Position numbers and translations under genes: made by a program | Notes under the pieces: generated by a model | Databases searched by the model: none | What the model saw: only the letters and a program-made list of their open reading frames with translations | Told to the model about the DNA's origin: nothing | In this document: piece after piece, positions 1 through 64,000 of the stretch | How positions within the stretch are numbered: the stretch's first letter is position 1 | How the letters are laid out: each line of letters opens with the position of its first letter | Virus record (IMG/VR): IMGVR_UViG_3300033049_000020 | Span: 62,777-126,776 of that record | Direction: 5' to 3' (one strand) | Source: a virus | Length of the DNA stretch: 64,000 nucleotides

Positions 1-6671: not shown

Positions 6672-7622
6672 ATGAACAAGAACGTAATAAGAAATAAGGT
6701 AAGAGAAGCACTAGGAAGTGTTAACTCTATTGGGGTGGCTATCACTAAGCCAAACCAAGAGTTAATTGTTATGAGGGGTGTTTCTGGGGCTGGTAAGTCC
6801 ACTAGAGCTAGAGAAGTAGTCGGTGAAGGAGCAATACACTCAACTGATGACCTTTGGGAAGCTACTGGTGACTACTTAGGTGCCTTCAAGAAGATGAACG
6901 AGACTGGTGACTGGTCGGCACACGGTAAGATGCATAACTTAAATTTCACTAACGCGAAAGCGTCAATGGAAACGGGTGTATCTCCAGTTGTTATCGATAA
7001 TACCAATCTTAAGGCTTCGGATGCGAAAGCATATGTTAAGGCTGCATTGGAATTGGGTTATTCGGATGTTAATATCAAGGTTGAAGACGTTGGAACGAAC
7101 GGTTTGACTGTTGAGGTATTGGCTGAAAGAAATACTCACGGTGTACCATTGGATAAAATTAAGAAGATGGTTAACGTTCATAAGAGCGTTGGAACATTGA
7201 CAGTTAAGAAGATTATGGAAGCCTCTGGCGGTAAGAACCGACCAAAGGTTCTATATTCTGCTGTGGTTTTAGATGAAAACTCTAAGACCAAATTGTTGAC
7301 TGCGTTGAAGCATTTAATCCCAGAAGGATGGGCACTATTCGCGCATCACATGACAATTGTATTTGCTAAAGGACTACCTGATGACCTTAAAGGGGATTTG
7401 GGTGAGACTGTGACGCTTAGAGCGACTGAAATCGGTATATCCGATATGGCGATAGCCGTTAAGGTTGATGGATATTTCACAACTAACGATATTCCACACA
7501 TTACGCTTGCGGCTAACACTGAGGCAGGTGGGAAGCCATTCATGTCTAATAAAATTACAAATTGGAAACCATTGGGGTCATACGTGAGCCTTACTGGTGT
7601 TGTAACTGAGATAAGGTCATGA
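6672..7622 (+). CDS. polynucleotide kinase-like P-loop domain fused to 2H phosphoesterase
   Basis: 316 aa, two domains. Residues about 30-185 are a P-loop kinase of the AAA_33/PNK type: Walker A GVSGAGKST, STDDLW, VIDNTNL and the lid AERNTHGVP. Residues about 200-316 contain two HxT motifs (HHMTIVF and IPHITLA), as in 2H cyclic phosphodiesterases. Kinase plus cyclic phosphodiesterase is the end-healing pair of yeast-type tRNA ligases, so repair of cleaved RNA (2',3'-cyclic phosphate and 5'-OH ends) is a plausible role. No ligase domain is present. The N-terminus has the IRNKVREAL motif shared with 3811 and 24047. Confidence 0.8.
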   Translation: MNKNVIRNKVREALGSVNSIGVAITKPNQELIVMRGVSGAGKSTRAREVVGEGAIHSTDDLWEATGDYLGAFKKMNETGDWSAHGKMHNLNFTNAKASMETGVSPVVIDNTNLKASDAKAYVKAALELGYSDVNIKVEDVGTNGLTVEVLAERNTHGVPLDKIKKMVNVHKSVGTLTVKKIMEASGGKNRPKVLYSAVVLDENSKTKLLTALKHLIPEGWALFAHHMTIVFAKGLPDDLKGDLGETVTLRATEIGISDMAIAVKVDGYFTTNDIPHITLAANTEAGGKPFMSNKITNWKPLGSYVSLTGVVTEIRS

Positions 7623-7876
7623 GGATAGTTGATAAAATAATTGAACAGTATCCTGATGAACATATAATATTGTTTGATGGTTTTGACGATGCAGTTATTG
7701 GGCTTGACCCATATAAAATGACTGTTATATATTCAATAGAGCAGTGTCTGGAGATTCTTGTTGAAAGAGATGAAATGACTCCAGACGAAGCTGTTGAATT
7801 CTTTGAATTCAACGTAGCTGGCACATTATTAGGTGAAGACACACCAATATGGTTGGATGATTTAACGGAATATTAG
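7619..7876 (+). CDS. conserved small phage protein
   Basis: 85 aa. The pattern DDAVIGLD...VYSIEQCLEIL...EAVEFFEFNVAG...GEDTPIW is typical of a small acidic protein seen in many phages, function unknown. Overlaps the preceding stop by ATGA. Confidence 0.65.
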   Translation: MRIVDKIIEQYPDEHIILFDGFDDAVIGLDPYKMTVIYSIEQCLEILVERDEMTPDEAVEFFEFNVAGTLLGEDTPIWLDDLTEY

Positions 7877-7896
7877 GATATGTCAAAATTATTTCG

Positions 7897-7904
7897 TACC
7901 TTTG
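7897..7904 (+). promoter_or_regulatory. candidate promoter -7 element
   Basis: TACCTTTG 27 bp upstream of ATG 7931, preceded by ATATGTCAAAATTATTTCG, which resembles other promoters here. The -33 TTG is weak. This supports the downstream start for the CYTH gene. Confidence 0.5.
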
Positions 7905-7930
7905 TAGAAGAAAAAAGAAAACAGAAAAAT

Positions 7931-8434
7931 ATGCCAAAAGACATAGAGATTGAACGTAAGTTTCTAATGAGGGTTAATCCTTTCAGATTCGATTATGACG
8001 ATGTAGTAGAGATACACCAATGCTACCTTCCCAGAGATGAGGAAGGGTTTACGGTTAGATATCGAGCAACAGCATTAGATGGAGTCGCGGCATACGTCAA
8101 GACAAGGAAGAAAAGAATATCTGACATGTCATGTACAGAACTTGAACATAAAGTGACCAAGCCTGAGTATGATAGAGCAGAAGAAGAGAGTTTAAAGAGT
8201 TTAGTAAAATTAAGATATAGAAAGAAAATAGGTAATTTAGTTTGGGAACTAGATGATTTCTTAACGTCCCGACTTATGATTATGGAGGTAGAATTACCTA
8301 GCGAAGATTATGAGTTTGATATTCCTAAAGAGGTGGAAATTTGTACACTTATGGAAGTAACGGGAATTGATGAGTTCTACAATGAAAACATTGCAATTAC
8401 AGACGAAGTTGCTGCAACACAGATAAGAGTATGA
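7931..8434 (+). CDS. CYTH-domain (triphosphate tunnel) protein
   Basis: 167 aa. The N-terminal IEIERKFL is the ExExK signature of CYTH enzymes; later FTVRYRAT and ELEHKVTK supply further charged strands, and WELDDF a distal one. The family includes RNA triphosphatases, thiamine and inorganic triphosphatases. Next to a kinase-2H protein, an RNA 5'-triphosphatase role is possible but unproven. An in-frame ATG at 7880 would place the promoter-like TACCTTTG inside the gene, so 7931 was chosen. Confidence 0.75.
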   Translation: MPKDIEIERKFLMRVNPFRFDYDDVVEIHQCYLPRDEEGFTVRYRATALDGVAAYVKTRKKRISDMSCTELEHKVTKPEYDRAEEESLKSLVKLRYRKKIGNLVWELDDFLTSRLMIMEVELPSEDYEFDIPKEVEICTLMEVTGIDEFYNENIAITDEVAATQIRV

Positions 8435-8604
8435 TTGACGGAGACGAATTAATTAAAAGATTTTGGAAAGAAAGTGCTGAACTTATGGAAAGGCACAGGG
8501 AAAAGGATAAAGAAAGACAAGCTCAAGGTATAGTAGATTGTAGAATCTTAATAACTAGGATACAGGGCACGTTAAAACAAGAAGAGTTTAACAAGAAGAA
8601 ATAA
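8431..8604 (+). CDS. 57-aa charged helical protein
   Basis: Starts in the CYTH stop (ATGA) and ends in the next start (TAATG). Highly charged, probably alpha-helical (FWKESAELMERHREKDKERQ). No family recognised. Its coupling on both sides supports it as a real gene. Confidence 0.6.
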   Translation: MIDGDELIKRFWKESAELMERHREKDKERQAQGIVDCRILITRIQGTLKQEEFNKKK

Positions 8605-9299
8605 TGATTATAATTGGTGACATCCACGGTAACTTCGGGTACCTTGAGTACCTATTTAAGCAAATGAAGGGGCTAAACCTTTTTCATGTTGGTGATTTCG
8701 GTATGGGCGATAGCATCATCAATGGTGGTGTTACGCTTAAGAGGTTAGATGCTAAATTGAAAGTGGCCAATAATGTCATGTACGTTATTCGTGGTAATCA
8801 CGACAATCCAGCATTTTGGACTGGTGACCACATGTACGACAACATCAAGCTAATTCCTGACTACACAGTTGTAGAAGCAGAAGGAAAAAGGTTTCTTGGT
8901 GTAGGTGGTGCAATAAGCATCGATAGAGTACCTAGATTAGCTGGAATTGGGTTTTGGTGGGAAGATGAGGTATTCGTTCTAGATAGAGATAAATTGGCTG
9001 AGATGCGAGATATAGATGTCGTAGTGACACATACTGCGCCTCACTTTGCATATCCTACTGAAATTAATGGTCTTGTGAGAAGCTACGCTAAGAACGACCC
9101 AATGCTGATTCAAATGTTGGCAAAGGAGAGACTTGACCTTACAGAGATGTATGATATTATTAAGGAGAATAATACCATCACTGATTGGTTTTACGGTCAC
9201 TTTCATACTAACAAGTTGACGCTGCATGATGGTGTTAAGTTTAGAGTTATCGGAATTAACGATACTTACGACCTAAGATTAGATATGGAGACTGGGTAG
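8604..9299 (+). CDS. calcineurin-like metallophosphoesterase
   Basis: 231 aa with all five family blocks: GDIHGN, HVGDFG, IRGNHDN, THTAPH and GHFHT. These bind two metal ions and hydrolyse phosphoesters. The substrate is unknown; location in the RNA-repair-like run makes RNA ends or nucleotides possible. A strong terminator overlaps its last codons. Confidence 0.85.
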   Translation: MIIIGDIHGNFGYLEYLFKQMKGLNLFHVGDFGMGDSIINGGVTLKRLDAKLKVANNVMYVIRGNHDNPAFWTGDHMYDNIKLIPDYTVVEAEGKRFLGVGGAISIDRVPRLAGIGFWWEDEVFVLDRDKLAEMRDIDVVVTHTAPHFAYPTEINGLVRSYAKNDPMLIQMLAKERLDLTEMYDIIKENNTITDWFYGHFHTNKLTLHDGVKFRVIGINDTYDLRLDMETG

Positions 9300-9323
9300 A
9301 CAATTTAGTCTACCCAGTCTCCT
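9288..9323 (+). terminator. intrinsic hairpin, 15-bp perfect stem
   Basis: GGAGACTGGGTAGAC (9288-9302) and its exact complement (9309-9323) with a 6-nt AATTTA loop. The T-run after it is weak. Confidence 0.7.
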
Positions 9324-9345
9324 ACTTATAGAAAAGAAGATTACA

Positions 9346-9930
9346 ATGGAAAATGAAGTATTAAATAATTTAAGGAAAAGATTGACTGAGATGAAGAATG
9401 GGGTAACAAGGTTAGAGGTATTTGATTTTGATGGCACTTTGATTGATACGCCACTACCAGAGAATGGGAAACCAATCTGGGAGAAAGCAACTGGTAAAGA
9501 ATGGCCACATAAAGGTTGGTGGAGTAGACTTGAGTCTCTTGACCAAGACATCTTCGAGATGAGAGCTTTGCCACAGGTAACTGCTGCTTACAAGCAAGCG
9601 GCATCTAGACTAGATACCATGAAAATCATGATGACAGGAAGACGTGGTGGGCGAAAGTATGATGCGCTGATGGCGGCTGTTAAATCTATCTTAGACAAGA
9701 AGGGACTTACTTTCGATGGGTATTACTACAACTATAAGGGTGAAACATCTGCTTATAAGATTAGTGAACTTAATAAAATATTGTCTGAAAATCCTAACAT
9801 CGTTGATGTAACGTTGTATGATGATAGAGTGGCTCACGAGCCAACATTTCAGGAATGGGGGAAATCGCTACTAGATAATGGGAGACTAGAGAATTTCACA
9901 TTTAACTTGGTAACGAGTGACCATCATTAG
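9346..9930 (+). CDS. HAD phosphatase of the Swiss-army-knife RNA-repair type
   Basis: 194 aa. EVFDFDGTLIDTPLPENGKPIW is motif I followed by the TPxPxxxxxW signature typical of the HAD_SAK family, a domain found in multi-domain RNA-repair proteins. MMTGRRGGR is the motif II region and VTLYDDRVAHEP the C-terminal acidic motif. It could remove phosphates from RNA ends. Its 3' end overlaps the convergent HNH gene by 29 bp. Confidence 0.75.
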   Translation: MENEVLNNLRKRLTEMKNGVTRLEVFDFDGTLIDTPLPENGKPIWEKATGKEWPHKGWWSRLESLDQDIFEMRALPQVTAAYKQAASRLDTMKIMMTGRRGGRKYDALMAAVKSILDKKGLTFDGYYYNYKGETSAYKISELNKILSENPNIVDVTLYDDRVAHEPTFQEWGKSLLDNGRLENFTFNLVTSDHH

Positions 9931-10549
9931 AATCCTTTTTTATGAATCGATTAATATAAGTGCATAATGGTTGAAGATTTGTATGATGGTTTAACCTGAT
10001 TACATCTTCTTCCGTTATTGCTGACGATATTACCACAACGTGGTCAATATCCCAAGTCTTATTCAGTTCATATATACCGTCTTTAGGATTACCGTAGTTG
10101 TCCCAATTCATCCAATCTTCCCATTGTGACTCAATATGTATTTTGAATTCATCGAATGAACATCCTAATATTTCATGGGTTCTAGACTTCTTACGATACC
10201 CACGTTTCTTAAATGCGCCCCTAATGGAACATCTAGTATAATGCTTCAACTTATATAGTGGGTCGGTAGCTAGCTTCTTACGAACATAATCCCCATTAGC
10301 TTTTTTACGTTTATCTGGGTTATTTTTAGCCCATAACACTTTTCTAGCGTTTTCTTGCTCTACATTCTTCTGAGCGTATTTCTTATCACTAATCTTTTTT
10401 CCCTCTTTATTACGCAGTTTATTCTCCGCAATTATATCTGGATTTTTCATTCTCCATACTTTAGCCTTTTCCCGTAGTTTAACTTTGTTTTTCCTCCGAT
10501 ATTCTATATCGTATAATCTTTTAGCTTCTTTTTTCTCTTCTGGTATCAT
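9902..10549 (-). CDS. HNH homing endonuclease
   Basis: 215 aa. After a long basic helical region, WDIDHVVVISS...LNHHTNLQPLCTYIN is an HNH-type nuclease core (DH, N, H). It is clearly homologous to the gene at 58949-59515 (shared EILxCSFxEFKIxIES and WMNWDNYG). Start set at ATG 10549, just after the minus-strand ATATTTAT element; the longer ORF upstream is antisense to a plus promoter. Convergent to the HAD gene. Confidence 0.85.
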   Translation of the reverse strand: MIPEEKKEAKRLYDIEYRRKNKVKLREKAKVWRMKNPDIIAENKLRNKEGKKISDKKYAQKNVEQENARKVLWAKNNPDKRKKANGDYVRKKLATDPLYKLKHYTRCSIRGAFKKRGYRKKSRTHEILGCSFDEFKIHIESQWEDWMNWDNYGNPKDGIYELNKTWDIDHVVVISSAITEEDVIRLNHHTNLQPLCTYINRFIKKDSNDGHSLPS

Positions 10550-10563
10550 ACTATTGTTTTTAG

Positions 10564-10571
10564 ATAAATAT
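10564..10571 (-). promoter_or_regulatory. second-class promoter element for minus-strand endonuclease
   Basis: ATATTTAT on the minus strand, 15 bp upstream of the start at 10549. Confidence 0.45.
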
Positions 10572-10625
10572 AGGGCTAACAACCCAAAAGACGACAGAGA
10601 CGAACATTTATTTTCGGTTGGGGGG

Positions 10626-10656
10626 TTGACAAAACGAAAAGTTTCGCGTAACTTTG
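10626..10656 (+). promoter_or_regulatory. Bacteroidota-type promoter
   Basis: TTG 10626-10628 (within GGGGGTTGAC), TAACTTTG 10649-10656. Confidence 0.75.
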
Positions 10657-10673
10657 TACTATAAATTAATACT

Positions 10674-11021
10674 ATGACATTTAATAATAAAATTAACATA
10701 CCAAACCCACCCCAGTTTCCTGTGATGGAATTTAGCGATAAAGCACTAATATGTATATACGGCAATGTTGACCTAACAGAAGTTAGAAAGTTAAAGCCTT
10801 ACCATGAGGTGCTGAAAGATATTCCATGGTTTTTAAGTAATCACGATATTACCAAAGTAAAAGAAATTAATAAGATGCCTTTTATGGAAATATTAGAACG
10901 ATTAAATAGTATAGTGGAAACTAATAACCTACCAAAGAAAATGATACCTAATTTAAAAAAGATTAGTCTTATTCCAAGAAAGAAAATTGATACGAGGACT
11001 GGAGATGTCACAGCGCAATGA
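10674..11021 (+). CDS. hypothetical protein
   Basis: 115 aa, own promoter 18 bp upstream. Basic C-terminal half (KKMIPNLKKISLIPRKK). No family recognised. Confidence 0.6.
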   Translation: MTFNNKINIPNPPQFPVMEFSDKALICIYGNVDLTEVRKLKPYHEVLKDIPWFLSNHDITKVKEINKMPFMEILERLNSIVETNNLPKKMIPNLKKISLIPRKKIDTRTGDVTAQ

Positions 11022-11050
11022 GTTTGCTGAAATTTATTATCCGTAAAGAC

Positions 11051-11081
11051 TTGTATAAGTCAATATAATTTCGTATCTTTG
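11051..11081 (+). promoter_or_regulatory. Bacteroidota-type promoter
   Basis: TTG 11051-11053, TATCTTTG 11074-11081, upstream of the HD gene. Confidence 0.8.
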
Positions 11082-11093
11082 TAAAGAAAGAAG

Positions 11094-11603
11094 ATGAATT
11101 ACATGGACACAAAAGTAAAAGAAGCAAGGATGGTCGCTGTTAAGGCGCACTCAGGACAATACTATGATGATATTTTCCCTTACGAGAAGCATCTTGATGA
11201 TGTAGTAGAGGTTCTTAAATCTCATAATATTGTATCACCTTCATTATTGAAGGCGGCTTATCTACACGATGTGATTGAGGACTGTAATGTATCCTACAAC
11301 GATATTAAAGATTATTTTGGTGAAGATGTTGCAGAAATTGTGTACTGTGTAACAGATGAGCTTGGACGTAATCGTAAAGAGCGAAAAGCTAAGACTCTTC
11401 CAAAGATAGCGTCAAACGCTGATGCCGTCATCGTGAAGCTGGCTGATAGAATTGCCAATATTAATCACGGTGGTAAGGTTGGTATGTATGCTAAAGAGTA
11501 CTCTGATTTTAGAGATGTATTAAAGCAACCTGACACATTAGCTGAACCACTATGGGATGAACTAGATAGAATTATGAATTATAAAATAGAGGTAAATGTC
11601 TAA
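11094..11603 (+). CDS. HD-domain (p)ppGpp hydrolase-like protein
   Basis: 169 aa. AHSGQYYDDIFPYEKHL, YLHDVIEDC (HD motif), FGEDVAEIVYCVTDE, ERKAKTLPKI and VKLADRIANI match the RelA/SpoT HD hydrolase domain in a stand-alone, MESH1-like form. It would hydrolyse (p)ppGpp or related alarmones. In a phage this could blunt the stringent response or alarmone-producing toxins. No synthetase domain is present. First gene of a tight run to 12970. Confidence 0.8.
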   Translation: MNYMDTKVKEARMVAVKAHSGQYYDDIFPYEKHLDDVVEVLKSHNIVSPSLLKAAYLHDVIEDCNVSYNDIKDYFGEDVAEIVYCVTDELGRNRKERKAKTLPKIASNADAVIVKLADRIANINHGGKVGMYAKEYSDFRDVLKQPDTLAEPLWDELDRIMNYKIEVNV

Positions 11604-11811
11604 TAATTGGGACGAGCTTGCGGCCAAGGAAGGTTTAGAGACTGAAGCTGGATATAAAGTGGTTTTTATGAATCACAAACATTTCGATAGAAATAGTCCT
11701 ATGATGTTAAATCATTTTAAGGATGGTGAGAAATATGTTACAGTAGAAGAAGCATTAAGTGCCATAAGATTAGCAGAACAAGCACTAAAAAAGAAGTACA
11801 ATATAAAATAA
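11596..11811 (+). CDS. hypothetical protein
   Basis: 71 aa, overlaps the HD gene by 8 bp and the next gene by one base. No recognised domain. Confidence 0.55.
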   Translation: MSNNWDELAAKEGLETEAGYKVVFMNHKHFDRNSPMMLNHFKDGEKYVTVEEALSAIRLAEQALKKKYNIK

Positions 11812-12032
11812 TGCAACACAAGAAAGATTTATTAATGGGTAGAGTCCTTAAATTAAAGGAAGATACCGAGTTAAGCAACGATTTAAAGTTCAAGAAAGGA
11901 CAAGAGTTTGAATTGGTTAAGAATATGGTGTACATGAGGGGTATACCAGTTCAACCTAATATGCAACGGTACATATATAACTGGATAATAAACAACCAAA
12001 AACTATTTGTAGATGACACAAGAACTTGGTAA
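11811..12032 (+). CDS. hypothetical protein
   Basis: 73 aa. A small beta-rich basic protein (VLKLKEDTELSNDLKFKKGQ), overlapping both neighbours. No recognised family. Confidence 0.55.
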   Translation: MQHKKDLLMGRVLKLKEDTELSNDLKFKKGQEFELVKNMVYMRGIPVQPNMQRYIYNWIINNQKLFVDDTRTW

Positions 12033-12741
12033 GAAACAATCACCATACAAATGGTGTTTAGAACATAACGTAAGACCTTTTAATCCTGAGAAATGGGGTG
12101 AGGGTAGCAATGAATTTAGCTTTGGTCACTTCCATGAAACAATGATGAGTGAAGAAGACTTTCTAAATAGATTGAAGGATGTTAAGTATAAAAATAATTC
12201 TCGTCCACGTAAGATGAATGAGTTCCTAGCATATAGGATGTATGGAATGGTTATATACCAATTGAAGGGTATCCAACAAGGTATTCAATTCCAACACTCA
12301 ACATCTAGATATGTTAAAAATTTACCTGAAGAAACCAATCTTATCAACACCTACAACTGGTGGATGGAAAGGAATGAAACTAGTATCATATTGAATGGTG
12401 GTAGTACTAATAATAATCTTAACCGTTTAGGAACAATTAATGTATTCATGAATGAGTTGATTGATAATGGTATTCATGTAGAGCCATTCTATGAAATTGA
12501 CCTTAATGATGCTTTAACTGCATTCTCCTTCGTGGTGGATGAAAGAGTGTTCCTTAAGGAAGATTACCCAGATTATAAGAACTCACCATACACTTGGGAT
12601 TCGAAGCATACACCTAATGACGCTACTTACAAGAAGTGGGAGGACGATAATGCTAAGAATCATAAGAAGTGGGTAGAGAAGATAGGTGGAGAGCAAAACG
12701 CTTTCTTACGCGAATTTTTAATTGGAAAAAGATTAGCCTAA
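12013..12741 (+). CDS. hypothetical protein, possibly PTH2-like core
   Basis: 242 aa. The N-terminus (FNPEKWGEGSNEFSFGHFHETMMSEEDF) shares a pattern with the gene at 26100 (LDPDGWDRSNYEFSFHEELIT), suggesting a common N-terminal module. The middle YRMYGMVIYQLKGIQQGIQF and IILNGGSTNN resemble phage proteins with a peptidyl-tRNA hydrolase 2-like fold, but the match is weak by eye. Overlaps the previous gene by 20 bp. Confidence 0.5.
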   Translation: MTQELGKKQSPYKWCLEHNVRPFNPEKWGEGSNEFSFGHFHETMMSEEDFLNRLKDVKYKNNSRPRKMNEFLAYRMYGMVIYQLKGIQQGIQFQHSTSRYVKNLPEETNLINTYNWWMERNETSIILNGGSTNNNLNRLGTINVFMNELIDNGIHVEPFYEIDLNDALTAFSFVVDERVFLKEDYPDYKNSPYTWDSKHTPNDATYKKWEDDNAKNHKKWVEKIGGEQNAFLREFLIGKRLA

Positions 12742-12742
12742 A

Positions 12743-12970
12743 ATGTTACCAAGAAAATTACACTTAGAGCAGATTAATAGGTTTCACGACACTTATGAAA
12801 AATTGGACACTGATATTCAGAATAAAATAGATGAAGTAGCTGACGTACACGATGACGAACTATACCAACTAATGAAAATCTGGAGAGATATGATTAAGAT
12901 TTGGGAAAAGATGGACGACTTCATTGAATATGATATTAAACATGAGTTAGATTGTAATATCAAAGTTTAA
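12743..12970 (+). CDS. hypothetical helical protein
   Basis: 75 aa, acidic and probably alpha-helical. Last gene of the HD-gene run. No family recognised. Confidence 0.55.
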   Translation: MLPRKLHLEQINRFHDTYEKLDTDIQNKIDEVADVHDDELYQLMKIWRDMIKIWEKMDDFIEYDIKHELDCNIKV

Positions 12971-12971
12971 T

Positions 12972-13002
12972 TTGGTTTTCTCAATTTAATTTAGTACCTT
13001 TG
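12972..13002 (+). promoter_or_regulatory. Bacteroidota-type promoter
   Basis: TTG 12972-12974, TACCTTTG 12995-13002, just before the 2H gene. Confidence 0.8.
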
Positions 13003-13009
13003 TATAACA

Positions 13010-13549
13010 ATGAAGGAAAACACCATAACGGTTAAAGGTAAAATCGTGTTCGACCCTGACAACAAAACCAAGAAGCACTCAGCTCAAGGTAGTTGGAAGA
13101 GGGTCGCAATGGTATTTTTTTCTGGTGACCTATGCGAATATTATGCTTGGTTTGTTGAAAAGCGATACGCACTACCATTAGCAAGACCATTAAGGAATGC
13201 ACATATTTCTTTTATCAACGATAGAGGAAGTGATACCAATGGTAAGTGGGAAGAGGTAAAGAAGAAGTGGGATGGTAAGAAGATTGAAATAACGTTAAGT
13301 GTTGACCCAAGAACCGATGCCACACACTGGTGGTTAATTGTCCCAGAGGGAGATAGAGTAGAGTTACAAGGTATACGAAGTGAGTTAGGGTTATCTAATC
13401 CGTATTACCCTTTTCATATGACGATAGGGTATCCTACTGACTCATATGATAATGTTGATTTAGGGTCTAACGTGGCGAAGGCTAAACGAATGAATAAAGA
13501 GCATTCGAAGTATATTCATAGACTAATCAGGGATGGGTGGATTAGTTAA
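13010..13549 (+). CDS. 2H phosphoesterase-like protein
   Basis: 179 aa. Two HxS/T motifs in hydrophobic strands, NAHISFIN (about residue 64) and FHMTIGYP (about residue 147), are the signature of 2H phosphoesterases, which act on 2',3'-cyclic phosphates or 2'-5' linkages. Together with the kinase-2H fusion at 6672 this is the second candidate RNA-end enzyme. Phage 2H enzymes can also degrade cyclic-nucleotide or oligoadenylate signals of host defence. Confidence 0.75.
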   Translation: MKENTITVKGKIVFDPDNKTKKHSAQGSWKRVAMVFFSGDLCEYYAWFVEKRYALPLARPLRNAHISFINDRGSDTNGKWEEVKKKWDGKKIEITLSVDPRTDATHWWLIVPEGDRVELQGIRSELGLSNPYYPFHMTIGYPTDSYDNVDLGSNVAKAKRMNKEHSKYIHRLIRDGWIS

Positions 13550-13683
13550 GTCCACCCCCATTTATAACCCAAATACGTCTTTCTCTTACCGTAACATACT
13601 CTACTCACATTGGTTTTACTAAATCCAGCGAGACCCAATTTTATTGGTTCAATCACCATTCGGTTTCTACTGGCAAATATTAG
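13546..13683 (-). pseudogene. C-terminal remnant of a homing endonuclease (NUMOD1/IENR1)
   Basis: The minus-strand frame encodes EPIKLGLAGFSKTNVSRVCYGKRKTYLGYKWGW and a stop. This is the typical helix-turn-helix tail of GIY-YIG or HNH endonucleases (compare the end of the 4779 gene). No nuclease core precedes it; the upstream part of the frame is hydrophobic antisense noise. It is convergent to the 2H gene. Confidence 0.7.
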
Positions 13684-13756
13684 GGGCTTGGGATGAGGAG
13701 ATGATTTTATTAGGAGAACTATAAATAGAAAATAATTGGTGATAAAATAAAGAATT

Positions 13757-13948
13757 ATGACACAAGACAAAAAAGCAAAACTGTACGATGACCTAGTAAG
13801 AGAAGGTGATAAAATAAATGCAAAGATTAGTAAATTAAAAGCCAATACAATCTCTGGTATGACACCAGAGGATGAACAGAATTTAGCTAACCTTAAGGAA
13901 CAATTAACTAATTTAGAAAAGCGAGTTCAACAATTAATGAACGGTTAA
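13757..13948 (+). CDS. small coiled-coil protein
   Basis: 63 aa, heptad-like charged helices throughout (NLANLKEQLTNLEKRVQQL). Could act as an adaptor or oligomeriser. No family recognised. Confidence 0.6.
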   Translation: MTQDKKAKLYDDLVREGDKINAKISKLKANTISGMTPEDEQNLANLKEQLTNLEKRVQQLMNG

Positions 13949-13977
13949 AAATAAGAAGCACTTAAATTATTAACTAA

Positions 13978-14268
13978 ATGAGAGAGTTTAAAACAATGTT
14001 TGATGGTATTGTGGACTTAGATGACCCTAACACCTACGACTATCTACCTAGGGATGTTAAAACGTTGCAGAATAGGATATTGTTCGAGATTGGGTATTCT
14101 CATGTGTGGCAAAAGCATTGGCATCCAGAAGGTAAATCCTCTCAACCAGAGCGAGTAGAAATATTGGTTAAGGAGTTTGCAGATGATTATATGACTAATA
14201 TTAGTAACGTATTATGGTTACAAGAATTTTTATTCCGATTTGTAGATGAAATCGAGAATATGTGTTAA
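13978..14268 (+). CDS. hypothetical protein
   Basis: 96 aa, no recognised domain. Lies in a loosely spaced series with similar A/T-rich intergenic stretches before and after it. Confidence 0.55.
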   Translation: MREFKTMFDGIVDLDDPNTYDYLPRDVKTLQNRILFEIGYSHVWQKHWHPEGKSSQPERVEILVKEFADDYMTNISNVLWLQEFLFRFVDEIENMC

Positions 14269-14314
14269 AAATAAGATTAAACTAAATAGTATATTAACTA
14301 AAAGAATTAGATAA

Positions 14315-15313
14315 ATGGGTGGTAGAGCACTAAAAAATACCGTAACAAGGCGTTACAATAAGAGGGAATTCACCAGCATTTCAACTGATATTTTAAGGAA
14401 AGTCAGGCGTGAATTTGCTAAGGCTGAGGTACCTAGATATTATCACAATAAGGAAACTTTTGGTGATGCCGATATTATTGTATCAATCGAAGGTTACAAG
14501 GGTGATATTCACAAATGGATTAAAGAAGTATTTGAGCCTAATGAAACATTCTCTAATGGTAATTGTATATCATTTGACTACAAAGAGTTCCAAATTGACC
14601 TAATGTTGGTTGAGGGAGAACATTTTGATTCAATGTTCAATTATCTGAGTTTTAATGATTTAGGTAACTTTATTGGTAGATTATCTCATGGATTCGGATT
14701 GAGATATGGTCAAGAAGGATTATGGTACACCTATTTTTATAAGAATACTAAGCACAAGCTAATGGTATCCAAGGACTATCCAAAGATATATGAATTCTTG
14801 GGGTTAGATTATAGACGATGGTTGAAAGGTTTTGATACGCTTGAGGATATCTTCGAGTTTATATCAGAATCACCTTATTTCAATTGGCAAAAGTTCCAAC
14901 CTGAAGAGTTGAATAGGATTAATAGAGAGCGTAACCTTAAGAGAGCTTCCTATATGACGTTCCTTGAATGGATGGATGTCAATGTAGCTGATGAAGACCA
15001 TGAGTATAAGTTCGAAAAGGACAAGACTACTTACCTGTCAATAATTGACCGATTCTTCCCAGAAGCTGGTCTTTTGAATGAGATGGAAAGAGTAGACTAC
15101 GAGGTCTCAAAGAAGAAGTACGCTGCTACAATATTCAATGGTAAGCTAATAATGGATACCTATGGATTGACTGGTGGTGAACTTGGAAAATCTTTGCAGG
15201 GGTTTAAGGAGCATCTAGAAATGAGAGGTACTGATGACATCCCAGATTACTATATCCAAATGGGTAGGAAGCAGATGTTAGTAGAGTACGATTACTACCT
15301 GGATGTTCAATAA
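14315..15313 (+). CDS. nucleotidyltransferase-like protein
   Basis: 332 aa. FGDADIIVSI fits the paired-acid metal motif of the nucleotidyltransferase fold, and YKEFQIDLMLV provides a third acid on a following strand. The remaining sequence (NYLSFNDLGNFIGRLSHGFGLRYGQEGL) is strongly patterned like a conserved phage or giant-virus family. Substrate unknown; end addition to RNA is one possibility given the neighbours. Confidence 0.5.
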   Translation: MGGRALKNTVTRRYNKREFTSISTDILRKVRREFAKAEVPRYYHNKETFGDADIIVSIEGYKGDIHKWIKEVFEPNETFSNGNCISFDYKEFQIDLMLVEGEHFDSMFNYLSFNDLGNFIGRLSHGFGLRYGQEGLWYTYFYKNTKHKLMVSKDYPKIYEFLGLDYRRWLKGFDTLEDIFEFISESPYFNWQKFQPEELNRINRERNLKRASYMTFLEWMDVNVADEDHEYKFEKDKTTYLSIIDRFFPEAGLLNEMERVDYEVSKKKYAATIFNGKLIMDTYGLTGGELGKSLQGFKEHLEMRGTDDIPDYYIQMGRKQMLVEYDYYLDVQ

Positions 15314-15320
15314 TACCTTC

Positions 15321-15635
15321 TCAGGTATAAAAGGGATTCTCCCGTAAAAGAAGGTCGATGAGTTCATCGGCCTTTTTTGCTTCATCACTAAACGACATTA
15401 CTTGTTTGTGAGTTAAATTAAACCATTCACCAATAGCTCTGCTAGTTCCGTAATAACGATGCAGCATACCCTCAACTTTACGATAGTTAACAGAGTCGTA
15501 TTTGTTGACTAAGAATATCTCTTGAGAGTTGCCAGTTTGGAGTTGTTTAATACGTTTATTCACATCACTTTTAGTGATACCGATTTTGAATCTGCCATTA
15601 TCGCAGAACTCACCTAATAGATAAACTGTTCCCAT
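15321..15635 (-). CDS. GIY-YIG-like (T5orf172/Mug113) protein
   Basis: 104 aa. VYLLGEF...GRFKIGITKSDVNKRIKQLQTGN and VEGMLHRYYG...GEWFNL match the T5orf172/Mug113 branch of the GIY-YIG nuclease fold. Unlike the homing endonucleases here it has no DNA-binding tail and no ATATTTAT promoter element, so it may have another role. Confidence 0.75.
   Translation of the reverse strand: MGTVYLLGEFCDNGRFKIGITKSDVNKRIKQLQTGNSQEIFLVNKYDSVNYRKVEGMLHRYYGTSRAIGEWFNLTHKQVMSFSDEAKKADELIDLLLRENPFYT
15351..15378 (+). terminator. intrinsic terminator
   Basis: AAGGTCGATGA pairs with TCATCGGCCTT (one G-T), 2-nt loop, followed by T6. It terminates plus transcription from 14315 and lies in the 3' end of the convergent gene. 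Confidence 0.75.
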
Positions 15636-15657
15636 ACTTTAAATATACACATTAAAT

Positions 15658-15688
15658 TTGCATATGTCAATTATTTTTAGTATCTTTG
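15658..15688 (+). promoter_or_regulatory. Bacteroidota-type promoter
   Basis: TTG 15658-15660, TATCTTTG 15681-15688. A 7-codon ATG frame precedes the real start at 15706. Confidence 0.8.
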
Positions 15689-15705
15689 TTCTATGAAAAT
15701 TAAAA

Positions 15706-16275
15706 ATGTTTGAAATTTTAAAGAAATACTTCAATATTCAGAATTCAAGTCAAAAGGCTTTGATAGTTGAAGAGAAGATTAAGTACAATGAAATCATTGA
15801 CGCTATACGAACTGATGACAACAGTAATAGTAGGGAAATAACTAATCGACTTAATGGTCGTTGTCCTAATTGTGGTGAGACAACCAAAATAGTGAATAAG
15901 ATACAACAAACCCATGGTAGTGGCTCAGTATCTGGTAGCTTTTCTTTAGGGTTTGGCTCAGTATATGGTAGTTCCAGTTTGGATACTGACCCTGTAAATC
16001 ACTGTAATGGTTGTGGTAATCAATGGAAGAAATACCGTTCTAATCATAAGAGTAGTAAGGATGTGTCACGAAGTATGTTAAGAAGTGTGGAAAGTATCTT
16101 GGAGGGAAATGATTATAGATTCCAACTTAGTGATTATGAAAAACTTAAACATTTTCATGCCGAAACTATAGAGGTTGTTAATGAAGATTTAGGTGGCCAT
16201 TGGCTTACGGGACAGAGGGAGTTCACACTAAAAGAATTAAGAACGATGTTTAAATCAGTATTTGACAAACAATAA
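15706..16275 (+). CDS. zinc-ribbon protein
   Basis: 189 aa. RCPNCGETTKI and, after a low-complexity Gly/Ser stretch (GSGSVSGSFSLGFGS), HCNGCGNQWKKY form a split zinc ribbon. Probable nucleic-acid or protein interaction; function unknown. Confidence 0.6.
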   Translation: MFEILKKYFNIQNSSQKALIVEEKIKYNEIIDAIRTDDNSNSREITNRLNGRCPNCGETTKIVNKIQQTHGSGSVSGSFSLGFGSVYGSSSLDTDPVNHCNGCGNQWKKYRSNHKSSKDVSRSMLRSVESILEGNDYRFQLSDYEKLKHFHAETIEVVNEDLGGHWLTGQREFTLKELRTMFKSVFDKQ

Positions 16276-16276
16276 T

Positions 16277-16840
16277 ATGGGATGTGATATACACGGATAC
16301 CTTGAATACTCAGGGATACCAAAGAAAGAAGACTTAGATAAAGGTAAAAAGAGATATTGGCGCTCAATGGGTGACCAGATTTCATTAAATAGAAACTATT
16401 ACATGTTTGGAACATTATGTAAGGGTGTTAGGGGAGACCTAAAACATACATTTATACCTAAAGGTATCCCAGAAGATATTGGGTATTTTGCTCAGTTTGA
16501 TAATAGATTACACCTAACAGATAACCCAAATGAGGGAGGGGAAGAGTATGCCGACAGTAAGTCAGCCAAAAGGTGGGTGGAACAAGGTATAAGTGAATAT
16601 CTTATGAATAGAGATGGCAAACCATATGCGGTGACACATCCAGACTGGCACTCACACAGTTACCTATCAACTGCTGAATTTAAAGAAGCGTTTGAGATGT
16701 ACAAGAAGAATCTAACTAATGAGGGAGATGATTCGGAAGGATGGGGTCTTGCTGCTACATACTACGCGGTGTTAGGGGCAATGGAAGCATATGAAACCAG
16801 AGACATGGAAGCCAGATTTGTATTTTGGTTTGATAACTAA
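16277..16840 (+). CDS. conserved phage protein with MGCDIHGYLEY start
   Basis: 187 aa. The MGCDIHGYLEY N-terminus is typical of a phage hypothetical family. The start was moved to ATG 16277 because conservation begins there; an upstream in-frame ATG lies inside the preceding gene. The stop overlaps the next start. Confidence 0.65.
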   Translation: MGCDIHGYLEYSGIPKKEDLDKGKKRYWRSMGDQISLNRNYYMFGTLCKGVRGDLKHTFIPKGIPEDIGYFAQFDNRLHLTDNPNEGGEEYADSKSAKRWVEQGISEYLMNRDGKPYAVTHPDWHSHSYLSTAEFKEAFEMYKKNLTNEGDDSEGWGLAATYYAVLGAMEAYETRDMEARFVFWFDN

Positions 16841-17061
16841 TGGAAGGCGGTCAAGAAATAATACGCAACGTTCTCAAGAGAATAAAGAAGCGTAAATCAC
16901 CTTTCCACGGTAACATAAAGTGTGATTGTGGCCATACTCAGAAAGACCATTCTGGTGGTCAAGGATGGTGTCACGATAGTAGACATCCAAATGCTGGAAA
17001 GTGTGGTTGCACTTGGTTTCACCCAAATGTAAGTTATATTAATAAACGAAAAAATAAATAA
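16840..17061 (+). CDS. small cysteine/histidine-rich protein
   Basis: 73 aa. CDCGHTQKDHSG, CHDS and CGCTWFHP suggest a compact zinc-binding fold. Basic at both ends. Overlaps the previous stop by one base (TAATG). Confidence 0.6.
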   Translation: MEGGQEIIRNVLKRIKKRKSPFHGNIKCDCGHTQKDHSGGQGWCHDSRHPNAGKCGCTWFHPNVSYINKRKNK

Positions 17062-17063
17062 TT

Positions 17064-17699
17064 ATGCCATCAGGATTTACAGCAGGTATTATAGACGGAA
17101 AACACAAAACCTTCACAGACTTTGCAAAGGATTGTATGAGGAACTTTGGTGCCACCATACATATGAGAGATGATGCTAGGGATAAGGAATATGAAGCTAG
17201 AGTTGTTTCTCCATACTACAACGAAAGGTTTGAGGAATATGTAATAAACTTAGGTAAACTATTAACAGCAACTGACAAGCAACTAATAACTAAGGAGAAA
17301 AAAAAACTAAAAGATAGGATAGTTCGTGCTACCGAAAAAATAATAGAAATTACTGCAACCAAAGAACGGTTAAACGCTTTCTTAAAAGAGGCTAAAGCAT
17401 ACCAATCACCGACACCAGAACATGACGGTATTAGAGAGTTCATGATTAATCAAATTAAAGAGACTACTAAGTTTGATGGTAGTACTGAGTATTACGATAA
17501 AGAATTAGCTACCTGTAAAGAAGAGTTAAAGAATATTAACGTTGAAGAGATAAGAAGTAAAAATAAAGTATATCTTAAGGAAGATATTGAACGTGCTCTT
17601 GAGAATGAGAAAGACGAAAAAGATAGATGTGACAACTCAAATGAGTGGGTTAGAACATTTCTTGATAGTCTTGAAGAAGAAAAAACCGAGAGTATTTGA
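17064..17699 (+). CDS. conserved phage hypothetical with MPSGFTAGI start
   Basis: 211 aa. The first 50 residues (MPSGFTAGIIDG...FAKDCMRNFGATIHMRDD) form a recognisable phage-conserved block; the rest is charged helix. Function unknown. Confidence 0.65.
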   Translation: MPSGFTAGIIDGKHKTFTDFAKDCMRNFGATIHMRDDARDKEYEARVVSPYYNERFEEYVINLGKLLTATDKQLITKEKKKLKDRIVRATEKIIEITATKERLNAFLKEAKAYQSPTPEHDGIREFMINQIKETTKFDGSTEYYDKELATCKEELKNINVEEIRSKNKVYLKEDIERALENEKDEKDRCDNSNEWVRTFLDSLEEEKTESI

Positions 17700-17720
17700 A
17701 CTTAAATTAGATAAAAATCA

Positions 17721-17790
17721 AAAATATTTTACAAAAGACTTGTATTATCCAAATACTTTTCGTATCTTTGTACTATATTTAATAGAAAGA
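17721..17790 (+). repeat. 70-bp perfect direct repeat, copy 1 (tRNA-operon promoter)
   Basis: Identical to 28067-28136. It contains the promoter and initially transcribed region of a tRNA operon. Confidence 0.9.
17740..17770 (+). promoter_or_regulatory. promoter of tRNA operon 1
   Basis: TTG 17740-17742, TATCTTTG 17763-17770. Confidence 0.85.
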
Positions 17791-17801
17791 AGAAACAAGT
17801 T

Positions 17802-17897
17802 ATGTTTACAACAATTACAATATTAGTCTTATGTTTACTGAGCAGCGTGGTGCTGTTGAGGCAAGAGAGCTATGATGTAATCTATTGTAAAGCATAA
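17802..17897 (+). CDS. 31-aa leader peptide of tRNA operon 1
   Basis: ATG 17802 to TAA 17895-17897. Hydrophobic N-terminal half (MFTTITILVLCLLSSVVLL). It stands between the operon promoter and a strong terminator, as do leader ORFs at 28148 and 46867. It may keep the leader translated, or be chance. Confidence 0.45.
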   Translation: MFTTITILVLCLLSSVVLLRQESYDVIYCKA

Positions 17898-17923
17898 AGA
17901 ACTACAATACTTAATACATTAGA

Positions 17924-17953
17924 AGCTCTTACTCTCCAGTAAGGGCTTTTTTT
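17924..17953 (+). terminator. leader terminator/attenuator of tRNA operon 1
   Basis: AGCTCTTAC / GTAAGGGCT stem, 6-nt loop, then T7. Confidence 0.85.
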
Positions 17954-17960
17954 ATGTCCA

Positions 17961-17972
17961 GTTCTTTGAAAT
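17961..17972 (+). promoter_or_regulatory. boxA-like antitermination site
   Basis: GTTCTTTGAAAT, close to the boxA of bacterial rRNA leaders, directly before the first tRNA of the cluster. Confidence 0.5.
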
Positions 17973-17979
17973 AAAATAT

Positions 17980-18064
17980 GTGTAGGTGCCTGAGTGGTCG
18001 AAAGGTGCGGTCTGCAAAACCGTAAGGAGAAATCCTCATCGTCAGTTCGAATCTGACCCTACAC
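17980..18064 (+). tRNA. tRNA-Cys(GCA) with long variable arm
   Basis: Acceptor GTGTAGG/CCTACAC; anticodon arm GCGGT-CTGCAAA-ACCGT (GCA). An extra arm AGGA-GAAA-TCCT makes it 85 nt, Ser/Leu-like in shape. Confidence 0.8.
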
Positions 18065-18071
18065 TCTAAAT

Positions 18072-18143
18072 GTCCCTATAGTGTAGCGGTTCAGCACGTA
18101 ACTCTTACAAAGTTGCAGCCCAGATTCGAATTCTGGTGGGGAT
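18072..18143 (+). tRNA. tRNA-Val(TAC)
   Basis: Acceptor GTCCCTA/TGGGGAT; anticodon arm TAACT-CTTACAA-AGTTG; T-arm CCAGA-TTCGAAT-TCTGG. Confidence 0.85.
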
Positions 18144-18165
18144 ACAAAGAGGAATGAAGTACAAG

Positions 18166-18688
18166 TTCCTTGGCTAAGTGGTGGAATTGGTATACACGCC
18201 CTCTGAAGGGGAGAGTTCATTACGATACCAGAACGGAGTTGCGAGAGCGTGAGAAGGAGTTAGTTAATGAGGGTTTGTTGAAAGAGGTTTTATGTATGAA
18301 TTTGGCAATAGGTGGAGGCGGTGGGTTTACTAGTAAAGAGCATATGTTAAAAGCTACTAAAGCTGGTAATAAAGCGACCCTTAAGAAGAGGTGGATTGAT
18401 AATAGAGAAGTGAATGTTGATAATTTGGTTAAACTAAACAAGAGTATGTGGGCTGACCCACATATGAGAGAAAAAATGCTTAAATCTAATGGGTTTAAAG
18501 ATAAGACACATAGTGAAGAAACGTTGGGGAAGATGAGAGAGGTTATGAAGGGTAAAGGTACTGGGAAGGATAACTCGCAATATGGTACTTGTTGGATAAC
18601 CAGAGATGGTGAGAGTAAGAAGATAAATAAAGAAGGAATTAACGAATACCTTGCAAAAGGTTGGGCTAAAGGAAGAAAAGGAACATAA
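18166..18688 (+). pseudogene. tRNA 5' half fused to a GIY-YIG endonuclease lacking its nuclease core
   Basis: 18166-18214 reads like the 5' half of a tRNA-Leu (GGTGGAATTGGTATACACG D-arm). From 18218 an open frame to 18688 matches the 19793 and 31742 endonucleases from HYDTRTELREREK to the C-terminus (SQYGTCWITRDGE), but the first 60 residues with the catalytic GIY-YIG motifs are missing. No matching tRNA 3' half is found. A decayed insertion. Confidence 0.75.
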
Positions 18689-18689
18689 A

Positions 18690-18917
18690 ATGGGTAAAGT
18701 AAAATATATAAGTAAAGTAGGTGAATGGTTTAAAGAAGGTACAGAAGCTTTCCGTGAAGAACCTACCTATGAGGGTCATGCAATATACAAAGGTGTTTAT
18801 GTTGTCGGAAGTTCTGGTGGTGGGTATGACAACTTTTGGTATAATAAAGGTCATAAGGATGGTGATGAGGTAGAGATGAGGGAACATTGTTCAGATGATG
18901 AATTTGATATTAAATAA
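18690..18917 (+). CDS. hypothetical protein within tRNA cluster
   Basis: 75 aa (MGKVKYISKVGEWFKEGTE...), start at ATG 18690 right after the decayed endonuclease. C-terminal acidic tail. No family recognised. Confidence 0.55.
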   Translation: MGKVKYISKVGEWFKEGTEAFREEPTYEGHAIYKGVYVVGSSGGGYDNFWYNKGHKDGDEVEMREHCSDDEFDIK

Positions 18918-18920
18918 TAC

Positions 18921-18991
18921 GTCTCTATGGTGTAACGGCAAGCATCTCACTATGACATGGTGAACGGATTGGTTCGATTCCAATTAGAGAT
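18921..18991 (+). tRNA. tRNA-Val(GAC)
   Basis: Acceptor GTCTCTA/TAGAGAT; anticodon arm TCACT-ATGACAT-GGTGA (GAC); T-arm ATTGG-TTCGATT-CCAAT. Confidence 0.8.
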
Positions 18992-19003
18992 ACAATAATA
19001 TAA

Positions 19004-19085
19004 GCCGCAGTGGTGAAATGGTAGACACGCCAGACTTAGAATCTGGTGCCCTTACGGGCGTGTGAGTTCGAGTCTCACCTGCGGT
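19004..19085 (+). tRNA. tRNA-Leu(TAG)
   Basis: Acceptor GCCGCAG/CTGCGGT; anticodon arm CCAGA-CTTAGAA-TCTGG; long variable arm, as expected for Leu. Confidence 0.9.
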
Positions 19086-19097
19086 ACAGTATCACAT

Positions 19098-19179
19098 GGG
19101 GATGTGGTGGAATGGTAGACACACTAGCTTGAGGGGTTAGTGCCGTGAAAGGCGTGTGGGTTCGACTCCCACCATCCTC
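19098..19179 (+). tRNA. tRNA-Leu(GAG)
   Basis: Acceptor GGGGATG/CATCCTC; anticodon arm CTAGC-TTGAGGG-GTTAG; type II variable arm. Confidence 0.9.
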
Positions 19180-19188
19180 ACAACATAT

Positions 19189-19262
19189 GCGCTAGTAGTC
19201 CAATTGGTTAGAGGCATCAGGCTTAAACCCTGTCCAGTGTGGGTTCGAGTCCCACTTAGCGT
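19189..19262 (+). tRNA. tRNA with TAA anticodon on a short-variable-loop body
   Basis: Acceptor GCGCTAG/TTAGCGT; anticodon arm CAGG-CTTAAAC-CCTG gives TAA (Leu, UUA). Unlike its Leu neighbours it has no long variable arm (74 nt), so its amino-acid identity is uncertain. Confidence 0.7.
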
Positions 19263-19269
19263 ACCAAAT

Positions 19270-19352
19270 GCCGTAGTGGTGGAATAGGTAGACACGAGGG
19301 TTTCAAAAGCCCTTTCCAGTAATGGAGTGTGGGTTCGAGTCCCACTTACGGT
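19270..19352 (+). tRNA. tRNA-Leu(CAA)
   Basis: Acceptor GCCGTAG/TTACGGT; anticodon arm AGGGT-TTCAAAA-GCCCT; variable arm CCA-GTAA-TGG. Confidence 0.9.
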
Positions 19353-19357
19353 ACAAA

Positions 19358-19675
19358 ATGAATGGAAAGCTAAAAACGGATATTAAGATGGAAATGAAAC
19401 ATAGTATTAAAGAAATAGTGAAAGACAATACAGCTATACTGGAGTATAGTCAAAGTGGTAAATTATATTACTCTGTGGAAGTTGCAGATAGTACATATAG
19501 TGTGACAGCTACTAAATATACCTTCCCAGTAGACGTTACTAATAGTGATGACGTTGGAGATAGCAGATTTGAGTTAACGCATAAAGCGATTACTCTAATG
19601 AGGTATATTCGAAAGGCTATTAAGTCTGAAGAGATTCGTTGGGAAGAGTGTGCTATAAACTTTTCACAGTTGTAA
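19358..19675 (+). CDS. hypothetical protein within tRNA cluster
   Basis: 105 aa. Start taken at ATG 19358 just after tRNA-Leu(CAA); earlier in-frame codons are tRNA sequence. No recognised domain; the beta-rich middle may be a small barrel. Confidence 0.55.
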   Translation: MNGKLKTDIKMEMKHSIKEIVKDNTAILEYSQSGKLYYSVEVADSTYSVTATKYTFPVDVTNSDDVGDSRFELTHKAITLMRYIRKAIKSEEIRWEECAINFSQL

Positions 19676-19682
19676 TTAGTAT

Positions 19683-19753
19683 TTCCCTATGGCGTAACGG
19701 CAAGCGTATCGTTTTTACATGACGAAGGGGATGGTTCGATTCCATCTAGGGAA
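19683..19753 (+). tRNA. tRNA-Val(TAC), second copy
   Basis: Acceptor TTCCCTA/TAGGGAA; anticodon arm TCGTT-TTTACAT-GACGA (TAC). Confidence 0.75.
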
Positions 19754-19759
19754 ACTGGT

Positions 19760-19788
19760 GACTTTTTGGTACCTAGCACTATATTTAA
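19760..19788 (+). promoter_or_regulatory. second-class promoter (endonuclease type)
   Basis: GACTTTTTGG at 19760-19769 and ATATTTAA at 19781-19788, upstream of ATG 19793. Confidence 0.5.
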
Positions 19789-19792
19789 CTAT

Positions 19793-20437
19793 ATGAGGAA
19801 ACCAAAAACGATACATTACATTTACAAAACCACTTGTGATGTAACTGGTCGATACTATGTAGGGATGCATAGTACCAGTAACCTAGAAGATGGTTATATG
19901 GGTTCAGGTAAGAGGTTAAGACGTTCCATACGTAAGTACGGAGAAGATAATCATACCAAAGAGGTTGTGGCGTTCTACGATAGTAGGGAACTACTGGTTG
20001 AAGCTGAGAAGGAAGCCATCACACCATATATGATTGGGGATAGGGATTGTATGAATCTGATGGGAGGTGGAACTGGCGGTTGGTGTAGTGAGGAGCACAT
20101 GGTTAAATGTACTATAGCTGCTGGAAAAGCTAATAAAGTAAGGTTTGAAGTGGATATTGAGTATAAGAATTGGTGTTTAGATATTATGGCTAAAGGTAGG
20201 GCTAAATTAATTGATACGGGAGCGTATAAAAAGAAAGGTAAGGGGTTAGGTAGAGTTCATTCAGATGAAACTAAACAGAAAATGTCCAAATCGTCTAAAG
20301 GGAATGGTGTTGGAAAGTCTAACTCTCAATATGGTACTTGTTGGATAACCAGAGATGGTGAGAACAAAAAAATAAAGAAAGAAACTCTTAATGAATACTT
20401 AGAGATAGGTTGGGTTAGGGGAAGAGGAATAAAATGA
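19793..20437 (+). CDS. GIY-YIG homing endonuclease
   Basis: 214 aa. IHYIYKTTCDVTGRYYVGMHST is the GIY-YIG core, with RLRRSIRKYG, an EAEKE catalytic glutamate region and GGGTGG. The C-terminal region (SDETKQKMSKSSKGNGVG...SQYGTCWITRDGE) binds DNA in related proteins. Close paralogue of 31742; start chosen at MRKPKTIHY in agreement with it. Inserted between tRNA-Val and an aberrant tRNA. Confidence 0.9.
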   Translation: MRKPKTIHYIYKTTCDVTGRYYVGMHSTSNLEDGYMGSGKRLRRSIRKYGEDNHTKEVVAFYDSRELLVEAEKEAITPYMIGDRDCMNLMGGGTGGWCSEEHMVKCTIAAGKANKVRFEVDIEYKNWCLDIMAKGRAKLIDTGAYKKKGKGLGRVHSDETKQKMSKSSKGNGVGKSNSQYGTCWITRDGENKKIKKETLNEYLEIGWVRGRGIK

Positions 20438-20525
20438 AGGATAGGTTCAGCAAAAACCAACAGGTAAACAATTTGATTTCAACTCAGATTCAGGTGGTTC
20501 AAATCCATCGAACAATATCTATCCT
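20438..20525 (+). tRNA. tRNA-like gene, anticodon TCA, D-arm absent
   Basis: Acceptor AGGATAG/CTATCCT; anticodon arm TTTGA-TTTCAAC-TCAGA would read UGA; T-arm GGTGG-TTCAAAT-CCATC. The D-arm is replaced by a CAGCAAAAACC stretch, and 9 nt separate T-arm and acceptor. Could be a UGA-decoding tRNA, a non-decoding tRNA-like RNA, or a remnant. Confidence 0.4.
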
Positions 20526-20537
20526 GTCTTATTTAAT

Positions 20538-20568
20538 TTGGATAAGTGAAAATTTTTACTTATCTTTG
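20538..20568 (+). promoter_or_regulatory. Bacteroidota-type promoter
   Basis: TTG 20538-20540, TATCTTTG 20561-20568. Confidence 0.8.
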
Positions 20569-20575
20569 TACTATT

Positions 20576-20821
20576 ATGACTAAAGAAGAGAAAAAAGCTA
20601 AAAGATTAGCAAGGGCAGAACGCAGACGCGAGAAGCAACGTAAGAGAACTTGGTTCGACTATGGTACTCTTCGTACAGACATCCCTCTTTGGGCTGCAAG
20701 ACAGATTGCCCGAAAAGGCTACTCTTCAGCAAGTTGGGATGACCCTAGTTCACCAACTGGCAGAAGCCAAGTTTGTGATTGGAGTGGAGTCTGTCAAGCT
20801 CCTTGTAATGGTGATTGTTAG
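20576..20821 (+). CDS. small basic protein with cysteine-rich tail
   Basis: 81 aa. N-terminal very basic helix (EEKKAKRLARAERRREKQRK), C-terminal CDWSGVCQAPCNGDC. Start set at ATG 20576 after the promoter. No family recognised; the charge suggests nucleic-acid contact. Confidence 0.6.
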   Translation: MTKEEKKAKRLARAERRREKQRKRTWFDYGTLRTDIPLWAARQIARKGYSSASWDDPSSPTGRSQVCDWSGVCQAPCNGDC

Positions 20822-20827
20822 TATATC

Positions 20828-20885
20828 TGTGGGGTAGCTCAGTTGGCTAGAGCCTTGTTTCGGTGGTTCGAATCCGCCCCCCACA
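20828..20885 (+). tRNA. tRNA gene lacking the anticodon arm
   Basis: Acceptor TGTGGGG/CCCCACA, perfect D-arm GCTC-AGTTGGCTA-GAGC and T-arm GGTGG-TTCGAAT-CCGCC, but only 8 nt (CTTGTTTC) where an anticodon arm should be. 58 nt. Cannot decode; either a deletion product or a tRNA-like RNA with another role. Confidence 0.6.
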
Positions 20886-20902
20886 ACTAAATAATTATTT
20901 AT

Positions 20903-21109
20903 ATGTTTGAAAAATTAAAATGTAAGGTGTTTGGTCATGAGTGGAGATATAACTTCTCCACCATGCCAAACAAAACTATTTGTGCTAATTGCAAAATAAA
21001 GGCTAAGTTTGATTTGAGAGGATTGGAGTGGAATCCAATCGACACCTTTGAAGGTGAAAAAAGAACCGATGAAGAATTAATTGCCGAGTGGGGTAGTAAA
21101 TTGTATTAA
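20903..21109 (+). CDS. small zinc-finger-like protein
   Basis: 68 aa, with KCKVFGHEW and ICANCKIKA (Cys/His then CxxC), resembling small zinc-binding phage proteins. Lies just before the LeuRS gene. Confidence 0.55.
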   Translation: MFEKLKCKVFGHEWRYNFSTMPNKTICANCKIKAKFDLRGLEWNPIDTFEGEKRTDEELIAEWGSKLY

Positions 21110-21111
21110 TA

Positions 21112-22386
21112 ATGAAAGAAGATAAGTTTTACTGTTTGACTATGTTTCCTTATCCTAGTGGTAGTGGGTTGCATGTCGGTCACGCCTATAACTACGCTGT
21201 TATGGATAGCTATTGCCGTTGGAAGAATTTCTGTGGCGTAGAGACATTCCAACCGTTTGGTTATGATGCATTTGGCTTGCCAGCAGAGAATTACGCTATT
21301 AAACACAATCGAGACCCAAGAGAGATTACTTATGAAAATATCGATAATTTTCGTGGTCAAATGGATAGAATGACTACCAATTACGAAGAGATGGTTATCA
21401 CTTCTGACCCATCTTACTACAAGTGGTCACAATGGTTGTTCACCAAGATGGTGGAACACGATATGGCCTACAAGAAGAATGCGCCTGTGAATTTTTGTCC
21501 TTCATGTAATACTGCTTTGGCTAACGCTCAAGTGGTTGAAGATAAGTGTGAACGATGCGATACTAAGGTAGAACAACGAGATATGAACCAATGGTTTTTC
21601 AGGTTGAGCAAGTATGCAGATAGGTTGGTCTCCAACTTGGACATCATTGACTTCCCAGAGAAGACAAAGAAGCAGCAACGTCACTGGTTGAAAGAACCCC
21701 AAGATTGGTGTGTATCTAGGCAAAGAGCTTGGGGTACACCAATCCCTATTAAGGGAGAAACCGACACATTGGATACATTCGTTGACAGCTCATTTTACTT
21801 TATAAGGTATTGTGACCCAACTAACGAGAATGAAATAGCCGCTAAGGATAAGATACGTCAAGTAGACTTGTATGTAGGTGGTAATGAACACGCTTGTATG
21901 CACTTGGTGTATGCTAGGTTTGTAAATATGTTCTTGTTTGATATTGGTGTGACCCCATTTGAAGAGCCATTCAAGAAATTGGTTCACCAAGGTATGATAA
22001 TCAAGGATGGTGAGAAGATGAGCAAATCTAAAGGTAATATTGTTAATCCAGACGATTATGACCCAGACGAGATGCGAGAATATTTGATGTTTTTGGGTCC
22101 TTATACCCAAGGTGGTGATTGGAGCGATAGTGCTATGGTGGGCATTAGGAGGTTCAACGGTAGGTTTAATAGATGGTTGGGTAATGCCCAGATTGACGGT
22201 GAATCAATAGATGTTGGACAATTGATGAGTGATATTGATAAAAATGTGGAGATATTTAATTTTCATTTGGTTATTAGTTCATTTATGAAATTCTATAATT
22301 CAAACAAGGGTAAAGTTATCAACATTAACACTAAGAATGAATTGACTAAAATGTTTACCTGTTTTGCACCCAATTTTACGTCTTAG
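21112..22386 (+). CDS. leuS: leucyl-tRNA synthetase without editing domain
   Basis: 424 aa class I synthetase. YPSGSGLHVGHAYNY carries HIGH, FGLPAENYAI is the LeuRS-specific stretch, NFCPSCNTALANAQV the zinc region, and GEKMSKSKGNIVNP the KMSKS loop. The CP1 editing insertion is absent: sequence runs from the zinc region through the WCVSRQRAWGTPIPI block to FVDSSFYFIRY. The anticodon-binding region is short. It charges tRNA-Leu, and at least three tRNA-Leu genes lie upstream. The last 110 residues are duplicated at 23315, across an endonuclease that overlaps this stop by 11 bp. Confidence 0.92.
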   Translation: MKEDKFYCLTMFPYPSGSGLHVGHAYNYAVMDSYCRWKNFCGVETFQPFGYDAFGLPAENYAIKHNRDPREITYENIDNFRGQMDRMTTNYEEMVITSDPSYYKWSQWLFTKMVEHDMAYKKNAPVNFCPSCNTALANAQVVEDKCERCDTKVEQRDMNQWFFRLSKYADRLVSNLDIIDFPEKTKKQQRHWLKEPQDWCVSRQRAWGTPIPIKGETDTLDTFVDSSFYFIRYCDPTNENEIAAKDKIRQVDLYVGGNEHACMHLVYARFVNMFLFDIGVTPFEEPFKKLVHQGMIIKDGEKMSKSKGNIVNPDDYDPDEMREYLMFLGPYTQGGDWSDSAMVGIRRFNGRFNRWLGNAQIDGESIDVGQLMSDIDKNVEIFNFHLVISSFMKFYNSNKGKVININTKNELTKMFTCFAPNFTS

Positions 22387-23263
22387 GAAATATTTCGTCT
22401 AACCAACCATTTTTATATGCGGATTTATAAGCGGCTTGATTATCACCTCTAAAAGATGTCCTATTTTTATAACCCGTTGAAGCCTCAAAACATTTATCCT
22501 TAGTCCAATAGTATTTTTCGTGCCCATCCTTGGACATGTGCTTACAAATATCATCCAACCAACCCCTTCTTAATGCTATATTATAAACTGAAACGTGTTT
22601 TTTTCTAAATTCACTTTTAGTCTTACAATTAATGCTTATTTCCCGACACCTGTCCTTATCCCAAAACCCTCTGGGTTTAATTTTATTTGGAATAATATCG
22701 TATACGTCTACCAACCACCCACCGTTTTTTGCCGAATTGTAAGCTCCATGGTATTTTTTTATGAAATAGTCTCTACTTTCACATAATTTAGCCACTTCCA
22801 GACATTTTTCTCTTGTCCACTTGGTAGTATTACCCCCTAAACCACCACGTTTTCGATTAATTATATTAACCTTAGACTCTTGGTATTCTTTAATTATTTT
22901 AGACTCTAATTTAGCCGCTTCTTCTTTATCTATATAGTCGGTTAATTGTTTGACAATGAATTTATGATTATTCTTAGCTAAATATCGGTATATTGAACTT
23001 CTTCGGTCTACTCTGTGTTTATATTTCCTAACGTCTAAATTGTAAGTTAAACCAATATAGATAGCGCCACCCTCAAATTCATAAGCGTATACGCACCTAT
23101 TATATCTGTTACCGTTATTAGACATATGTTCACATAGTTCTTCGTGCCACCCCATTTTCAACGACTTATTATAAGCACCACTGAACCTAATAGTAAATTC
23201 GGTTTTAGTAGAACATAATAAGGCTAATTCCTTACATTTATTTTTGGTTAGTTTATATTTCAT
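22376..23263 (-). CDS. GIY-YIG homing endonuclease with C-terminal repeats
   Basis: 295 aa. Core YAYEFEGGAIYIGLTYNLDVRKYKH with downstream KLESKIIKEY. Four repeats of a W.K..C.E.......F......AY..A...GWL pattern surround it and probably form the DNA-reading part. Convergent with leuS; it sits exactly at the leuS 3' end between two versions of the LeuRS C-terminus. Confidence 0.88.
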   Translation of the reverse strand: MKYKLTKNKCKELALLCSTKTEFTIRFSGAYNKSLKMGWHEELCEHMSNNGNRYNRCVYAYEFEGGAIYIGLTYNLDVRKYKHRVDRRSSIYRYLAKNNHKFIVKQLTDYIDKEEAAKLESKIIKEYQESKVNIINRKRGGLGGNTTKWTREKCLEVAKLCESRDYFIKKYHGAYNSAKNGGWLVDVYDIIPNKIKPRGFWDKDRCREISINCKTKSEFRKKHVSVYNIALRRGWLDDICKHMSKDGHEKYYWTKDKCFEASTGYKNRTSFRGDNQAAYKSAYKNGWLDEIFPKT

Positions 23264-23277
23264 TATTACGGTTTATT

Positions 23278-23285
23278 ATAAATAT
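23278..23285 (-). promoter_or_regulatory. second-class promoter element for minus-strand endonuclease
   Basis: ATATTTAT on the minus strand, 15 bp before ATG 23263. Confidence 0.45.
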
Positions 23286-23314
23286 GGGCTAGAACCAAGA
23301 AAACCCATTAATTT

Positions 23315-23620
23315 ATGTACTTGATGTTCATTGGTCACTATTTCGAAGGTGGTGATTGGGACGATAGGGCTATTAAAGGTATTCGTAAGTTCAAAGGACG
23401 AATGGATAGATGGTTGAACGAAGCTGAGAAGCATGGTGAAGCTATTGACGTTAGAACGTTTATCGATACAGTTGATGGGTACGTTGAGGCATTCAAATTC
23501 AATAAGGTTATTAGTAGTTTTATGGAGTTCTACAATAAGAACAAGAATACCACAATAGATATACCTACGGCCAATATCATAAGGGAGATGATGAAATGTA
23601 TATCTCCTAATTTCAAATAA
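23315..23620 (+). pseudogene. duplicated 3' fragment of leuS
   Basis: 101 aa starting MYLMFIGHYFEGGDWDDRAIKGIRKFKGR, aligned along its length with the LeuRS C-terminus YLMFLGPYTQGGDWSDSAMVGIRRFNGR but clearly divergent. It begins where the endonuclease interrupts and has no promoter. Probably the original leuS 3' end, displaced when the endonuclease brought a new version of the end by co-conversion. Confidence 0.8.
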
Positions 23621-23622
23621 GG

Positions 23623-23653
23623 TTGCACAAGTCAATTTAATTTAGTATCTTTG
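23623..23653 (+). promoter_or_regulatory. Bacteroidota-type promoter
   Basis: TTG 23623-23625, TATCTTTG 23646-23653. Confidence 0.8.
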
Positions 23654-23657
23654 TATT

Positions 23658-23813
23658 ATGAAAAATTTTATATATTTCGTTATGGCGGTGCAAGTAGTTC
23701 TAATAGGCTTAGGTGTCTATGATGTTTACCAAGGAGACGTAGGTTTCGGAGTAAGTATGATACTATTCAACGGATTCTTCTTAGCTAATAATGTGAAGAC
23801 TATGAATCGCTGA
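23658..23813 (+). CDS. 51-aa membrane protein
   Basis: ATG 5 bp after the promoter -7 box. Two hydrophobic stretches (FIYFVMAVQVVLIGLGV and FGVSMILFNGFFLA). Resembles the small membrane proteins at 57092 and 57691 in layout. Function unknown. Confidence 0.6.
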   Translation: MKNFIYFVMAVQVVLIGLGVYDVYQGDVGFGVSMILFNGFFLANNVKTMNR

Positions 23814-23818
23814 GACTA

Positions 23819-24022
23819 ATGGCAACTGACGAAGAATTACTGAAAATCTATAGGCTCGGCTTCAATGATGAACTATGGGATAAGCCACGACAAGCTTTTA
23901 ATGATGACTTCCAAGACCGAGCCTATGGGTTAGGTATGATGGATGCAATAGCAGGTGATGACGTATCATCAGTCGATGAGAAGTCCAACGAGGAAACCTT
24001 GAAGCAGATTAAAGGATTATAG
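23819..24022 (+). CDS. conserved small phage protein
   Basis: 67 aa. LGFNDELW...AFNDDFQDRAYGLGMMDAIAGDD matches a pattern seen in small proteins of large phages. Function unknown. Confidence 0.6.
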   Translation: MATDEELLKIYRLGFNDELWDKPRQAFNDDFQDRAYGLGMMDAIAGDDVSSVDEKSNEETLKQIKGL

Positions 24023-24034
24023 CTCGGTTAACCT

Positions 24035-24043
24035 ATATTTATA
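24035..24043 (+). promoter_or_regulatory. second-class promoter element
   Basis: ATATTTATA within a near-palindromic CCTATATTTATAGG, just before ATG 24047. Confidence 0.35.
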
Positions 24044-24046
24044 GGT

Positions 24047-24829
24047 ATGTTACCAAGCATAAGAAAAAGTTTACGAGAAGGATTAATGTTCGAGCACGAT
24101 GTTGTGGACTCAAAGAGAGTACGCAATCAAATAGACCACATACGGTATGTCTTTACAGTTAATGGTGTTTTATATAACGTCAATTTCTGGCATGATGACA
24201 AGGTGCATAAATTTGGTGAGTACGAACTAGAGTTTTCAATTGATAATCAAAACAATACTGGTCAAAGAGTTGGTAAAGACCTTAGACACCTTAACACAGT
24301 TTTATACACGGTTACCAACATTATCGAAAGAGAAGTTCAAGAAAAAGGTATCATACGAGTGAAGATTGAGGGTGCTGGTGACGCTAAGGATAGTGCTGGA
24401 ATATTCAATCCAACTATTAGAGCTAAACTATACCTTAGATTCCTAAAGAACAAATATCCAACGGACGCTATAACTGCCGCAGGTCGTTATATTAATATGG
24501 ATATGACCAAGATATATCCTAACATGAAACGAGACGCTGAGAGTAGCTCAGATAAGCTTATCAAGGCTCTACTGGTTGTGTCTGATGCCGACCCAGATGA
24601 GACAGGTCTTAGAAGAGGCTTAAGTGGTAAGGATGAGTCACAATTCGTCATCAATACTGACTTTATTCAAAGCTCTAAATTTGGAACCATCTACGTAGAG
24701 ATACGAGTGTGGGGTGCTATCAACGAATATGAGCTTGCTTGGGATATAAACAGTACTGGAAACGAAGGTAGTAAAGAGTTCGAGAGCGTTGACCAAATGG
24801 TTGAGTTCATATTAGCCAATTTTAAATAA
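24047..24829 (+). CDS. hypothetical protein with IRKSLREGL N-terminus
   Basis: 260 aa, no catalytic motif recognised. The N-terminus (MLPSIRKSLREGLMF) resembles those of 3811 and 6672. Like the 3811 gene it is preceded by an ATATTTATA element, so these genes may be expressed together, possibly late. Confidence 0.6.
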   Translation: MLPSIRKSLREGLMFEHDVVDSKRVRNQIDHIRYVFTVNGVLYNVNFWHDDKVHKFGEYELEFSIDNQNNTGQRVGKDLRHLNTVLYTVTNIIEREVQEKGIIRVKIEGAGDAKDSAGIFNPTIRAKLYLRFLKNKYPTDAITAAGRYINMDMTKIYPNMKRDAESSSDKLIKALLVVSDADPDETGLRRGLSGKDESQFVINTDFIQSSKFGTIYVEIRVWGAINEYELAWDINSTGNEGSKEFESVDQMVEFILANFK

Positions 24830-24831
24830 AT

Positions 24832-24862
24832 TTGTATATATCAATTTAATTTAGTATCTTTG
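24832..24862 (+). promoter_or_regulatory. Bacteroidota-type promoter
   Basis: TTG 24832-24834, TATCTTTG 24855-24862. Confidence 0.8.
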
Positions 24863-24885
24863 TATTATTAAATCAAAACATATAA

Positions 24886-26103
24886 ATGGGTAGTTTTTCA
24901 TATACTTGCAAATTAACTGGAGTCCCTATCACATCAGGTGAGCCAGCAGTTCTAATCCCGATAAAACCTTCGGGGAAATTATATGACAATTCAGAAAAGA
25001 GTCTAAGTGAGTACGGAAAAACGTGCTTGGTATCAAATGATGGTGCTAGACTTAAATTTAATCCATGCTGGTTCCCAATCAGATTAAACTATAACGACTA
25101 TGGTAGTGGTGAAGATATTGTAAAGGACGACAACACTGAAGTACTGGAAAAGTACTATAATCTACCCATAGAAACATTGGTTGAAATCATCACTTCACAT
25201 AGAAAGGATGATGGATATGATGATGCATTAGATGAAATCAAAGACCAAGAAAATCCTGGTGAGTACGGAGCGCCTAATTACCAAGATAGATATAAAGAAC
25301 TTTTGAATATTTCTGGCATGTGGGTTCATGGAACCGTATATGATGAATTAGTCAAAGAGCAAGACCACTCGACCACTTCATGGGGATTTCCATTAGACTT
25401 GGGTATGCCAGAGATTCTAATTTCTTTCGGGTTTACCGAGATTGAAGAAGACCCGAAAGAAGCTAGATATAAACGACAGTTTGAGAAAGACGGATTGGTT
25501 GTTAATTCTGATGGTACTTGGTTACATGTTAAAGACACTAATGGGATATATGATTTAGTTAACCTACAAGACTATTGTAAGTCGGAAGGGGTTACAATCG
25601 ACATCAGTAATCATGAAAATAAGAGTTCTTGGGAGTTACTAAATGACTTCTTCATACCAACTATAGATAACTTAGACGGTGACCGTGGCTTGTTACTTAG
25701 TATGAGCACAAAGTCTATGGGTACTATACTTAGAGAGCTAATGGCTGACGGAATGGATGAGGAAGATGCTGCGGATTTAGCTTTCGAATTAAAACATGGT
25801 ATGATGTCCGAATCTAAAAAGAAAATCGCTTACCGATTACTTAATTTTGGTTGTAATGAACATTCAGTTAAAAATCCGATAACTAGAGCATACTTTGAAG
25901 CTGTCAAAGAAGGTAAACTGAGAGATGTAGTTAGAGACTTCTGGAGATTCGACAGTTATATGTACCCAACTGGTAGATTTTACGATATTATCGGTACGTC
26001 TCCACAATGTGGAGACGCTATATCGGTTAAAAGAGTATTGGAAGCCGCATTGGTAGCAGTAGCCCCACAAGTAGCTCAAGAAGAGGAATACGCAAACGAA
26101 TGA
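24886..26103 (+). CDS. large hypothetical protein
   Basis: 405 aa, acidic. The N-terminal YTCKLTGVPITSGEPAVLIP looks like a small knuckle followed by beta strands. First gene of a run of overlapping or closely spaced genes to 28068. Function unknown. Confidence 0.6.
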   Translation: MGSFSYTCKLTGVPITSGEPAVLIPIKPSGKLYDNSEKSLSEYGKTCLVSNDGARLKFNPCWFPIRLNYNDYGSGEDIVKDDNTEVLEKYYNLPIETLVEIITSHRKDDGYDDALDEIKDQENPGEYGAPNYQDRYKELLNISGMWVHGTVYDELVKEQDHSTTSWGFPLDLGMPEILISFGFTEIEEDPKEARYKRQFEKDGLVVNSDGTWLHVKDTNGIYDLVNLQDYCKSEGVTIDISNHENKSSWELLNDFFIPTIDNLDGDRGLLLSMSTKSMGTILRELMADGMDEEDAADLAFELKHGMMSESKKKIAYRLLNFGCNEHSVKNPITRAYFEAVKEGKLRDVVRDFWRFDSYMYPTGRFYDIIGTSPQCGDAISVKRVLEAALVAVAPQVAQEEEYANE

Positions 26104-26810
26104 AAAAAAATTTAAAAACATCAAAAGAGTGGGAAGAGTTAGTTCCCAAAAGATTTAAATTGCAAATCCTAGACCCAGATGGTTGGGATAGAAGTAACTA
26201 TGAATTCTCCTTTCATGAGGAGTTGATTACGTGGGAGCAATTCCGTAACAGGATGTCTTATTCTACGTGCATTGTACATGCCGATATTCATAAGTGGGAT
26301 GGTTTAATATTTCGGGAGGAATTAGAAGAAAACGGATGGAAAGAAGAAGAAGGATTGTGGCGTCACGAAACGTTCGGTGCAGAAGGATTGATGTACGATG
26401 AGGCGGTACCAAACCTACCATCACAAAATGAAATACCAGAAGGCTGGATGGATTGGAATAATCAGTCAATGGACTTCTATGTAAGTGTACTTGGGGGGTG
26501 GCAATTCCAAAGTAGTGGAGAAGCTAAAGCTATATGCAAATTGATAGCGTTCTATGAAGCCAACAAGGATAGAGACCCAAACCGAACAGAAACGGAACTA
26601 TACTCAATCAAAGACGAGTGGGTGCGACATAACGCTAAAACAGATAGAGTAATTGCAGAAGGAACTAATCGTATAAATGGAATGTTCACAATGGAAGAAG
26701 CTCAAGCGTATGTAGCTAAACAAGATGAGAGGGTAGAACTAGAGAAGTTCAACCAATATAGGTTACACTCTTTTATAATAGAAGAAATCACCAGTAAACC
26801 ATTAGTATAA
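26100..26810 (+). CDS. hypothetical protein sharing N-terminal module with 12013
   Basis: 236 aa. LDPDGWDRSNYEFSFHEELITWEQFRNRM near the N-terminus parallels FNPEKWGEGSNEFSFGHFHE in the 12013 protein. Overlaps the preceding stop by 4 bp. Confidence 0.55.
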   Translation: MKKNLKTSKEWEELVPKRFKLQILDPDGWDRSNYEFSFHEELITWEQFRNRMSYSTCIVHADIHKWDGLIFREELEENGWKEEEGLWRHETFGAEGLMYDEAVPNLPSQNEIPEGWMDWNNQSMDFYVSVLGGWQFQSSGEAKAICKLIAFYEANKDRDPNRTETELYSIKDEWVRHNAKTDRVIAEGTNRINGMFTMEEAQAYVAKQDERVELEKFNQYRLHSFIIEEITSKPLV

Positions 26811-26811
26811 G

Positions 26812-27048
26812 ATGGACTTAGAAAAACAATGGAACGACTTACGTAACGATGGTAAATTATTATCATATATTGAGGATAAGTTTGACCACTATAAAGAACT
26901 TGGCTATCAAGTAAGTGCCTTCATAAGCTCTTCTTATATTAGTATTGGAGATGAGAGTATCACAGGCAACAAATCCATGTACCACGAATTAAAGAGTATT
27001 CATGATATGGATGCGTACTTAAAAGATAAAGAGGAAAGTCAACCATGA
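26812..27048 (+). CDS. hypothetical protein
   Basis: 78 aa, short mixed alpha/beta sequence, overlaps the next gene by 4 bp. No family recognised. Confidence 0.5.
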   Translation: MDLEKQWNDLRNDGKLLSYIEDKFDHYKELGYQVSAFISSSYISIGDESITGNKSMYHELKSIHDMDAYLKDKEESQP

Positions 27049-27365
27049 ACAAACTACACGCAAGAAAAATAAGTGAAACCATACCTGATGTTGCAATATT
27101 CAACATGCTGGAACGTGCTAAGACTGAGGTAAAGGATTGGTCGGTTCCATGTAAGGTGAATGGTCAGATAAGTAGGGGACATTTCTGGAACATGTTCGCA
27201 TGTCAACTTAAAGCTCCAGATTTTGAAATCGTGAGTAGTATGGTTAAGTATAGTCTTATATATGAGTTCGGTGACCTACTTCCAAAGGAGTACCAACCAC
27301 CCAAAAAGAAAAAAGGTAAGGAGTTACCATTAAACTATATTCATTCAGAACCAAAATTTAACTAA
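27045..27365 (+). CDS. hypothetical protein
   Basis: 106 aa with a basic KKKKGKE segment near the end. Overlaps both neighbours. No family recognised. Confidence 0.5.
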   Translation: MNKLHARKISETIPDVAIFNMLERAKTEVKDWSVPCKVNGQISRGHFWNMFACQLKAPDFEIVSSMVKYSLIYEFGDLLPKEYQPPKKKKGKELPLNYIHSEPKFN

Positions 27366-27862
27366 TGGAAACAGATGGAGATTACGATACTGGATGGGAT
27401 GAATCAGAAGATACTGAACTAGAAGCATGGGATGTAGAAACGGATTCTGAAGACCCAGAATTTGAAACTGGTAAGGAACCAAATAAGGATATTGATTATT
27501 TATACATTCTTGGTGAGGCTTGGCCAGTATATCCGCAAGGTATCACCACTATTTTCGAAGATAAATATGAAAGACCTCATATTGTATCTAGAGAGCAATT
27601 TGATGCTATTCACACCAAATACTCTTGTATAGATATTGATGATGAGGTAACGGCTATCGATATAGTCAAAATTGGAAACACATCTTACGAATTTACCATT
27701 AAAGAACTTAATATCAGATGTCGCTCTAACTATCCTTGGGCATTCTTTGAGAACACTCCAGAGAATAGACCGAAAATCAATGAGTACTATAGACAGAAAA
27801 AGAATAGAGAAGAGTTGGCTGAAATAGTTGAAGTATTAAGAAACGATATTGCACAACTATGA
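27365..27862 (+). CDS. acidic hypothetical protein
   Basis: 165 aa; the first 45 residues are extremely acidic (DESEDTELEAWDVETDSED). Such tails can mimic DNA, but no family was recognised. Confidence 0.5.
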   Translation: METDGDYDTGWDESEDTELEAWDVETDSEDPEFETGKEPNKDIDYLYILGEAWPVYPQGITTIFEDKYERPHIVSREQFDAIHTKYSCIDIDDEVTAIDIVKIGNTSYEFTIKELNIRCRSNYPWAFFENTPENRPKINEYYRQKKNREELAEIVEVLRNDIAQL

Positions 27863-28068
27863 ACGAAGAAGTTACCCACTTCAATTATTGTATAGCTAGA
27901 CCATGGAAAAATAATCCAAATAGTCTATCCGCATACGCTTTAGGTACTCAATTATTTTATGGTACTATGGAGGAGGCTGAAGACACAAGAGCGAATATAA
28001 GTAAACGAGCTGGAAAAGAATATGAAATCTATAAGCTTGATAATCAACCACTTATGAGAAAACCTTAA
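27859..28068 (+). CDS. hypothetical protein
   Basis: 69 aa, last gene of the run. Its stop lies at the beginning of the 70-bp promoter repeat. Confidence 0.5.
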   Translation: MNEEVTHFNYCIARPWKNNPNSLSAYALGTQLFYGTMEEAEDTRANISKRAGKEYEIYKLDNQPLMRKP

Positions 28069-28136
28069 AATATTTTACAAAAGACTTGTATTATCCAAAT
28101 ACTTTTCGTATCTTTGTACTATATTTAATAGAAAGA
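28067..28136 (+). repeat. 70-bp perfect direct repeat, copy 2 (tRNA-operon promoter)
   Basis: Identical to 17721-17790. Confidence 0.9.
28086..28116 (+). promoter_or_regulatory. promoter of tRNA operon 2
   Basis: TTG 28086-28088, TATCTTTG 28109-28116. Confidence 0.85.
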
Positions 28137-28147
28137 CATAAACAGTT

Positions 28148-28216
28148 ATGAGAAACTTTAACGACATATTCGAATTCAACTTTGCCGCATTTGCGGAGGA
28201 GGATGATTGCATCTAG
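28148..28216 (+). CDS. 22-aa leader peptide of tRNA operon 2
   Basis: MRNFNDIFEFNFAAFAEEDD and two more residues, then TAG. It shares the first four residues and start context with the leader at 46867. Confidence 0.45.
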   Translation: MRNFNDIFEFNFAAFAEEDDCI

Positions 28217-28258
28217 ATGCCAAAGGATATGTTGTAAACGAAACTCAATACGATATAC

Positions 28259-28292
28259 AAAACCTTTGGCTAACCAGTCAAAGGTTTTTTTT
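28259..28292 (+). terminator. leader terminator/attenuator of tRNA operon 2
   Basis: AACCTTTG / CAAAGGTT stem followed by T8. Confidence 0.85.
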
Positions 28293-28311
28293 ATGCCTTA
28301 AAATTAAAATA

Positions 28312-28353
28312 TGCGACCTAAGCTAACTTGGTAGAAGCACTGGCTTGAAACCC
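28312..28353 (+). tRNA. 5' half of an interrupted tRNA (anticodon probably TGA)
   Basis: TGCGACCT acceptor strand, D-arm GCT-AACTTGGTAGA-AGC and anticodon region CTGGCTTGAAACC. The complementary acceptor strand AGGTCGCA occurs at 28982-28989, about 630 bp away, after an inserted boxA, tRNA-Phe and HNH gene. Confidence 0.5.
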
Positions 28354-28386
28354 TTCTTTCTAATAGAAGTAAAACAATTAGAGTGA

Positions 28387-28398
28387 GTTCTTTGACAT
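28387..28398 (+). promoter_or_regulatory. boxA-like antitermination site
   Basis: GTTCTTTGACAT, followed by CTTGGTTAAATGG and the tRNA-Phe. Confidence 0.5.
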
Positions 28399-28409
28399 CT
28401 TGGTTAAAT

Positions 28410-28482
28410 GGGGTAGTGGTAGAGTTGGTCAATTGCGTTCGGTTGAAGCCCGAAAGATGTAGGTTCGATTCCTACCTGCCTC
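28410..28482 (+). tRNA. tRNA-Phe(GAA)
   Basis: Acceptor GGGGTAG/CTGCCTC; anticodon arm TTCGG-TTGAAGC-CCGAA; T-arm GTAGG-TTCGATT-CCTAC. Confidence 0.85.
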
Positions 28483-28523
28483 ACAAAAGTTTGAACTATT
28501 TTTACACTTTTCAGTCTTTGTTG

Positions 28524-28531
28524 ATATTTAT
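28524..28531 (+). promoter_or_regulatory. second-class promoter element
   Basis: ATATTTAT, 16 bp upstream of the HNH gene start. Confidence 0.45.
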
Positions 28532-28547
28532 ATTAAACGATGATATT

Positions 28548-28964
28548 ATGGAAAAGAAAATTTGTACACGATGTGAAGATAGTAAAGAGTTAGACGACTT
28601 CAGTTGGAAGAGTAAAGTAAAAGGGACTAAACAGTCTAAGTGTAAAGTATGTATGCGTGAGTTGGATAAGATAAAATACGCTAATGATACTGAAAGGAGA
28701 AGAAGAATAAGGGAAACCGCAAAACTGGCTTATATTAGGAATCGTGATTTTGTGCGGAGAGTAAAAAGGTTGGGTAGCTGCTCTGAATGTGTAGAAGATA
28801 GGTGGTATTGTTTAGACTTCCATCATTGTGGAGATAAAGAGTTTGAACTTAGTGATATGGTACATTCTGGGTATTCCATTATTAAGATTAAAAAGGAAAT
28901 TAGAAAATGTAAGCTTCTATGTGCTAATTGTCATAGAGAAGAACATTACCAGAATGGTTATTGA
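28548..28964 (+). CDS. HNH homing endonuclease with N-terminal zinc ribbon
   Basis: 138 aa. KICTRCEDSKELDDFSW...CKVCMRE is a zinc ribbon; SCSECVEDRWYCLDFHHCGDK and LLCANCHREEH form the HNH core with structural zinc cysteines. Start at MEKKIC; the longer frame upstream covers the tRNA-Phe. Its last codons run into the displaced 3' half of the interrupted tRNA. Confidence 0.85.
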   Translation: MEKKICTRCEDSKELDDFSWKSKVKGTKQSKCKVCMRELDKIKYANDTERRRRIRETAKLAYIRNRDFVRRVKRLGSCSECVEDRWYCLDFHHCGDKEFELSDMVHSGYSIIKIKKEIRKCKLLCANCHREEHYQNGY

Positions 28965-28989
28965 CGCGGTTCGAAACTGGTAGGTCGCA
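28944..28989 (+). tRNA. 3' half of the interrupted tRNA
   Basis: TTCGAAA T-loop-like sequence and AGGTCGCA, which pairs with TGCGACCT at 28312. ACCAG at 28948 within the HNH gene could pair with CTGGT to complete the T-stem. Separated from its 5' half by insertion. Confidence 0.45.
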
Positions 28990-29000
28990 CCAAAACATAC

Positions 29001-29072
29001 GTGACAGTAGCTCAGTTGGTAGAGCATCGCCCTGAAGAGGCGAGTGTCGGGGGTTCGAGACCCTCTTGTCAC
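29001..29072 (+). tRNA. tRNA-Phe(GAA), second copy
   Basis: Acceptor GTGACAG/TTGTCAC; D-arm GCTC/GAGC; anticodon arm TCGCC-CTGAAGA-GGCGA. Confidence 0.9.
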
Positions 29073-29073
29073 A

Positions 29074-29130
29074 CAGCTAATATTTTAGCCAGAAATAGCT
29101 AAAATAGAGGTAAATAGTTAATATATTAGC
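29074..29130. repeat. nested inverted repeat
   Basis: Inner stem ATTTTAGC/GCTAAAAT with loop CAGAAATA; outer AGCTAATA/TATTAGCT. Lies between a tRNA and the next boxA-like site; possible processing or termination structure. Confidence 0.6.
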
Positions 29131-29133
29131 TAT

Positions 29134-29145
29134 TGTTCTTTGACA
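29134..29145 (+). promoter_or_regulatory. boxA-like site
   Basis: GTTCTTTGACAT, followed by CTTGGTTAAATGG exactly as at 28387. Confidence 0.5.
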
Positions 29146-29157
29146 TCTTGGTTAAAT

Positions 29158-29192
29158 GGTGCTGTATGCAAGCGGTTCAACGCAGCAATTTG
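29158..29192 (+). pseudogene. tRNA 5' fragment upstream of endonuclease
   Basis: GGTGCTGTATGCAAGCGG and a D-arm-like TTCAACGCA, resembling the start of the tRNA-Glu at 29859. Interrupted by the endonuclease promoter and gene. Confidence 0.45.
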
Positions 29193-29212
29193 ACATTTTC
29201 TAAATGTTTAGT

Positions 29213-29220
29213 ATATTTAT
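29213..29220 (+). promoter_or_regulatory. second-class promoter element
   Basis: ATATTTAT, with TTGACATTTTC about 20 bp upstream. Confidence 0.45.
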
Positions 29221-29237
29221 ATTAAAATAGATATATT

Positions 29238-29864
29238 ATGGTAAGAAAATGGAGAGAAAAGGAAATTGAGTTTTTAAAGCTTAATTATGGTGCTAATGGT
29301 TGTAAATACGTTTGTGAAAAATTAAATAGAGGTAGAGGTAGTGTACAGAAAAAGGCTAAAGTCTTCAACCTGAAAGTAGATAGGAAAAAAATTTATTATT
29401 CAGTGGAAGTTGTTAGTAGAATAGTCAGTGAAAGTATGTCGATGAAGGATGTGGTGTTGGCATTAGGTAAAAGTGTTAGTGGTAAACAATATAAGGTAAT
29501 AAAAAAGTTTATAGATGATAATAGTATTGACGATACACATTTTAATCCTTACCACTTAAATAAAACTAATTTAAAAATTGGTAGAGTCACATATCCAATT
29601 GACCATTGGCTTAAGAACGGTTCTAATATTAGTAGTTCTAACTTAAAGGTTAAACTATATAAAGAAGGTCTGAAGAAGAGGGATTGCGAAATGTGTGGGC
29701 AAGGTGAAGAATGGTTAGGTAAAAAAATGAGTTTAATACTTGACCATATTAATGGGGTGAATGATGATAATAGGTTGGATAACTTAAGGATTGTTTGCCC
29801 TAATTGTAACGCTACCTTGGAAACCCATTGTAGAGGTAGTAAGGGATTAAAACAACGTGCGTAA
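29238..29864 (+). CDS. HNH homing endonuclease with N-terminal helix-turn-helix
   Basis: 208 aa. The N-terminus (REKEIEFLKLNYGANGCKYVCEKL) resembles a Myb-like DNA-binding helix-turn-helix. CEMCGQGEEW...LILDHINGVNDDNRLDNLRIVCPNCNATLETH is the HNH core. The last three codons overlap the 5' acceptor strand of the next tRNA, so the insertion split a tRNA gene. Confidence 0.88.
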   Translation: MVRKWREKEIEFLKLNYGANGCKYVCEKLNRGRGSVQKKAKVFNLKVDRKKIYYSVEVVSRIVSESMSMKDVVLALGKSVSGKQYKVIKKFIDDNSIDDTHFNPYHLNKTNLKIGRVTYPIDHWLKNGSNISSSNLKVKLYKEGLKKRDCEMCGQGEEWLGKKMSLILDHINGVNDDNRLDNLRIVCPNCNATLETHCRGSKGLKQRA

Positions 29865-29937
29865 TGCAATTGGGTGCGCAACTGGGCTTTCACCCCAGCT
29901 ACATTGTTAGAGAGTGGGTTCGATTCCCACACGCATG
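29859..29937 (+). tRNA. tRNA-Glu(TTC), atypical
   Basis: Acceptor CGTGCGT/ACGCATG, starting within the endonuclease stop region; anticodon arm CTGGG-CTTTCAC-CCCAG; T-arm GTGGG-TTCGATT-CCCAC. A 15-nt stretch (CTACATTGTTAGAGA) lies where the short variable loop should be and looks like a D-loop half. Confidence 0.65.
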
Positions 29938-29949
29938 ACTATACAACCT

Positions 29950-29992
29950 TGTGTCTATATGACTTCGAGGGTTCGAATCCCTTCGGCACTAC
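29950..29992 (+). tRNA. tRNA-like remnant: acceptor plus T-arm only
   Basis: GTGTC pairs with GGCAC; T-arm GAGGG-TTCGAAT-CCCTT. Only 11 nt stand in place of the D and anticodon arms. Confidence 0.4.
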
Positions 29993-29995
29993 ATT

Positions 29996-30087
29996 ATTGG
30001 TGTTCCAAATTGACCTAAAATTGAGTGTTTTGGAACACCAATAACCAGCCAAAACTACCTGTTTTAGGGTACATTTGGCTGGTTATA
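29996..30087. repeat. two adjacent long hairpins
   Basis: First: TTGGTGTTCCAAA with TTTTGGAACACCAA around a 16-nt loop. Second: TAACCAGCCAAA with TTTGGCTGGTTA around TACCTGTTTTAGGG. They follow directly one after the other between tRNA genes. Confidence 0.7.
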
Positions 30088-30132
30088 GAACGCGGAATGT
30101 ACTTAAATGTGGTAGATTCCGAGAAATATCAC

Positions 30133-30204
30133 CGCCCGTTGGTCTATCGGTTAGGACGTCTGGTTTTCAACCAGAAGGTGATGGGTTCAATTCCCATACG
30201 GGTG
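30133..30204 (+). tRNA. tRNA-Glu(TTC)
   Basis: Acceptor CGCCCGT/ACGGGTG; anticodon arm TCTGG-TTTTCAA-CCAGA; T-arm ATGGG-TTCAATT-CCCAT. Confidence 0.85.
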
Positions 30205-30207
30205 ACC

Positions 30208-30231
30208 TTGACAATCTGGAAAGACAGATAA
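30208..30231 (+). repeat. 24-bp intergenic hairpin repeat, copy 1
   Basis: TTGACA followed by the hairpin ATCTG-GAAAGA-CAGAT. The identical sequence is at 31597-31620, each directly before a tRNA. Confidence 0.75.
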
Positions 30232-30235
30232 TTAT

Positions 30236-30311
30236 GGGGGATGGGACTGCTTTGGAGTGGTCACCTCACTTGCAATGAGGAAATCAGATGGGTTCGAATC
30301 CCATATCCTCC
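30236..30311 (+). tRNA. tRNA-Ala(TGC)
   Basis: Acceptor GGGGGAT/ATCCTCC; anticodon arm CCTCA-CTTGCAA-TGAGG; T-arm ATGGG-TTCGAAT-CCCAT. Confidence 0.85.
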
Positions 30312-30353
30312 ACTCAATGTGGGACTTTGATTTACTTTTTCTCCACTTTGCGT

Positions 30354-30361
30354 ATATTTAT
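30354..30361 (+). promoter_or_regulatory. second-class promoter element
   Basis: ATATTTAT; ACTTTTTC lies about 22 bp upstream. Confidence 0.45.
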
Positions 30362-30377
30362 AATAAAGACTAAATAA

Positions 30378-31157
30378 ATGGCTAAGTGTAAGAATATTGA
30401 GTGTAAAAATAATACAGAAGGTAAACGAGTTTATTGTTCGTTACAGTGTAGGAACTATTATGTTAACAAATATATTAGGGACTACAATAAAAATAGCAAG
30501 GGGCTTGCCAAAGACGCTAAGAAAGTTTATGAGGACAACCCTAAATATTGCTTAAACCCTAATTGCGGAGAGAAGATAACATATAAGAAAAGAAGGAACC
30601 AATATTGTAATAGCTCATGTCAGGCGTCTGTTACGGGTGTAGGTAGAATTGTTAGCGAAAGTACTAGGGAAAAGCATAGATTAAGTAGGTTAAAACAAAT
30701 TGGTGATTACAAAAAGGTTGATTGTAAATGGTGTGGTTCAGAACTATTAGTTATGAATAGAAGACTATATTGTGATTCAGAATGTAGAAGAAAATATAAT
30801 CGTAAGAATATGGATGAGTTCTTAATCTACAAAGCTGACACAAAATTCGGTTTTAATTTGGGTGATTATCCTAAAGAATTTAATTTTGGGCTGATAGAGG
30901 AACACGGTTGGTACTCACCAACCAATTCAAGAAAGCCTAATATTGGTGGTATAAGTAGAGACCACATGTTATCAGTTAGAGAAGGGTTTAATAGTGGGAT
31001 AGACCCAAAATTATTGAGTCATCCAGCCAATTGTAAATTGATGATTCATGGTGATAATATTAGTAAGAATAAGAAATCTAGTATAACAGAAGAAGAATTA
31101 AAGGAAAGGATTAAAGAATGGAATAAGAAATATGGGGCTATGGTGACAACTGGCTAA
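30378..31157 (+). CDS. HNH-like endonuclease with three zinc ribbons
   Basis: 259 aa. Three Cys-rich ribbons (CKNIECKNN...YCSLQC; CLNPNC...YCNSSC; CKWCGS...YCDSEC) precede SRDHMLSVREGFNSGIDPKLLSHPANCKLM, an HNH-type core, then NISKNKKS. Its last 24 bp are the 5' acceptor and D-arm start of tRNA-Ala at 31134, so it inserted into or next to a tRNA. Confidence 0.8.
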   Translation: MAKCKNIECKNNTEGKRVYCSLQCRNYYVNKYIRDYNKNSKGLAKDAKKVYEDNPKYCLNPNCGEKITYKKRRNQYCNSSCQASVTGVGRIVSESTREKHRLSRLKQIGDYKKVDCKWCGSELLVMNRRLYCDSECRRKYNRKNMDEFLIYKADTKFGFNLGDYPKEFNFGLIEEHGWYSPTNSRKPNIGGISRDHMLSVREGFNSGIDPKLLSHPANCKLMIHGDNISKNKKSSITEEELKERIKEWNKKYGAMVTTG

Positions 31158-31206
31158 CACGTTGCTTTTGCAAGGCAGAGATGGGGTATCGTACACCCCT
31201 AGCTCC
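31134..31206 (+). tRNA. tRNA-Ala(TGC), second copy
   Basis: Acceptor GGGGCTA/TAGCTCC; anticodon arm TTGCT-TTTGCAA-GGCAG; T-stem GGGGT/ACCCC with an unusual loop ATCGTAC. The 5' end overlaps the endonuclease gene. Confidence 0.75.
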
Positions 31207-31232
31207 ACTTATTAACTTAAAAATGAAGTAAA

Positions 31233-31502
31233 ATGAGACTTACAGAGAAAAGAGAAATGCTTATGAAATTGGGTGAGAACCTAATGAGTAAAGGTGGTAA
31301 GCTAACACTTAACTTCACCAACGGTAGTATGAGGTATACGGAGCTTATAGCTTCTGAACAGTATCACTATCAAAGTGACAAACGATATGTCGAAATATCG
31401 GCTATGGTTCATTTCAGTGAACCAAACGTCTACAGGGTAATACCTATAGGCACTAATACAATTAGTTTTGTACTGGAAACACTTCTGAGTAACTCCAAGT
31501 AA
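31233..31502 (+). CDS. hypothetical protein in tRNA cluster
   Basis: 89 aa, mixed alpha/beta, no recognised family. Lies between tRNA-Ala and tRNA-Asp. Confidence 0.55.
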   Translation: MRLTEKREMLMKLGENLMSKGGKLTLNFTNGSMRYTELIASEQYHYQSDKRYVEISAMVHFSEPNVYRVIPIGTNTISFVLETLLSNSK

Positions 31503-31521
31503 CCGCTTGGCATCAGTAATT

Positions 31522-31592
31522 GGTCTTGAAGCACAATGGCTGTGCAACTCGTTGTCTGCGAGAAAGTTGCGAGTTCGAATCTCGTCAGGACC
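31522..31592 (+). tRNA. tRNA-Asp(GTC)
   Basis: Acceptor GGTCTTG/CAGGACC; anticodon arm CTCG-TTGTCTG-CGAG; T-arm GCGAG-TTCGAAT-CTCGT. Confidence 0.8.
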
Positions 31593-31596
31593 GCCT

Positions 31597-31620
31597 TTGA
31601 CAATCTGGAAAGACAGATAA
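31597..31620 (+). repeat. 24-bp intergenic hairpin repeat, copy 2
   Basis: Same as 30208-30231. Confidence 0.75.
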
Positions 31621-31622
31621 AT

Positions 31623-31704
31623 GGATATGGCGCATAACGGCTGGTGTACCTGACTGTCACTCAGGTGTGTGTAACACGTAGTGGGTTCGACTCCCATCAT
31701 ATCT
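31623..31704 (+). tRNA. tRNA-Asp(GTC) with extended variable region
   Basis: Acceptor GGATATG/CATATCT; anticodon arm CCTGA-CTGTCAC-TCAGG; T-arm GTGGG-TTCGACT-CCCAT. A 16-nt variable region with GTGT-GTAA-CACG pairing is unusual for Asp. Confidence 0.75.
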
Positions 31705-31710
31705 GCCCTT

Positions 31711-31737
31711 GACTTTTTGGTACTTAGCCATATTTAT
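31711..31737 (+). promoter_or_regulatory. second-class promoter (endonuclease type)
   Basis: GACTTTTTGG 31711-31720 and ATATTTAT 31730-31737. Confidence 0.5.
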
Positions 31738-31741
31738 ATGT

Positions 31742-32383
31742 ATGAGGAAACCAAAAACGATACATTACCTTTACAAGACTACTTGTAAAGTAACAAATAG
31801 GTACTATGTAGGGATGCATAGTACCAACGACTTAGAAGACGGTTATATGGGTTCTGGAAGAAGGTTACGAGCCTCAATCAGGAAACATGGTGAAGATAAC
31901 CATACCAAAGAGATATTGGAGTTCTTTGATGATAGAGGACGACTGATAGAAGCAGAGAAGGAATCTATTACCTTAGACATGATTGATGATAAGGATTGTA
32001 TGAATCTGATGGGAGGTGGAACAGGTGGTTTCATCAGCGAAGACCAACAGAGGCATCGTTCAACGATTGCAGTGGAGAAGAGAGAAAAGAAGAGAGAGGA
32101 CGACCCAGAGTGGGATAAAGAGTATAGACAAGCTCAATCCCTATCATTGATGAAGCAATATGAGAGTGGTAAGCGAGTATCCAAGCTCCCAAACTGGGAA
32201 GGTAGGAAACATTCAGAAATTACTAAAGAGAAGATGAGGGAGACTAAGAAGGGACAAGGCTCTGGCGAAACTAACTCTCAATACGGTACTTGTTGGATAA
32301 CCAAAGATGGTTCCAACAAGAAGATTAAGAAACAACTTCTTGATTCATTCCTTACTGAAGGATGGGTTAAAGGTAGAAAATAA
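31742..32383 (+). CDS. GIY-YIG homing endonuclease, paralogue of 19793
   Basis: 213 aa. IHYLYKTTCKVTNRYYVGMHST core, RLRASIRKHGED, EAEKES, MGGGTGG and C-terminal SQYGTCWITKDG, all shared with 19793 and the truncated copy at 18166. Start at MRKPKTIHY, 4 bp after the promoter element. Confidence 0.9.
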   Translation: MRKPKTIHYLYKTTCKVTNRYYVGMHSTNDLEDGYMGSGRRLRASIRKHGEDNHTKEILEFFDDRGRLIEAEKESITLDMIDDKDCMNLMGGGTGGFISEDQQRHRSTIAVEKREKKREDDPEWDKEYRQAQSLSLMKQYESGKRVSKLPNWEGRKHSEITKEKMRETKKGQGSGETNSQYGTCWITKDGSNKKIKKQLLDSFLTEGWVKGRK

Positions 32384-32384
32384 T

Positions 32385-32426
32385 TTGGATAGGTCGAATA
32401 TTTTACGTATCTTTTACGTATCTTTG
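32385..32426 (+). promoter_or_regulatory. promoter with duplicated -7 element
   Basis: TTG 32385-32387; an 11-bp tandem repeat gives TATCTTTT at 32408-32415 (correct spacing) and TATCTTTG at 32419-32426. Confidence 0.65.
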
Positions 32427-32430
32427 TAGG

Positions 32431-32697
32431 ATGAAAAGATTTAAGATAGGCGATACGTTCGTCAATAATGTAGACCATAGTAAGGTTAGTTCTAAAGGAT
32501 ATGACCATGCAGTTAACTACCTGCCATACACTTCAGAACCAGATGAAAGTTTGGAAACTATTGGTAAAACACAAACGGTTATAGATATTGAAGATGGTGA
32601 TACTATAATCACTGATTTTGTTTTATCATCTGGAGAAACGTACTGGTTTGAAAAGGATTCCTCATACGCAGAAAGTTGTAAAAAAATACGAATGTAA
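32431..32697 (+). CDS. hypothetical protein overlapping tRNA-Met
   Basis: 88 aa. Begins directly after the promoter. Its last codons (CGA ATG TAA) are also the 5' acceptor strand of the tRNA-like gene at 32689. No recognised family. Confidence 0.55.
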   Translation: MKRFKIGDTFVNNVDHSKVSSKGYDHAVNYLPYTSEPDESLETIGKTQTVIDIEDGDTIITDFVLSSGETYWFEKDSSYAESCKKIRM

Positions 32698-32810
32698 GAG
32701 CAAGCTGTCGTGAGACGCTGTATTGGGTTCATTACCCGATAAGTCTACGGTTAAAGGTGGTACCATTGTTAACTTATAGGTGCAATTCCTATTACATTCG
32801 CTAAGGTTGA
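32689..32810 (+). tRNA. tRNA-Met(CAT)-like with 35-nt variable region
   Basis: Acceptor CGAATGT/ACATTCG (extended to 9 bp); anticodon arm TTGGG-TTCATTA-CCCGA (CAT); T-arm ATAGG-TGCAATT-CCTAT. The D region holds AGC-TGTC-GTGA-GAC-GCT rather than a normal D-arm, and about 35 nt separate anticodon and T arms. CAT could also be Ile2 or initiator. Confidence 0.5.
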
Positions 32811-32813
32811 ATA

Positions 32814-32886
32814 CAGCAAACAAAAATTCCGAGAGATGTGCCCACGGGCACCCTTCCCGACCAAATTCCCGAAAGGGGTCAACCTA
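32814..32886 (+). tRNA. tRNA-like element with CAGCAAACAAAAA motif
   Basis: Acceptor-like AGGTTGA/TCAACCT encloses ATACAGCAAACAAAAATT, a GTGCC-CACG-GGCAC hairpin and TTCCC-GAAA-GGGG. No anticodon loop is recognisable. Shares its 5' part with elements at 20438, 34576 and 47952. Confidence 0.4.
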
Positions 32887-32891
32887 CATTC

Positions 32892-32962
32892 CGTCCTATG
32901 GTGTAACGGCTAACATGCTACCCTGTCACGGTGGCGCTAGGGGTTCGATTCCCCTTGGGACG
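32892..32962 (+). tRNA. tRNA-Asp(GTC), third copy
   Basis: Acceptor CGTCCTA/TGGGACG; anticodon arm CTACC-CTGTCAC-GGTGG; T-arm GGGG-TTCGATT-CCCC. Confidence 0.85.
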
Positions 32963-32965
32963 GCT

Positions 32966-33029
32966 CTGGAACTTTTGTACCTTAGCTATATGAGGAAACA
33001 AAATGATGGTGTTTCAAGTAGAAAATAAT
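32966..33029 (+). pseudogene. deletion scar of a GIY-YIG endonuclease
   Basis: AACTTTTGTACCTTAGC resembles the endonuclease promoter. ATGAGGAAACAAAA at 32991 matches the MRKPK start of 19793 and 31742, and GTAGAAAATAATTTG at its end matches the 31742 3' end. Only 12 codons remain (MRKQNDGVSSRK). Confidence 0.7.
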
Positions 33030-33060
33030 TTGTAAATGTCAAATAAATTTTGTATCTTTG
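33030..33060 (+). promoter_or_regulatory. Bacteroidota-type promoter
   Basis: TTG 33030-33032, TATCTTTG 33053-33060. Confidence 0.8.
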
Positions 33061-33064
33061 TATT

Positions 33065-33226
33065 ATGAGTAGATATGAAGTAAGGGTAATATGGTACGAG
33101 GGTGCCACTCAAACTGAAATAATCACAGGTAACCTAACCATGGGTAATAATTATTATCAGATAGTTGACGAAGATTTTAAGGACTGGTTCTTCCCAATGG
33201 GAAGAACCGTAATTCAAGAACTATGA
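33065..33226 (+). CDS. 53-aa hypothetical protein
   Basis: Starts 5 bp after the promoter; stop overlaps the next ATG (ATGA). MSRYEVRVIWYEGATQTEII start, WFFPMGRTVIQEL end. Beta-rich, unknown. Confidence 0.6.
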   Translation: MSRYEVRVIWYEGATQTEIITGNLTMGNNYYQIVDEDFKDWFFPMGRTVIQEL

Positions 33227-33418
33227 AAGGATTTATATTTTGTATATGGATGTTTATGGATGTTTATAACACTTGTACTTGTACTTAGTCTTATAGGTTT
33301 GTGGGTGGTATTACCTACCACAACACATTACGTTGAAGGTCCGCCAAACATCATTAGAAGTGACTGGATGATATTAGGTGACAAATTACTGGAAGCGGTA
33401 TTAACGGATAAGAAATAA
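33223..33418 (+). pseudogene. small membrane-protein gene frameshifted by a 10-bp tandem duplication
   Basis: From ATG 33223, MKGFIFCIWMFMDVY runs into a stop. TGGATGTTTA is present twice in tandem (33247-33266). Removing one copy joins the start to MFITLVLVLSLIGLWVV, a transmembrane segment continuing to TAA 33416-33418. The distal part is also open from ATG 33260 (52 aa) and could still be made. Confidence 0.6.
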
Positions 33419-33427
33419 AACTGACAG

Positions 33428-33655
33428 ATGAAACTTAAGAAATTTATAAAGAACTTAGAAGCGTTCGCAAAGAAACATCCAGAAGCATTGGAAATGACGG
33501 TAGTAACTGCCATTGATGATGAAGGTAACGGATTCAATGAGGTGTACTTTACTCCAATATTGGGATTCTACGAAGATAGAGAATTCATGTCTGTTGAGAA
33601 TATGGAGGAGTACGAAAGACCTCCATCTGACATCAACGCTGTCTGTGTGAACTAA
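33428..33655 (+). CDS. hypothetical protein
   Basis: 75 aa, KFIKNLEAFAKKHPEALEMTVVTAIDDEGN. A small alpha/beta protein, overlapping the next start by one base. No family recognised. Confidence 0.55.
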   Translation: MKLKKFIKNLEAFAKKHPEALEMTVVTAIDDEGNGFNEVYFTPILGFYEDREFMSVENMEEYERPPSDINAVCVN

Positions 33656-33876
33656 TGGGTAATAAGAAAATAAATAGGCTGCTTATCAACATGAAGAACA
33701 AGATTGATATTATTAACGGTTCAATCAACATGGTTCATGAGATGAGGCGAGGAGAAACGATTACGTTAAATGGAATACACCGATTGGAAGTCGGGATGTC
33801 AGAGTCTACAACCAATGACGAGTACATCGGAATAATAGACAAGTTGATTGATGAGAGAGATAACCTTCAAAATTAG
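33655..33876 (+). CDS. hypothetical helical protein
   Basis: 73 aa, probably two helices. Overlaps the preceding stop. No family recognised. Confidence 0.55.
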   Translation: MGNKKINRLLINMKNKIDIINGSINMVHEMRRGETITLNGIHRLEVGMSESTTNDEYIGIIDKLIDERDNLQN

Positions 33877-33920
33877 TTAACCGAATGGATGGTTAAGTAC
33901 GAATAACGCTTCTCTCTGTC

Positions 33921-33928
33921 ATATTTAC
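33921..33928 (+). promoter_or_regulatory. second-class promoter element
   Basis: ATATTTAC, 5 bp upstream of ATG 33933; inside a TCTGTCATAT...ATATGACAGA inverted repeat. Confidence 0.4.
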
Positions 33929-33932
33929 ATAT

Positions 33933-34349
33933 ATGACAGAGAGAAGAAAAAAACTCCATTTTATTTATAAGATTACCCATATCAAATCTGGTAAGTATTA
34001 TTTGGGTATGCATTCAACATTCGATATGGATGATGAGTATATGGGTTCAGGTAAAAAGATAGTGGCATCCGTTAAAAAGTACGGAGTAGAGAAACACACT
34101 AAAGAGATTTTAGCATATGCTAAGAGTCGTAGTAGTCTGGTAAAGTTAGAAGCTGAGATGGTTACCGAAGATGTTGTGAGCGAAAAGCTTTGCCTCAACA
34201 TGAAGAATGGTGGACATGGAGGTTTTGCTGGCGAGACGCATAAGAAGAGATTCATGGCCGCAGGCAGAAGAAAGAGGAGATTTAATCTTAAGAAGAAGAA
34301 AGTGAAGAAACGTATTGCAGCAAGGAAAGCAAAAGCAAGGAAAAAATGA
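33933..34349 (+). CDS. short GIY-YIG endonuclease
   Basis: 138 aa. LHFIYKITHIKSGKYYLGMHST is the core, with KKYGVEKHTKE and LEAEMV. Instead of the long DNA-binding tail of 19793 it ends in a lysine/arginine-rich stretch (RRKRRFNLKKKKVKKR), either a compact form or a truncated, re-ended copy. Confidence 0.8.
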   Translation: MTERRKKLHFIYKITHIKSGKYYLGMHSTFDMDDEYMGSGKKIVASVKKYGVEKHTKEILAYAKSRSSLVKLEAEMVTEDVVSEKLCLNMKNGGHGGFAGETHKKRFMAAGRRKRRFNLKKKKVKKRIAARKAKARKK

Positions 34350-34525
34350 AAGAAAAAGAGAGAAACAAAAGATTGATAGAACTCATTACTAAACTTAGGA
34401 TGGAAGGTGATGATAAAGCAATTGAATTATTAGGTACAATGGTGGCTTATAATACCGAAGCGATGCAAAAGTCCTATGAAATAATGACAACAGATAATTT
34501 CATCACAAGGATGCTTGATGAGTAA
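34346..34525 (+). CDS. 59-aa helical protein
   Basis: Overlaps the preceding stop (ATGA). MKEKERNKRLIELITKLRME then an amphipathic second half. No family recognised. Confidence 0.55.
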   Translation: MKEKERNKRLIELITKLRMEGDDKAIELLGTMVAYNTEAMQKSYEIMTTDNFITRMLDE

Positions 34526-34532
34526 ATAATAT

Positions 34533-34644
34533 TGGCGTATGGTGTAGTGGTAGCACACTTATAACGGAACCTGACCAAGGTTCTATTCAGCAACAAAAAT
34601 TTCCATTTCGAGGAAGTAGCGGAGGTTCGATTCCTTCTACGTCA
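34533..34644 (+). tRNA. tRNA-Glu(TTC) with about 42-nt insertion between D and anticodon arms
   Basis: Acceptor TGGCGTA/TACGTCA, D-arm GTGT/GCAC, anticodon arm TTTCC-ATTTCGA-GGAAG and T-arm GGAGG-TTCGATT-CCTTC are all good. Between D-arm and anticodon arm lies an extra 42 nt with a GGAACC/GGTTCT hairpin and ATTCAGCAACAAAAA. Confidence 0.6.
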
Positions 34645-34651
34645 ACCAGAC

Positions 34652-34660
34652 ATATTTATA
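34652..34660 (+). promoter_or_regulatory. second-class promoter element
   Basis: ATATTTATA 13 bp before ATG 34674. Confidence 0.4.
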
Positions 34661-34673
34661 GAGAAACATAGAT

Positions 34674-34844
34674 ATGGAAAAGAAGATTAATAGTATTAAT
34701 AGTTGGAAAGCTAGAAACAAACAACGTGACAAGGTTTATATTTATGTTCGATTCGGCAAATTAACCGTATTCGAGGTTTACTTAGACTTATCCACAAAAG
34801 AATTCAGAGTAATGATACTCAATTTCGGGTATGAAAGAAAATGA
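34674..34844 (+). CDS. 56-aa hypothetical protein
   Basis: MEKKINSINSWKARNKQRDK then beta strands (VYIYVRFGKLTVFEVYLDL). Overlaps the next gene by 14 bp. Unknown. Confidence 0.55.
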   Translation: MEKKINSINSWKARNKQRDKVYIYVRFGKLTVFEVYLDLSTKEFRVMILNFGYERK

Positions 34845-35022
34845 TACATTTAAGAAGGACGTAGATTACTACATGGAAGATGGTCGGTTAGTTTTTACCG
34901 AACATTATTTAACCAAGATTAGGAAATACTGCTGCGGCAACGGCTGTAGACACTGCTGTTTCACACCAGCCAACCAAAAGGGAAACACTCAACTGAAGAG
35001 TCAAAAAATCAAATTAAACTGA
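34831..35022 (+). CDS. DUF5522-like cysteine-rich small protein
   Basis: 63 aa. DYYMEDGRLVFTEHYLTKIRKYCCGNGCRHC matches a small Bacteroidota family with the CCGxGCRHC signature, probably metal-binding. Function unknown. Confidence 0.7.
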   Translation: MKENDTFKKDVDYYMEDGRLVFTEHYLTKIRKYCCGNGCRHCCFTPANQKGNTQLKSQKIKLN

Positions 35023-35030
35023 AATTAAAT

Positions 35031-35061
35031 TTGGTAGTATGGATTATTTTACCTATCTTTG
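35031..35061 (+). promoter_or_regulatory. Bacteroidota-type promoter
   Basis: TTG 35031-35033, TATCTTTG 35054-35061. Nearly identical to the promoter of the ornate RNA at 41499. Confidence 0.8.
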
Positions 35062-35065
35062 TAGT

Positions 35066-35350
35066 ATGAGAAATCAAAGAGAAATAGATTTAGCAATCGC
35101 ATCGATTGAAAAGGACATGGAAACTGCCCCAGAGTATAACTACTTCGGGGATAATAATCATGAGAAGATGAGACTCGGTTTGAGTATCTTACAAGGTTTG
35201 ATTGATGAAGACGAACTTGACCAGATGGGGGATGATGAGGAAATTACTTCCGAGGAATATAATGATGCTTATACGTATATTGAGTATCTTAATGGTGATG
35301 TTGAATTGGTCGAGATGTTGTTCAATCCAGAAAACATCGTCACAGAGTAA
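35066..35350 (+). CDS. acidic hypothetical protein
   Basis: 94 aa from ATG 35066, 5 bp after the promoter. Very acidic second half. No family recognised. Confidence 0.6.
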   Translation: MRNQREIDLAIASIEKDMETAPEYNYFGDNNHEKMRLGLSILQGLIDEDELDQMGDDEEITSEEYNDAYTYIEYLNGDVELVEMLFNPENIVTE

Positions 35351-35352
35351 GT

Positions 35353-35709
35353 ATGGTCAACGTCTGCAAGAAAACATGTAAGGACTGTCCGTTCTCCAAT
35401 CAATCTATGAAAGGGTGGCTGGCAGATTATGAAATCCAAGATTTTCAAAATTATATGTCTCGTGAAGTCAGCTTTCCTTGTCATATGATGATGACCAAAG
35501 ATAATTTGGACGCTAATGAAACCAAAGAAGCCATTACCAACGGAGAGATGAGTTTGTGTAGGGGATATGTTGAGAGTATTATTAAATCGGCTAAGATGCC
35601 GTACATGAACAAGCAACTGGTTGAGGCCATTGCTCAAGTTAAAGAAGAGGGATTATCTAACAATACAATGTCCATATTTGAATTCAGAACTTATCATACA
35701 TTAAATTGA
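35353..35709 (+). CDS. cysteine-rich conserved phage protein
   Basis: 118 aa. CKKTCKDCPFSN at the N-terminus plus later single cysteines (PCHMM, LCRGY) resemble a phage family with a four-cysteine cluster, perhaps a metal or Fe-S site. Function unknown. Confidence 0.6.
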   Translation: MVNVCKKTCKDCPFSNQSMKGWLADYEIQDFQNYMSREVSFPCHMMMTKDNLDANETKEAITNGEMSLCRGYVESIIKSAKMPYMNKQLVEAIAQVKEEGLSNNTMSIFEFRTYHTLN

Positions 35710-35728
35710 ATAATAATACGTAGTAGGC

Positions 35729-35759
35729 TTGTTTTTCTCAATATTAATGCGTATATTTG
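35729..35759 (+). promoter_or_regulatory. Bacteroidota-type promoter
   Basis: TTG 35729-35731, TATATTTG 35752-35759. Confidence 0.8.
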
Positions 35760-35783
35760 TACTTACAAACATTACTATTAAAC

Positions 35784-36527
35784 ATGGAACTAATAATTGG
35801 GTCAACCGCCCTTAAATACCACTTCCCCGACTTCAATCGGGAACCGAAGGACTTAGACATTGCGGTGCCAGATAGTTCTAAGTATAAGACTTCTAGAGAG
35901 ATAGAATATCTCCAAAATCCAGTAATTTTCAAGTATATAGAAGAAGGTCAAAAATACATTGACCCAAACTTGTTATTATCCTTAAAAATGTCACACCTAT
36001 TCTTTGATAATAGATGGGACAAACATATGTGGGATACTCAGTTCCTAATAGATAAAGGTTGTGAGTATGACATCAATATTATGATGGACTTATACGAGTA
36101 CTGGAAGAAAGACTATCCTAGACATAGAAGAAGTGATTTGGATATGACCAAAGATGAATTCTTCACCAATGCTATTAACTATGATGAGAATGAACATGAT
36201 TACCTTCACACTCTAATCAATCCAGAGCCACTATATCGTAAGATATTGGTTGGAGGTAAAGAGGTGGAGATAAGTGAAGCCCAGTTCAACGCTTTAGACT
36301 TTGAAACTAAGTTGGAATTGATTAGGGAAGAAGTATATGTAATGGCATTTGAAAGGTATAAGGATAAACATCATTTGGTGGCCTATTCTATAATGCTTAA
36401 GAAGTTTATCAGACAACACGCACCGATATGGATGTTTCCATTTGTGGTGGAGAATTACATTAAATTAAGTAGAGCAAAAATCAATTTTATAACAAAAATA
36501 GAAACACAATTAAATCATGGAAATTAA
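35784..36527 (+). CDS. nucleotidyltransferase-fold-like phage protein
   Basis: 247 aa. The start IIGSTALKYHFPDFNREPKDLDIAVPD fits the GS...DxD motif of the nucleotidyltransferase fold; the rest (HLFFDNRWDKHMWDTQFL and SIMLKKFIRQHAPIW) is characteristic of a phage-conserved family. Activity unknown. Overlaps the next gene by 11 bp. Confidence 0.6.
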   Translation: MELIIGSTALKYHFPDFNREPKDLDIAVPDSSKYKTSREIEYLQNPVIFKYIEEGQKYIDPNLLLSLKMSHLFFDNRWDKHMWDTQFLIDKGCEYDINIMMDLYEYWKKDYPRHRRSDLDMTKDEFFTNAINYDENEHDYLHTLINPEPLYRKILVGGKEVEISEAQFNALDFETKLELIREEVYVMAFERYKDKHHLVAYSIMLKKFIRQHAPIWMFPFVVENYIKLSRAKINFITKIETQLNHGN

Positions 36528-36750
36528 CTTAACAGAACTTAACACAAAGCTGAAGAACTTCGGCTCACTACCTGTCGTAGAGTCACACTCTGACGTCAAC
36601 GTTGACGAAGGATACACTATCAGAAAGCTTACCGATGACTTATTCTTGAAGGTATACACCTATGAGGATTCGTATGGTGACAACGTAACCACTGGAATCG
36701 AATTCGTTAAAGCGGTAGAATCAAAAGTAACAAATTATGAAACAATTTAA
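36517..36750 (+). CDS. conserved small protein
   Basis: 77 aa, VDEGYTIRKLTDDLFLKVYTYEDSYGDN...GIEFVK. Beta-rich. Function unknown; precedes a pair of tandem paralogues. Confidence 0.6.
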   Translation: MEINLTELNTKLKNFGSLPVVESHSDVNVDEGYTIRKLTDDLFLKVYTYEDSYGDNVTTGIEFVKAVESKVTNYETI

Positions 36751-36759
36751 AAATAAAAC

Positions 36760-37152
36760 ATGGAAGACAAGAAATTAACATTTGACGAGATTATAACTAT
36801 CGCTAAAGAAATGTACGGTGATGATGGTGTATCTGACTTCGCTGAAGGAATGTGGTATAGCGTCCCAGAAGACTTCGAACCACTGTCAGAAGATGCTACT
36901 GCTGAAGAAAGAAAAAGTAGACGAGAGAATTATGCAAATACACAACCATTGGGGCATACTACAGAGGTAGATAGTACTGGTGGTATGGACGAAGGTTCTG
37001 ATTGGAGTACCGTACAACACTTTACCAAGCATGATGTGTACATCCAAACATCTGGATGGTACCAGTCTCATAGTGGAGTCGAATTCTACGATGGGTGGGA
37101 ATCCTGTTCTGAGGTAACACCTAAACAAAAAACAATAACTGTTTACACATAA
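36760..37152 (+). CDS. tandem paralogue 1 (acidic)
   Basis: 130 aa. Shares MExKKLTFDEII, FEPL, NTQPLGHT and GSDW...HFTKHDVYI...SGWYQSH with the next gene. Probably a recent duplication. Function unknown. Confidence 0.65.
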   Translation: MEDKKLTFDEIITIAKEMYGDDGVSDFAEGMWYSVPEDFEPLSEDATAEERKSRRENYANTQPLGHTTEVDSTGGMDEGSDWSTVQHFTKHDVYIQTSGWYQSHSGVEFYDGWESCSEVTPKQKTITVYT

Positions 37153-37156
37153 AACT

Positions 37157-37579
37157 ATGGAAAATAAAAAACTAACGTTTGATGAGATTATAGCTCTAAT
37201 ACAAGAAATATATGATGTTGACGAAACGGCTCAAGATGATTATGGTGGAAGTATTGAAATGTTCGCACATGAAGGTATGTACTACCCAACCCCCCAAGAC
37301 TTCGAACCGTTAGGGAGTGATTCTACCTACCAAGAAGATATTGCTAGGGATAAGCGATATGTAGATACCCAACCATTGGGTCGAACTGAGCAGATGGCTA
37401 GTAATGGTGGTATGGACAAAGGTTCTGATTGGTGGAGAATTTACCATTTTGTTAAGCACGATGTATATGTGAAGGTTAGTGGTTGGTACGCATCTCACGA
37501 TGGTACACACTTTGAAGATGGATGGGGTAGCTGTAAGGAGGTTCATCCTAACGAAGTCACCGTTATCGAATATAAATAA
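37157..37579 (+). CDS. tandem paralogue 2 (acidic)
   Basis: 140 aa, paralogue of 36760 (DTQPLGRT, GSDWWRIYHFVKHDVYV, SGWYASH). No catalytic motif recognised. Confidence 0.65.
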   Translation: MENKKLTFDEIIALIQEIYDVDETAQDDYGGSIEMFAHEGMYYPTPQDFEPLGSDSTYQEDIARDKRYVDTQPLGRTEQMASNGGMDKGSDWWRIYHFVKHDVYVKVSGWYASHDGTHFEDGWGSCKEVHPNEVTVIEYK

Positions 37580-37586
37580 AAAAAAT

Positions 37587-37619
37587 GGGAATTTATTTGT
37601 ATATGTCAAATAAATTCCC
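37587..37619. repeat. 13-bp perfect inverted repeat overlapping promoter
   Basis: GGGAATTTATTTG and CAAATAAATTCCC with loop TATATGT. It contains the -33 TTG of the next promoter, so the structure could terminate upstream transcripts while the DNA serves as promoter. Confidence 0.75.
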
Positions 37620-37627
37620 TATCTTTG
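37597..37627 (+). promoter_or_regulatory. Bacteroidota-type promoter
   Basis: TTG 37597-37599, TATCTTTG 37620-37627. Confidence 0.8.
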
Positions 37628-37631
37628 TTGT

Positions 37632-38090
37632 ATGAACGACTCAATATTATTTCACGGAGGGTGCCACGGATGTACTATGCAGACTGAAGGAGAAGGATTA
37701 GGCGGCTGTGTCGGCTGTAGATTTTTCGACTTCACTGCGCACTCAGATTTACCTGACCTTAATGATTCTCATCTAAAAGAAGAGGATTCTCATCTAAAAG
37801 AAGAGAATTATATGACTAAAGTTAGAGGTGAGGCAAGAGCATTAGCCGCAGGTCTAAACAACATACCAAAAGAGCCGAAGGTATCCTTGGGTGACCAACT
37901 GGATGTTGCAGTTGGAGCCGAGAACTATGAAGAGGCTGCAATTGTCAGAGACAAGATAGCGGCTGAGAAACCTTTTAAGGATGCCCTTAATGCTGCAATA
38001 GCTAAAGGTGATTATGAAGAGGCTTCTAATATCAGAGAAAAGAATAAGAAAGGTTTTTTTGGTAAACTCGGTGATTACTTCAAGAAATAA
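37632..38090 (+). CDS. Cys-rich protein with UVR-type motifs
   Basis: 152 aa. CHGC and CVGC at the N-terminus, a perfect 21-bp tandem repeat (SHLKEED/SHLKEEN), then two UVR-like motifs (QLDVAVGAENYEEAAIVRDK and LNAAIAKGDYEEASNIREK). This layout recalls McsA-type adaptors. Possible role in protein-protein contacts. Confidence 0.65.
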   Translation: MNDSILFHGGCHGCTMQTEGEGLGGCVGCRFFDFTAHSDLPDLNDSHLKEEDSHLKEENYMTKVRGEARALAAGLNNIPKEPKVSLGDQLDVAVGAENYEEAAIVRDKIAAEKPFKDALNAAIAKGDYEEASNIREKNKKGFFGKLGDYFKK

Positions 38091-38092
38091 AA

Positions 38093-38557
38093 ATGGGAAA
38101 ATATAAAATACTTATATCATATGGTACGGGTGATAGTTTCAATAATTATGATACTACCAGTTTCATTGAATTGGAATGGGATAATCTTGACGTAGCCAAA
38201 GAGAATTTGAAGGCTATTCGAGAGCACGACAATATGTGCGAGTTAGCCAATGCTTGGAGAACTAAATTCGAGGACAAGGTTAAATATTACCAAGATAATG
38301 AAGACAAGTTCTGGTTTGTTTCGGATAGTAAGCCTTTACACAATAAGAATAAGTGTTATCATGCTATGGCAGACTATAAGAAGTCTCCAGACGATTTCAC
38401 TTTAGTGCCAGATGATTACTCTGCACAACACCTCATTAAGTTTAAAGCTGATAACGGCAACTTGATGCAAATTCAAGCTTTTTGGGTTGGTTATTTTGAA
38501 AGATTTATGGGTGCTGAAATAATCACCGATGACTCAGATATGAAATTCATTAAATAA
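38093..38557 (+). CDS. conserved hypothetical protein
   Basis: 154 aa. YKILISYGTGDSFNNYDTTSFIELEWDN...AKENLKAIREH looks like a phage-conserved beta-rich protein. Function unknown. Stop overlaps the next start. Confidence 0.6.
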   Translation: MGKYKILISYGTGDSFNNYDTTSFIELEWDNLDVAKENLKAIREHDNMCELANAWRTKFEDKVKYYQDNEDKFWFVSDSKPLHNKNKCYHAMADYKKSPDDFTLVPDDYSAQHLIKFKADNGNLMQIQAFWVGYFERFMGAEIITDDSDMKFIK

Positions 38558-39399
38558 TGGCATTCAAAATTAAAGTATTACATATTACGGTTGGCTTACC
38601 AGCTAGCGGTAAAACGACTTGGGCTAAAGAGCAAGCGGCTAAGGCTGGTTACTCACGTAATTTTGGTGCCATACACTTAGATGAGTGGATGATGAGAGAC
38701 CAATTCGATAGTTATTCTGACTTCATCGAGTCGACTTCATTTCGTCCATACTGTAGAGAAACAACCATCATTGATGGTTTGTTCTTGACTGTGGCCAATA
38801 TTGAGATGTTCTTGACAGCTTTGAATAAGAAGGGTATGTCATTTGAAAAGGTGGTTATTCATAAGTGGGATATTGACCGAGAATCATGTATCTGGAATGA
38901 CTTATACCGTAGAGAGAAGGGTTCGGGTATTACTATTGCAAATGGTGAAATAGATATGTTCAGTAGAGAGCAACTAAAGGCTCTGAAAGATAAGTTCAAT
39001 GGTACCGTATTCATTAGAGAGAAGCACTTAGTCGAGAAGAAAGAACCTTGGCAAGTATTTGCCAATCAGTACGAAATATATCACAATAGAGACGGATACG
39101 TAAAAAGCGAATCGTGGTCTGGTGGTGGTGATTGGAGAGACTGTTGGGAAGGTGGGGGCATTATTCATCCAGACTCAGAGCCTGAATATATGAATGAGTT
39201 ATATGACCTATTAAAGAAAATCGATGAGACTACTGACCACTACAAGTATAAAGTTATTCATAATTCGGTAGTATGGGAAGACGAGGATTACGAGAACGAC
39301 TACTATGGTGGTAGTGAGAAACGTATTCGGCACGTATTCTCTGTAGAGTCACTTTACAAAATGTTGGTTACTGATAAATTGATAGAAGCAATAACATGA
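38557..39399 (+). CDS. P-loop kinase-like protein (AAA_33/PNK type)
   Basis: 280 aa. ITVGLPASGKTTWA is Walker A, IHLDEWM the strand-2 acid, TIIDGL a Walker B-like strand, and RDRRE-type basic residues follow (DLYRREKGSG). Similar in type to the kinase domain at 6672 but without a 2H domain. The C-terminal third is a separate beta-rich region. Could phosphorylate nucleic-acid ends. Confidence 0.7.
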   Translation: MAFKIKVLHITVGLPASGKTTWAKEQAAKAGYSRNFGAIHLDEWMMRDQFDSYSDFIESTSFRPYCRETTIIDGLFLTVANIEMFLTALNKKGMSFEKVVIHKWDIDRESCIWNDLYRREKGSGITIANGEIDMFSREQLKALKDKFNGTVFIREKHLVEKKEPWQVFANQYEIYHNRDGYVKSESWSGGGDWRDCWEGGGIIHPDSEPEYMNELYDLLKKIDETTDHYKYKVIHNSVVWEDEDYENDYYGGSEKRIRHVFSVESLYKMLVTDKLIEAIT

Positions 39400-39580
39400 T
39401 TTGGATTATAGTGGAGCTAATAATACCTTAGATGGTCTTCATACCTTCGATAATAATAAGTTCAAAGCAGTGTATTTGCATAAGCATGGTGCTAACATCA
39501 TGTTTAAGAGTTCAACACCAGCACACGAAGTTATTAAATTCATTGATTGCAATATTCAATTGGGGGTTAAAACCATATAA
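39398..39580 (+). pseudogene. gene fragment lacking a start codon
   Basis: Open frame DLDYSGANNTLDGLHTFD...NIMFKSSTPAHEVIKFIDC to TAA 39578-39580. No ATG at its start; the preceding kinase gene ends in another frame. Probably a 3' fragment of a lost gene. Confidence 0.5.
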
Positions 39581-39595
39581 ATGTTAATAAATTAC

Positions 39596-39626
39596 TTGTT
39601 ATTGTCAATTTTTTTACGTATCTTAG
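39596..39626 (+). promoter_or_regulatory. degenerate Bacteroidota-type promoter
   Basis: TTG 39596-39598, TATCTTAG 39619-39626. Confidence 0.55.
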
Positions 39627-39646
39627 CATAATCAAAACAAAAACAG

Positions 39647-40570
39647 ATGTTTAATAAATTATATGGTAAGCCAGTGGCTACAGTTGAAGAAATTCACGAA
39701 GAATTTGATTCGGCACAAGAAAGACTACTTAAAGAGTGTGATGATATTTTGAATACACTTGAAATCCCTACTGAGGGTAAAGTGGAGCGAAAAGCATCTA
39801 ACTTAGAAGCGTTAGGTTTTATTAATTCAAAAACAGTAGAAGATTATAAGGACTTTAAAGAGTCAGTAAAGAACGTAGAGGAAAAAATTGATTTTACAAC
39901 CACACAAGCCACTGAAATCAGAAACTTAGCATTCAGATATCCATTCGAGAAATTCATCACTACTGACGAATTAGATAGAATCTGTACTAAGTACGACCTA
40001 CTTCATGCGCCAGTAGCTAACTACATCAAAGATGTTCCAGAGAAGAATGTGTTGGAGATGAAGAATAGAAAACCTTTGGACGTAAAAGATGCGGTTGAGG
40101 CGGTTTACGAATTATTTGGATTCGAAACCAATAGATTCATGAATCTATTGGGTAAAACGGATACTAAGTTCACTGAGTCTGAGGTAATAGCTATCTGTGA
40201 AACATACGGAGGGCGTCCAAATACTACGATTGGACACCTTAAAAATGGTGATACTAGTTTTACCTTCGGAATTCTTTATAGTATTTTAAACGATTTTACG
40301 AAAATTAATTATAGTGATTATAATTTTACTAGTATGACCACGATAGACCAATCTGGATTACATGTTGCTGCACCAAAATCACACTTTAACCTAAAAGGGT
40401 TAGATAAAATTACTAAATTTGGGTGGGGCGTTAAAAGAGAGGTAGAAGTTAAAGACCCAGTAGTATTTGAATACTGCCAAAATGACATCGTAAGAATTAT
40501 TACTAAATGGGGAACGGAAGACGACCAATCATATTTGGATGATGCATTACAAAACCCAACACTAAACTAA
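39647..40570 (+). CDS. phage hypothetical, tandem paralogue A
   Basis: 307 aa. Shares EEIHEEFDSAQE, YPFEKFITTDELDRIC, KYDLLHAPVANYIKDVPEKN and VFEYCQNDIVRIITKWGT with the next gene. Conserved in large phages; function unknown. Confidence 0.7.
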   Translation: MFNKLYGKPVATVEEIHEEFDSAQERLLKECDDILNTLEIPTEGKVERKASNLEALGFINSKTVEDYKDFKESVKNVEEKIDFTTTQATEIRNLAFRYPFEKFITTDELDRICTKYDLLHAPVANYIKDVPEKNVLEMKNRKPLDVKDAVEAVYELFGFETNRFMNLLGKTDTKFTESEVIAICETYGGRPNTTIGHLKNGDTSFTFGILYSILNDFTKINYSDYNFTSMTTIDQSGLHVAAPKSHFNLKGLDKITKFGWGVKREVEVKDPVVFEYCQNDIVRIITKWGTEDDQSYLDDALQNPTLN

Positions 40571-40575
40571 GAGAC

Positions 40576-41469
40576 ATGTTTAATATTTTTAACAAAGAGG
40601 TGTTTGACACCAAGAAGATAGTTACTGTGGAAGAAATCCACCAAGAGTTTGATGATGCACAAGAAAAAGTGTTAAAGGAAGCTTCAGACATACTGGATGG
40701 TATTCCTACCAAAGATTCTAGATTAGAAAGGAAGGCACTTAAATTAGAAATTACTGGTTTCGCTAAGTCGGAATTATTACAGGAATATTATACTAAGAAT
40801 ACCGAAATAGAAACTATTGCAAAAGCGGTGGAGGGTAGAAAACGTATGTTGGATAGTATTATGAAATTCATTCAGAAATATCCATACCAAAAGTTTATCA
40901 CAGTTGATGAATTGGATAATATTTGTGGCAAATATGGGTTGATATATGCACCCGTCAAACACTACATCAAAGATGTTCCAGAGAAGAATCTAGACGAAAT
41001 AGTTAATAGGAAGGAGCTTCATAGTTCTGAAATAACACCAGTTGTTCATATTGTGTCAAAAATAAGTTTTTGGGACAATACACCACAAGATTATCAGGAT
41101 TTTGTGAATAAGCATATCTTGAACCGAGTCTTTCCCGATAAAGAAATGACTGAACGAAACTTTGAACAAGTGATTGAAGAGCGAGGATGGAAAGATGGTA
41201 AGTCATCCCAGTATTGGTTTAGGAAGGCAACTGTGAAGACTGAAGATAATGCTGGATTACAGGTTGCCGCTCCAGAATCACATTTTGATTTGAAAGGATT
41301 GAAAAAGACCAAGAAATTTGGTTTCGCTAAAGTGGAATATATCGAAACTAAAGACCCAATTGTTTTTGAATACTGTAAAGACAATATTGTACGAATAATA
41401 AGTAAGTGGGGGACTGACGATGACCAATCATATTTGGACGAATCGTTGATTAATCAAAATTTAAACTAA
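40576..41469 (+). CDS. phage hypothetical, tandem paralogue B
   Basis: 297 aa, paralogue of 39647 (EEIHQEFDDAQE, YPYQKFITVDELDNIC, HYIKDVPEKN). The middle 60 residues differ most. Last gene before the long non-coding region. Confidence 0.7.
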   Translation: MFNIFNKEVFDTKKIVTVEEIHQEFDDAQEKVLKEASDILDGIPTKDSRLERKALKLEITGFAKSELLQEYYTKNTEIETIAKAVEGRKRMLDSIMKFIQKYPYQKFITVDELDNICGKYGLIYAPVKHYIKDVPEKNLDEIVNRKELHSSEITPVVHIVSKISFWDNTPQDYQDFVNKHILNRVFPDKEMTERNFEQVIEERGWKDGKSSQYWFRKATVKTEDNAGLQVAAPESHFDLKGLKKTKKFGFAKVEYIETKDPIVFEYCKDNIVRIISKWGTDDDQSYLDESLINQNLN

Positions 41470-41498
41470 AAGAAAAAGTGAAATAATTGTCCAAAGAT

Positions 41499-41529
41499 TT
41501 GGTAGTGTGGATTATTTTACCTATCTTTG
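41499..41529 (+). promoter_or_regulatory. promoter of the 1.4-kb structured RNA
   Basis: TTG 41499-41501, TATCTTTG 41522-41529. Confidence 0.8.
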
Positions 41530-41530
41530 T

Positions 41531-42900
41531 AGTGTTCTTTGAAATGATAGATATTGAAGTATTAGGATTTAAAGATTTATTTCTGCAATTAAAAGCGAAA
41601 TAACGGTTCTAAGGTACTGACAGCCGTGAAAGCGGCCTAGGGATAGTAGTGTTAGACAGAAGTTTGATGTTAACGCATTAAATGTTTACTGCGGTAGGAA
41701 AGGCTCTTCGGAGTTACGAAAACATTACGTGCTCAGTGTTGCATATGTGGGCTGGTTCAAGGAGGTTAGACTCTCTGCCCAAAAAAATGCAATTTATAGC
41801 GGCCATAAGCGCTCGTGGAGATGTAGTCTGCATCGAATAGAGTAATTAAATCTATATCCGATACTTCAACCTTTAAAAATATTTAGGAAATGCTTGGCAT
41901 TAACCTGATGAGGCAATCACGAATGTAGTGGATACATTGCAATAGTAGTGATTGTAACTGGTAAGTGAGAACCAACCATGGAACGGTTATCATAGTCTTG
42001 CCGCACGTAGAGTGCCAACATGCCTCTAAAGCATTAGATTCATACGATTGAGTGTGGGTCGTGGTTGACGGATGGTGCAAACCCCTCCCAAGACGCAAAG
42101 GAATAGTGAGAAGAGTGGTAGTTCGCCCTACTTTGTCCCCTTAAGTGGGATGCTCTTCTGGCGACATTATTCCGAGAAATTAAAGATAGATTGGAGAGTG
42201 ACCTATTAGCGTAGGCGGCCTAGTTGGGGTGGAACATACTACGACACCCAACAACGTGGTTAGAGGTCATTGAAGAGTAAGTGTATGTGACGATGACACG
42301 CTCTCCTAACTGTATTGTTTACCGCAGCATCCGAGATTCAAGGTAGGACTGGGCGTTTGGTTTATCCAACGAAGAAAACTTGGGAGAATTGGCGAGTCGA
42401 TAGGGTAGATATACCTTGAATACGCGAAATAAATTGTTCAAAAGGGGCGAATCGAGAGTCGAGGTATTTGTCGTTCCAAACCGAGAAACTCGAACTACTG
42501 GCGAGTAGATTCCACTAAAGATGAAAGCTTGTCTAGGGTGGTGAATACGTAGATGCCCCACCTGTTAAAAGGTTCCAACTACCGTTGGAGGATGGTCGTG
42601 GTCGGAGTGGTGTTCGATTAGTAGCAATGACTTGAAAAAATCAGAGGTCACTGTCATACGCTGTGAATGGGCGTATCGGTAGTCGGACACCGTAAGTTCT
42701 GATGAAGGGGTGCCCATGCCCCACCTATATGGTTCGAACTACCGTTCGAACAGAGATGTGTCGACTTCCAACCGACTATATAGCATTCTCGAAAAAAACA
42801 GAGGCAAAGGGGGTACGCTGCAAATGGGCGTAATAGGTAGCTATATCCGAATAAGTATAGTAAGTCGCCAGAGACTTGGGATTCATCTCTGGCGGTAATT
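41531..42900 (+). ncRNA. candidate large ornate non-coding RNA
   Basis: About 1.37 kb with no credible ORF, higher G+C than its surroundings and dense hairpins: ATTCAAGGTA/TACCTTGAAT (42333 and 42421), GGAATA...TATTCC around AGAAGAG/CTCTTCT (42101-42176), GTTGGG...CCCAAC (42223-42254). Two modules about 163 nt apart (from 42555 and 42718) share GCCCCACCT, a hairpin with TACC loop, a GAAAAAA-ACAGAGG-type segment and a TACGC/GCGTA hairpin. The TACC hairpins differ by a compensatory C-G to G-C change, evidence for RNA pairing. It has its own promoter and boxA and is followed directly by tRNA genes, as known for GOLLD and ROOL RNAs of phages. Family membership is inference. Confidence 0.7.
41534..41545 (+). 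promoter_or_regulatory. boxA-like site at RNA 5' end
   Basis: GTTCTTTGAAAT begins 4 bp after the promoter -7 box, so it would be at the extreme 5' end of the transcript. Confidence 0.55.
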
Positions 42901-42984
42901 GGCGCAATAGCTCAGTTGGTAGAGCGAGGTTTAAAAATGCTACTTGTAGCGGCCTTGGTCGGTGGTTCGAATCCATCTTGCGCC
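42901..42984 (+). tRNA. tRNA with TAA anticodon and a hairpin inserted after the anticodon
   Basis: Acceptor GGCGCAA/TTGCGCC, D-arm GCTC/GAGC and T-arm GGTGG-TTCGAAT-CCATC are perfect. The anticodon loop reads TTTAAAA, then about 16 nt containing GCTA-CTTG-TAGC, then the 3' stem strand CCTT. The insert sits at the canonical tRNA intron position (37/38). Confidence 0.6.
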
Positions 42985-42990
42985 ACATAT

Positions 42991-43047
42991 GGGGAGGTCA
43001 GAGAGGTAGCATTAGGGCTACCCAAGGGTTCGAATCCCTAACTCTCC
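42991..43047 (+). tRNA. tRNA-like gene with one internal hairpin
   Basis: GGGGAG/CTCTCC acceptor, T-arm AGGG-TTCGAAT-CCCT, and a single GGTAGC-ATTAGG-GCTACC hairpin; 57 nt. D- or anticodon arm is missing. Confidence 0.45.
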
Positions 43048-43059
43048 ACTATTATATAA

Positions 43060-43259
43060 GGTACGGTAGCTCAGATTGCGTTAGAGCACTCTTCCTATTA
43101 GAGGTGTACAACTTGAAGTAGGAGTATTAAGATGACTGATAAGATAGTATAGTGAGATTCCCTGATGTACAAGGAGGAACGTTGCTAGAGTGAAATTGAA
43201 AGAAGTCTCGATATTAATAACATGAGAGGGGTCGGTGGTTCGAATCCCTCTAGTGCAAC
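43060..43259 (+). ncRNA. composite tRNA-like region
   Basis: Starts like a tRNA (GGTACGGTAGCTCAG...TTAGAGC) and ends like one (GTCGGTGGTTCGAATCC), but the two ends do not pair. The 3' part forms its own stem GTTGCTAGAG/CTCTAGTGCAAC (43191-43259). CTATTAGAGGTGTA inside it recurs as GTATTAGAGGTGTA in the RNA at 44.43 kb. Probably a tRNA gene disrupted by, or fused to, another structured RNA. Confidence 0.45.
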
Positions 43260-43283
43260 TAAAATATTTTAAACGAATATACT

Positions 43284-44171
43284 ATGTATAAAGGAGATTT
43301 AAAAAATGTACCATCAGAAGTGGTGGTAGTAATCTTGGAAAGGCAGTTAGAACAAGGCAATAGAAGGGATGTAAGTGTATTTGAAGAAACTCTATATGCC
43401 CAACAAGATGAAAATGGGTTCGATTGGGATGCTGCGCCAGAAGGCGATAATTTTTGGGAGAGAGTTTTGGAGTTTGAGGAGTGGGAAATATTTTTCGAGA
43501 AATATCCTAGGAAGTCTTGTGGAGATTATAAGGAGGGTGATTATATTATAGTTACTGAACTTCACGGTGAGTCTAACTACTATAATTGGTTTATGCCAAA
43601 TGAAGTTATAAAAGTTGGTGGTGACCGTTGGATGGGGTCTTTAAGAGAACATTTTGCGGCTATAAGTGCTAACAACTACCCAAATGGTAACGGCATGAAT
43701 TATAATTTTGAAGAAAACTACAAGATAAGACATGCTACAGATTGGGAAATATTATTATCATTTTGGGGTAGTTTTCCAAAAACTAAAATTGAGTTACAAG
43801 TAGGGGACACTTACGAGAACTCAACAGGTAAGATGATGAGGATACATTCAATGAATAACAGTATGTTATGGTACATACATGAGAATGGTACTCTGTACGA
43901 GGAAGAAAAAAATACAATATTGGAACGATTAGAAAGGAAGTTATACAAGAATTATAAATCAGTAAATAATAAATCAAAAACAATTAAAAATGAAGTACAC
44001 AGAGAGAATTCAGAATCAAGGCGAACAAGCAACAAAGGTATTAGAGCAATTAGGCAAAAGGTCGAAATTGCAAGCGCAAGCAGACCTGTTGGAAGTAGAG
44101 TCTCAGATATCCGACAAAGAAACAGACCTAGAAAATCTACGATTAGCGGAAGGAGAGTATTCTTTAACTAG
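43284..44171 (+). CDS. phage hypothetical, C-terminus running into next gene
   Basis: 295 aa. The N-terminal MYKGDLKNVPSEVVVVILERQLEQGNRRDVSVFEE is a recognisable phage block and the middle is well patterned. From about residue 236 (base 43990) the frame is an out-of-frame read of the next gene and becomes basic low-complexity sequence, so the natural stop was probably lost near 43985. Confidence 0.65.
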   Translation: MYKGDLKNVPSEVVVVILERQLEQGNRRDVSVFEETLYAQQDENGFDWDAAPEGDNFWERVLEFEEWEIFFEKYPRKSCGDYKEGDYIIVTELHGESNYYNWFMPNEVIKVGGDRWMGSLREHFAAISANNYPNGNGMNYNFEENYKIRHATDWEILLSFWGSFPKTKIELQVGDTYENSTGKMMRIHSMNNSMLWYIHENGTLYEEEKNTILERLERKLYKNYKSVNNKSKTIKNEVHRENSESRRTSNKGIRAIRQKVEIASASRPVGSRVSDIRQRNRPRKSTISGRRVFFN

Positions 44172-44259
44172 AGTAGCGGAATGTCAACTTGCGTTGAACG
44201 ACCTGAATGCCGTTTACAAATTGATGAATAAAGAGATGATTGCCGAATTCGGCAAGTAA
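43990..44259 (+). CDS. small coiled-coil phage protein
   Basis: 89 aa. ADLLEVESQISDKETDLENLRLAEGEYSL is a strongly patterned helix typical of a small phage family. Overlaps the 3' end of 43284 in a different frame; this is the frame that looks genuinely coding. Confidence 0.7.
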   Translation: MKYTERIQNQGEQATKVLEQLGKRSKLQAQADLLEVESQISDKETDLENLRLAEGEYSLTRVAECQLALNDLNAVYKLMNKEMIAEFGK

Positions 44260-44265
44260 TCAAAA

Positions 44266-44640
44266 ACATTAAGGATAACAACCTTGTGGGTTACAAAATA
44301 TTATCTGCTTTAAGCAAACAGTAAACACGCTGCCCATGGAACCGTTGATAACCTATATTATAGGAAGGAGGGGCAAGGATAATGAAAGGAATAATACGTC
44401 CTTTTTAATTTACAGTCTAACCAAGACGTTGTTTGTATTAGAGGTGTAGACAGAAGTAACTGTTTTGTTACGACCACTCAACCTTTGGTGGGTTGACAGA
44501 TATAATATTGAGAGTGATAGACAGCTCCTGAGTGGATACAGGGCGATTAGGACTAAGGAGAGTCATTAATGACTAGCCTCCTACGGGAACACAACTCCGT
44601 CTAGCTCTTTTATTGTTCTCATCCAATTTGCAGAGAGCAC
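44266..44640 (+). ncRNA. candidate structured RNA
   Basis: No ORF. Hairpins: GTAAC-TGTTTT-GTTAC, TCAACC-TTTGGT-GGGTTGA, CCTG-AGTGGATA-CAGG, AGTCAT/ATGACT within GGAG...CCTCC, and ACGG/CCGT near the 3' end. TAGACAGAAGT (44449) also occurs in the large RNA at 41649. No clear promoter of its own; family unknown. Confidence 0.5.
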
Positions 44641-44643
44641 AAC

Positions 44644-44651
44644 ATATTTAT
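44644..44651 (+). promoter_or_regulatory. second-class promoter element
   Basis: ATATTTAT, 6 bp before ATG 44658. Confidence 0.4.
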
Positions 44652-44657
44652 ATACAC

Positions 44658-45137
44658 ATGAGAGCAATAGAGACACAAGCACCAGACCCAATAGAGAATA
44701 AAGATGGATTCTTAACAGTTTTCTTAGCTGGTTCCATTGAGATGGGAATAGCTGAAGACTGGCAGAAAGAATTAATCGGACTATTATCAGATAAACCAAT
44801 TGAATTCTTGAATCCAAGACGAGACGATTGGGATTCATCTTGGATTCAAGAATTCGGTGATAATGAATTTACCGAACAAGTAGAATGGGAACTATCATCA
44901 TTAGATGCGGCAGACTTAATCATCTGCTATTTCGACAAAGAAACCAAATCACCGATTACCATGATGGAACTTGGCTTACATGCTAAGTCTCAGAAGCTAA
45001 TTGTTTGCTGTCCAGAAGGATTCTGGCGTAAAGGAAACGTTGATGTTATTTGTAATAAATACGGTATAACACAAGTAACAGAATTAGAAAAATTAGCCAA
45101 TATATTAAGATTACGAAGTCTTATAAGTACAATTTAA
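44658..45137 (+). CDS. nucleoside 2-deoxyribosyltransferase-like protein
   Basis: 159 aa. VFLAGSIEMG, FLNPRRDDWDSSW, DAADLIICYF, SPITMMELGLHA and VCCPEGFWRKGNVDV match the nucleoside 2-deoxyribosyltransferase-like fold (glutamate in MELG). May hydrolyse or exchange nucleotide N-glycosidic bonds in phage nucleotide metabolism or defence. The start at MRAIETQ follows an ATATTTAT element. Confidence 0.75.
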   Translation: MRAIETQAPDPIENKDGFLTVFLAGSIEMGIAEDWQKELIGLLSDKPIEFLNPRRDDWDSSWIQEFGDNEFTEQVEWELSSLDAADLIICYFDKETKSPITMMELGLHAKSQKLIVCCPEGFWRKGNVDVICNKYGITQVTELEKLANILRLRSLISTI

Positions 45138-45138
45138 T

Positions 45139-45169
45139 TTGGTAATATCGGATATTTTTTGTATCTTTG
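45139..45169 (+). promoter_or_regulatory. Bacteroidota-type promoter
   Basis: TTG 45139-45141, TATCTTTG 45162-45169. Confidence 0.8.
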
Positions 45170-45190
45170 TCTTGAATCAAAACAATTACT

Positions 45191-45358
45191 ATGATTAAGA
45201 ACTTATTACAGGCGAGAGCCAACGGTATTATCGATAGCATGGAAGCCTTGGAAGGTAGAGATGATGAGGAGGCTAACTATGAATTTGATGCATTGTATAA
45301 GATGGGTATATCTTTGAATATGATGGCATTACACATATTTAAGGTAGAATTAGATTAA
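45191..45358 (+). CDS. 55-aa helical hypothetical protein
   Basis: MIKNLLQARANGIIDSMEAL...ALYKMGISLNMMALHIF. Helical, own promoter. Unknown. Confidence 0.6.
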   Translation: MIKNLLQARANGIIDSMEALEGRDDEEANYEFDALYKMGISLNMMALHIFKVELD

Positions 45359-45362
45359 TTTG

Positions 45363-45393
45363 TTGAAATTCTCAGAATAAATGTGTATCTTTG
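45363..45393 (+). promoter_or_regulatory. Bacteroidota-type promoter
   Basis: TTG 45363-45365, TATCTTTG 45386-45393. Confidence 0.75.
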
Positions 45394-45397
45394 TATT

Positions 45398-45568
45398 ATG
45401 AAGAAAAATAATTACAGAAGACGAATGACCGTCTTAAACCAATTAGAAGCCCAATTGGAGTCTGGAACTAAAAATTCTGATGGGAAGGAAATCTCTCTTA
45501 CTGACAAGGATAAGAAGAGAATAACGAAGGAAGTTGAGGTGTTAACTACTCGACTAAAGAGTGCATAA
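45398..45568 (+). CDS. 56-aa basic helical protein
   Basis: Begins MKKNNYRRRMTVLNQLEAQL 4 bp after the promoter; charged helices throughout. Unknown. Confidence 0.6.
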   Translation: MKKNNYRRRMTVLNQLEAQLESGTKNSDGKEISLTDKDKKRITKEVEVLTTRLKSA

Positions 45569-45606
45569 ATAGTTTTAGATACTATTTATCATAAAGAATA
45601 GGAACT

Positions 45607-46086
45607 ATGGAATTTGACGATAATGAATTTGATTTCAATGGCTTTCACAATATGAAAGACCTTGGAGAACCCACCAGTGTTGAGAAATTTACCCAAGGTG
45701 GAGTAACTTACGAACTTAAAGTATGGCAAACAGCTAACGGTGTTATTAAAACCATGGACATCATAGATGTCTCCAGCAACTTTGACGATATAGATTTTAA
45801 GGTTGTTAAGGAAGAGGTTTCGTTTAATAAGGACGATTTAAACTCAGTATTTGATAATGCAGGTGCAATACCAATGGGCTTTTTACGTTTATTAGGTGAA
45901 GCGGCACAATTGCATGACAGTCATGCAGAACGATTCAGAGGTATGAAACCACCTGAACTCACAATAGAAGAACAAATTGAGGAACTAGAAGAAGACCTTT
46001 TAGTTGTAGTAGGCCAAGAAGATTACGAAGCTGCTGGTGACATTAAAAAGGAAATTGAAACTCTTAAGTTAAAAACTAATGGTTAA
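45607..46086 (+). CDS. UVR-motif protein
   Basis: 159 aa. A C-terminal UVR-like helical hairpin (QEDYEAAGDIKKEIETLK) after an acidic helix (IEEQIEELEEDLLVVV); the N-terminal 80 residues are beta-rich. Same type of motif as 37632. Confidence 0.6.
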   Translation: MEFDDNEFDFNGFHNMKDLGEPTSVEKFTQGGVTYELKVWQTANGVIKTMDIIDVSSNFDDIDFKVVKEEVSFNKDDLNSVFDNAGAIPMGFLRLLGEAAQLHDSHAERFRGMKPPELTIEEQIEELEEDLLVVVGQEDYEAAGDIKKEIETLKLKTNG

Positions 46087-46092
46087 AAACTA

Positions 46093-46386
46093 ATGGCTAA
46101 GAAACCAGTACCATGTATAAAGTGTGGCGAAACTAAAATAGTAATCGGAGATGCAAACGAAAGCGCCTTCAACTATTTTACGGGTAAATGTACCAATTGT
46201 GGTAATGAAGTATTTGGTGATTGTGGCATATTCCCTGAGATGGATATGATGGTTGGAACGTGGAATGCGTCTAACGACCCAAAGAAGATACTTAAGTCTT
46301 ATAAGAGTACTATTAAAGATTACGAGAAGAAGATTGACGAAGTAAAACAAAAGATAGTTGAACTTGAATTCTGGCATACCAAATGA
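46093..46386 (+). CDS. zinc-ribbon protein
   Basis: 97 aa. PCIKCGETKIVIGD...GKCTNCGNEVFGDCG is a zinc ribbon followed by a coiled-coil tail (YKSTIKDYEKKIDEVKQKIV). Resembles restriction-alleviation-type (Lar-like) ribbons only loosely. Confidence 0.55.
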   Translation: MAKKPVPCIKCGETKIVIGDANESAFNYFTGKCTNCGNEVFGDCGIFPEMDMMVGTWNASNDPKKILKSYKSTIKDYEKKIDEVKQKIVELEFWHTK

Positions 46387-46502
46387 TAGATATTAAAGAC
46401 CTAAGAGTAGGAAATCATATTCAACTTCATGAGGTAGATGCTGGTGAAGATAGAAAGGCAACCTTTGATTGGTTGAAGTCAAATCAATTGAAAAGGATAT
46501 GA
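46383..46502 (+). CDS. 39-aa hypothetical protein
   Basis: Starts in the previous stop (ATGA). MIDIKDLRVGNHIQLHEVDA... may be a small beta module. Unknown. Confidence 0.5.
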   Translation: MIDIKDLRVGNHIQLHEVDAGEDRKATFDWLKSNQLKRI

Positions 46503-46505
46503 TAA

Positions 46506-46721
46506 ATGGATAAATTAGAGATAGGAACAAGAATAATATTCGTAAAGCTTTTAGATAGCCCAGCCACTGGCGACCACCCAGAATTAGTTTATGCTTATAA
46601 AGGAGACGAAGGAGAGGTAACTGGATACAATAACTTTGAAGGGTATTGGGTTAAAAGAGATAAATGGCCAGCCCCTTTCGGTGCAGAGATAGAAACCGAA
46701 TTCATCGAGTTAAAATTATAA
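46506..46721 (+). CDS. hypothetical SH3-like small protein
   Basis: 71 aa. IGTRIIFVKLLDSPATGDHPELVYAYKGDEGEVTGYNN...YWVKRDKW has the strand/turn rhythm of a small beta barrel. Function unknown. Confidence 0.55.
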   Translation: MDKLEIGTRIIFVKLLDSPATGDHPELVYAYKGDEGEVTGYNNFEGYWVKRDKWPAPFGAEIETEFIELKL

Positions 46722-46772
46722 GACTGAAAATCAGTCACTTAAGAGAAATTTTAAAAATAATTGTACGAACAC

Positions 46773-46803
46773 TTGTTTTATTCAAAACTATTTCGTATCT
46801 TTG
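46773..46803 (+). promoter_or_regulatory. promoter of tRNA operon 3
   Basis: TTG 46773-46775, TATCTTTG 46796-46803; flanks resemble the 70-bp repeat of operons 1 and 2. Confidence 0.85.
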
Positions 46804-46866
46804 TACTATAATTAAAATAAACAAAGAAACTTTGCACTTTTATTAAGTGCGCTATATTTAAAAGAA

Positions 46867-46956
46867 ATGAGAAACTTTACTACGACTTATAAAGGGAAAC
46901 AGTATCCGCAAGGCACAAAGCCAAGCGCACTGAGATTGTCGTATCTTGTTTTCTAA
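46867..46956 (+). CDS. 29-aa leader peptide of tRNA operon 3
   Basis: MRNFTTTYKGKQYPQGTKPS and nine more residues; shares MRNF with the operon 2 leader. Confidence 0.45.
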   Translation: MRNFTTTYKGKQYPQGTKPSALRLSYLVF

Positions 46957-46990
46957 CTTTTTAGAATAGAAAAACACATAGATATTGCGA

Positions 46991-47022
46991 AAGCCTCAGT
47001 GAGAAATCACCGAGGCTTTTTT
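46991..47022 (+). terminator. leader terminator/attenuator of tRNA operon 3
   Basis: GCCTCAGTGA-GAAA-TCACCGAGGC (one mismatch) then T6. Confidence 0.85.
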
Positions 47023-47060
47023 GTTGTTTCATATTTTGACAACGTTAAAAATAAAATATG

Positions 47061-47072
47061 GTTCTTTGACAT
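47061..47072 (+). promoter_or_regulatory. boxA-like antitermination site
   Basis: GTTCTTTGACAT, 17 nt before the first tRNA. Confidence 0.5.
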
Positions 47073-47088
47073 CGTGGTAATAAATAAA

Positions 47089-47160
47089 TTGAGAAGTAGC
47101 TTAAACTACAAAGCTCCATCCGTGAGGGGTGGGGATGGAGGTGTAAACCCTCCTTCTCAA
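47089..47160 (+). tRNA. tRNA-Leu(GAG)-like, aberrant anticodon arm
   Basis: Acceptor TTGAGAA/TTCTCAA; T-arm GGAGG-TGTAAAC-CCTCC. GTGAGGG could supply anticodon GAG but the 5-bp stem is poor; CTCCATCC/GGATGGAG pairs better and competes with the T-stem. Short body, so Leu identity is doubtful. Confidence 0.45.
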
Positions 47161-47167
47161 CTAATAT

Positions 47168-47245
47168 CTAGGTACTTGAGCAGTTGGTTGAACTCGCTTG
47201 CTTTGGGAGCAAGAGTATTGCGCTGGTTCGAATCCAGCTACCTAG
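47168..47245 (+). tRNA. tRNA-Pro(TGG)
   Basis: Acceptor CTAGGTA/TACCTAG; anticodon arm CTTGC-TTTGGGA-GCAAG; T-arm GCTGG-TTCGAAT-CCAGC. Confidence 0.85.
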
Positions 47246-47257
47246 ACTTTTTAATCT

Positions 47258-47350
47258 CTAGTAATGTGCGAGTGGATTAAGCAACTGGCCTTGGAAACCA
47301 GTGAGGACTTCAAGAGGTTGTCTTCCGTAGGTTCGAATCCTACTTACTAG
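47258..47350 (+). tRNA. tRNA-Ser(GGA)-like with 9-nt anticodon loop
   Basis: Acceptor CTAGTAA/TTACTAG and a long variable arm GAGGAC/GTCTTC indicate a Ser-type body. Anticodon stem ACTGG/CCAGT closes a 9-nt loop CCTTGGAAA containing GGA after a T; a 7-nt reading would give TGG with a C-A mismatch. Confidence 0.65.
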
Positions 47351-47352
47351 AA

Positions 47353-47390
47353 ATGACTAAGTTAACTACTTCCACGTAGTAGTCATTGGA
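47353..47390. repeat. inverted repeat before endonuclease
   Basis: AATGACTA/TAGTCATT enclosing ACTAC-TTCCAC-GTAGT. Confidence 0.6.
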
Positions 47391-47449
47391 AACAGGTAAT
47401 GCTGGCTAAAAGTTAACAAAAAATTCTGGTCACTTTCTCTGACTTGAAC

Positions 47450-47457
47450 ATATTTAT
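47450..47457 (+). promoter_or_regulatory. second-class promoter element
   Basis: ATATTTAT; CACTTTCTCTG upstream is a weak match to the upstream box. Confidence 0.4.
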
Positions 47458-47472
47458 ATAGAAATAGATATT

Positions 47473-47820
47473 ATGGGACAATCAGAGAAACAACAATTAT
47501 GGAAGAAGCAACACTACCAAGAGAACAAAGAATTTTATATTAATAAGCAACAAAAGAGGAGGAAAGAAATTAAAGAATTCATTGATTCCTTTAAAACGGA
47601 ATGTGATGCATGTTATGAATATGATAAAGCGTGTTTGGACTTTCATCACCTAGATGGAGCTGATAAAGATGCGGCAGTATCTCAAGCATTGGTAAATAAA
47701 TGGGGCAATAAAAGGATTATAACAGAGATAGAAAAATGTGTTGTATTATGTTCTAACTGTCATCGTAAGTTACACGCTTATAATTTAACAGTCGAAGAAC
47801 TTAAAATTAGAATAGCATAA
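47473..47820 (+). CDS. HNH homing endonuclease
   Basis: 115 aa. ECDACYEYDKACLDFHHLDG and VVLCSNCHRKLH are the zinc-stabilised HNH core; a basic helix (KQQKRRKEIKEF) precedes it. Similar to the HNH at 28548 but without its N-terminal ribbon. Located between tRNA-Ser and tRNA-Pro. Confidence 0.85.
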   Translation: MGQSEKQQLWKKQHYQENKEFYINKQQKRRKEIKEFIDSFKTECDACYEYDKACLDFHHLDGADKDAAVSQALVNKWGNKRIITEIEKCVVLCSNCHRKLHAYNLTVEELKIRIA

Positions 47821-47847
47821 TAATATACGGCAATTAGTTGTCGTATT

Positions 47848-47872
47848 TGCCGCAGAAAATGCGGCAAATAAT
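47848..47872. repeat. 10-bp hairpin after endonuclease
   Basis: ATTTGCCGCA and TGCGGCAAAT around a 5-nt loop, possible terminator or processing site. Confidence 0.65.
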
Positions 47873-47947
47873 CGGGGGGTTCCGCAGATGGATATACGGA
47901 CCTGCTTTGGAAGCAGGTGTTCGTGGGTTCGAATCCCACTCTCCCGA
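47872..47947 (+). tRNA. tRNA-Pro(TGG), second copy
   Basis: Acceptor TCGGGGG/CTCCCGA; anticodon arm CCTGC-TTTGGAA-GCAGG; T-arm GTGGG-TTCGAAT-CCCAC. Confidence 0.85.
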
Positions 47948-47951
47948 CTAA

Positions 47952-48007
47952 AGGATGATTACAGCAAACAAAAACAATTTGACTCTTAATCAAAAAAAAT
48001 TCATCCT
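47952..48007 (+). tRNA. tRNA-like: acceptor plus Lys(CTT) anticodon arm only
   Basis: AGGATGA/TCATCCT encloses TTACAGCAAACAAAAACAA, then anticodon arm TTTGA-CTCTTAA-TCAAA (identical loop to tRNA-Lys(CTT) at 50792), then A8. No D- or T-arm; 56 nt. Confidence 0.45.
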
Positions 48008-48013
48008 GTTATA

Positions 48014-48100
48014 TTGAGCGATATGCAAACTGGCAAGCAAACAGGTTTTGAACCTGTCGTGACGAAAGTCCAATTGTAGGTTCGAACCCTACTCGCTCAA
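48014..48100 (+). tRNA. tRNA-Ser(TGA)
   Basis: Acceptor TTGAGCG/CGCTCAA; anticodon arm ACAGG-TTTTGAA-CCTGT; variable arm GAC-GAAA-GTC; T-arm GTAGG-TTCGAAC-CCTAC. Confidence 0.85.
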
Positions 48101-48155
48101 CCGTTTACTTTTCTGTACTTTTTAAGTACATTATACAATAACAAAAAATGATACT

Positions 48156-48401
48156 ATGGAGAATATAGAGAAATTAATAACTGAATATGAAACCAAATAT
48201 GAAGAAGGTTTCACCGATGATGAAATCAAAAACATATTAGAGAATTATCCCAACATTAACATGGATAAGTTTAATGGTGCAATGATGGGAAATACGTGTG
48301 CAATGAGAGATGGGTTACTAGTAATGTATCCTTGTGATGTAAGAGCAGCATTGTATTGTGGAATGGAGAATCGAGATTTAAATATACAGGAATGGGATTA
48401 A
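48156..48401 (+). CDS. hypothetical protein in tRNA cluster
   Basis: 81 aa. MENIEKLITEYETKYEEGFT...NGAMMGNTCAMRDGLLVMY. No recognised family. Confidence 0.6.
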   Translation: MENIEKLITEYETKYEEGFTDDEIKNILENYPNINMDKFNGAMMGNTCAMRDGLLVMYPCDVRAALYCGMENRDLNIQEWD

Positions 48402-48408
48402 ACGTATA

Positions 48409-48480
48409 TTGCCTTGTCGTCTAGCGGCAGGACCCTCCCCTTTGAAGGGAGTGACGGTGGTTCGAATCCATCCGAGGCAA
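48409..48480 (+). tRNA. tRNA-Gln(TTG)
   Basis: Acceptor TTGCCTT/GAGGCAA; anticodon arm CTCCC-CTTTGAA-GGGAG; T-arm GGTGG-TTCGAAT-CCATC. Confidence 0.9.
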
Positions 48481-48482
48481 CC

Positions 48483-48507
48483 CTTAACTTTTTGGTCGCT
48501 TTACTCC
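48483..48507 (+). other. scar of an endonuclease promoter
   Basis: TTAACTTTTTGGTCGC matches the upstream box of endonuclease promoters, but no endonuclease follows. Confidence 0.45.
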
Positions 48508-48578
48508 AATTATAAAAATTGTACATGACCTAATTATAAAAATCGTACATGACCTAATTATAGATATTGTACGTCACT
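48508..48578 (+). repeat. three tandem copies of a 24-bp unit
   Basis: Units of the form CCTAATTATAAAAATCGTAC followed by ATGA, with small differences. Between tRNA-Gln and tRNA-Tyr. Confidence 0.8.
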
Positions 48579-48598
48579 TTAGAGATGAATAAAAATAT

Positions 48599-48680
48599 CG
48601 GTTAGATGGTAAATTGGCTAAATCAGCAGACTGTAAATCTGTCGTCTTTCGACTATGTAGGTTCGATTCCTACCTGACCG
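48599..48680 (+). tRNA. tRNA-Tyr(GTA)
   Basis: Acceptor CGGTTAG/CTGACCG; anticodon arm CAGA-CTGTAAA-TCTG; long variable arm as usual for bacterial Tyr. Confidence 0.85.
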
Positions 48681-48691
48681 ACCAAGCTAAG

Positions 48692-48727
48692 TTCACACTA
48701 TAATCGCAAAGAAGAGGAAGTGTAATT
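48692..48727 (+). repeat. intercistronic hairpin family, copy 1
   Basis: ACACT/AGTGT stem with loop starting ATAATCG and ending GAGGA. Confidence 0.6.
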
Positions 48728-48799
48728 GGGAATATGCTCAGGGTAAGTCAGACGGATTGTAACCCCGAACTGCATGGAGTTCGAGTCTCCTCATTCCCA
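48727..48799 (+). tRNA. tRNA-Thr(TGT)-like, irregular anticodon arm
   Basis: Acceptor TGGGAAT/ATTCCCA; T-arm TGGAG/CTCCT-type with TTCGAGT. CGG-ATTGTAACC-CCG gives TGT in a 7-nt reading but pairing is short; GTA (Tyr) in an enlarged loop is an alternative. Confidence 0.5.
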
Positions 48800-48810
48800 C
48801 AGCTTAGTTG

Positions 48811-48838
48811 GTACTATACTCGGTTGACGAGGAAGTAC
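48811..48838 (+). repeat. intercistronic hairpin family, copy 2
   Basis: GTACT/AGTAC outer stem, inner CTCG-GTTGA-CGAG. Confidence 0.65.
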
Positions 48839-48912
48839 ATTGGTTGAAGTTATAATAAACCACCCTTCTTGAAAGGGAACCCATAAAGATGGGTTATAAA
48901 TAAAACTTAGAT

Positions 48913-48994
48913 GCTTGATTAGTATAACGGAGGGGAAACCCGTATTACCTTGGCTTTGTAACCCAAAAATATCAGTTCGATTCTGATATCAAGC
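48913..48994 (+). tRNA. tRNA-Thr(TGT) with hairpin in the D-loop
   Basis: Acceptor GCTTGAT/ATCAAGC; T-arm ATCAG-TTCGATT-CTGAT; anticodon loop TTTGTAA in a TTGG/CCAA stem. The D-loop TAGTATAACGG...TATTAC is interrupted by AGGGGAAACCCG, a GGG-GAAA-CCC hairpin. Confidence 0.65.
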
Positions 48995-49005
48995 TCTACA
49001 TAGTG

Positions 49006-49047
49006 ATTATTTGTGGTTGATGTATAACAATTAATCATTATCACTAT
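49006..49047. repeat. inverted repeat upstream of endonuclease
   Basis: TAGTGAT/ATCACTA ends with a 28-nt interior. Confidence 0.5.
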
Positions 49048-49067
49048 ACTTTTTGATGATAATGCTT

Positions 49068-49075
49068 ATATTTAT
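49068..49075 (+). promoter_or_regulatory. second-class promoter element
   Basis: ATATTTAT; ACTTTTTG lies at about 49048, 13 nt upstream. Confidence 0.45.
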
Positions 49076-49079
49076 TATT

Positions 49080-49580
49080 ATGGAAGCTAAAATATGTAAA
49101 AATTGTGGTGAGGAAATCAAAGGTAGAGGCATTAAGTTCTGCTCTCAAACCTGTAATGGTATCTACAACAATAAAGATAGGATTAAGAAGGTAGAACGAG
49201 AATGTAATAATTGTGGTGTAGTAACAACTAATAAATTTTATTGTACGCCAGAGTGTAATCAAAAACATAAAACTCAATTAAGGTTTGACCAGATTGAGAA
49301 TGGTGACATTACATTAGATTTTAGGCAGTATAAAAAATACCTAATTAATAAACATGGTGCTAAATGCATGAGATGTGGTTGGTGTGAGGTTAATCCGACA
49401 TCTGGTAATGTGCCTATAGAGTTGGAACATAAAGATGGTGACTCAAGTAATAATTCATTAGGTAATCTTGAATTACTTTGTCCTAACCACCATTCACTAA
49501 CACCAACGTATAAAGCGTTGAATAAAGGTAACGGTAGACATAAAAGGATGGAACGTTACAAAGAAGGTAAAAGTTATTAA
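49080..49580 (+). CDS. HNH endonuclease with zinc ribbons
   Basis: 166 aa. ICKNCGEEI...KFCSQTC and CNNCGVV...FYCTPEC are two zinc ribbons; CMRCGWCEV...IELEHKDGDSSNNSLGNLELLCPNHHSLT is the HNH core. Start chosen at MEAKICKNC, directly after the promoter element. In a tRNA cluster. Confidence 0.85.
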   Translation: MEAKICKNCGEEIKGRGIKFCSQTCNGIYNNKDRIKKVERECNNCGVVTTNKFYCTPECNQKHKTQLRFDQIENGDITLDFRQYKKYLINKHGAKCMRCGWCEVNPTSGNVPIELEHKDGDSSNNSLGNLELLCPNHHSLTPTYKALNKGNGRHKRMERYKEGKSY

Positions 49581-49590
49581 ATTAATAGTT

Positions 49591-49794
49591 ATGGAAGAGA
49601 CAATAATCGATGGTAGAGAAGCCATCATAACAAGAGGAGAGGGGTTAGTGGTCATAGCATCCAAAGGTAAAGGTGGTGCTGTAATATCTGATGAGAATGA
49701 AGATGTTGCTAAGGAGAAGTTTTCTGAAGCGATGAATTTGGCTGAGTCAGTTTACAAACTAATCTTTTTTGAAAAACATGGGAAATTCCCATAA
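49591..49794 (+). CDS. hypothetical protein in tRNA cluster
   Basis: 67 aa. IIDGREAIITRGEGLVVIASKGKGG then a helix. Possibly a small phage beta-hairpin/helix protein; unknown. Confidence 0.55.
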   Translation: MEETIIDGREAIITRGEGLVVIASKGKGGAVISDENEDVAKEKFSEAMNLAESVYKLIFFEKHGKFP

Positions 49795-49799
49795 ACATA

Positions 49800-49874
49800 A
49801 GCGAGTAACGCATAAGTGGTGGTGCGCCAGCCTTCCAAGCTGGAATAGAGTCGGTTCGATACCGTCTACTCGCT
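49800..49874 (+). tRNA. tRNA-Gly(TCC)
   Basis: Acceptor AGCGAGT/ACTCGCT; anticodon arm CCAGC-CTTCCAA-GCTGG. Confidence 0.85.
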
Positions 49875-49913
49875 CACGGACATATCGGACTGTCCAATAA
49901 AATGTCCGATAAA

Positions 49914-49985
49914 TGCAGTATAGGTGTTACGGTAGCACATCTGGCTTCCACCCAGAAGGCGAGATTTCGACTATCTCATACTGCA
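49914..49985 (+). tRNA. tRNA-Gly(TCC), second copy
   Basis: Acceptor TGCAGTA/TACTGCA; anticodon arm TCTGG-CTTCCAC-CCAGA; T-arm GAGAT-TTCGACT-ATCTC. Confidence 0.85.
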
Positions 49986-49986
49986 C

Positions 49987-50121
49987 AAAAGTAAGTATAG
50001 TAGCAATAACACAAAGCGCTTGTGTTATGTACCTTGCAGTGGGTGACCACAAGGAGAAGTACGTTTCGAGTAATTAACGGGATGGAATTGGGCTAATCAG
50101 GCGAATAAACTTCTCTTACTT
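49987..50121 (+). ncRNA. small structured RNA between tRNAs
   Basis: AAAGTAAG...CTTACTTT ends pair and enclose about 118 nt including AATAACACAA-GCGC-TTGTGTTAT. No ORF. May be a small RNA co-processed with the tRNAs. Confidence 0.45.
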
Positions 50122-50130
50122 TTAATAATT

Positions 50131-50204
50131 CCATCGGTAGCAAATGTGGATAAGCAACTGGTTTTTACCCAGAATGGAAGACGGGTTCGACTCCCTCTTG
50201 GGGC
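50131..50204 (+). tRNA. tRNA-Lys(TTT)-like with mismatched acceptor
   Basis: Anticodon arm CTGG-TTTTTAC-CCAG and T-arm ACGGG-TTCGACT-CCCTC. The 5' strand CCATCGG is identical to the next gene but the 3' strand TTGGGGC does not complement it, as if two tRNAs were recombined. Confidence 0.55.
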
Positions 50205-50217
50205 ACTGGATTAGTTA

Positions 50218-50240
50218 GCACTATACTCGAAAGGAAGTGC
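50218..50240 (+). repeat. intercistronic hairpin family, copy 3
   Basis: GCACT/AGTGC stem with loop ATACTCGAAAGGA, related to copies at 48692 and 48811. Confidence 0.6.
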
Positions 50241-50244
50241 AAAA

Positions 50245-50317
50245 CCATCGGTAGCAAATGTGGATAAGCGTTCGGTTTTTACCCGAAGTAGGAGTGGGTT
50301 CGACACCCACCCGATGG
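50245..50317 (+). tRNA. tRNA-Lys(TTT)
   Basis: Acceptor CCATCGG/CCGATGG; anticodon arm TTCGG-TTTTTAC-CCGAA; T-arm GTGGG-TTCGACA-CCCAC. Confidence 0.85.
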
Positions 50318-50323
50318 ACAAAT

Positions 50324-50394
50324 GGCTCTATAGTATAAGCGGCAATACACTAGTCTTGTAAACTTGAGTTCTGGCATCGATTGCCAGTAGAGCC
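50324..50394 (+). tRNA. tRNA-Thr(TGT)
   Basis: Acceptor GGCTCTA/TAGAGCC; anticodon arm CTAGT-CTTGTAA-ACTTG (one mismatch); T-arm CTGGC-ATCGATT-GCCAG. Confidence 0.75.
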
Positions 50395-50401
50395 TCAATA
50401 T

Positions 50402-50470
50402 GCGATTATAGTTTAATTCAGAATACCAACCATCTAGGTTGGAGATGTTGGTGGAAACCCAGCTAATCGC
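50402..50470 (+). tRNA. tRNA-like, possibly Arg(TCT), with A at position 33
   Basis: Acceptor GCGATTA/TAATCGC; arm CCAAC-CATCTAG-GTTGG; T-arm GTTGG-TGGAAAC-CCAGC. The loop lacks the near-universal U33, so the anticodon is uncertain. Confidence 0.5.
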
Positions 50471-50476
50471 TCATAT

Positions 50477-50563
50477 GACTCCATAGTTCAATTGGTTATC
50501 CCGAAAGGGTGTAGAATAGTTGCCTTTTAAGCTTCGGATTTGGGTTCGAGTCCCAATGGAGTC
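50477..50563 (+). tRNA. tRNA-Lys(TTT) with hairpin in the D-loop
   Basis: Acceptor GACTCCA/TGGAGTC and T-arm TTGGG-TTCGAGT-CCCAA are perfect; anticodon loop CTTTTAA has a weak stem. The D-loop AATTGGTTA...GAAT is interrupted by TCCCGAAAGGGTGTA (CCC-GAAA-GGG hairpin). Confidence 0.65.
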
Positions 50564-50571
50564 ACACAAGT

Positions 50572-50595
50572 TTGTACGTTTGTGCTGTAAAACGT
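50572..50595. repeat. hairpin between tRNAs
   Basis: GTACGTTT / AAAACGTAC with loop GTGCTGT. Confidence 0.6.
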
Positions 50596-50677
50596 ACTTA
50601 TCATGATGAATTCATGTGCAACTGGGTAACAGGTTAACCACTCTCCTGTCCTAATGTTAAAGACTAAAAGTGGATAT

Positions 50678-50751
50678 GCGAATGTAGCTCAGTTGGTTTA
50701 GAGCGTCTGGTTGCCAATCAGAAGGTCGTGAGTTCGAATCTCATCTTTCGC
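50678..50751 (+). tRNA. tRNA-Gly(GCC)
   Basis: Acceptor GCGAATG/CTTTCGC (one mismatch); anticodon arm TCTGG-TTGCCAA-TCAGA; D-arm GCTC/GAGC. Confidence 0.85.
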
Positions 50752-50755
50752 TCTC

Positions 50756-50777
50756 TTGACTTTTTGGTACTTCCCAC
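50756..50777 (+). other. scar of an endonuclease promoter
   Basis: TTGACTTTTTGGTACTT is identical to the upstream part of the 31742 endonuclease promoter, but no endonuclease follows. Confidence 0.5.
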
Positions 50778-50791
50778 CTCCCCAACAATAA

Positions 50792-50864
50792 CCATCGATA
50801 GCAAATGCGGATATGCACTTGACTCTTAATCAAGACGGGAAAGGGTTCGACTCCCTTACGGTGG
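50792..50864 (+). tRNA. tRNA-Lys(CTT)
   Basis: Acceptor CCATCG/CGGTGG; anticodon arm CTTGA-CTCTTAA-TCAAG; T-arm AAGGG-TTCGACT-CCCTT. Confidence 0.85.
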
Positions 50865-50888
50865 ACTAACATTAAAATCAACATTATT

Positions 50889-51563
50889 ATGGAAGATGAA
50901 TCGTATTACGTCTCTGACGTAACAGGTAATAAGTACCCCAAAGATGAGTATCATAATCATGGTTGGGGTGGGATTAAGTACAATTTTAAGGATTTACCTC
51001 ATGATGAATATCCTTATTCAGTAGTAGAACCAAACATCAAAAGCGATGAGGAGTTACTGGTTGAATATATGCGAGAGGTCTTTAGTATCCTTAAGGAACG
51101 AGAAGTGCCGAGTAAGTATGATAAAGAGTATGATGCTAGACTATACAAAGCTCTGGCTAATTGGAACATTCACGTAATACCTCACGCCTTTAAGGAGCGT
51201 GGATTGAGAGAAGAGGATGTTGCGATAATATTACCGTCAGCACGATTAAGAGAGCTGGCAGAATACGTTGAATTCACAAATTTAATTGATTTTACCACGG
51301 GAAAGAAGGTATTGGGCGAAATGCTTGATAGTAATGAAGACGCTTGGACGGTAATGGAAAGAATGGATTTATTATACAAGGCCGAAGGTTCGGCAGTAGA
51401 AGATGCTGTTGACGCAGTATTAGCTAAATATCCAGATAAAATTATTGCCTACAAAGGTGGAAAGAAAGGTTTATTTGGAATGTTTGTTGGTGAGATAATG
51501 CGAAGCATTAAGGGTGTTAATGGGAAAGAAGTAAGTGATATATTAACCGAAAAATTAAAATAA
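50889..51563 (+). CDS. GatB/YqeY-domain protein
   Basis: 224 aa. The C-terminal VEDAVDAVLAKYPDKIIAYKGG...LFGMFVGEIMRSIKGVNGKEVSDIL matches the helical GatB/YqeY domain, the tRNA-contacting tail of the aspartyl/glutamyl-tRNA amidotransferase B subunit. The N-terminal part lacks a complete GatB kinase/synthetase core. It directly follows a cluster that includes tRNA-Gln, so a tRNA-binding or amidation-related role is possible. Confidence 0.7.
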   Translation: MEDESYYVSDVTGNKYPKDEYHNHGWGGIKYNFKDLPHDEYPYSVVEPNIKSDEELLVEYMREVFSILKEREVPSKYDKEYDARLYKALANWNIHVIPHAFKERGLREEDVAIILPSARLRELAEYVEFTNLIDFTTGKKVLGEMLDSNEDAWTVMERMDLLYKAEGSAVEDAVDAVLAKYPDKIIAYKGGKKGLFGMFVGEIMRSIKGVNGKEVSDILTEKLK

Positions 51564-51859
51564 TGATGGAACGAATAGATTTTCCAACATCTGGAATGCA
51601 CATCAACGACTATTTAACGTCAGTTGAACGTGAAGTATCTGAATACTACTCAGATTCTATTCGTAGAATTTGGGTAAGCTATGCTAGAATCAGCAAAGGA
51701 CGTGGAGAGTATAGGCTACAAGTGACTGTATTTCCAAATGGAGTTGACTCCCCATATAGGATTATCACTGGAGAGGTTGATACTCAATTGACTCTAGAGG
51801 GAGTCTGCGAAATGATTGATGGAGCACTTAAGGCCATCAATAATGCCTCCATGGTATAA
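51563..51859 (+). CDS. hypothetical protein overlapping tRNA-Thr
   Basis: 98 aa. Beta-rich middle (YRLQVTVFPNGVDSPYRIITGEV). Its last five codons are the acceptor strand of the next tRNA. No family recognised. Confidence 0.55.
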   Translation: MMERIDFPTSGMHINDYLTSVEREVSEYYSDSIRRIWVSYARISKGRGEYRLQVTVFPNGVDSPYRIITGEVDTQLTLEGVCEMIDGALKAINNASMV

Positions 51860-51915
51860 AGGTTATTACGTGCCCTTGGTAAGGGTAAAATTCCGATTCA
51901 ATTTCGGGTGGAGGC
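51845..51915 (+). tRNA. tRNA-Thr(GGT)
   Basis: Acceptor GCCTCCA/TGGAGGC; anticodon arm TGCCC-TTGGTAA-GGGTA; T-arm CCGA-TTCAATT-TCGG. Overlaps the 3' end of the preceding gene by 15 nt. Confidence 0.85.
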
Positions 51916-51931
51916 TCCCTGAACTTTTTAT

Positions 51932-51962
51932 TTGTACATGTCAAATATTATGCGTATCTTTG
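51932..51962 (+). promoter_or_regulatory. Bacteroidota-type promoter
   Basis: TTG 51932-51934, TATCTTTG 51955-51962; start codon 5 bp downstream. Confidence 0.8.
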
Positions 51963-51966
51963 TCTT

Positions 51967-52647
51967 ATGGATAAGTATGTAAAGGTAAAGTTCAATGGTA
52001 AGGTAACACCTTATTTACTTTACGTAGATGAGAATTACGTATGGACAGATGAGCAGGTAAAGTCGGAAAACGCTAAAACAGTTGAATTAGCTAAAATGGC
52101 TTTCCTTGACCACGGAGTACCATTAATACCTTTGGATTCAATATCAGATGTCTTGAGCCTTAAAGCGGCCTACACAACACCAACCAAAGATGTAGTATTA
52201 CTCATTTATGAGGGTGGAAATTTCATGACACTATTACCATCTATGGAGATAGTAAAGGAACAATACTCTGAGTATTACCCAATAGAAGAAGGTTTTGCGG
52301 TTATATGTGAAAATGACCCATTCGATAAAAACGTGAGTATGACGGACTACATATTTGAGAGGATGTGCAAGGATAACTCAATAGTTGGGTATCATTATCT
52401 GTTCAGCTTCAGGAATAGATTAGAATCGGAATTGATTAAAGCATTTTCTGAAGCACCAGCGATACTATTCAATAGTTCGTATGTGGATGTGGATTGGTGG
52501 GAATTAATGCTGAGGTGTATAATAAAGTCTAAAACCAAGGCTAAAGTCATCGGTAAGAAAAAAACTCACCCAAAAATGGTGGAGAGACAGGATAAGTATC
52601 TTGAATTAGCCAATAAGTTTGGGGTTGAAATATCGATGATGCTATAA
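51967..52647 (+). CDS. hypothetical protein
   Basis: 226 aa. No motif recognised; basic C-terminal segment (KSKTKAKVIGKKKTHPKMV). Own promoter. Confidence 0.6.
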   Translation: MDKYVKVKFNGKVTPYLLYVDENYVWTDEQVKSENAKTVELAKMAFLDHGVPLIPLDSISDVLSLKAAYTTPTKDVVLLIYEGGNFMTLLPSMEIVKEQYSEYYPIEEGFAVICENDPFDKNVSMTDYIFERMCKDNSIVGYHYLFSFRNRLESELIKAFSEAPAILFNSSYVDVDWWELMLRCIIKSKTKAKVIGKKKTHPKMVERQDKYLELANKFGVEISMML

Positions 52648-52648
52648 T

Positions 52649-52679
52649 TTGCATATGTCAAATATTTTATGTATCTTTG
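52649..52679 (+). promoter_or_regulatory. Bacteroidota-type promoter
   Basis: TTG 52649-52651, TATCTTTG 52672-52679. Confidence 0.8.
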
Positions 52680-52686
52680 TTCTATT

Positions 52687-53208
52687 ATGAGTAAAGAAGA
52701 CAAATTCAATCCAGAGAGACTATTACGTAGTCTAGGCTTCACTAGTGTAAGTAAGGATGAAGACGGAAATTCTAAACCTAGCGATTGGGGTAGTAGTCGT
52801 TTCTACAATCATCCTCTAGGTTATCGTGTAGATATCACTTACGATGACAATACGACTAGGAAGCCTGATAATGTCCTTTACTACATGTTCAGGGATAACC
52901 AACATAGAGAAGTGGTTGAGGATTACAATAAATCATACGGACAGCATAGAACGTCAACGGAGTTTGCTAACGCTCTACACGACTTCAATAAAGAACTCAA
53001 AGAATTTTACAAAGACAAATTAGAGGCTAATCCACTATTAAAAAAGTATGTAACAACCTTCGAATACGTAGGCTGCTCAGGATTTCACCCTTCTCACTTT
53101 GGAACAAGGACTAAAGGTCATTTAAGTATGGACTGGTGGTTAGAAACATTCAAAAACTTAGAGTGGGATGTGGACATGATGAAAGAAGCAAAAGAAAAAT
53201 CAGAATAA
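52687..53208 (+). CDS. hypothetical protein
   Basis: 173 aa starting MSKEDKFNPERLLRSLGF; the longer frame upstream is promoter sequence. Mixed alpha/beta, no family recognised. Confidence 0.6.
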   Translation: MSKEDKFNPERLLRSLGFTSVSKDEDGNSKPSDWGSSRFYNHPLGYRVDITYDDNTTRKPDNVLYYMFRDNQHREVVEDYNKSYGQHRTSTEFANALHDFNKELKEFYKDKLEANPLLKKYVTTFEYVGCSGFHPSHFGTRTKGHLSMDWWLETFKNLEWDVDMMKEAKEKSE

Positions 53209-53210
53209 AT

Positions 53211-53241
53211 TTGCATAGCTCGAATATTTTTCGTATCTTTG
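53211..53241 (+). promoter_or_regulatory. Bacteroidota-type promoter
   Basis: TTG 53211-53213, TATCTTTG 53234-53241. Confidence 0.8.
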
Positions 53242-53265
53242 TAATCTAATCAAAACAAAAAACGT

Positions 53266-53628
53266 ATGATTCTAATTTTTATATTACTAGCATTAATAAT
53301 ACTCGGTGGGTATATAATGAACACTAGTTATAATTATGAGCCTCTTGGCTTTATGATGGTAGCTATATTCAGCATTTGGCTACTTATTCATACTATTATG
53401 TGGGGGTTAACTACTTACGATTATTATATGTTTGTAGTTAAGAGAAATGCATTTGAGCAAACGTTGAGTGACTCTAGAGAAAACGGCAATGAATATGAGA
53501 CTGCTGCAATTGTTAAAGAGGTGGCTGAGTGGAATATTAGTTTGGCCACTAGACAGTACGACAATAAGACTTTCTATCTAGACCAATATCATGACGATAG
53601 AATAGAAGATTTAAAGCCAATCAAATAA
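53266..53628 (+). CDS. two-helix membrane protein
   Basis: 120 aa. Hydrophobic residues 1-18 (MILIFILLALIILGG) and about 28-48 (LGFMMVAIFSIWLLIHTI), then a soluble, charged helical tail of about 70 residues. Function unknown. Confidence 0.6.
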   Translation: MILIFILLALIILGGYIMNTSYNYEPLGFMMVAIFSIWLLIHTIMWGLTTYDYYMFVVKRNAFEQTLSDSRENGNEYETAAIVKEVAEWNISLATRQYDNKTFYLDQYHDDRIEDLKPIK

Positions 53629-53778
53629 ATGGCCTCTAAGAATAAGTGGAATAAGATGAAGAACGCTCGTTCTAATCGTGGATTTGCACTTAAAGAGTCT
53701 AAATTAAAAATGAAGCGAAGACTATTCTTCAACGCCTCAACAAGAAAAAATTTAAACAACCCCAAAAACTGGGATTAA
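53629..53778 (+). CDS. 49-aa very basic protein
   Basis: MASKNKWNKMKNARSNRGFA...KMKRRLFFN. High Lys/Arg/Asn suggests nucleic-acid or ribosome binding. It lies directly upstream of the bL12 gene, but no family was recognised. Confidence 0.55.
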   Translation: MASKNKWNKMKNARSNRGFALKESKLKMKRRLFFNASTRKNLNNPKNWD

Positions 53779-53787
53779 TTAATAACA

Positions 53788-54156
53788 ATGAAAGAATTAA
53801 AAGAATTTGCAGAGAGAATAGCCAACTTCACACCAAGTGAAGCAAAAGAGCTAAAAGAAATATTAGAAGATACTTACGGTATTGAAGCACCTAATACTGA
53901 TGTTGTGGTATTTGATAACGTTGAGGTAGAAGAAGTGGAAACTCAAACTGAGTTTGACGTGATTCTAGAGAACTCTGGCGCATCCAAATTGGGAATCGTT
54001 AAGTTGGTTAAGCAAATGCTTGGTTTAGGGCTTAGAGAGGCTAAAACCATTGTTGATGCGGCTCCTACAGCAATAAAGGAAGCAGTTTCTGACATGGAAG
54101 CTCAGTCCCTTAAGTCTGAATTGGAAGCAGCAGGTGCGACTGTAACAATTGTATAA
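53788..54156 (+). CDS. rplL: ribosomal protein bL12 (L7/L12)
   Basis: 122 aa, close to the usual length. The N-terminal helical domain (ELKEFAERIANFTPSEAKELKEILEDTYGI) matches the dimerisation domain; an acidic hinge follows; FDVILENSGASKLGIVKLVKQMLGLGLREAKTIVDAAPTAIKE is the C-terminal domain that recruits translation GTPases. Phage-encoded bL12 is known from some viruses and could replace the host protein on ribosomes. Its helix carries the conserved GLREAK motif. Confidence 0.92.
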   Translation: MKELKEFAERIANFTPSEAKELKEILEDTYGIEAPNTDVVVFDNVEVEEVETQTEFDVILENSGASKLGIVKLVKQMLGLGLREAKTIVDAAPTAIKEAVSDMEAQSLKSELEAAGATVTIV

Positions 54157-54329
54157 TGACCTTTAAAAAGATTGACGTCATAAATCGAATATTGGTTTTC
54201 TGTGATGAGGTCAAAATTTATCGTAAAGAACTTATGGTTCGTAAGCACTTTATATGCGAGTCAGAAGAATATACTGATGAGCTGTGGGAAATATTCAAAG
54301 AAATTTGGTTATCCAAACCCCTATTGTAA
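54156..54329 (+). CDS. 57-aa hypothetical protein
   Basis: Starts in the bL12 stop (TAATG) and ends in the next start. MTFKKIDVINRILVFCDEV...LWEIFKEIW. Unknown. Confidence 0.55.
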   Translation: MTFKKIDVINRILVFCDEVKIYRKELMVRKHFICESEEYTDELWEIFKEIWLSKPLL

Positions 54330-54433
54330 TGTTCGATAAGATACTAGAAGAACATAAAAACTTGATGAATAGTAATCACCGTAACATAGTTATTGTGGTT
54401 ATGATACTAACAATACTTATAGCATGTTTATAG
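54329..54433 (+). CDS. 34-aa single-pass membrane protein
   Basis: A short soluble N-terminus then IVIVVMILTILIACL. Coupled to both neighbours (TAATG, 10-bp overlap). Confidence 0.5.
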   Translation: MFDKILEEHKNLMNSNHRNIVIVVMILTILIACL

Positions 54434-54723
54434 AGAGATACACTTCCCCGACTTCCGACCTATACCTTGATGGTGAGTTCGTGACAACCCTCTTTAATGA
54501 GGAAGAACTTCTTAGAGTAAGACTTAAAGTGGCTCAAGAAGAACTTAAAGGTTACACAGTGGTGATTGAAGGATACGAATATAACATGTTACATGACGGC
54601 ATGTTGGAGTCGGAAGATGATAAGGATGGTGAAGCGCTCAGAGAGGTATTTAATGTGTCCTTTGAATGTGTTCGGAAAATATGCTTACTCAATCGAGAAA
54701 GAAAAGACCTTTTGAAGAACTAG
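54424..54723 (+). CDS. hypothetical protein
   Basis: 99 aa, ends just before a terminator. No family recognised. Confidence 0.55.
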   Translation: MFIERYTSPTSDLYLDGEFVTTLFNEEELLRVRLKVAQEELKGYTVVIEGYEYNMLHDGMLESEDDKDGEALREVFNVSFECVRKICLLNRERKDLLKN

Positions 54724-54751
54724 AGTTCTTTTCCATACCACCCTGAGTACA

Positions 54752-54775
54752 AAGCCGAAGTTTATTTTCGGCTTT
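54752..54775 (+). terminator. intrinsic terminator
   Basis: AAGCCGAA / TTCGGCTT with 7-nt loop; ends the bL12 run. Confidence 0.75.
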
Positions 54776-54777
54776 CC

Positions 54778-54808
54778 TTGCATTTGTCAATTATATTTTG
54801 TATCTTTG
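54778..54808 (+). promoter_or_regulatory. Bacteroidota-type promoter
   Basis: TTG 54778-54780, TATCTTTG 54801-54808. Confidence 0.8.
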
Positions 54809-54815
54809 TCTCATA

Positions 54816-55091
54816 ATGAATGAAACAAGACTGAAATTAGACCATTGTCCAGCTTGCAAAAGTGAATGTGATTCTGCATCATCTTCTGATAATAGTAATG
54901 CTAAACCAGTACCATACGATATTACAGTATGTTTTTACTGCGCAGAGACATTACAATTCGATGAGGATTTGCGATTAACATCATTATCTAGTCGAGATTT
55001 CGACATGTTGGATAAGGAGACAAGAATAGAGGTTTTGAAAGTAAAGAGGTTTGTTAAAGAGGAAATAGATAGAAAAGAAAAAAATGAGTAA
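54816..55091 (+). CDS. small zinc-ribbon-like protein
   Basis: 91 aa. HCPACKSEC and VCFYCAETL form two Cys pairs; the C-terminal half is charged helix. Overlaps the phosphoesterase gene by 8 bp. Confidence 0.6.
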   Translation: MNETRLKLDHCPACKSECDSASSSDNSNAKPVPYDITVCFYCAETLQFDEDLRLTSLSSRDFDMLDKETRIEVLKVKRFVKEEIDRKEKNE

Positions 55092-55683
55092 CAAAAGTAA
55101 TAAAAGTGACATATTTGTCACGAGTGACCAACATTTTGGTCATAAGAACATCATACGATTCTCCAATCGCCCGTATCGAGACGTGAATCATATGAATGAG
55201 GAAATGATAAAGAATTGGAACGCTATCATCAGTGATAATGATGATGTTTACATGCTGGGAGATGTAAGTCTAACAAATGCAGAGAAAACAAAGGATATAA
55301 TATACCGATTAAACGGTAGATTACATCTGATTAACGGTAACCATGAGAAGAGTGTTCTTAGCAAAAGCTATAATAGAGACCGATTTGAGTGGATTAAAGA
55401 TTACTACGAATTGAAGATTAATGACGAAGGCGAAAAAGCAATGTTCGTGATGTGTCATTACGCATTTAGAGTATGGAATAAAAGCCATCATAAATCAATT
55501 CACCTTTATGGGCACTCTCACGATAGCTTAGACGCTAACGGAGAATTTTGGGGGAGAAGTATGGATGTTGGGGTTGACAGTGCCGCCAGAGTATTGGGAG
55601 AATATAGACCATTTAGACTTAGCGAAATTACGAATATAATGAAAAAACGTGAACCTAAAATTATTGACCATCATGGTAAATAA
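55084..55683 (+). CDS. metallophosphoesterase
   Basis: 199 aa. SDQHFGHKNII, MLGDVSL, INGNHE, VMCHYAF and LYGHSHD are the calcineurin-like blocks, in the arrangement of small phage phosphoesterases. Substrate unknown. It is a different subfamily from the one at 8604. Confidence 0.85.
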   Translation: MSNKSNKSDIFVTSDQHFGHKNIIRFSNRPYRDVNHMNEEMIKNWNAIISDNDDVYMLGDVSLTNAEKTKDIIYRLNGRLHLINGNHEKSVLSKSYNRDRFEWIKDYYELKINDEGEKAMFVMCHYAFRVWNKSHHKSIHLYGHSHDSLDANGEFWGRSMDVGVDSAARVLGEYRPFRLSEITNIMKKREPKIIDHHGK

Positions 55684-55708
55684 TTTGGAGTATTTCACAT
55701 CAGTTATG

Positions 55709-55735
55709 ACTTTTTGGTTATTCTACGATATTTAT
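55709..55735 (+). promoter_or_regulatory. second-class promoter (endonuclease type)
   Basis: GACTTTTTGG from 55709 and ATATTTAT 55728-55735. Confidence 0.5.
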
Positions 55736-55748
55736 ATTAAAGACTAAG

Positions 55749-56330
55749 ATGGAAAAAAGATGTGTAATATGTGATGACGTGAAACCACTTAATAAGTTTC
55801 ATAAAGCTTCAGATAGACCAGATGGATATAGAGGTGATTGTAAAATTTGTAGGAAAACTAAGAGGAGATTAGACCCAAACGCCACTAAATTAAGGTGCTA
55901 TACTTGCGATGAGCTAAAAGATAAAACGGACGAAAATTTCCACATATCTAAAAAGAGTAAGTATGGGTTTAGGCGTTGTTGTAAAGAGTGTCACAAAAAT
56001 ATACAGAGGAAGAGTCACCTAAATAGGAATTACGGTATAACACCAGAAGAGTATGAGGGTATGCTAATAAACCAAGATTATAAATGTTTAATATGTACAG
56101 AGGTTAAAAAATTGGTTGTTGACCACAACCACTTGAGTGGTGAGGTGAGAGGTCTTCTATGTGATACTTGTAATCGGGGAATCGGTTATCTACAGGAAAG
56201 TAAGACCAACCTTTGGAACTCGATACTATATTTGATGCCAGAATTAGAGAATGTTAGATTTAGTGAAGTAAAAGACATTTTGGATAAAAGAGAAAAAAAG
56301 GTGGTAGACCACCACACAGGGAGGACTTAG
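55749..56330 (+). CDS. endonuclease VII-like HNH protein, probably mobile
   Basis: 193 aa. Two N-terminal zinc ribbons (CVICDDVKPLNKFHKA...CKIC; CYTCDELK...CCKECH) precede YGITPEEYEGMLINQDYKCLIC...VVDHNHLSGEVRGLLCDTCNRGIG, the EndoVII-type HNH core. T4 EndoVII resolves DNA junctions, but the ribbons and endonuclease-type promoter suggest a free-standing homing enzyme. Confidence 0.85.
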   Translation: MEKRCVICDDVKPLNKFHKASDRPDGYRGDCKICRKTKRRLDPNATKLRCYTCDELKDKTDENFHISKKSKYGFRRCCKECHKNIQRKSHLNRNYGITPEEYEGMLINQDYKCLICTEVKKLVVDHNHLSGEVRGLLCDTCNRGIGYLQESKTNLWNSILYLMPELENVRFSEVKDILDKREKKVVDHHTGRT

Positions 56331-56353
56331 ATTTGTCTTAGACAATTGTCCTC
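56321..56353 (+). terminator. possible terminator hairpin
   Basis: GAGGAC / GTCCTC with inner TTGTC-TTA-GACAA. Confidence 0.5.
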
Positions 56354-56391
56354 TACTATTTATAAATGAGGATAATTAAAAAAGAGAAATT

Positions 56392-56997
56392 ATGGAAACA
56401 GTTTTCAAACTAAAGAATGGTGCATCAGTCGATGTTATCGAGCACACTAACAGCGTAATCGCTGAAAATAGAGCATTAGGATACGTAACCAGAATCTACA
56501 TTGGTACAGACTCACAAGACAGAGGTAGCAAGTCTACTTATGCTACTTGTATTTGTTACAGAAGTGGGTTCTACTTAGAACCAGCATATGAAGGTGCAGA
56601 CCCAGAATTTGTTGGTAAGGGTGTTCACTATATCTACACTAAGGAAAAGATTCCAAGGTTAAGAGACATCTGGTCAAGGTTGTACAAGGAAACTGAGTAC
56701 ACCATGGAAATTGCCACTTGGTTCATTGACTTGTACCCAAATGCAGATGTAACAATCGATTTGGACTATAATATCAAGCCAAGCGAAAATAGTAACATCT
56801 TGGTAAGCGCAACCAAAGGTTGGGCAGAAAGTATGGGTATGAAGGTTAACATTAAGTTGGACTGGGAGGACGAAAATACTAAGTACCATGTACAAGTTGC
56901 TACAAAGGCGGCTGACCGTGAATGTAGAGGTGGTGGTTCAAAAGCTGGAAACAGAAAGAAGTTCCGAAAGGAAAACAAAAAAGCCGCTAAGTCATAA
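56392..56997 (+). CDS. RNase H-like protein (DUF458/YkuK type)
   Basis: 201 aa. IYIGTDSQDRGSKSTYATCIC, then VHYIYTKEKIPRLRDIWSRLYKET, VTIDLDYNI, and KAADRECR match the RNase H-like fold family of B. subtilis YkuK. Activity is not established. Basic C-terminal tail (GNRKKFRKENKKA). Confidence 0.75.
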   Translation: METVFKLKNGASVDVIEHTNSVIAENRALGYVTRIYIGTDSQDRGSKSTYATCICYRSGFYLEPAYEGADPEFVGKGVHYIYTKEKIPRLRDIWSRLYKETEYTMEIATWFIDLYPNADVTIDLDYNIKPSENSNILVSATKGWAESMGMKVNIKLDWEDENTKYHVQVATKAADRECRGGGSKAGNRKKFRKENKKAAKS

Positions 56998-57000
56998 TTT

Positions 57001-57031
57001 AAAAAGCCCATTTATTACAAATGGGCTTTTT
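57001..57031 (+). terminator. strong intrinsic terminator
   Basis: AAAAAGCCCATTT and AAATGGGCTTTTT, perfect 13 bp, loop ATTAC. Confidence 0.9.
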
Positions 57032-57033
57032 AT

Positions 57034-57064
57034 TTGCATATGTCAAATATTTTGTGTATATTTG
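57034..57064 (+). promoter_or_regulatory. Bacteroidota-type promoter
   Basis: TTG 57034-57036, TATATTTG 57057-57064. Confidence 0.8.
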
Positions 57065-57091
57065 TATTATCATTAATAAAAACTATTAATT

Positions 57092-57217
57092 ATGGAATGG
57101 GTAATGTTAAACATGTTTCTGGCAATAGCCAATTTTGGAGTGGGGGTACACTCTTATAATAATAAAGAGTATGGACAATATGTGGGTGTCTGGATTATGT
57201 ACAATGAGTACATTTAG
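57092..57217 (+). CDS. 41-aa membrane-associated protein
   Basis: MEWVMLNMFLAIANFGVGVH start; layout (short hydrophobic segment, NKEYG, aromatic tail) resembles the proteins at 23658 and 57691. Unknown. Confidence 0.55.
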   Translation: MEWVMLNMFLAIANFGVGVHSYNNKEYGQYVGVWIMYNEYI

Positions 57218-57241
57218 TCAAATTGCAAACCTTATAGTCTA

Positions 57242-57403
57242 ATGGGAGTTCTACTATTCGTATTGTTACTCCTATTAATATTAGCGCCAGAGATACTGCT
57301 ACTACTTGCAATGGTTCCAATCATACTACTTGTAGTGATATTCGAGTTCATATTGAACCTATTTGGTAAGAGCCTTGATGGTAAAGACCTTAATAATAAC
57401 TAA
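57242..57403 (+). CDS. 53-aa membrane protein
   Basis: Almost entirely hydrophobic for 40 residues (LLFVLLLLLILAPEILLLLA and onward), likely two helices with a proline turn, then GKSLDGKDLNNN. Confidence 0.55.
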   Translation: MGVLLFVLLLLLILAPEILLLLAMVPIILLVVIFEFILNLFGKSLDGKDLNNN

Positions 57404-57414
57404 AATAAATAATA

Positions 57415-57687
57415 ATGAAAAGAATACTATTAGTACTTGCGGTTGCGGTGACATTTATGTTCACTATTACAAGCTGCACTGAGAACCAAAGAGCAAAGCG
57501 ATTTGGTGGGAATATGACAATCAACCTACCAGCAGGTCAGAAATTGGTTGAGGCAACGTGGAAGAACGAAGACCTTTGGTATCTCACCAGAGATAGACGA
57601 GAAGGAGAAGTGGTTGAGAAATTTAGCTTCGTTGAAGAATCCTCATTTGGGATTATTGAAGGAAGTGTAACCTTTATAGAGAAATAA
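57415..57687 (+). CDS. lipoprotein
   Basis: 90 aa. Signal peptide MKRILLVLAVAVTFMFTITSC with lipobox ITSC (lipidated Cys 21). The mature part FGGNMTINLPAGQKLVEATWK...LWYLTR is a conserved small phage lipoprotein pattern. Function unknown; possibly superinfection-related. Confidence 0.75.
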   Translation: MKRILLVLAVAVTFMFTITSCTENQRAKRFGGNMTINLPAGQKLVEATWKNEDLWYLTRDRREGEVVEKFSFVEESSFGIIEGSVTFIEK

Positions 57688-57690
57688 ACC

Positions 57691-57840
57691 ATGTCAGTAT
57701 TTGCAATGAACATATTATTTGTCTTCCTTAACGGAGGAGTATCAATTTTGAATTACAACATTGGAAACCACAAGACATCATTATTTTCAATGTTTGTGGT
57801 TGGATGGTGTGCTGCCTTGGCATTTAAAGCAATCCTTTAA
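57691..57840 (+). CDS. 49-aa membrane protein
   Basis: MSVFAMNILFVFLNGGVSIL...HKTSLFSMFVVGWCAALAF, two helices. Coupled to the lipoprotein gene. Confidence 0.55.
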   Translation: MSVFAMNILFVFLNGGVSILNYNIGNHKTSLFSMFVVGWCAALAFKAIL

Positions 57841-58155
57841 ATGACTGAGATAATCATTTGTAGTGCTGTTTGGTATAAGGACTTACCAACGATGGTTCAC
57901 TTACCTAAAAACATTGATGTTGGAACGGTAGTATGTGGTCATAGACATCACAACTGTATTCACACCGTTTTTACCCTATGTAAACTTAGAAGTGTTACTT
58001 TCGCTGAAGATGCCGCAGGTGAGGATGTACAAGGTTTCCTAACCAATACGAACAGATTTGTGGATAGGTATGATGGGATGGAAATTGCAATTGCATGTGG
58101 ACAAGTGGGTGAAGAGAAAACTGGTAAAGAATTATATAGTGAAGATTTATATTAA
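57841..58155 (+). CDS. conserved phage hypothetical
   Basis: 104 aa. IIICSAVWYKDLPTMVHLPKNID...VVCGHRHHNCI...GFLTNTNRFVDR matches a small phage family; His/Cys-rich centre may bind metal. Stop overlaps the next start. Confidence 0.65.
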   Translation: MTEIIICSAVWYKDLPTMVHLPKNIDVGTVVCGHRHHNCIHTVFTLCKLRSVTFAEDAAGEDVQGFLTNTNRFVDRYDGMEIAIACGQVGEEKTGKELYSEDLY

Positions 58156-58568
58156 TGAGCGATAAAGCCTACATAAGGATGATTGAAACGGCTGAGTCCA
58201 TACAGAAGGGTGACTGGTTGTTTACCTGTGATATGGAACCTAAACAATTTGAGTCTTTTGACCCAGAGAAATCTCCCGATGATTGGGAGAGGGATAAATT
58301 CTCGGACAAGAATTGGGAGCAATTCTCCAAGTATGGGGACTTTACAACCATTGGAGGTGCATGTCATTCACAATCTAATTGTGGTCTACACCCAGTATCG
58401 GAGAAGTACGCTAAGTGGTTCATCGAGAACAAATGCTGGGAAGAATATGATAAGTTGAAAGGTAGCGACATAAATTATGATTCGACAGATAATGACATCT
58501 GGGAGGACTATGAGATACGAGTAAAGGAACGATGTGAAGAAGAAGGAATAACTTACGAAGGAATATAA
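58155..58568 (+). CDS. acidic hypothetical protein
   Basis: 137 aa, rich in acidic and aromatic residues. No family recognised. Confidence 0.6.
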   Translation: MSDKAYIRMIETAESIQKGDWLFTCDMEPKQFESFDPEKSPDDWERDKFSDKNWEQFSKYGDFTTIGGACHSQSNCGLHPVSEKYAKWFIENKCWEEYDKLKGSDINYDSTDNDIWEDYEIRVKERCEEEGITYEGI

Positions 58569-58571
58569 AAC

Positions 58572-58634
58572 ATGGAGTGGATATTGATAGCATTAGTAAT
58601 TTGGTATTTCTTCTTTCGAGAAGATGATTATTGA
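58572..58634 (+). CDS. 20-aa membrane peptide
   Basis: MEWILIALVIWYFFFREDDY. Closely follows the previous gene. Very short; tentative. Confidence 0.35.
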   Translation: MEWILIALVIWYFFFREDDY

Positions 58635-58639
58635 GAAAT

Positions 58640-58930
58640 AAAGGCAGAGATTGTATCGCTGGGCGAAAGCCTTGAGGAATTATATAGAGTGGGTAAACAG
58701 AGAATCTAACGCTGTGAATACGCTAGACGTATTCATTGAGGAAGTTCAGGGCATCTCTCCAAGAGGTAGGAGATTCGGGCTAACGTTCGGGTTGTTTGGA
58801 CTACCGCAACATGGGATGCAACACCAACAGTCTTAGCAAGCGAACTTGGATTGCGATGATAGACGGGTAGTGGCACCAGTATGAAAAACTGGATGACTTT
58901 TAGGGTCATAGATAAATGTTAGATTTAAAA
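58640..58930 (+). ncRNA. candidate structured RNA
   Basis: No ORF over about 300 nt. Hairpins: GGC-GAAA-GCC, GAATACG-CTAGA-CGTATTC, ATCTC...GAGAT, CCAGT-ATGAAAA-ACTGG; AAGTTC (58733) could pair with GAACTT (58842). GAGGAAGTTCAGGGC is reminiscent of the RNase P RNA GAGGAAAGTCCGGGC block, but other RNase P landmarks are not seen. Family unknown; strand inferred from neighbours. Confidence 0.5.
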
Positions 58931-58948
58931 ACAAGACCTTGGCTATGC

Positions 58949-64000: not shown

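What the first reader, a model, noticed from the sequence alone, without database searches (positions are those of the whole stretch)
41531..42900. 1.4-kb ornate non-coding RNA candidate with internal covariation
An ORF-free stretch has its own promoter, begins with a boxA-like site, and ends at tRNA genes. Two modules about 163 nt apart each contain GCCCCACCT, a TACC-loop hairpin and a TACGC/GCGTA hairpin with loop TGYRAATGG. The TACC hairpins (42573-42589 and 42733-42750) are TTCCAAC/GTTGGA and TTCGAAC/GTTCGA: a C-G pair replaced by G-C, a compensatory change visible inside one molecule. GOLLD and ROOL RNAs of phages also lie next to tRNAs and reach similar sizes, but this may be a new class.
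Basis: partly seen in the sequence, partly recalled or inferred. Interest (0 to 1): 0.9.

Follow-up and report, generated by a model that had tools for sequence, protein, structure and literature searches.

The report
New large phage RNA heading tRNA operon
A virus of Bacteroidota bacteria carries a 1.4-kb untranslated stretch between its own promoter and a tRNA gene; its first 350 bases are a folded RNA that one distant relative keeps in the same place, and it matches no described RNA family, although relatives carry the known giant RNA GOLLD in the same gene neighbourhood.

Summary
41531-42900 has no credible gene. It starts at a Bacteroidota-type promoter (41498-41529) and a boxA-like site (41533-41544), and stops one base before a tRNA (42901). 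It matches none of 4227 Rfam families (E<=10). New here: the 5' part (41546-41895) is a conserved structured RNA. One distant phage (G032) has it at 66% identity, E 8e-36, in the same slot of the tRNA array. The consensus fold beats every column-shuffled control (z -5.7); 13 pairs change on both sides against 6.7 expected; every frame is broken by stops. boxA-like sites in the window sit mostly at tRNA-operon starts, so this looks like an antiterminated, untranslated RNA at the head of a tRNA operon, probably cut off by RNase P. Relatives carry genuine but diverged GOLLD RNA in the same gene neighbourhood (three phages); G032 has both, so the 5' domain is not GOLLD. Limits: only two of 91 related records carry the 5' domain; the other ~1 kb has no homologue; its fold stability is not above coding controls; the within-molecule compensatory change is one pair. 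That the 1.37 kb is one RNA, that it multimerises and what it does are inferred. Verdict: real, a probable new family of the GOLLD/ROOL kind.

The parts
41498..41529 (+). Bacteroidota-type promoter (TTTG-N20-TATCTTTG)
   Evidence: 22 such sites in the window, 2.2 expected; no other on the + strand between here and 45138
41533..41544 (+). boxA-like antitermination site TGTTCTTTGAAA directly after the presumed start of transcription
   Evidence: 5 in window, 0.9 expected, 1 of 100 shuffles; others at 17960, 28386, 29134, 47060, mostly next to tRNA genes
41546..41895 (+). Conserved 5' RNA domain (module 1), also found in phage G032
   Evidence: 66-72% identity, E 5e-28 to 8e-36; consensus energy z -5.7, 13 double-sided changes vs 6.7+-2.4; stops in every frame in at least one of the two phages
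41555..41868 (+). Predicted closing helix of the 5' domain: 41555-41562 with 41861-41868; G032 folds into an analogous closing helix of different sequence
41623..41636 (+). Hairpin GCCGU-GAAA-GCGGC; AACGU-GAAA-GCGUU in G032 (two compensated pairs)
41749..41780 (+). Hairpin GGGC...GAGGUUAGACUCUC...GCCC, inner and outer stems kept in G032
41896..42552 (+). Middle part, no homologue found; predicted multi-branched with long-range helices (e.g. 42100-42116/42152-42173, 42193-42200/42299-42306)
   Evidence: prediction only
42553..42705 (+). Module A: GCCCCACCT, TACC-loop hairpin, long helix 42609-42620/42680-42691, TACGC/GCGTA hairpin
42713..42862 (+). Module B: paralogous copy of module A
42866..42894 (+). 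3'-terminal hairpin CGCCAGAGA...TCTCTGGCG, no T-run after it; ends 6 nt before the tRNA
   Evidence: no intrinsic terminator on the + strand at 41200-44700
42901..42986 (+). tRNA with an enlarged anticodon loop, presumed first tRNA of the operon and RNase P site that would make the 3' end of the RNA
   Evidence: RF00005, 53 bits
42991..43048 (+). Shortened tRNA-like element lacking a D arm
   Evidence: sequence inspection; weak partial RF01852 match 42991-43047, E 9.4

Best explanation
41531-42900 encodes a long untranslated structured RNA (about 1.37 kb). It is transcribed from a host-type promoter, kept going through untranslated sequence by boxA antitermination, and released from the downstream tRNAs by RNase P at 42900/42901. 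Its 5' part (41546-41895) is an independent, conserved RNA fold that relative G032 uses as a shorter RNA in the same place; the rest, with two duplicated modules near the 3' end, is specific to this phage. By setting and anatomy (large, multi-domain, boxA, tRNA-array slot, GOLLD in relatives) it most likely works like GOLLD/ROOL: an abundant structural RNA acting as a self-assembled RNA particle or a scaffold for tRNAs/ribosomes. Shown: conservation and structure of the 5' domain, non-coding nature, promoter, boxA-like site, tRNA adjacency, non-membership of Rfam families. Inferred: a single transcript, RNase P processing, the GOLLD-like role.
For: Homologue in G032 at a colinear place between tRNA-Phe/Asp and tRNA-Tyr/Thr matches; consensus fold z -5.7 and excess of compensated pairs (13 of 57 pairs); no shared reading frame; promoter class; boxA-like sites mostly at tRNA operons and at the GOLLD gene of G032; GOLLD in G010, G013 and G032 with the full-length model, its properties from PMC12286853; module duplication.
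Against: Only two phages of 91 related records carry the 5' domain and G032 lacks the 3' kilobase. Single-sequence folding stability is within coding controls. The 3' part has no homologue and one compensated pair. No transcript data.
Confidence: 0.55

Rival explanations
1. Two or more separate RNAs: a ~350-nt small RNA (5' domain), as in G032, followed by unrelated tRNA-operon leader or spacer RNA.
For: G032 has the 5' domain alone, followed directly by tRNA-like elements and tRNAs; the rest of the window region has no homologue.
Against: No second Bacteroidota promoter and no intrinsic terminator between 41531 and 42900; GC stays raised across the region; duplicated folded modules at the 3' end.
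Confidence: 0.25
2. A highly diverged GOLLD RNA.
For: Three relatives carry GOLLD in the same tRNA neighbourhood; same promoter and, in G032, boxA layout.
Against: No GOLLD match in this phage at E<=10, with the same search scoring the relatives 57-96 bits; the GOLLD motifs CTACTCAAAAGGTAG and AAAAGYAAAAGTTC are absent; G032 has the 5' domain and GOLLD as two genes about 2 kb apart.
Confidence: 0.07
3. Only a leader/spacer of a tRNA operon: boxA loading plus folded RNA that aids tRNA processing, with no function as an RNA of its own.
For: boxA-like sites head tRNA operons here and the RNA ends at a tRNA.
Against: Other boxA sites lie 8-96 nt before their tRNAs (coordinates), not 1.36 kb; the 5' domain is conserved in fold in a distant phage.
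Confidence: 0.12
4. Degenerated tRNA array or fragment of ribosomal RNA (AACGGTTCTAAGGTA resembles 23S helix 71).
For: A 17-nt near match to 23S (sequence inspection); aberrant tRNA-like elements nearby.
Against: No LSU match at E<=10; local similarity to 16S/23S within the genomic null; no tRNA found inside.
Confidence: 0.01

Closest known systems
GOLLD RNA (RF02032)
   Same: Large phage RNA beside tRNA genes; in G032 it also has a Bacteroidota promoter plus boxA-like site; separate 5' and 3' regions; occurs in three relatives of this phage.
   Different: No match of the covariance model and no GOLLD motifs in this phage; in G032 the 5' domain and GOLLD are different genes.
ROOL RNA (RF03087)
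   Same: Large phage/prophage RNA near tRNA islands, forms RNA-only cages (PMC12286853).
   Different: No match in this phage or in 20 relatives; the control set gave no positive either.
rRNA operon leaders with boxA
   Same: boxA directly after the promoter, long untranslated RNA, tRNA downstream.
   Different: No rRNA; no LSU match.
YrlA (Y RNA-like, RF02553)
   Same: A tRNA-like, YrlA-like element (34.5 bits, E 5e-5 to 5e-4, below the gathering score 69) follows the 5' domain in G032.
   Different: No match in the window region.

Membership tests
GOLLD (RF02032) | Match to the covariance model of the conserved 3' region | tested here: not met
   none in this phage at E<=10; 57.6-95.6 bits in three relatives
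GOLLD (RF02032) | UCAAAAG hairpin and AAAAGCAAAAGUUC motifs | tested here: not met
GOLLD (RF02032) | Large RNA (often >800 nt) near tRNA genes in a phage | tested here: met
   transcript length itself not measured
GOLLD (RF02032) | Homo-oligomeric RNA cage | not testable with these tools
   needs RNA synthesis and cryo-EM
ROOL (RF03087) | Match to the covariance model | tested here: not met
   (E<=10); without a positive control
LSU rRNA (RF02541) | Match to the covariance model | tested here: not met
   (controls rang in 10 genomes)
Any Rfam 15 family (incl. OLE, HEARO, introns, riboswitches) | Match at E<=10 inside 41531-42900 | tested here: not met
   only implausible matches far below the gathering score
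boxA-antiterminated stable RNA operon | boxA just downstream of a promoter, no translation, tRNA downstream | tested here: met
   actual antitermination not testable here
Protein-coding gene | Reading frame kept in a homologue | tested here: not met
   indels of 2 and 22 nt, stops in every frame in at least one phage

The most novel reading that the evidence does not exclude
A third, unrelated architecture of giant phage RNA that assembles into a large RNA-only particle: a 1.37-kb RNA built around a reusable 350-nt 5' domain, present in a phage in which no GOLLD was found.
Probability: 0.2. Interest if true: 0.85.

Novelty: new variant of a known kind. Interest (0 to 1): 0.58.

Why it matters
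GOLLD and ROOL, unrelated in sequence, both form RNA cages and lie near phage tRNA arrays, and why is unknown. A further unrelated large RNA in a GOLLD-bearing neighbourhood, with its 5' domain coexisting with GOLLD in one relative, would show that phages have evolved such RNAs repeatedly and gives a comparison set. The boxA sites at tRNA operons suggest how long untranslated RNAs escape termination.

Tried and rejected
A 23S rRNA relationship suggested by AACGGTTCTAAGGTA (none). Diverged GOLLD. The 52-aa ORF 41682-41840, which tblastn matched at 47% identity but which has five stops in G032. Fold stability as evidence (controls as stable). Further homologues by exact patterns in IMG/VR: a module A/B pattern gave one chance match, the TACGC hairpin none, the three-anchor pattern only G032, and the GGTTAGAC pattern G032 plus chance (L106 is coding with a permuted tmRNA). 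None in 84,980 GTDB genomes by pattern or in the phages collection. The R1 match in G086 (E 0.09) lies in a coding gene. A scan for D-armless tRNA-like folds gave 6 against 2 in one shuffle, too few to claim. I suspected a Ro60/TROVE protein; Pfam says DUF2828/DUF7788.

Full report
Observation. The stretch 41531-42900 lies between a 297-aa gene of unknown family (40576-41469) and a tRNA (42901-42986) in a 152-kb IMG/VR phage record that is linear and possibly incomplete. It holds no ORF above 62 aa on the + strand and 80 aa on the - strand, and 41470-43283 is the largest stretch of this phage without an ORF of 85 aa or more. The two 3' modules are real duplicates: local score 44 against a maximum of 25 for 2000 random pairs.

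Start and end. The promoter TTTG-N20-TATCTTTG at 41498-41529 belongs to a class found 22 times in the window against 2.2 in shuffles. The boxA-like site TGTTCTTTGAAA follows it at 41533-41544. Five such sites (12-mer with at most one mismatch) occur in the window against 0.9 expected, and 1 of 100 shuffles reaches five. All are on the + strand. Those at 17960, 28386 and 47060 lie just before tRNA genes; the one at 29134 lies between tRNA-Phe and a tRNA-Glu, with an ORF in between. The GOLLD gene of relative G032 also has promoter plus GTTCTTTAAAA. No intrinsic terminator and no second Bacteroidota promoter lies on the + strand between 41531 and the tRNA. The predicted 3' hairpin (42866-42894) ends six bases before the tRNA, so RNase P is the simplest way to make the 3' end (inference).

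Homologue. Of 91 related phage records, found through a T5-A1-like protein, one (G032, IMGVR_UViG_3300038696_000205) has a match to 41546-41895: 66% over 349 nt, E 8e-36. It lies at a colinear place between tRNA-Phe/Asp and tRNA-Tyr/Thr matches, also behind a promoter (sequence) and in front of tRNA genes. RNAalifold on the pair gives 57 pairs, 13 of them changed on both sides. Against 400 column shuffles that keep gap and conservation classes, the consensus energy is at z -5.7 (none as low), and 2% of shuffles reach 13 double changes, the mean being 6.7. That control does not keep dinucleotides, so the energy z is somewhat optimistic; the count of double changes is the safer figure. The clearest case is the hairpin GCCGU-GAAA-GCGGC against AACGU-GAAA-GCGUU. 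Both sequences also fold alone with a closing helix of different sequence. Coding is excluded: indels of 2 and 22 nt, stops in every frame in at least one phage, and five stops in the only frame that tblastn had matched.

What is not supported. The MFE of the whole RNA has z -3.8, but 17 control windows of 1370 nt from the same phage range from +1.4 to -5.2. Stability is therefore no evidence. Modules A and B share hairpins, and their consensus energy is low (0.25% of shuffles), but they show only one double change, which 80% of shuffles reach. The 3' kilobase has no homologue in any collection searched.

Relation to known RNAs. No Rfam family matches at E<=10 beyond implausible hits. GOLLD is absent from this phage but present, full model length and below the gathering score, in G010, G013 (95.6 bits; identical over the 3.4 kb compared) and G032 (57.6 bits). 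In G032 GOLLD is a separate gene about 2 kb downstream of the 5' domain. ROOL was not found in any relative, but that search had no positive control. An LSU rRNA link suggested by one short motif failed two tests. From PMC12286853: GOLLD and ROOL, unrelated in sequence, both lie near phage tRNA islands and form RNA cages; GOLLD can hold tRNAs in its linker, rises at lysis and binds ribosomes in pull-downs.

Mechanism. Best-supported: an antiterminated stable-RNA operon of the phage whose first product is a long structured RNA and whose later products are tRNAs. A GOLLD-like structural role is inferred from setting and size, not tested. The phage also encodes a tmRNA, a sigma factor, a class I aminoacyl-tRNA synthetase-like protein and an MnmA-like tRNA-modifying protein, so an RNA acting on translation fits.

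Verdict. A probable new family of an existing kind, with one solid domain and one unproven kilobase.

Noticed in passing
G010:C1:234632-235063 (L117), G013:C1:297756-298187 (L118), G032:C1:102772-103171 minus (L119): Diverged GOLLD RNAs below Rfam's gathering score in large phages related to this one; the Rfam cut-off misses them.
   Followed up: partly
window 17960, 28386, 29134, 41533, 47060: boxA-like sites near tRNA operons of a phage, suggesting phage use of host rRNA-type antitermination.
   Followed up: partly
window 20828-20885, 42901-42986, 42991-43048, 43061-43260; L005 8150-8530; L217 7085-7400: Aberrant tRNA genes: lacking the anticodon arm or D arm, with enlarged or hairpin-bearing loops, or with halves separated by inserts.
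   Followed up: partly
window 41570; L088 7599 minus; L217 7141 and 7314; L005 8551, 8624, 8684: Recurrent motif AAAGATTNNTTTCAGCAAY(Y)AAA at the start of the 5' domain and inside interrupted tRNA-like regions of relative G004; shorter forms elsewhere in this phage.
   Followed up: partly
L088 7216-7282 minus (L068 1309-1375): YrlA-like, permuted tRNA-like element directly after the 5' domain in G032.
   Followed up: no
window 46868-47025: Short conserved ORF (MRNFTTTYKGKQYPQGTKPSAL...) with its own promoter and a downstream hairpin with T-run; counterparts follow GOLLD in G032 and G010.
   Followed up: partly
L004:17834-19288; window 21112-22386; L006:507-1628; L005:4751-5126: Phage-encoded DUF2828/DUF7788 (phrog_850 RNA-binding) protein, a 424-aa class I aminoacyl-tRNA synthetase-like protein, an MnmA-like protein and a tmRNA.
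   Followed up: partly
L106 2106-2474 minus: Permuted (two-piece, betaproteobacterial type) tmRNA on a viral contig.
   Followed up: no
window 35030-35061: A near copy of the promoter of the RNA (TTTGGTAGTATGGATTATTTTACCTATCTTTG).
   Followed up: no
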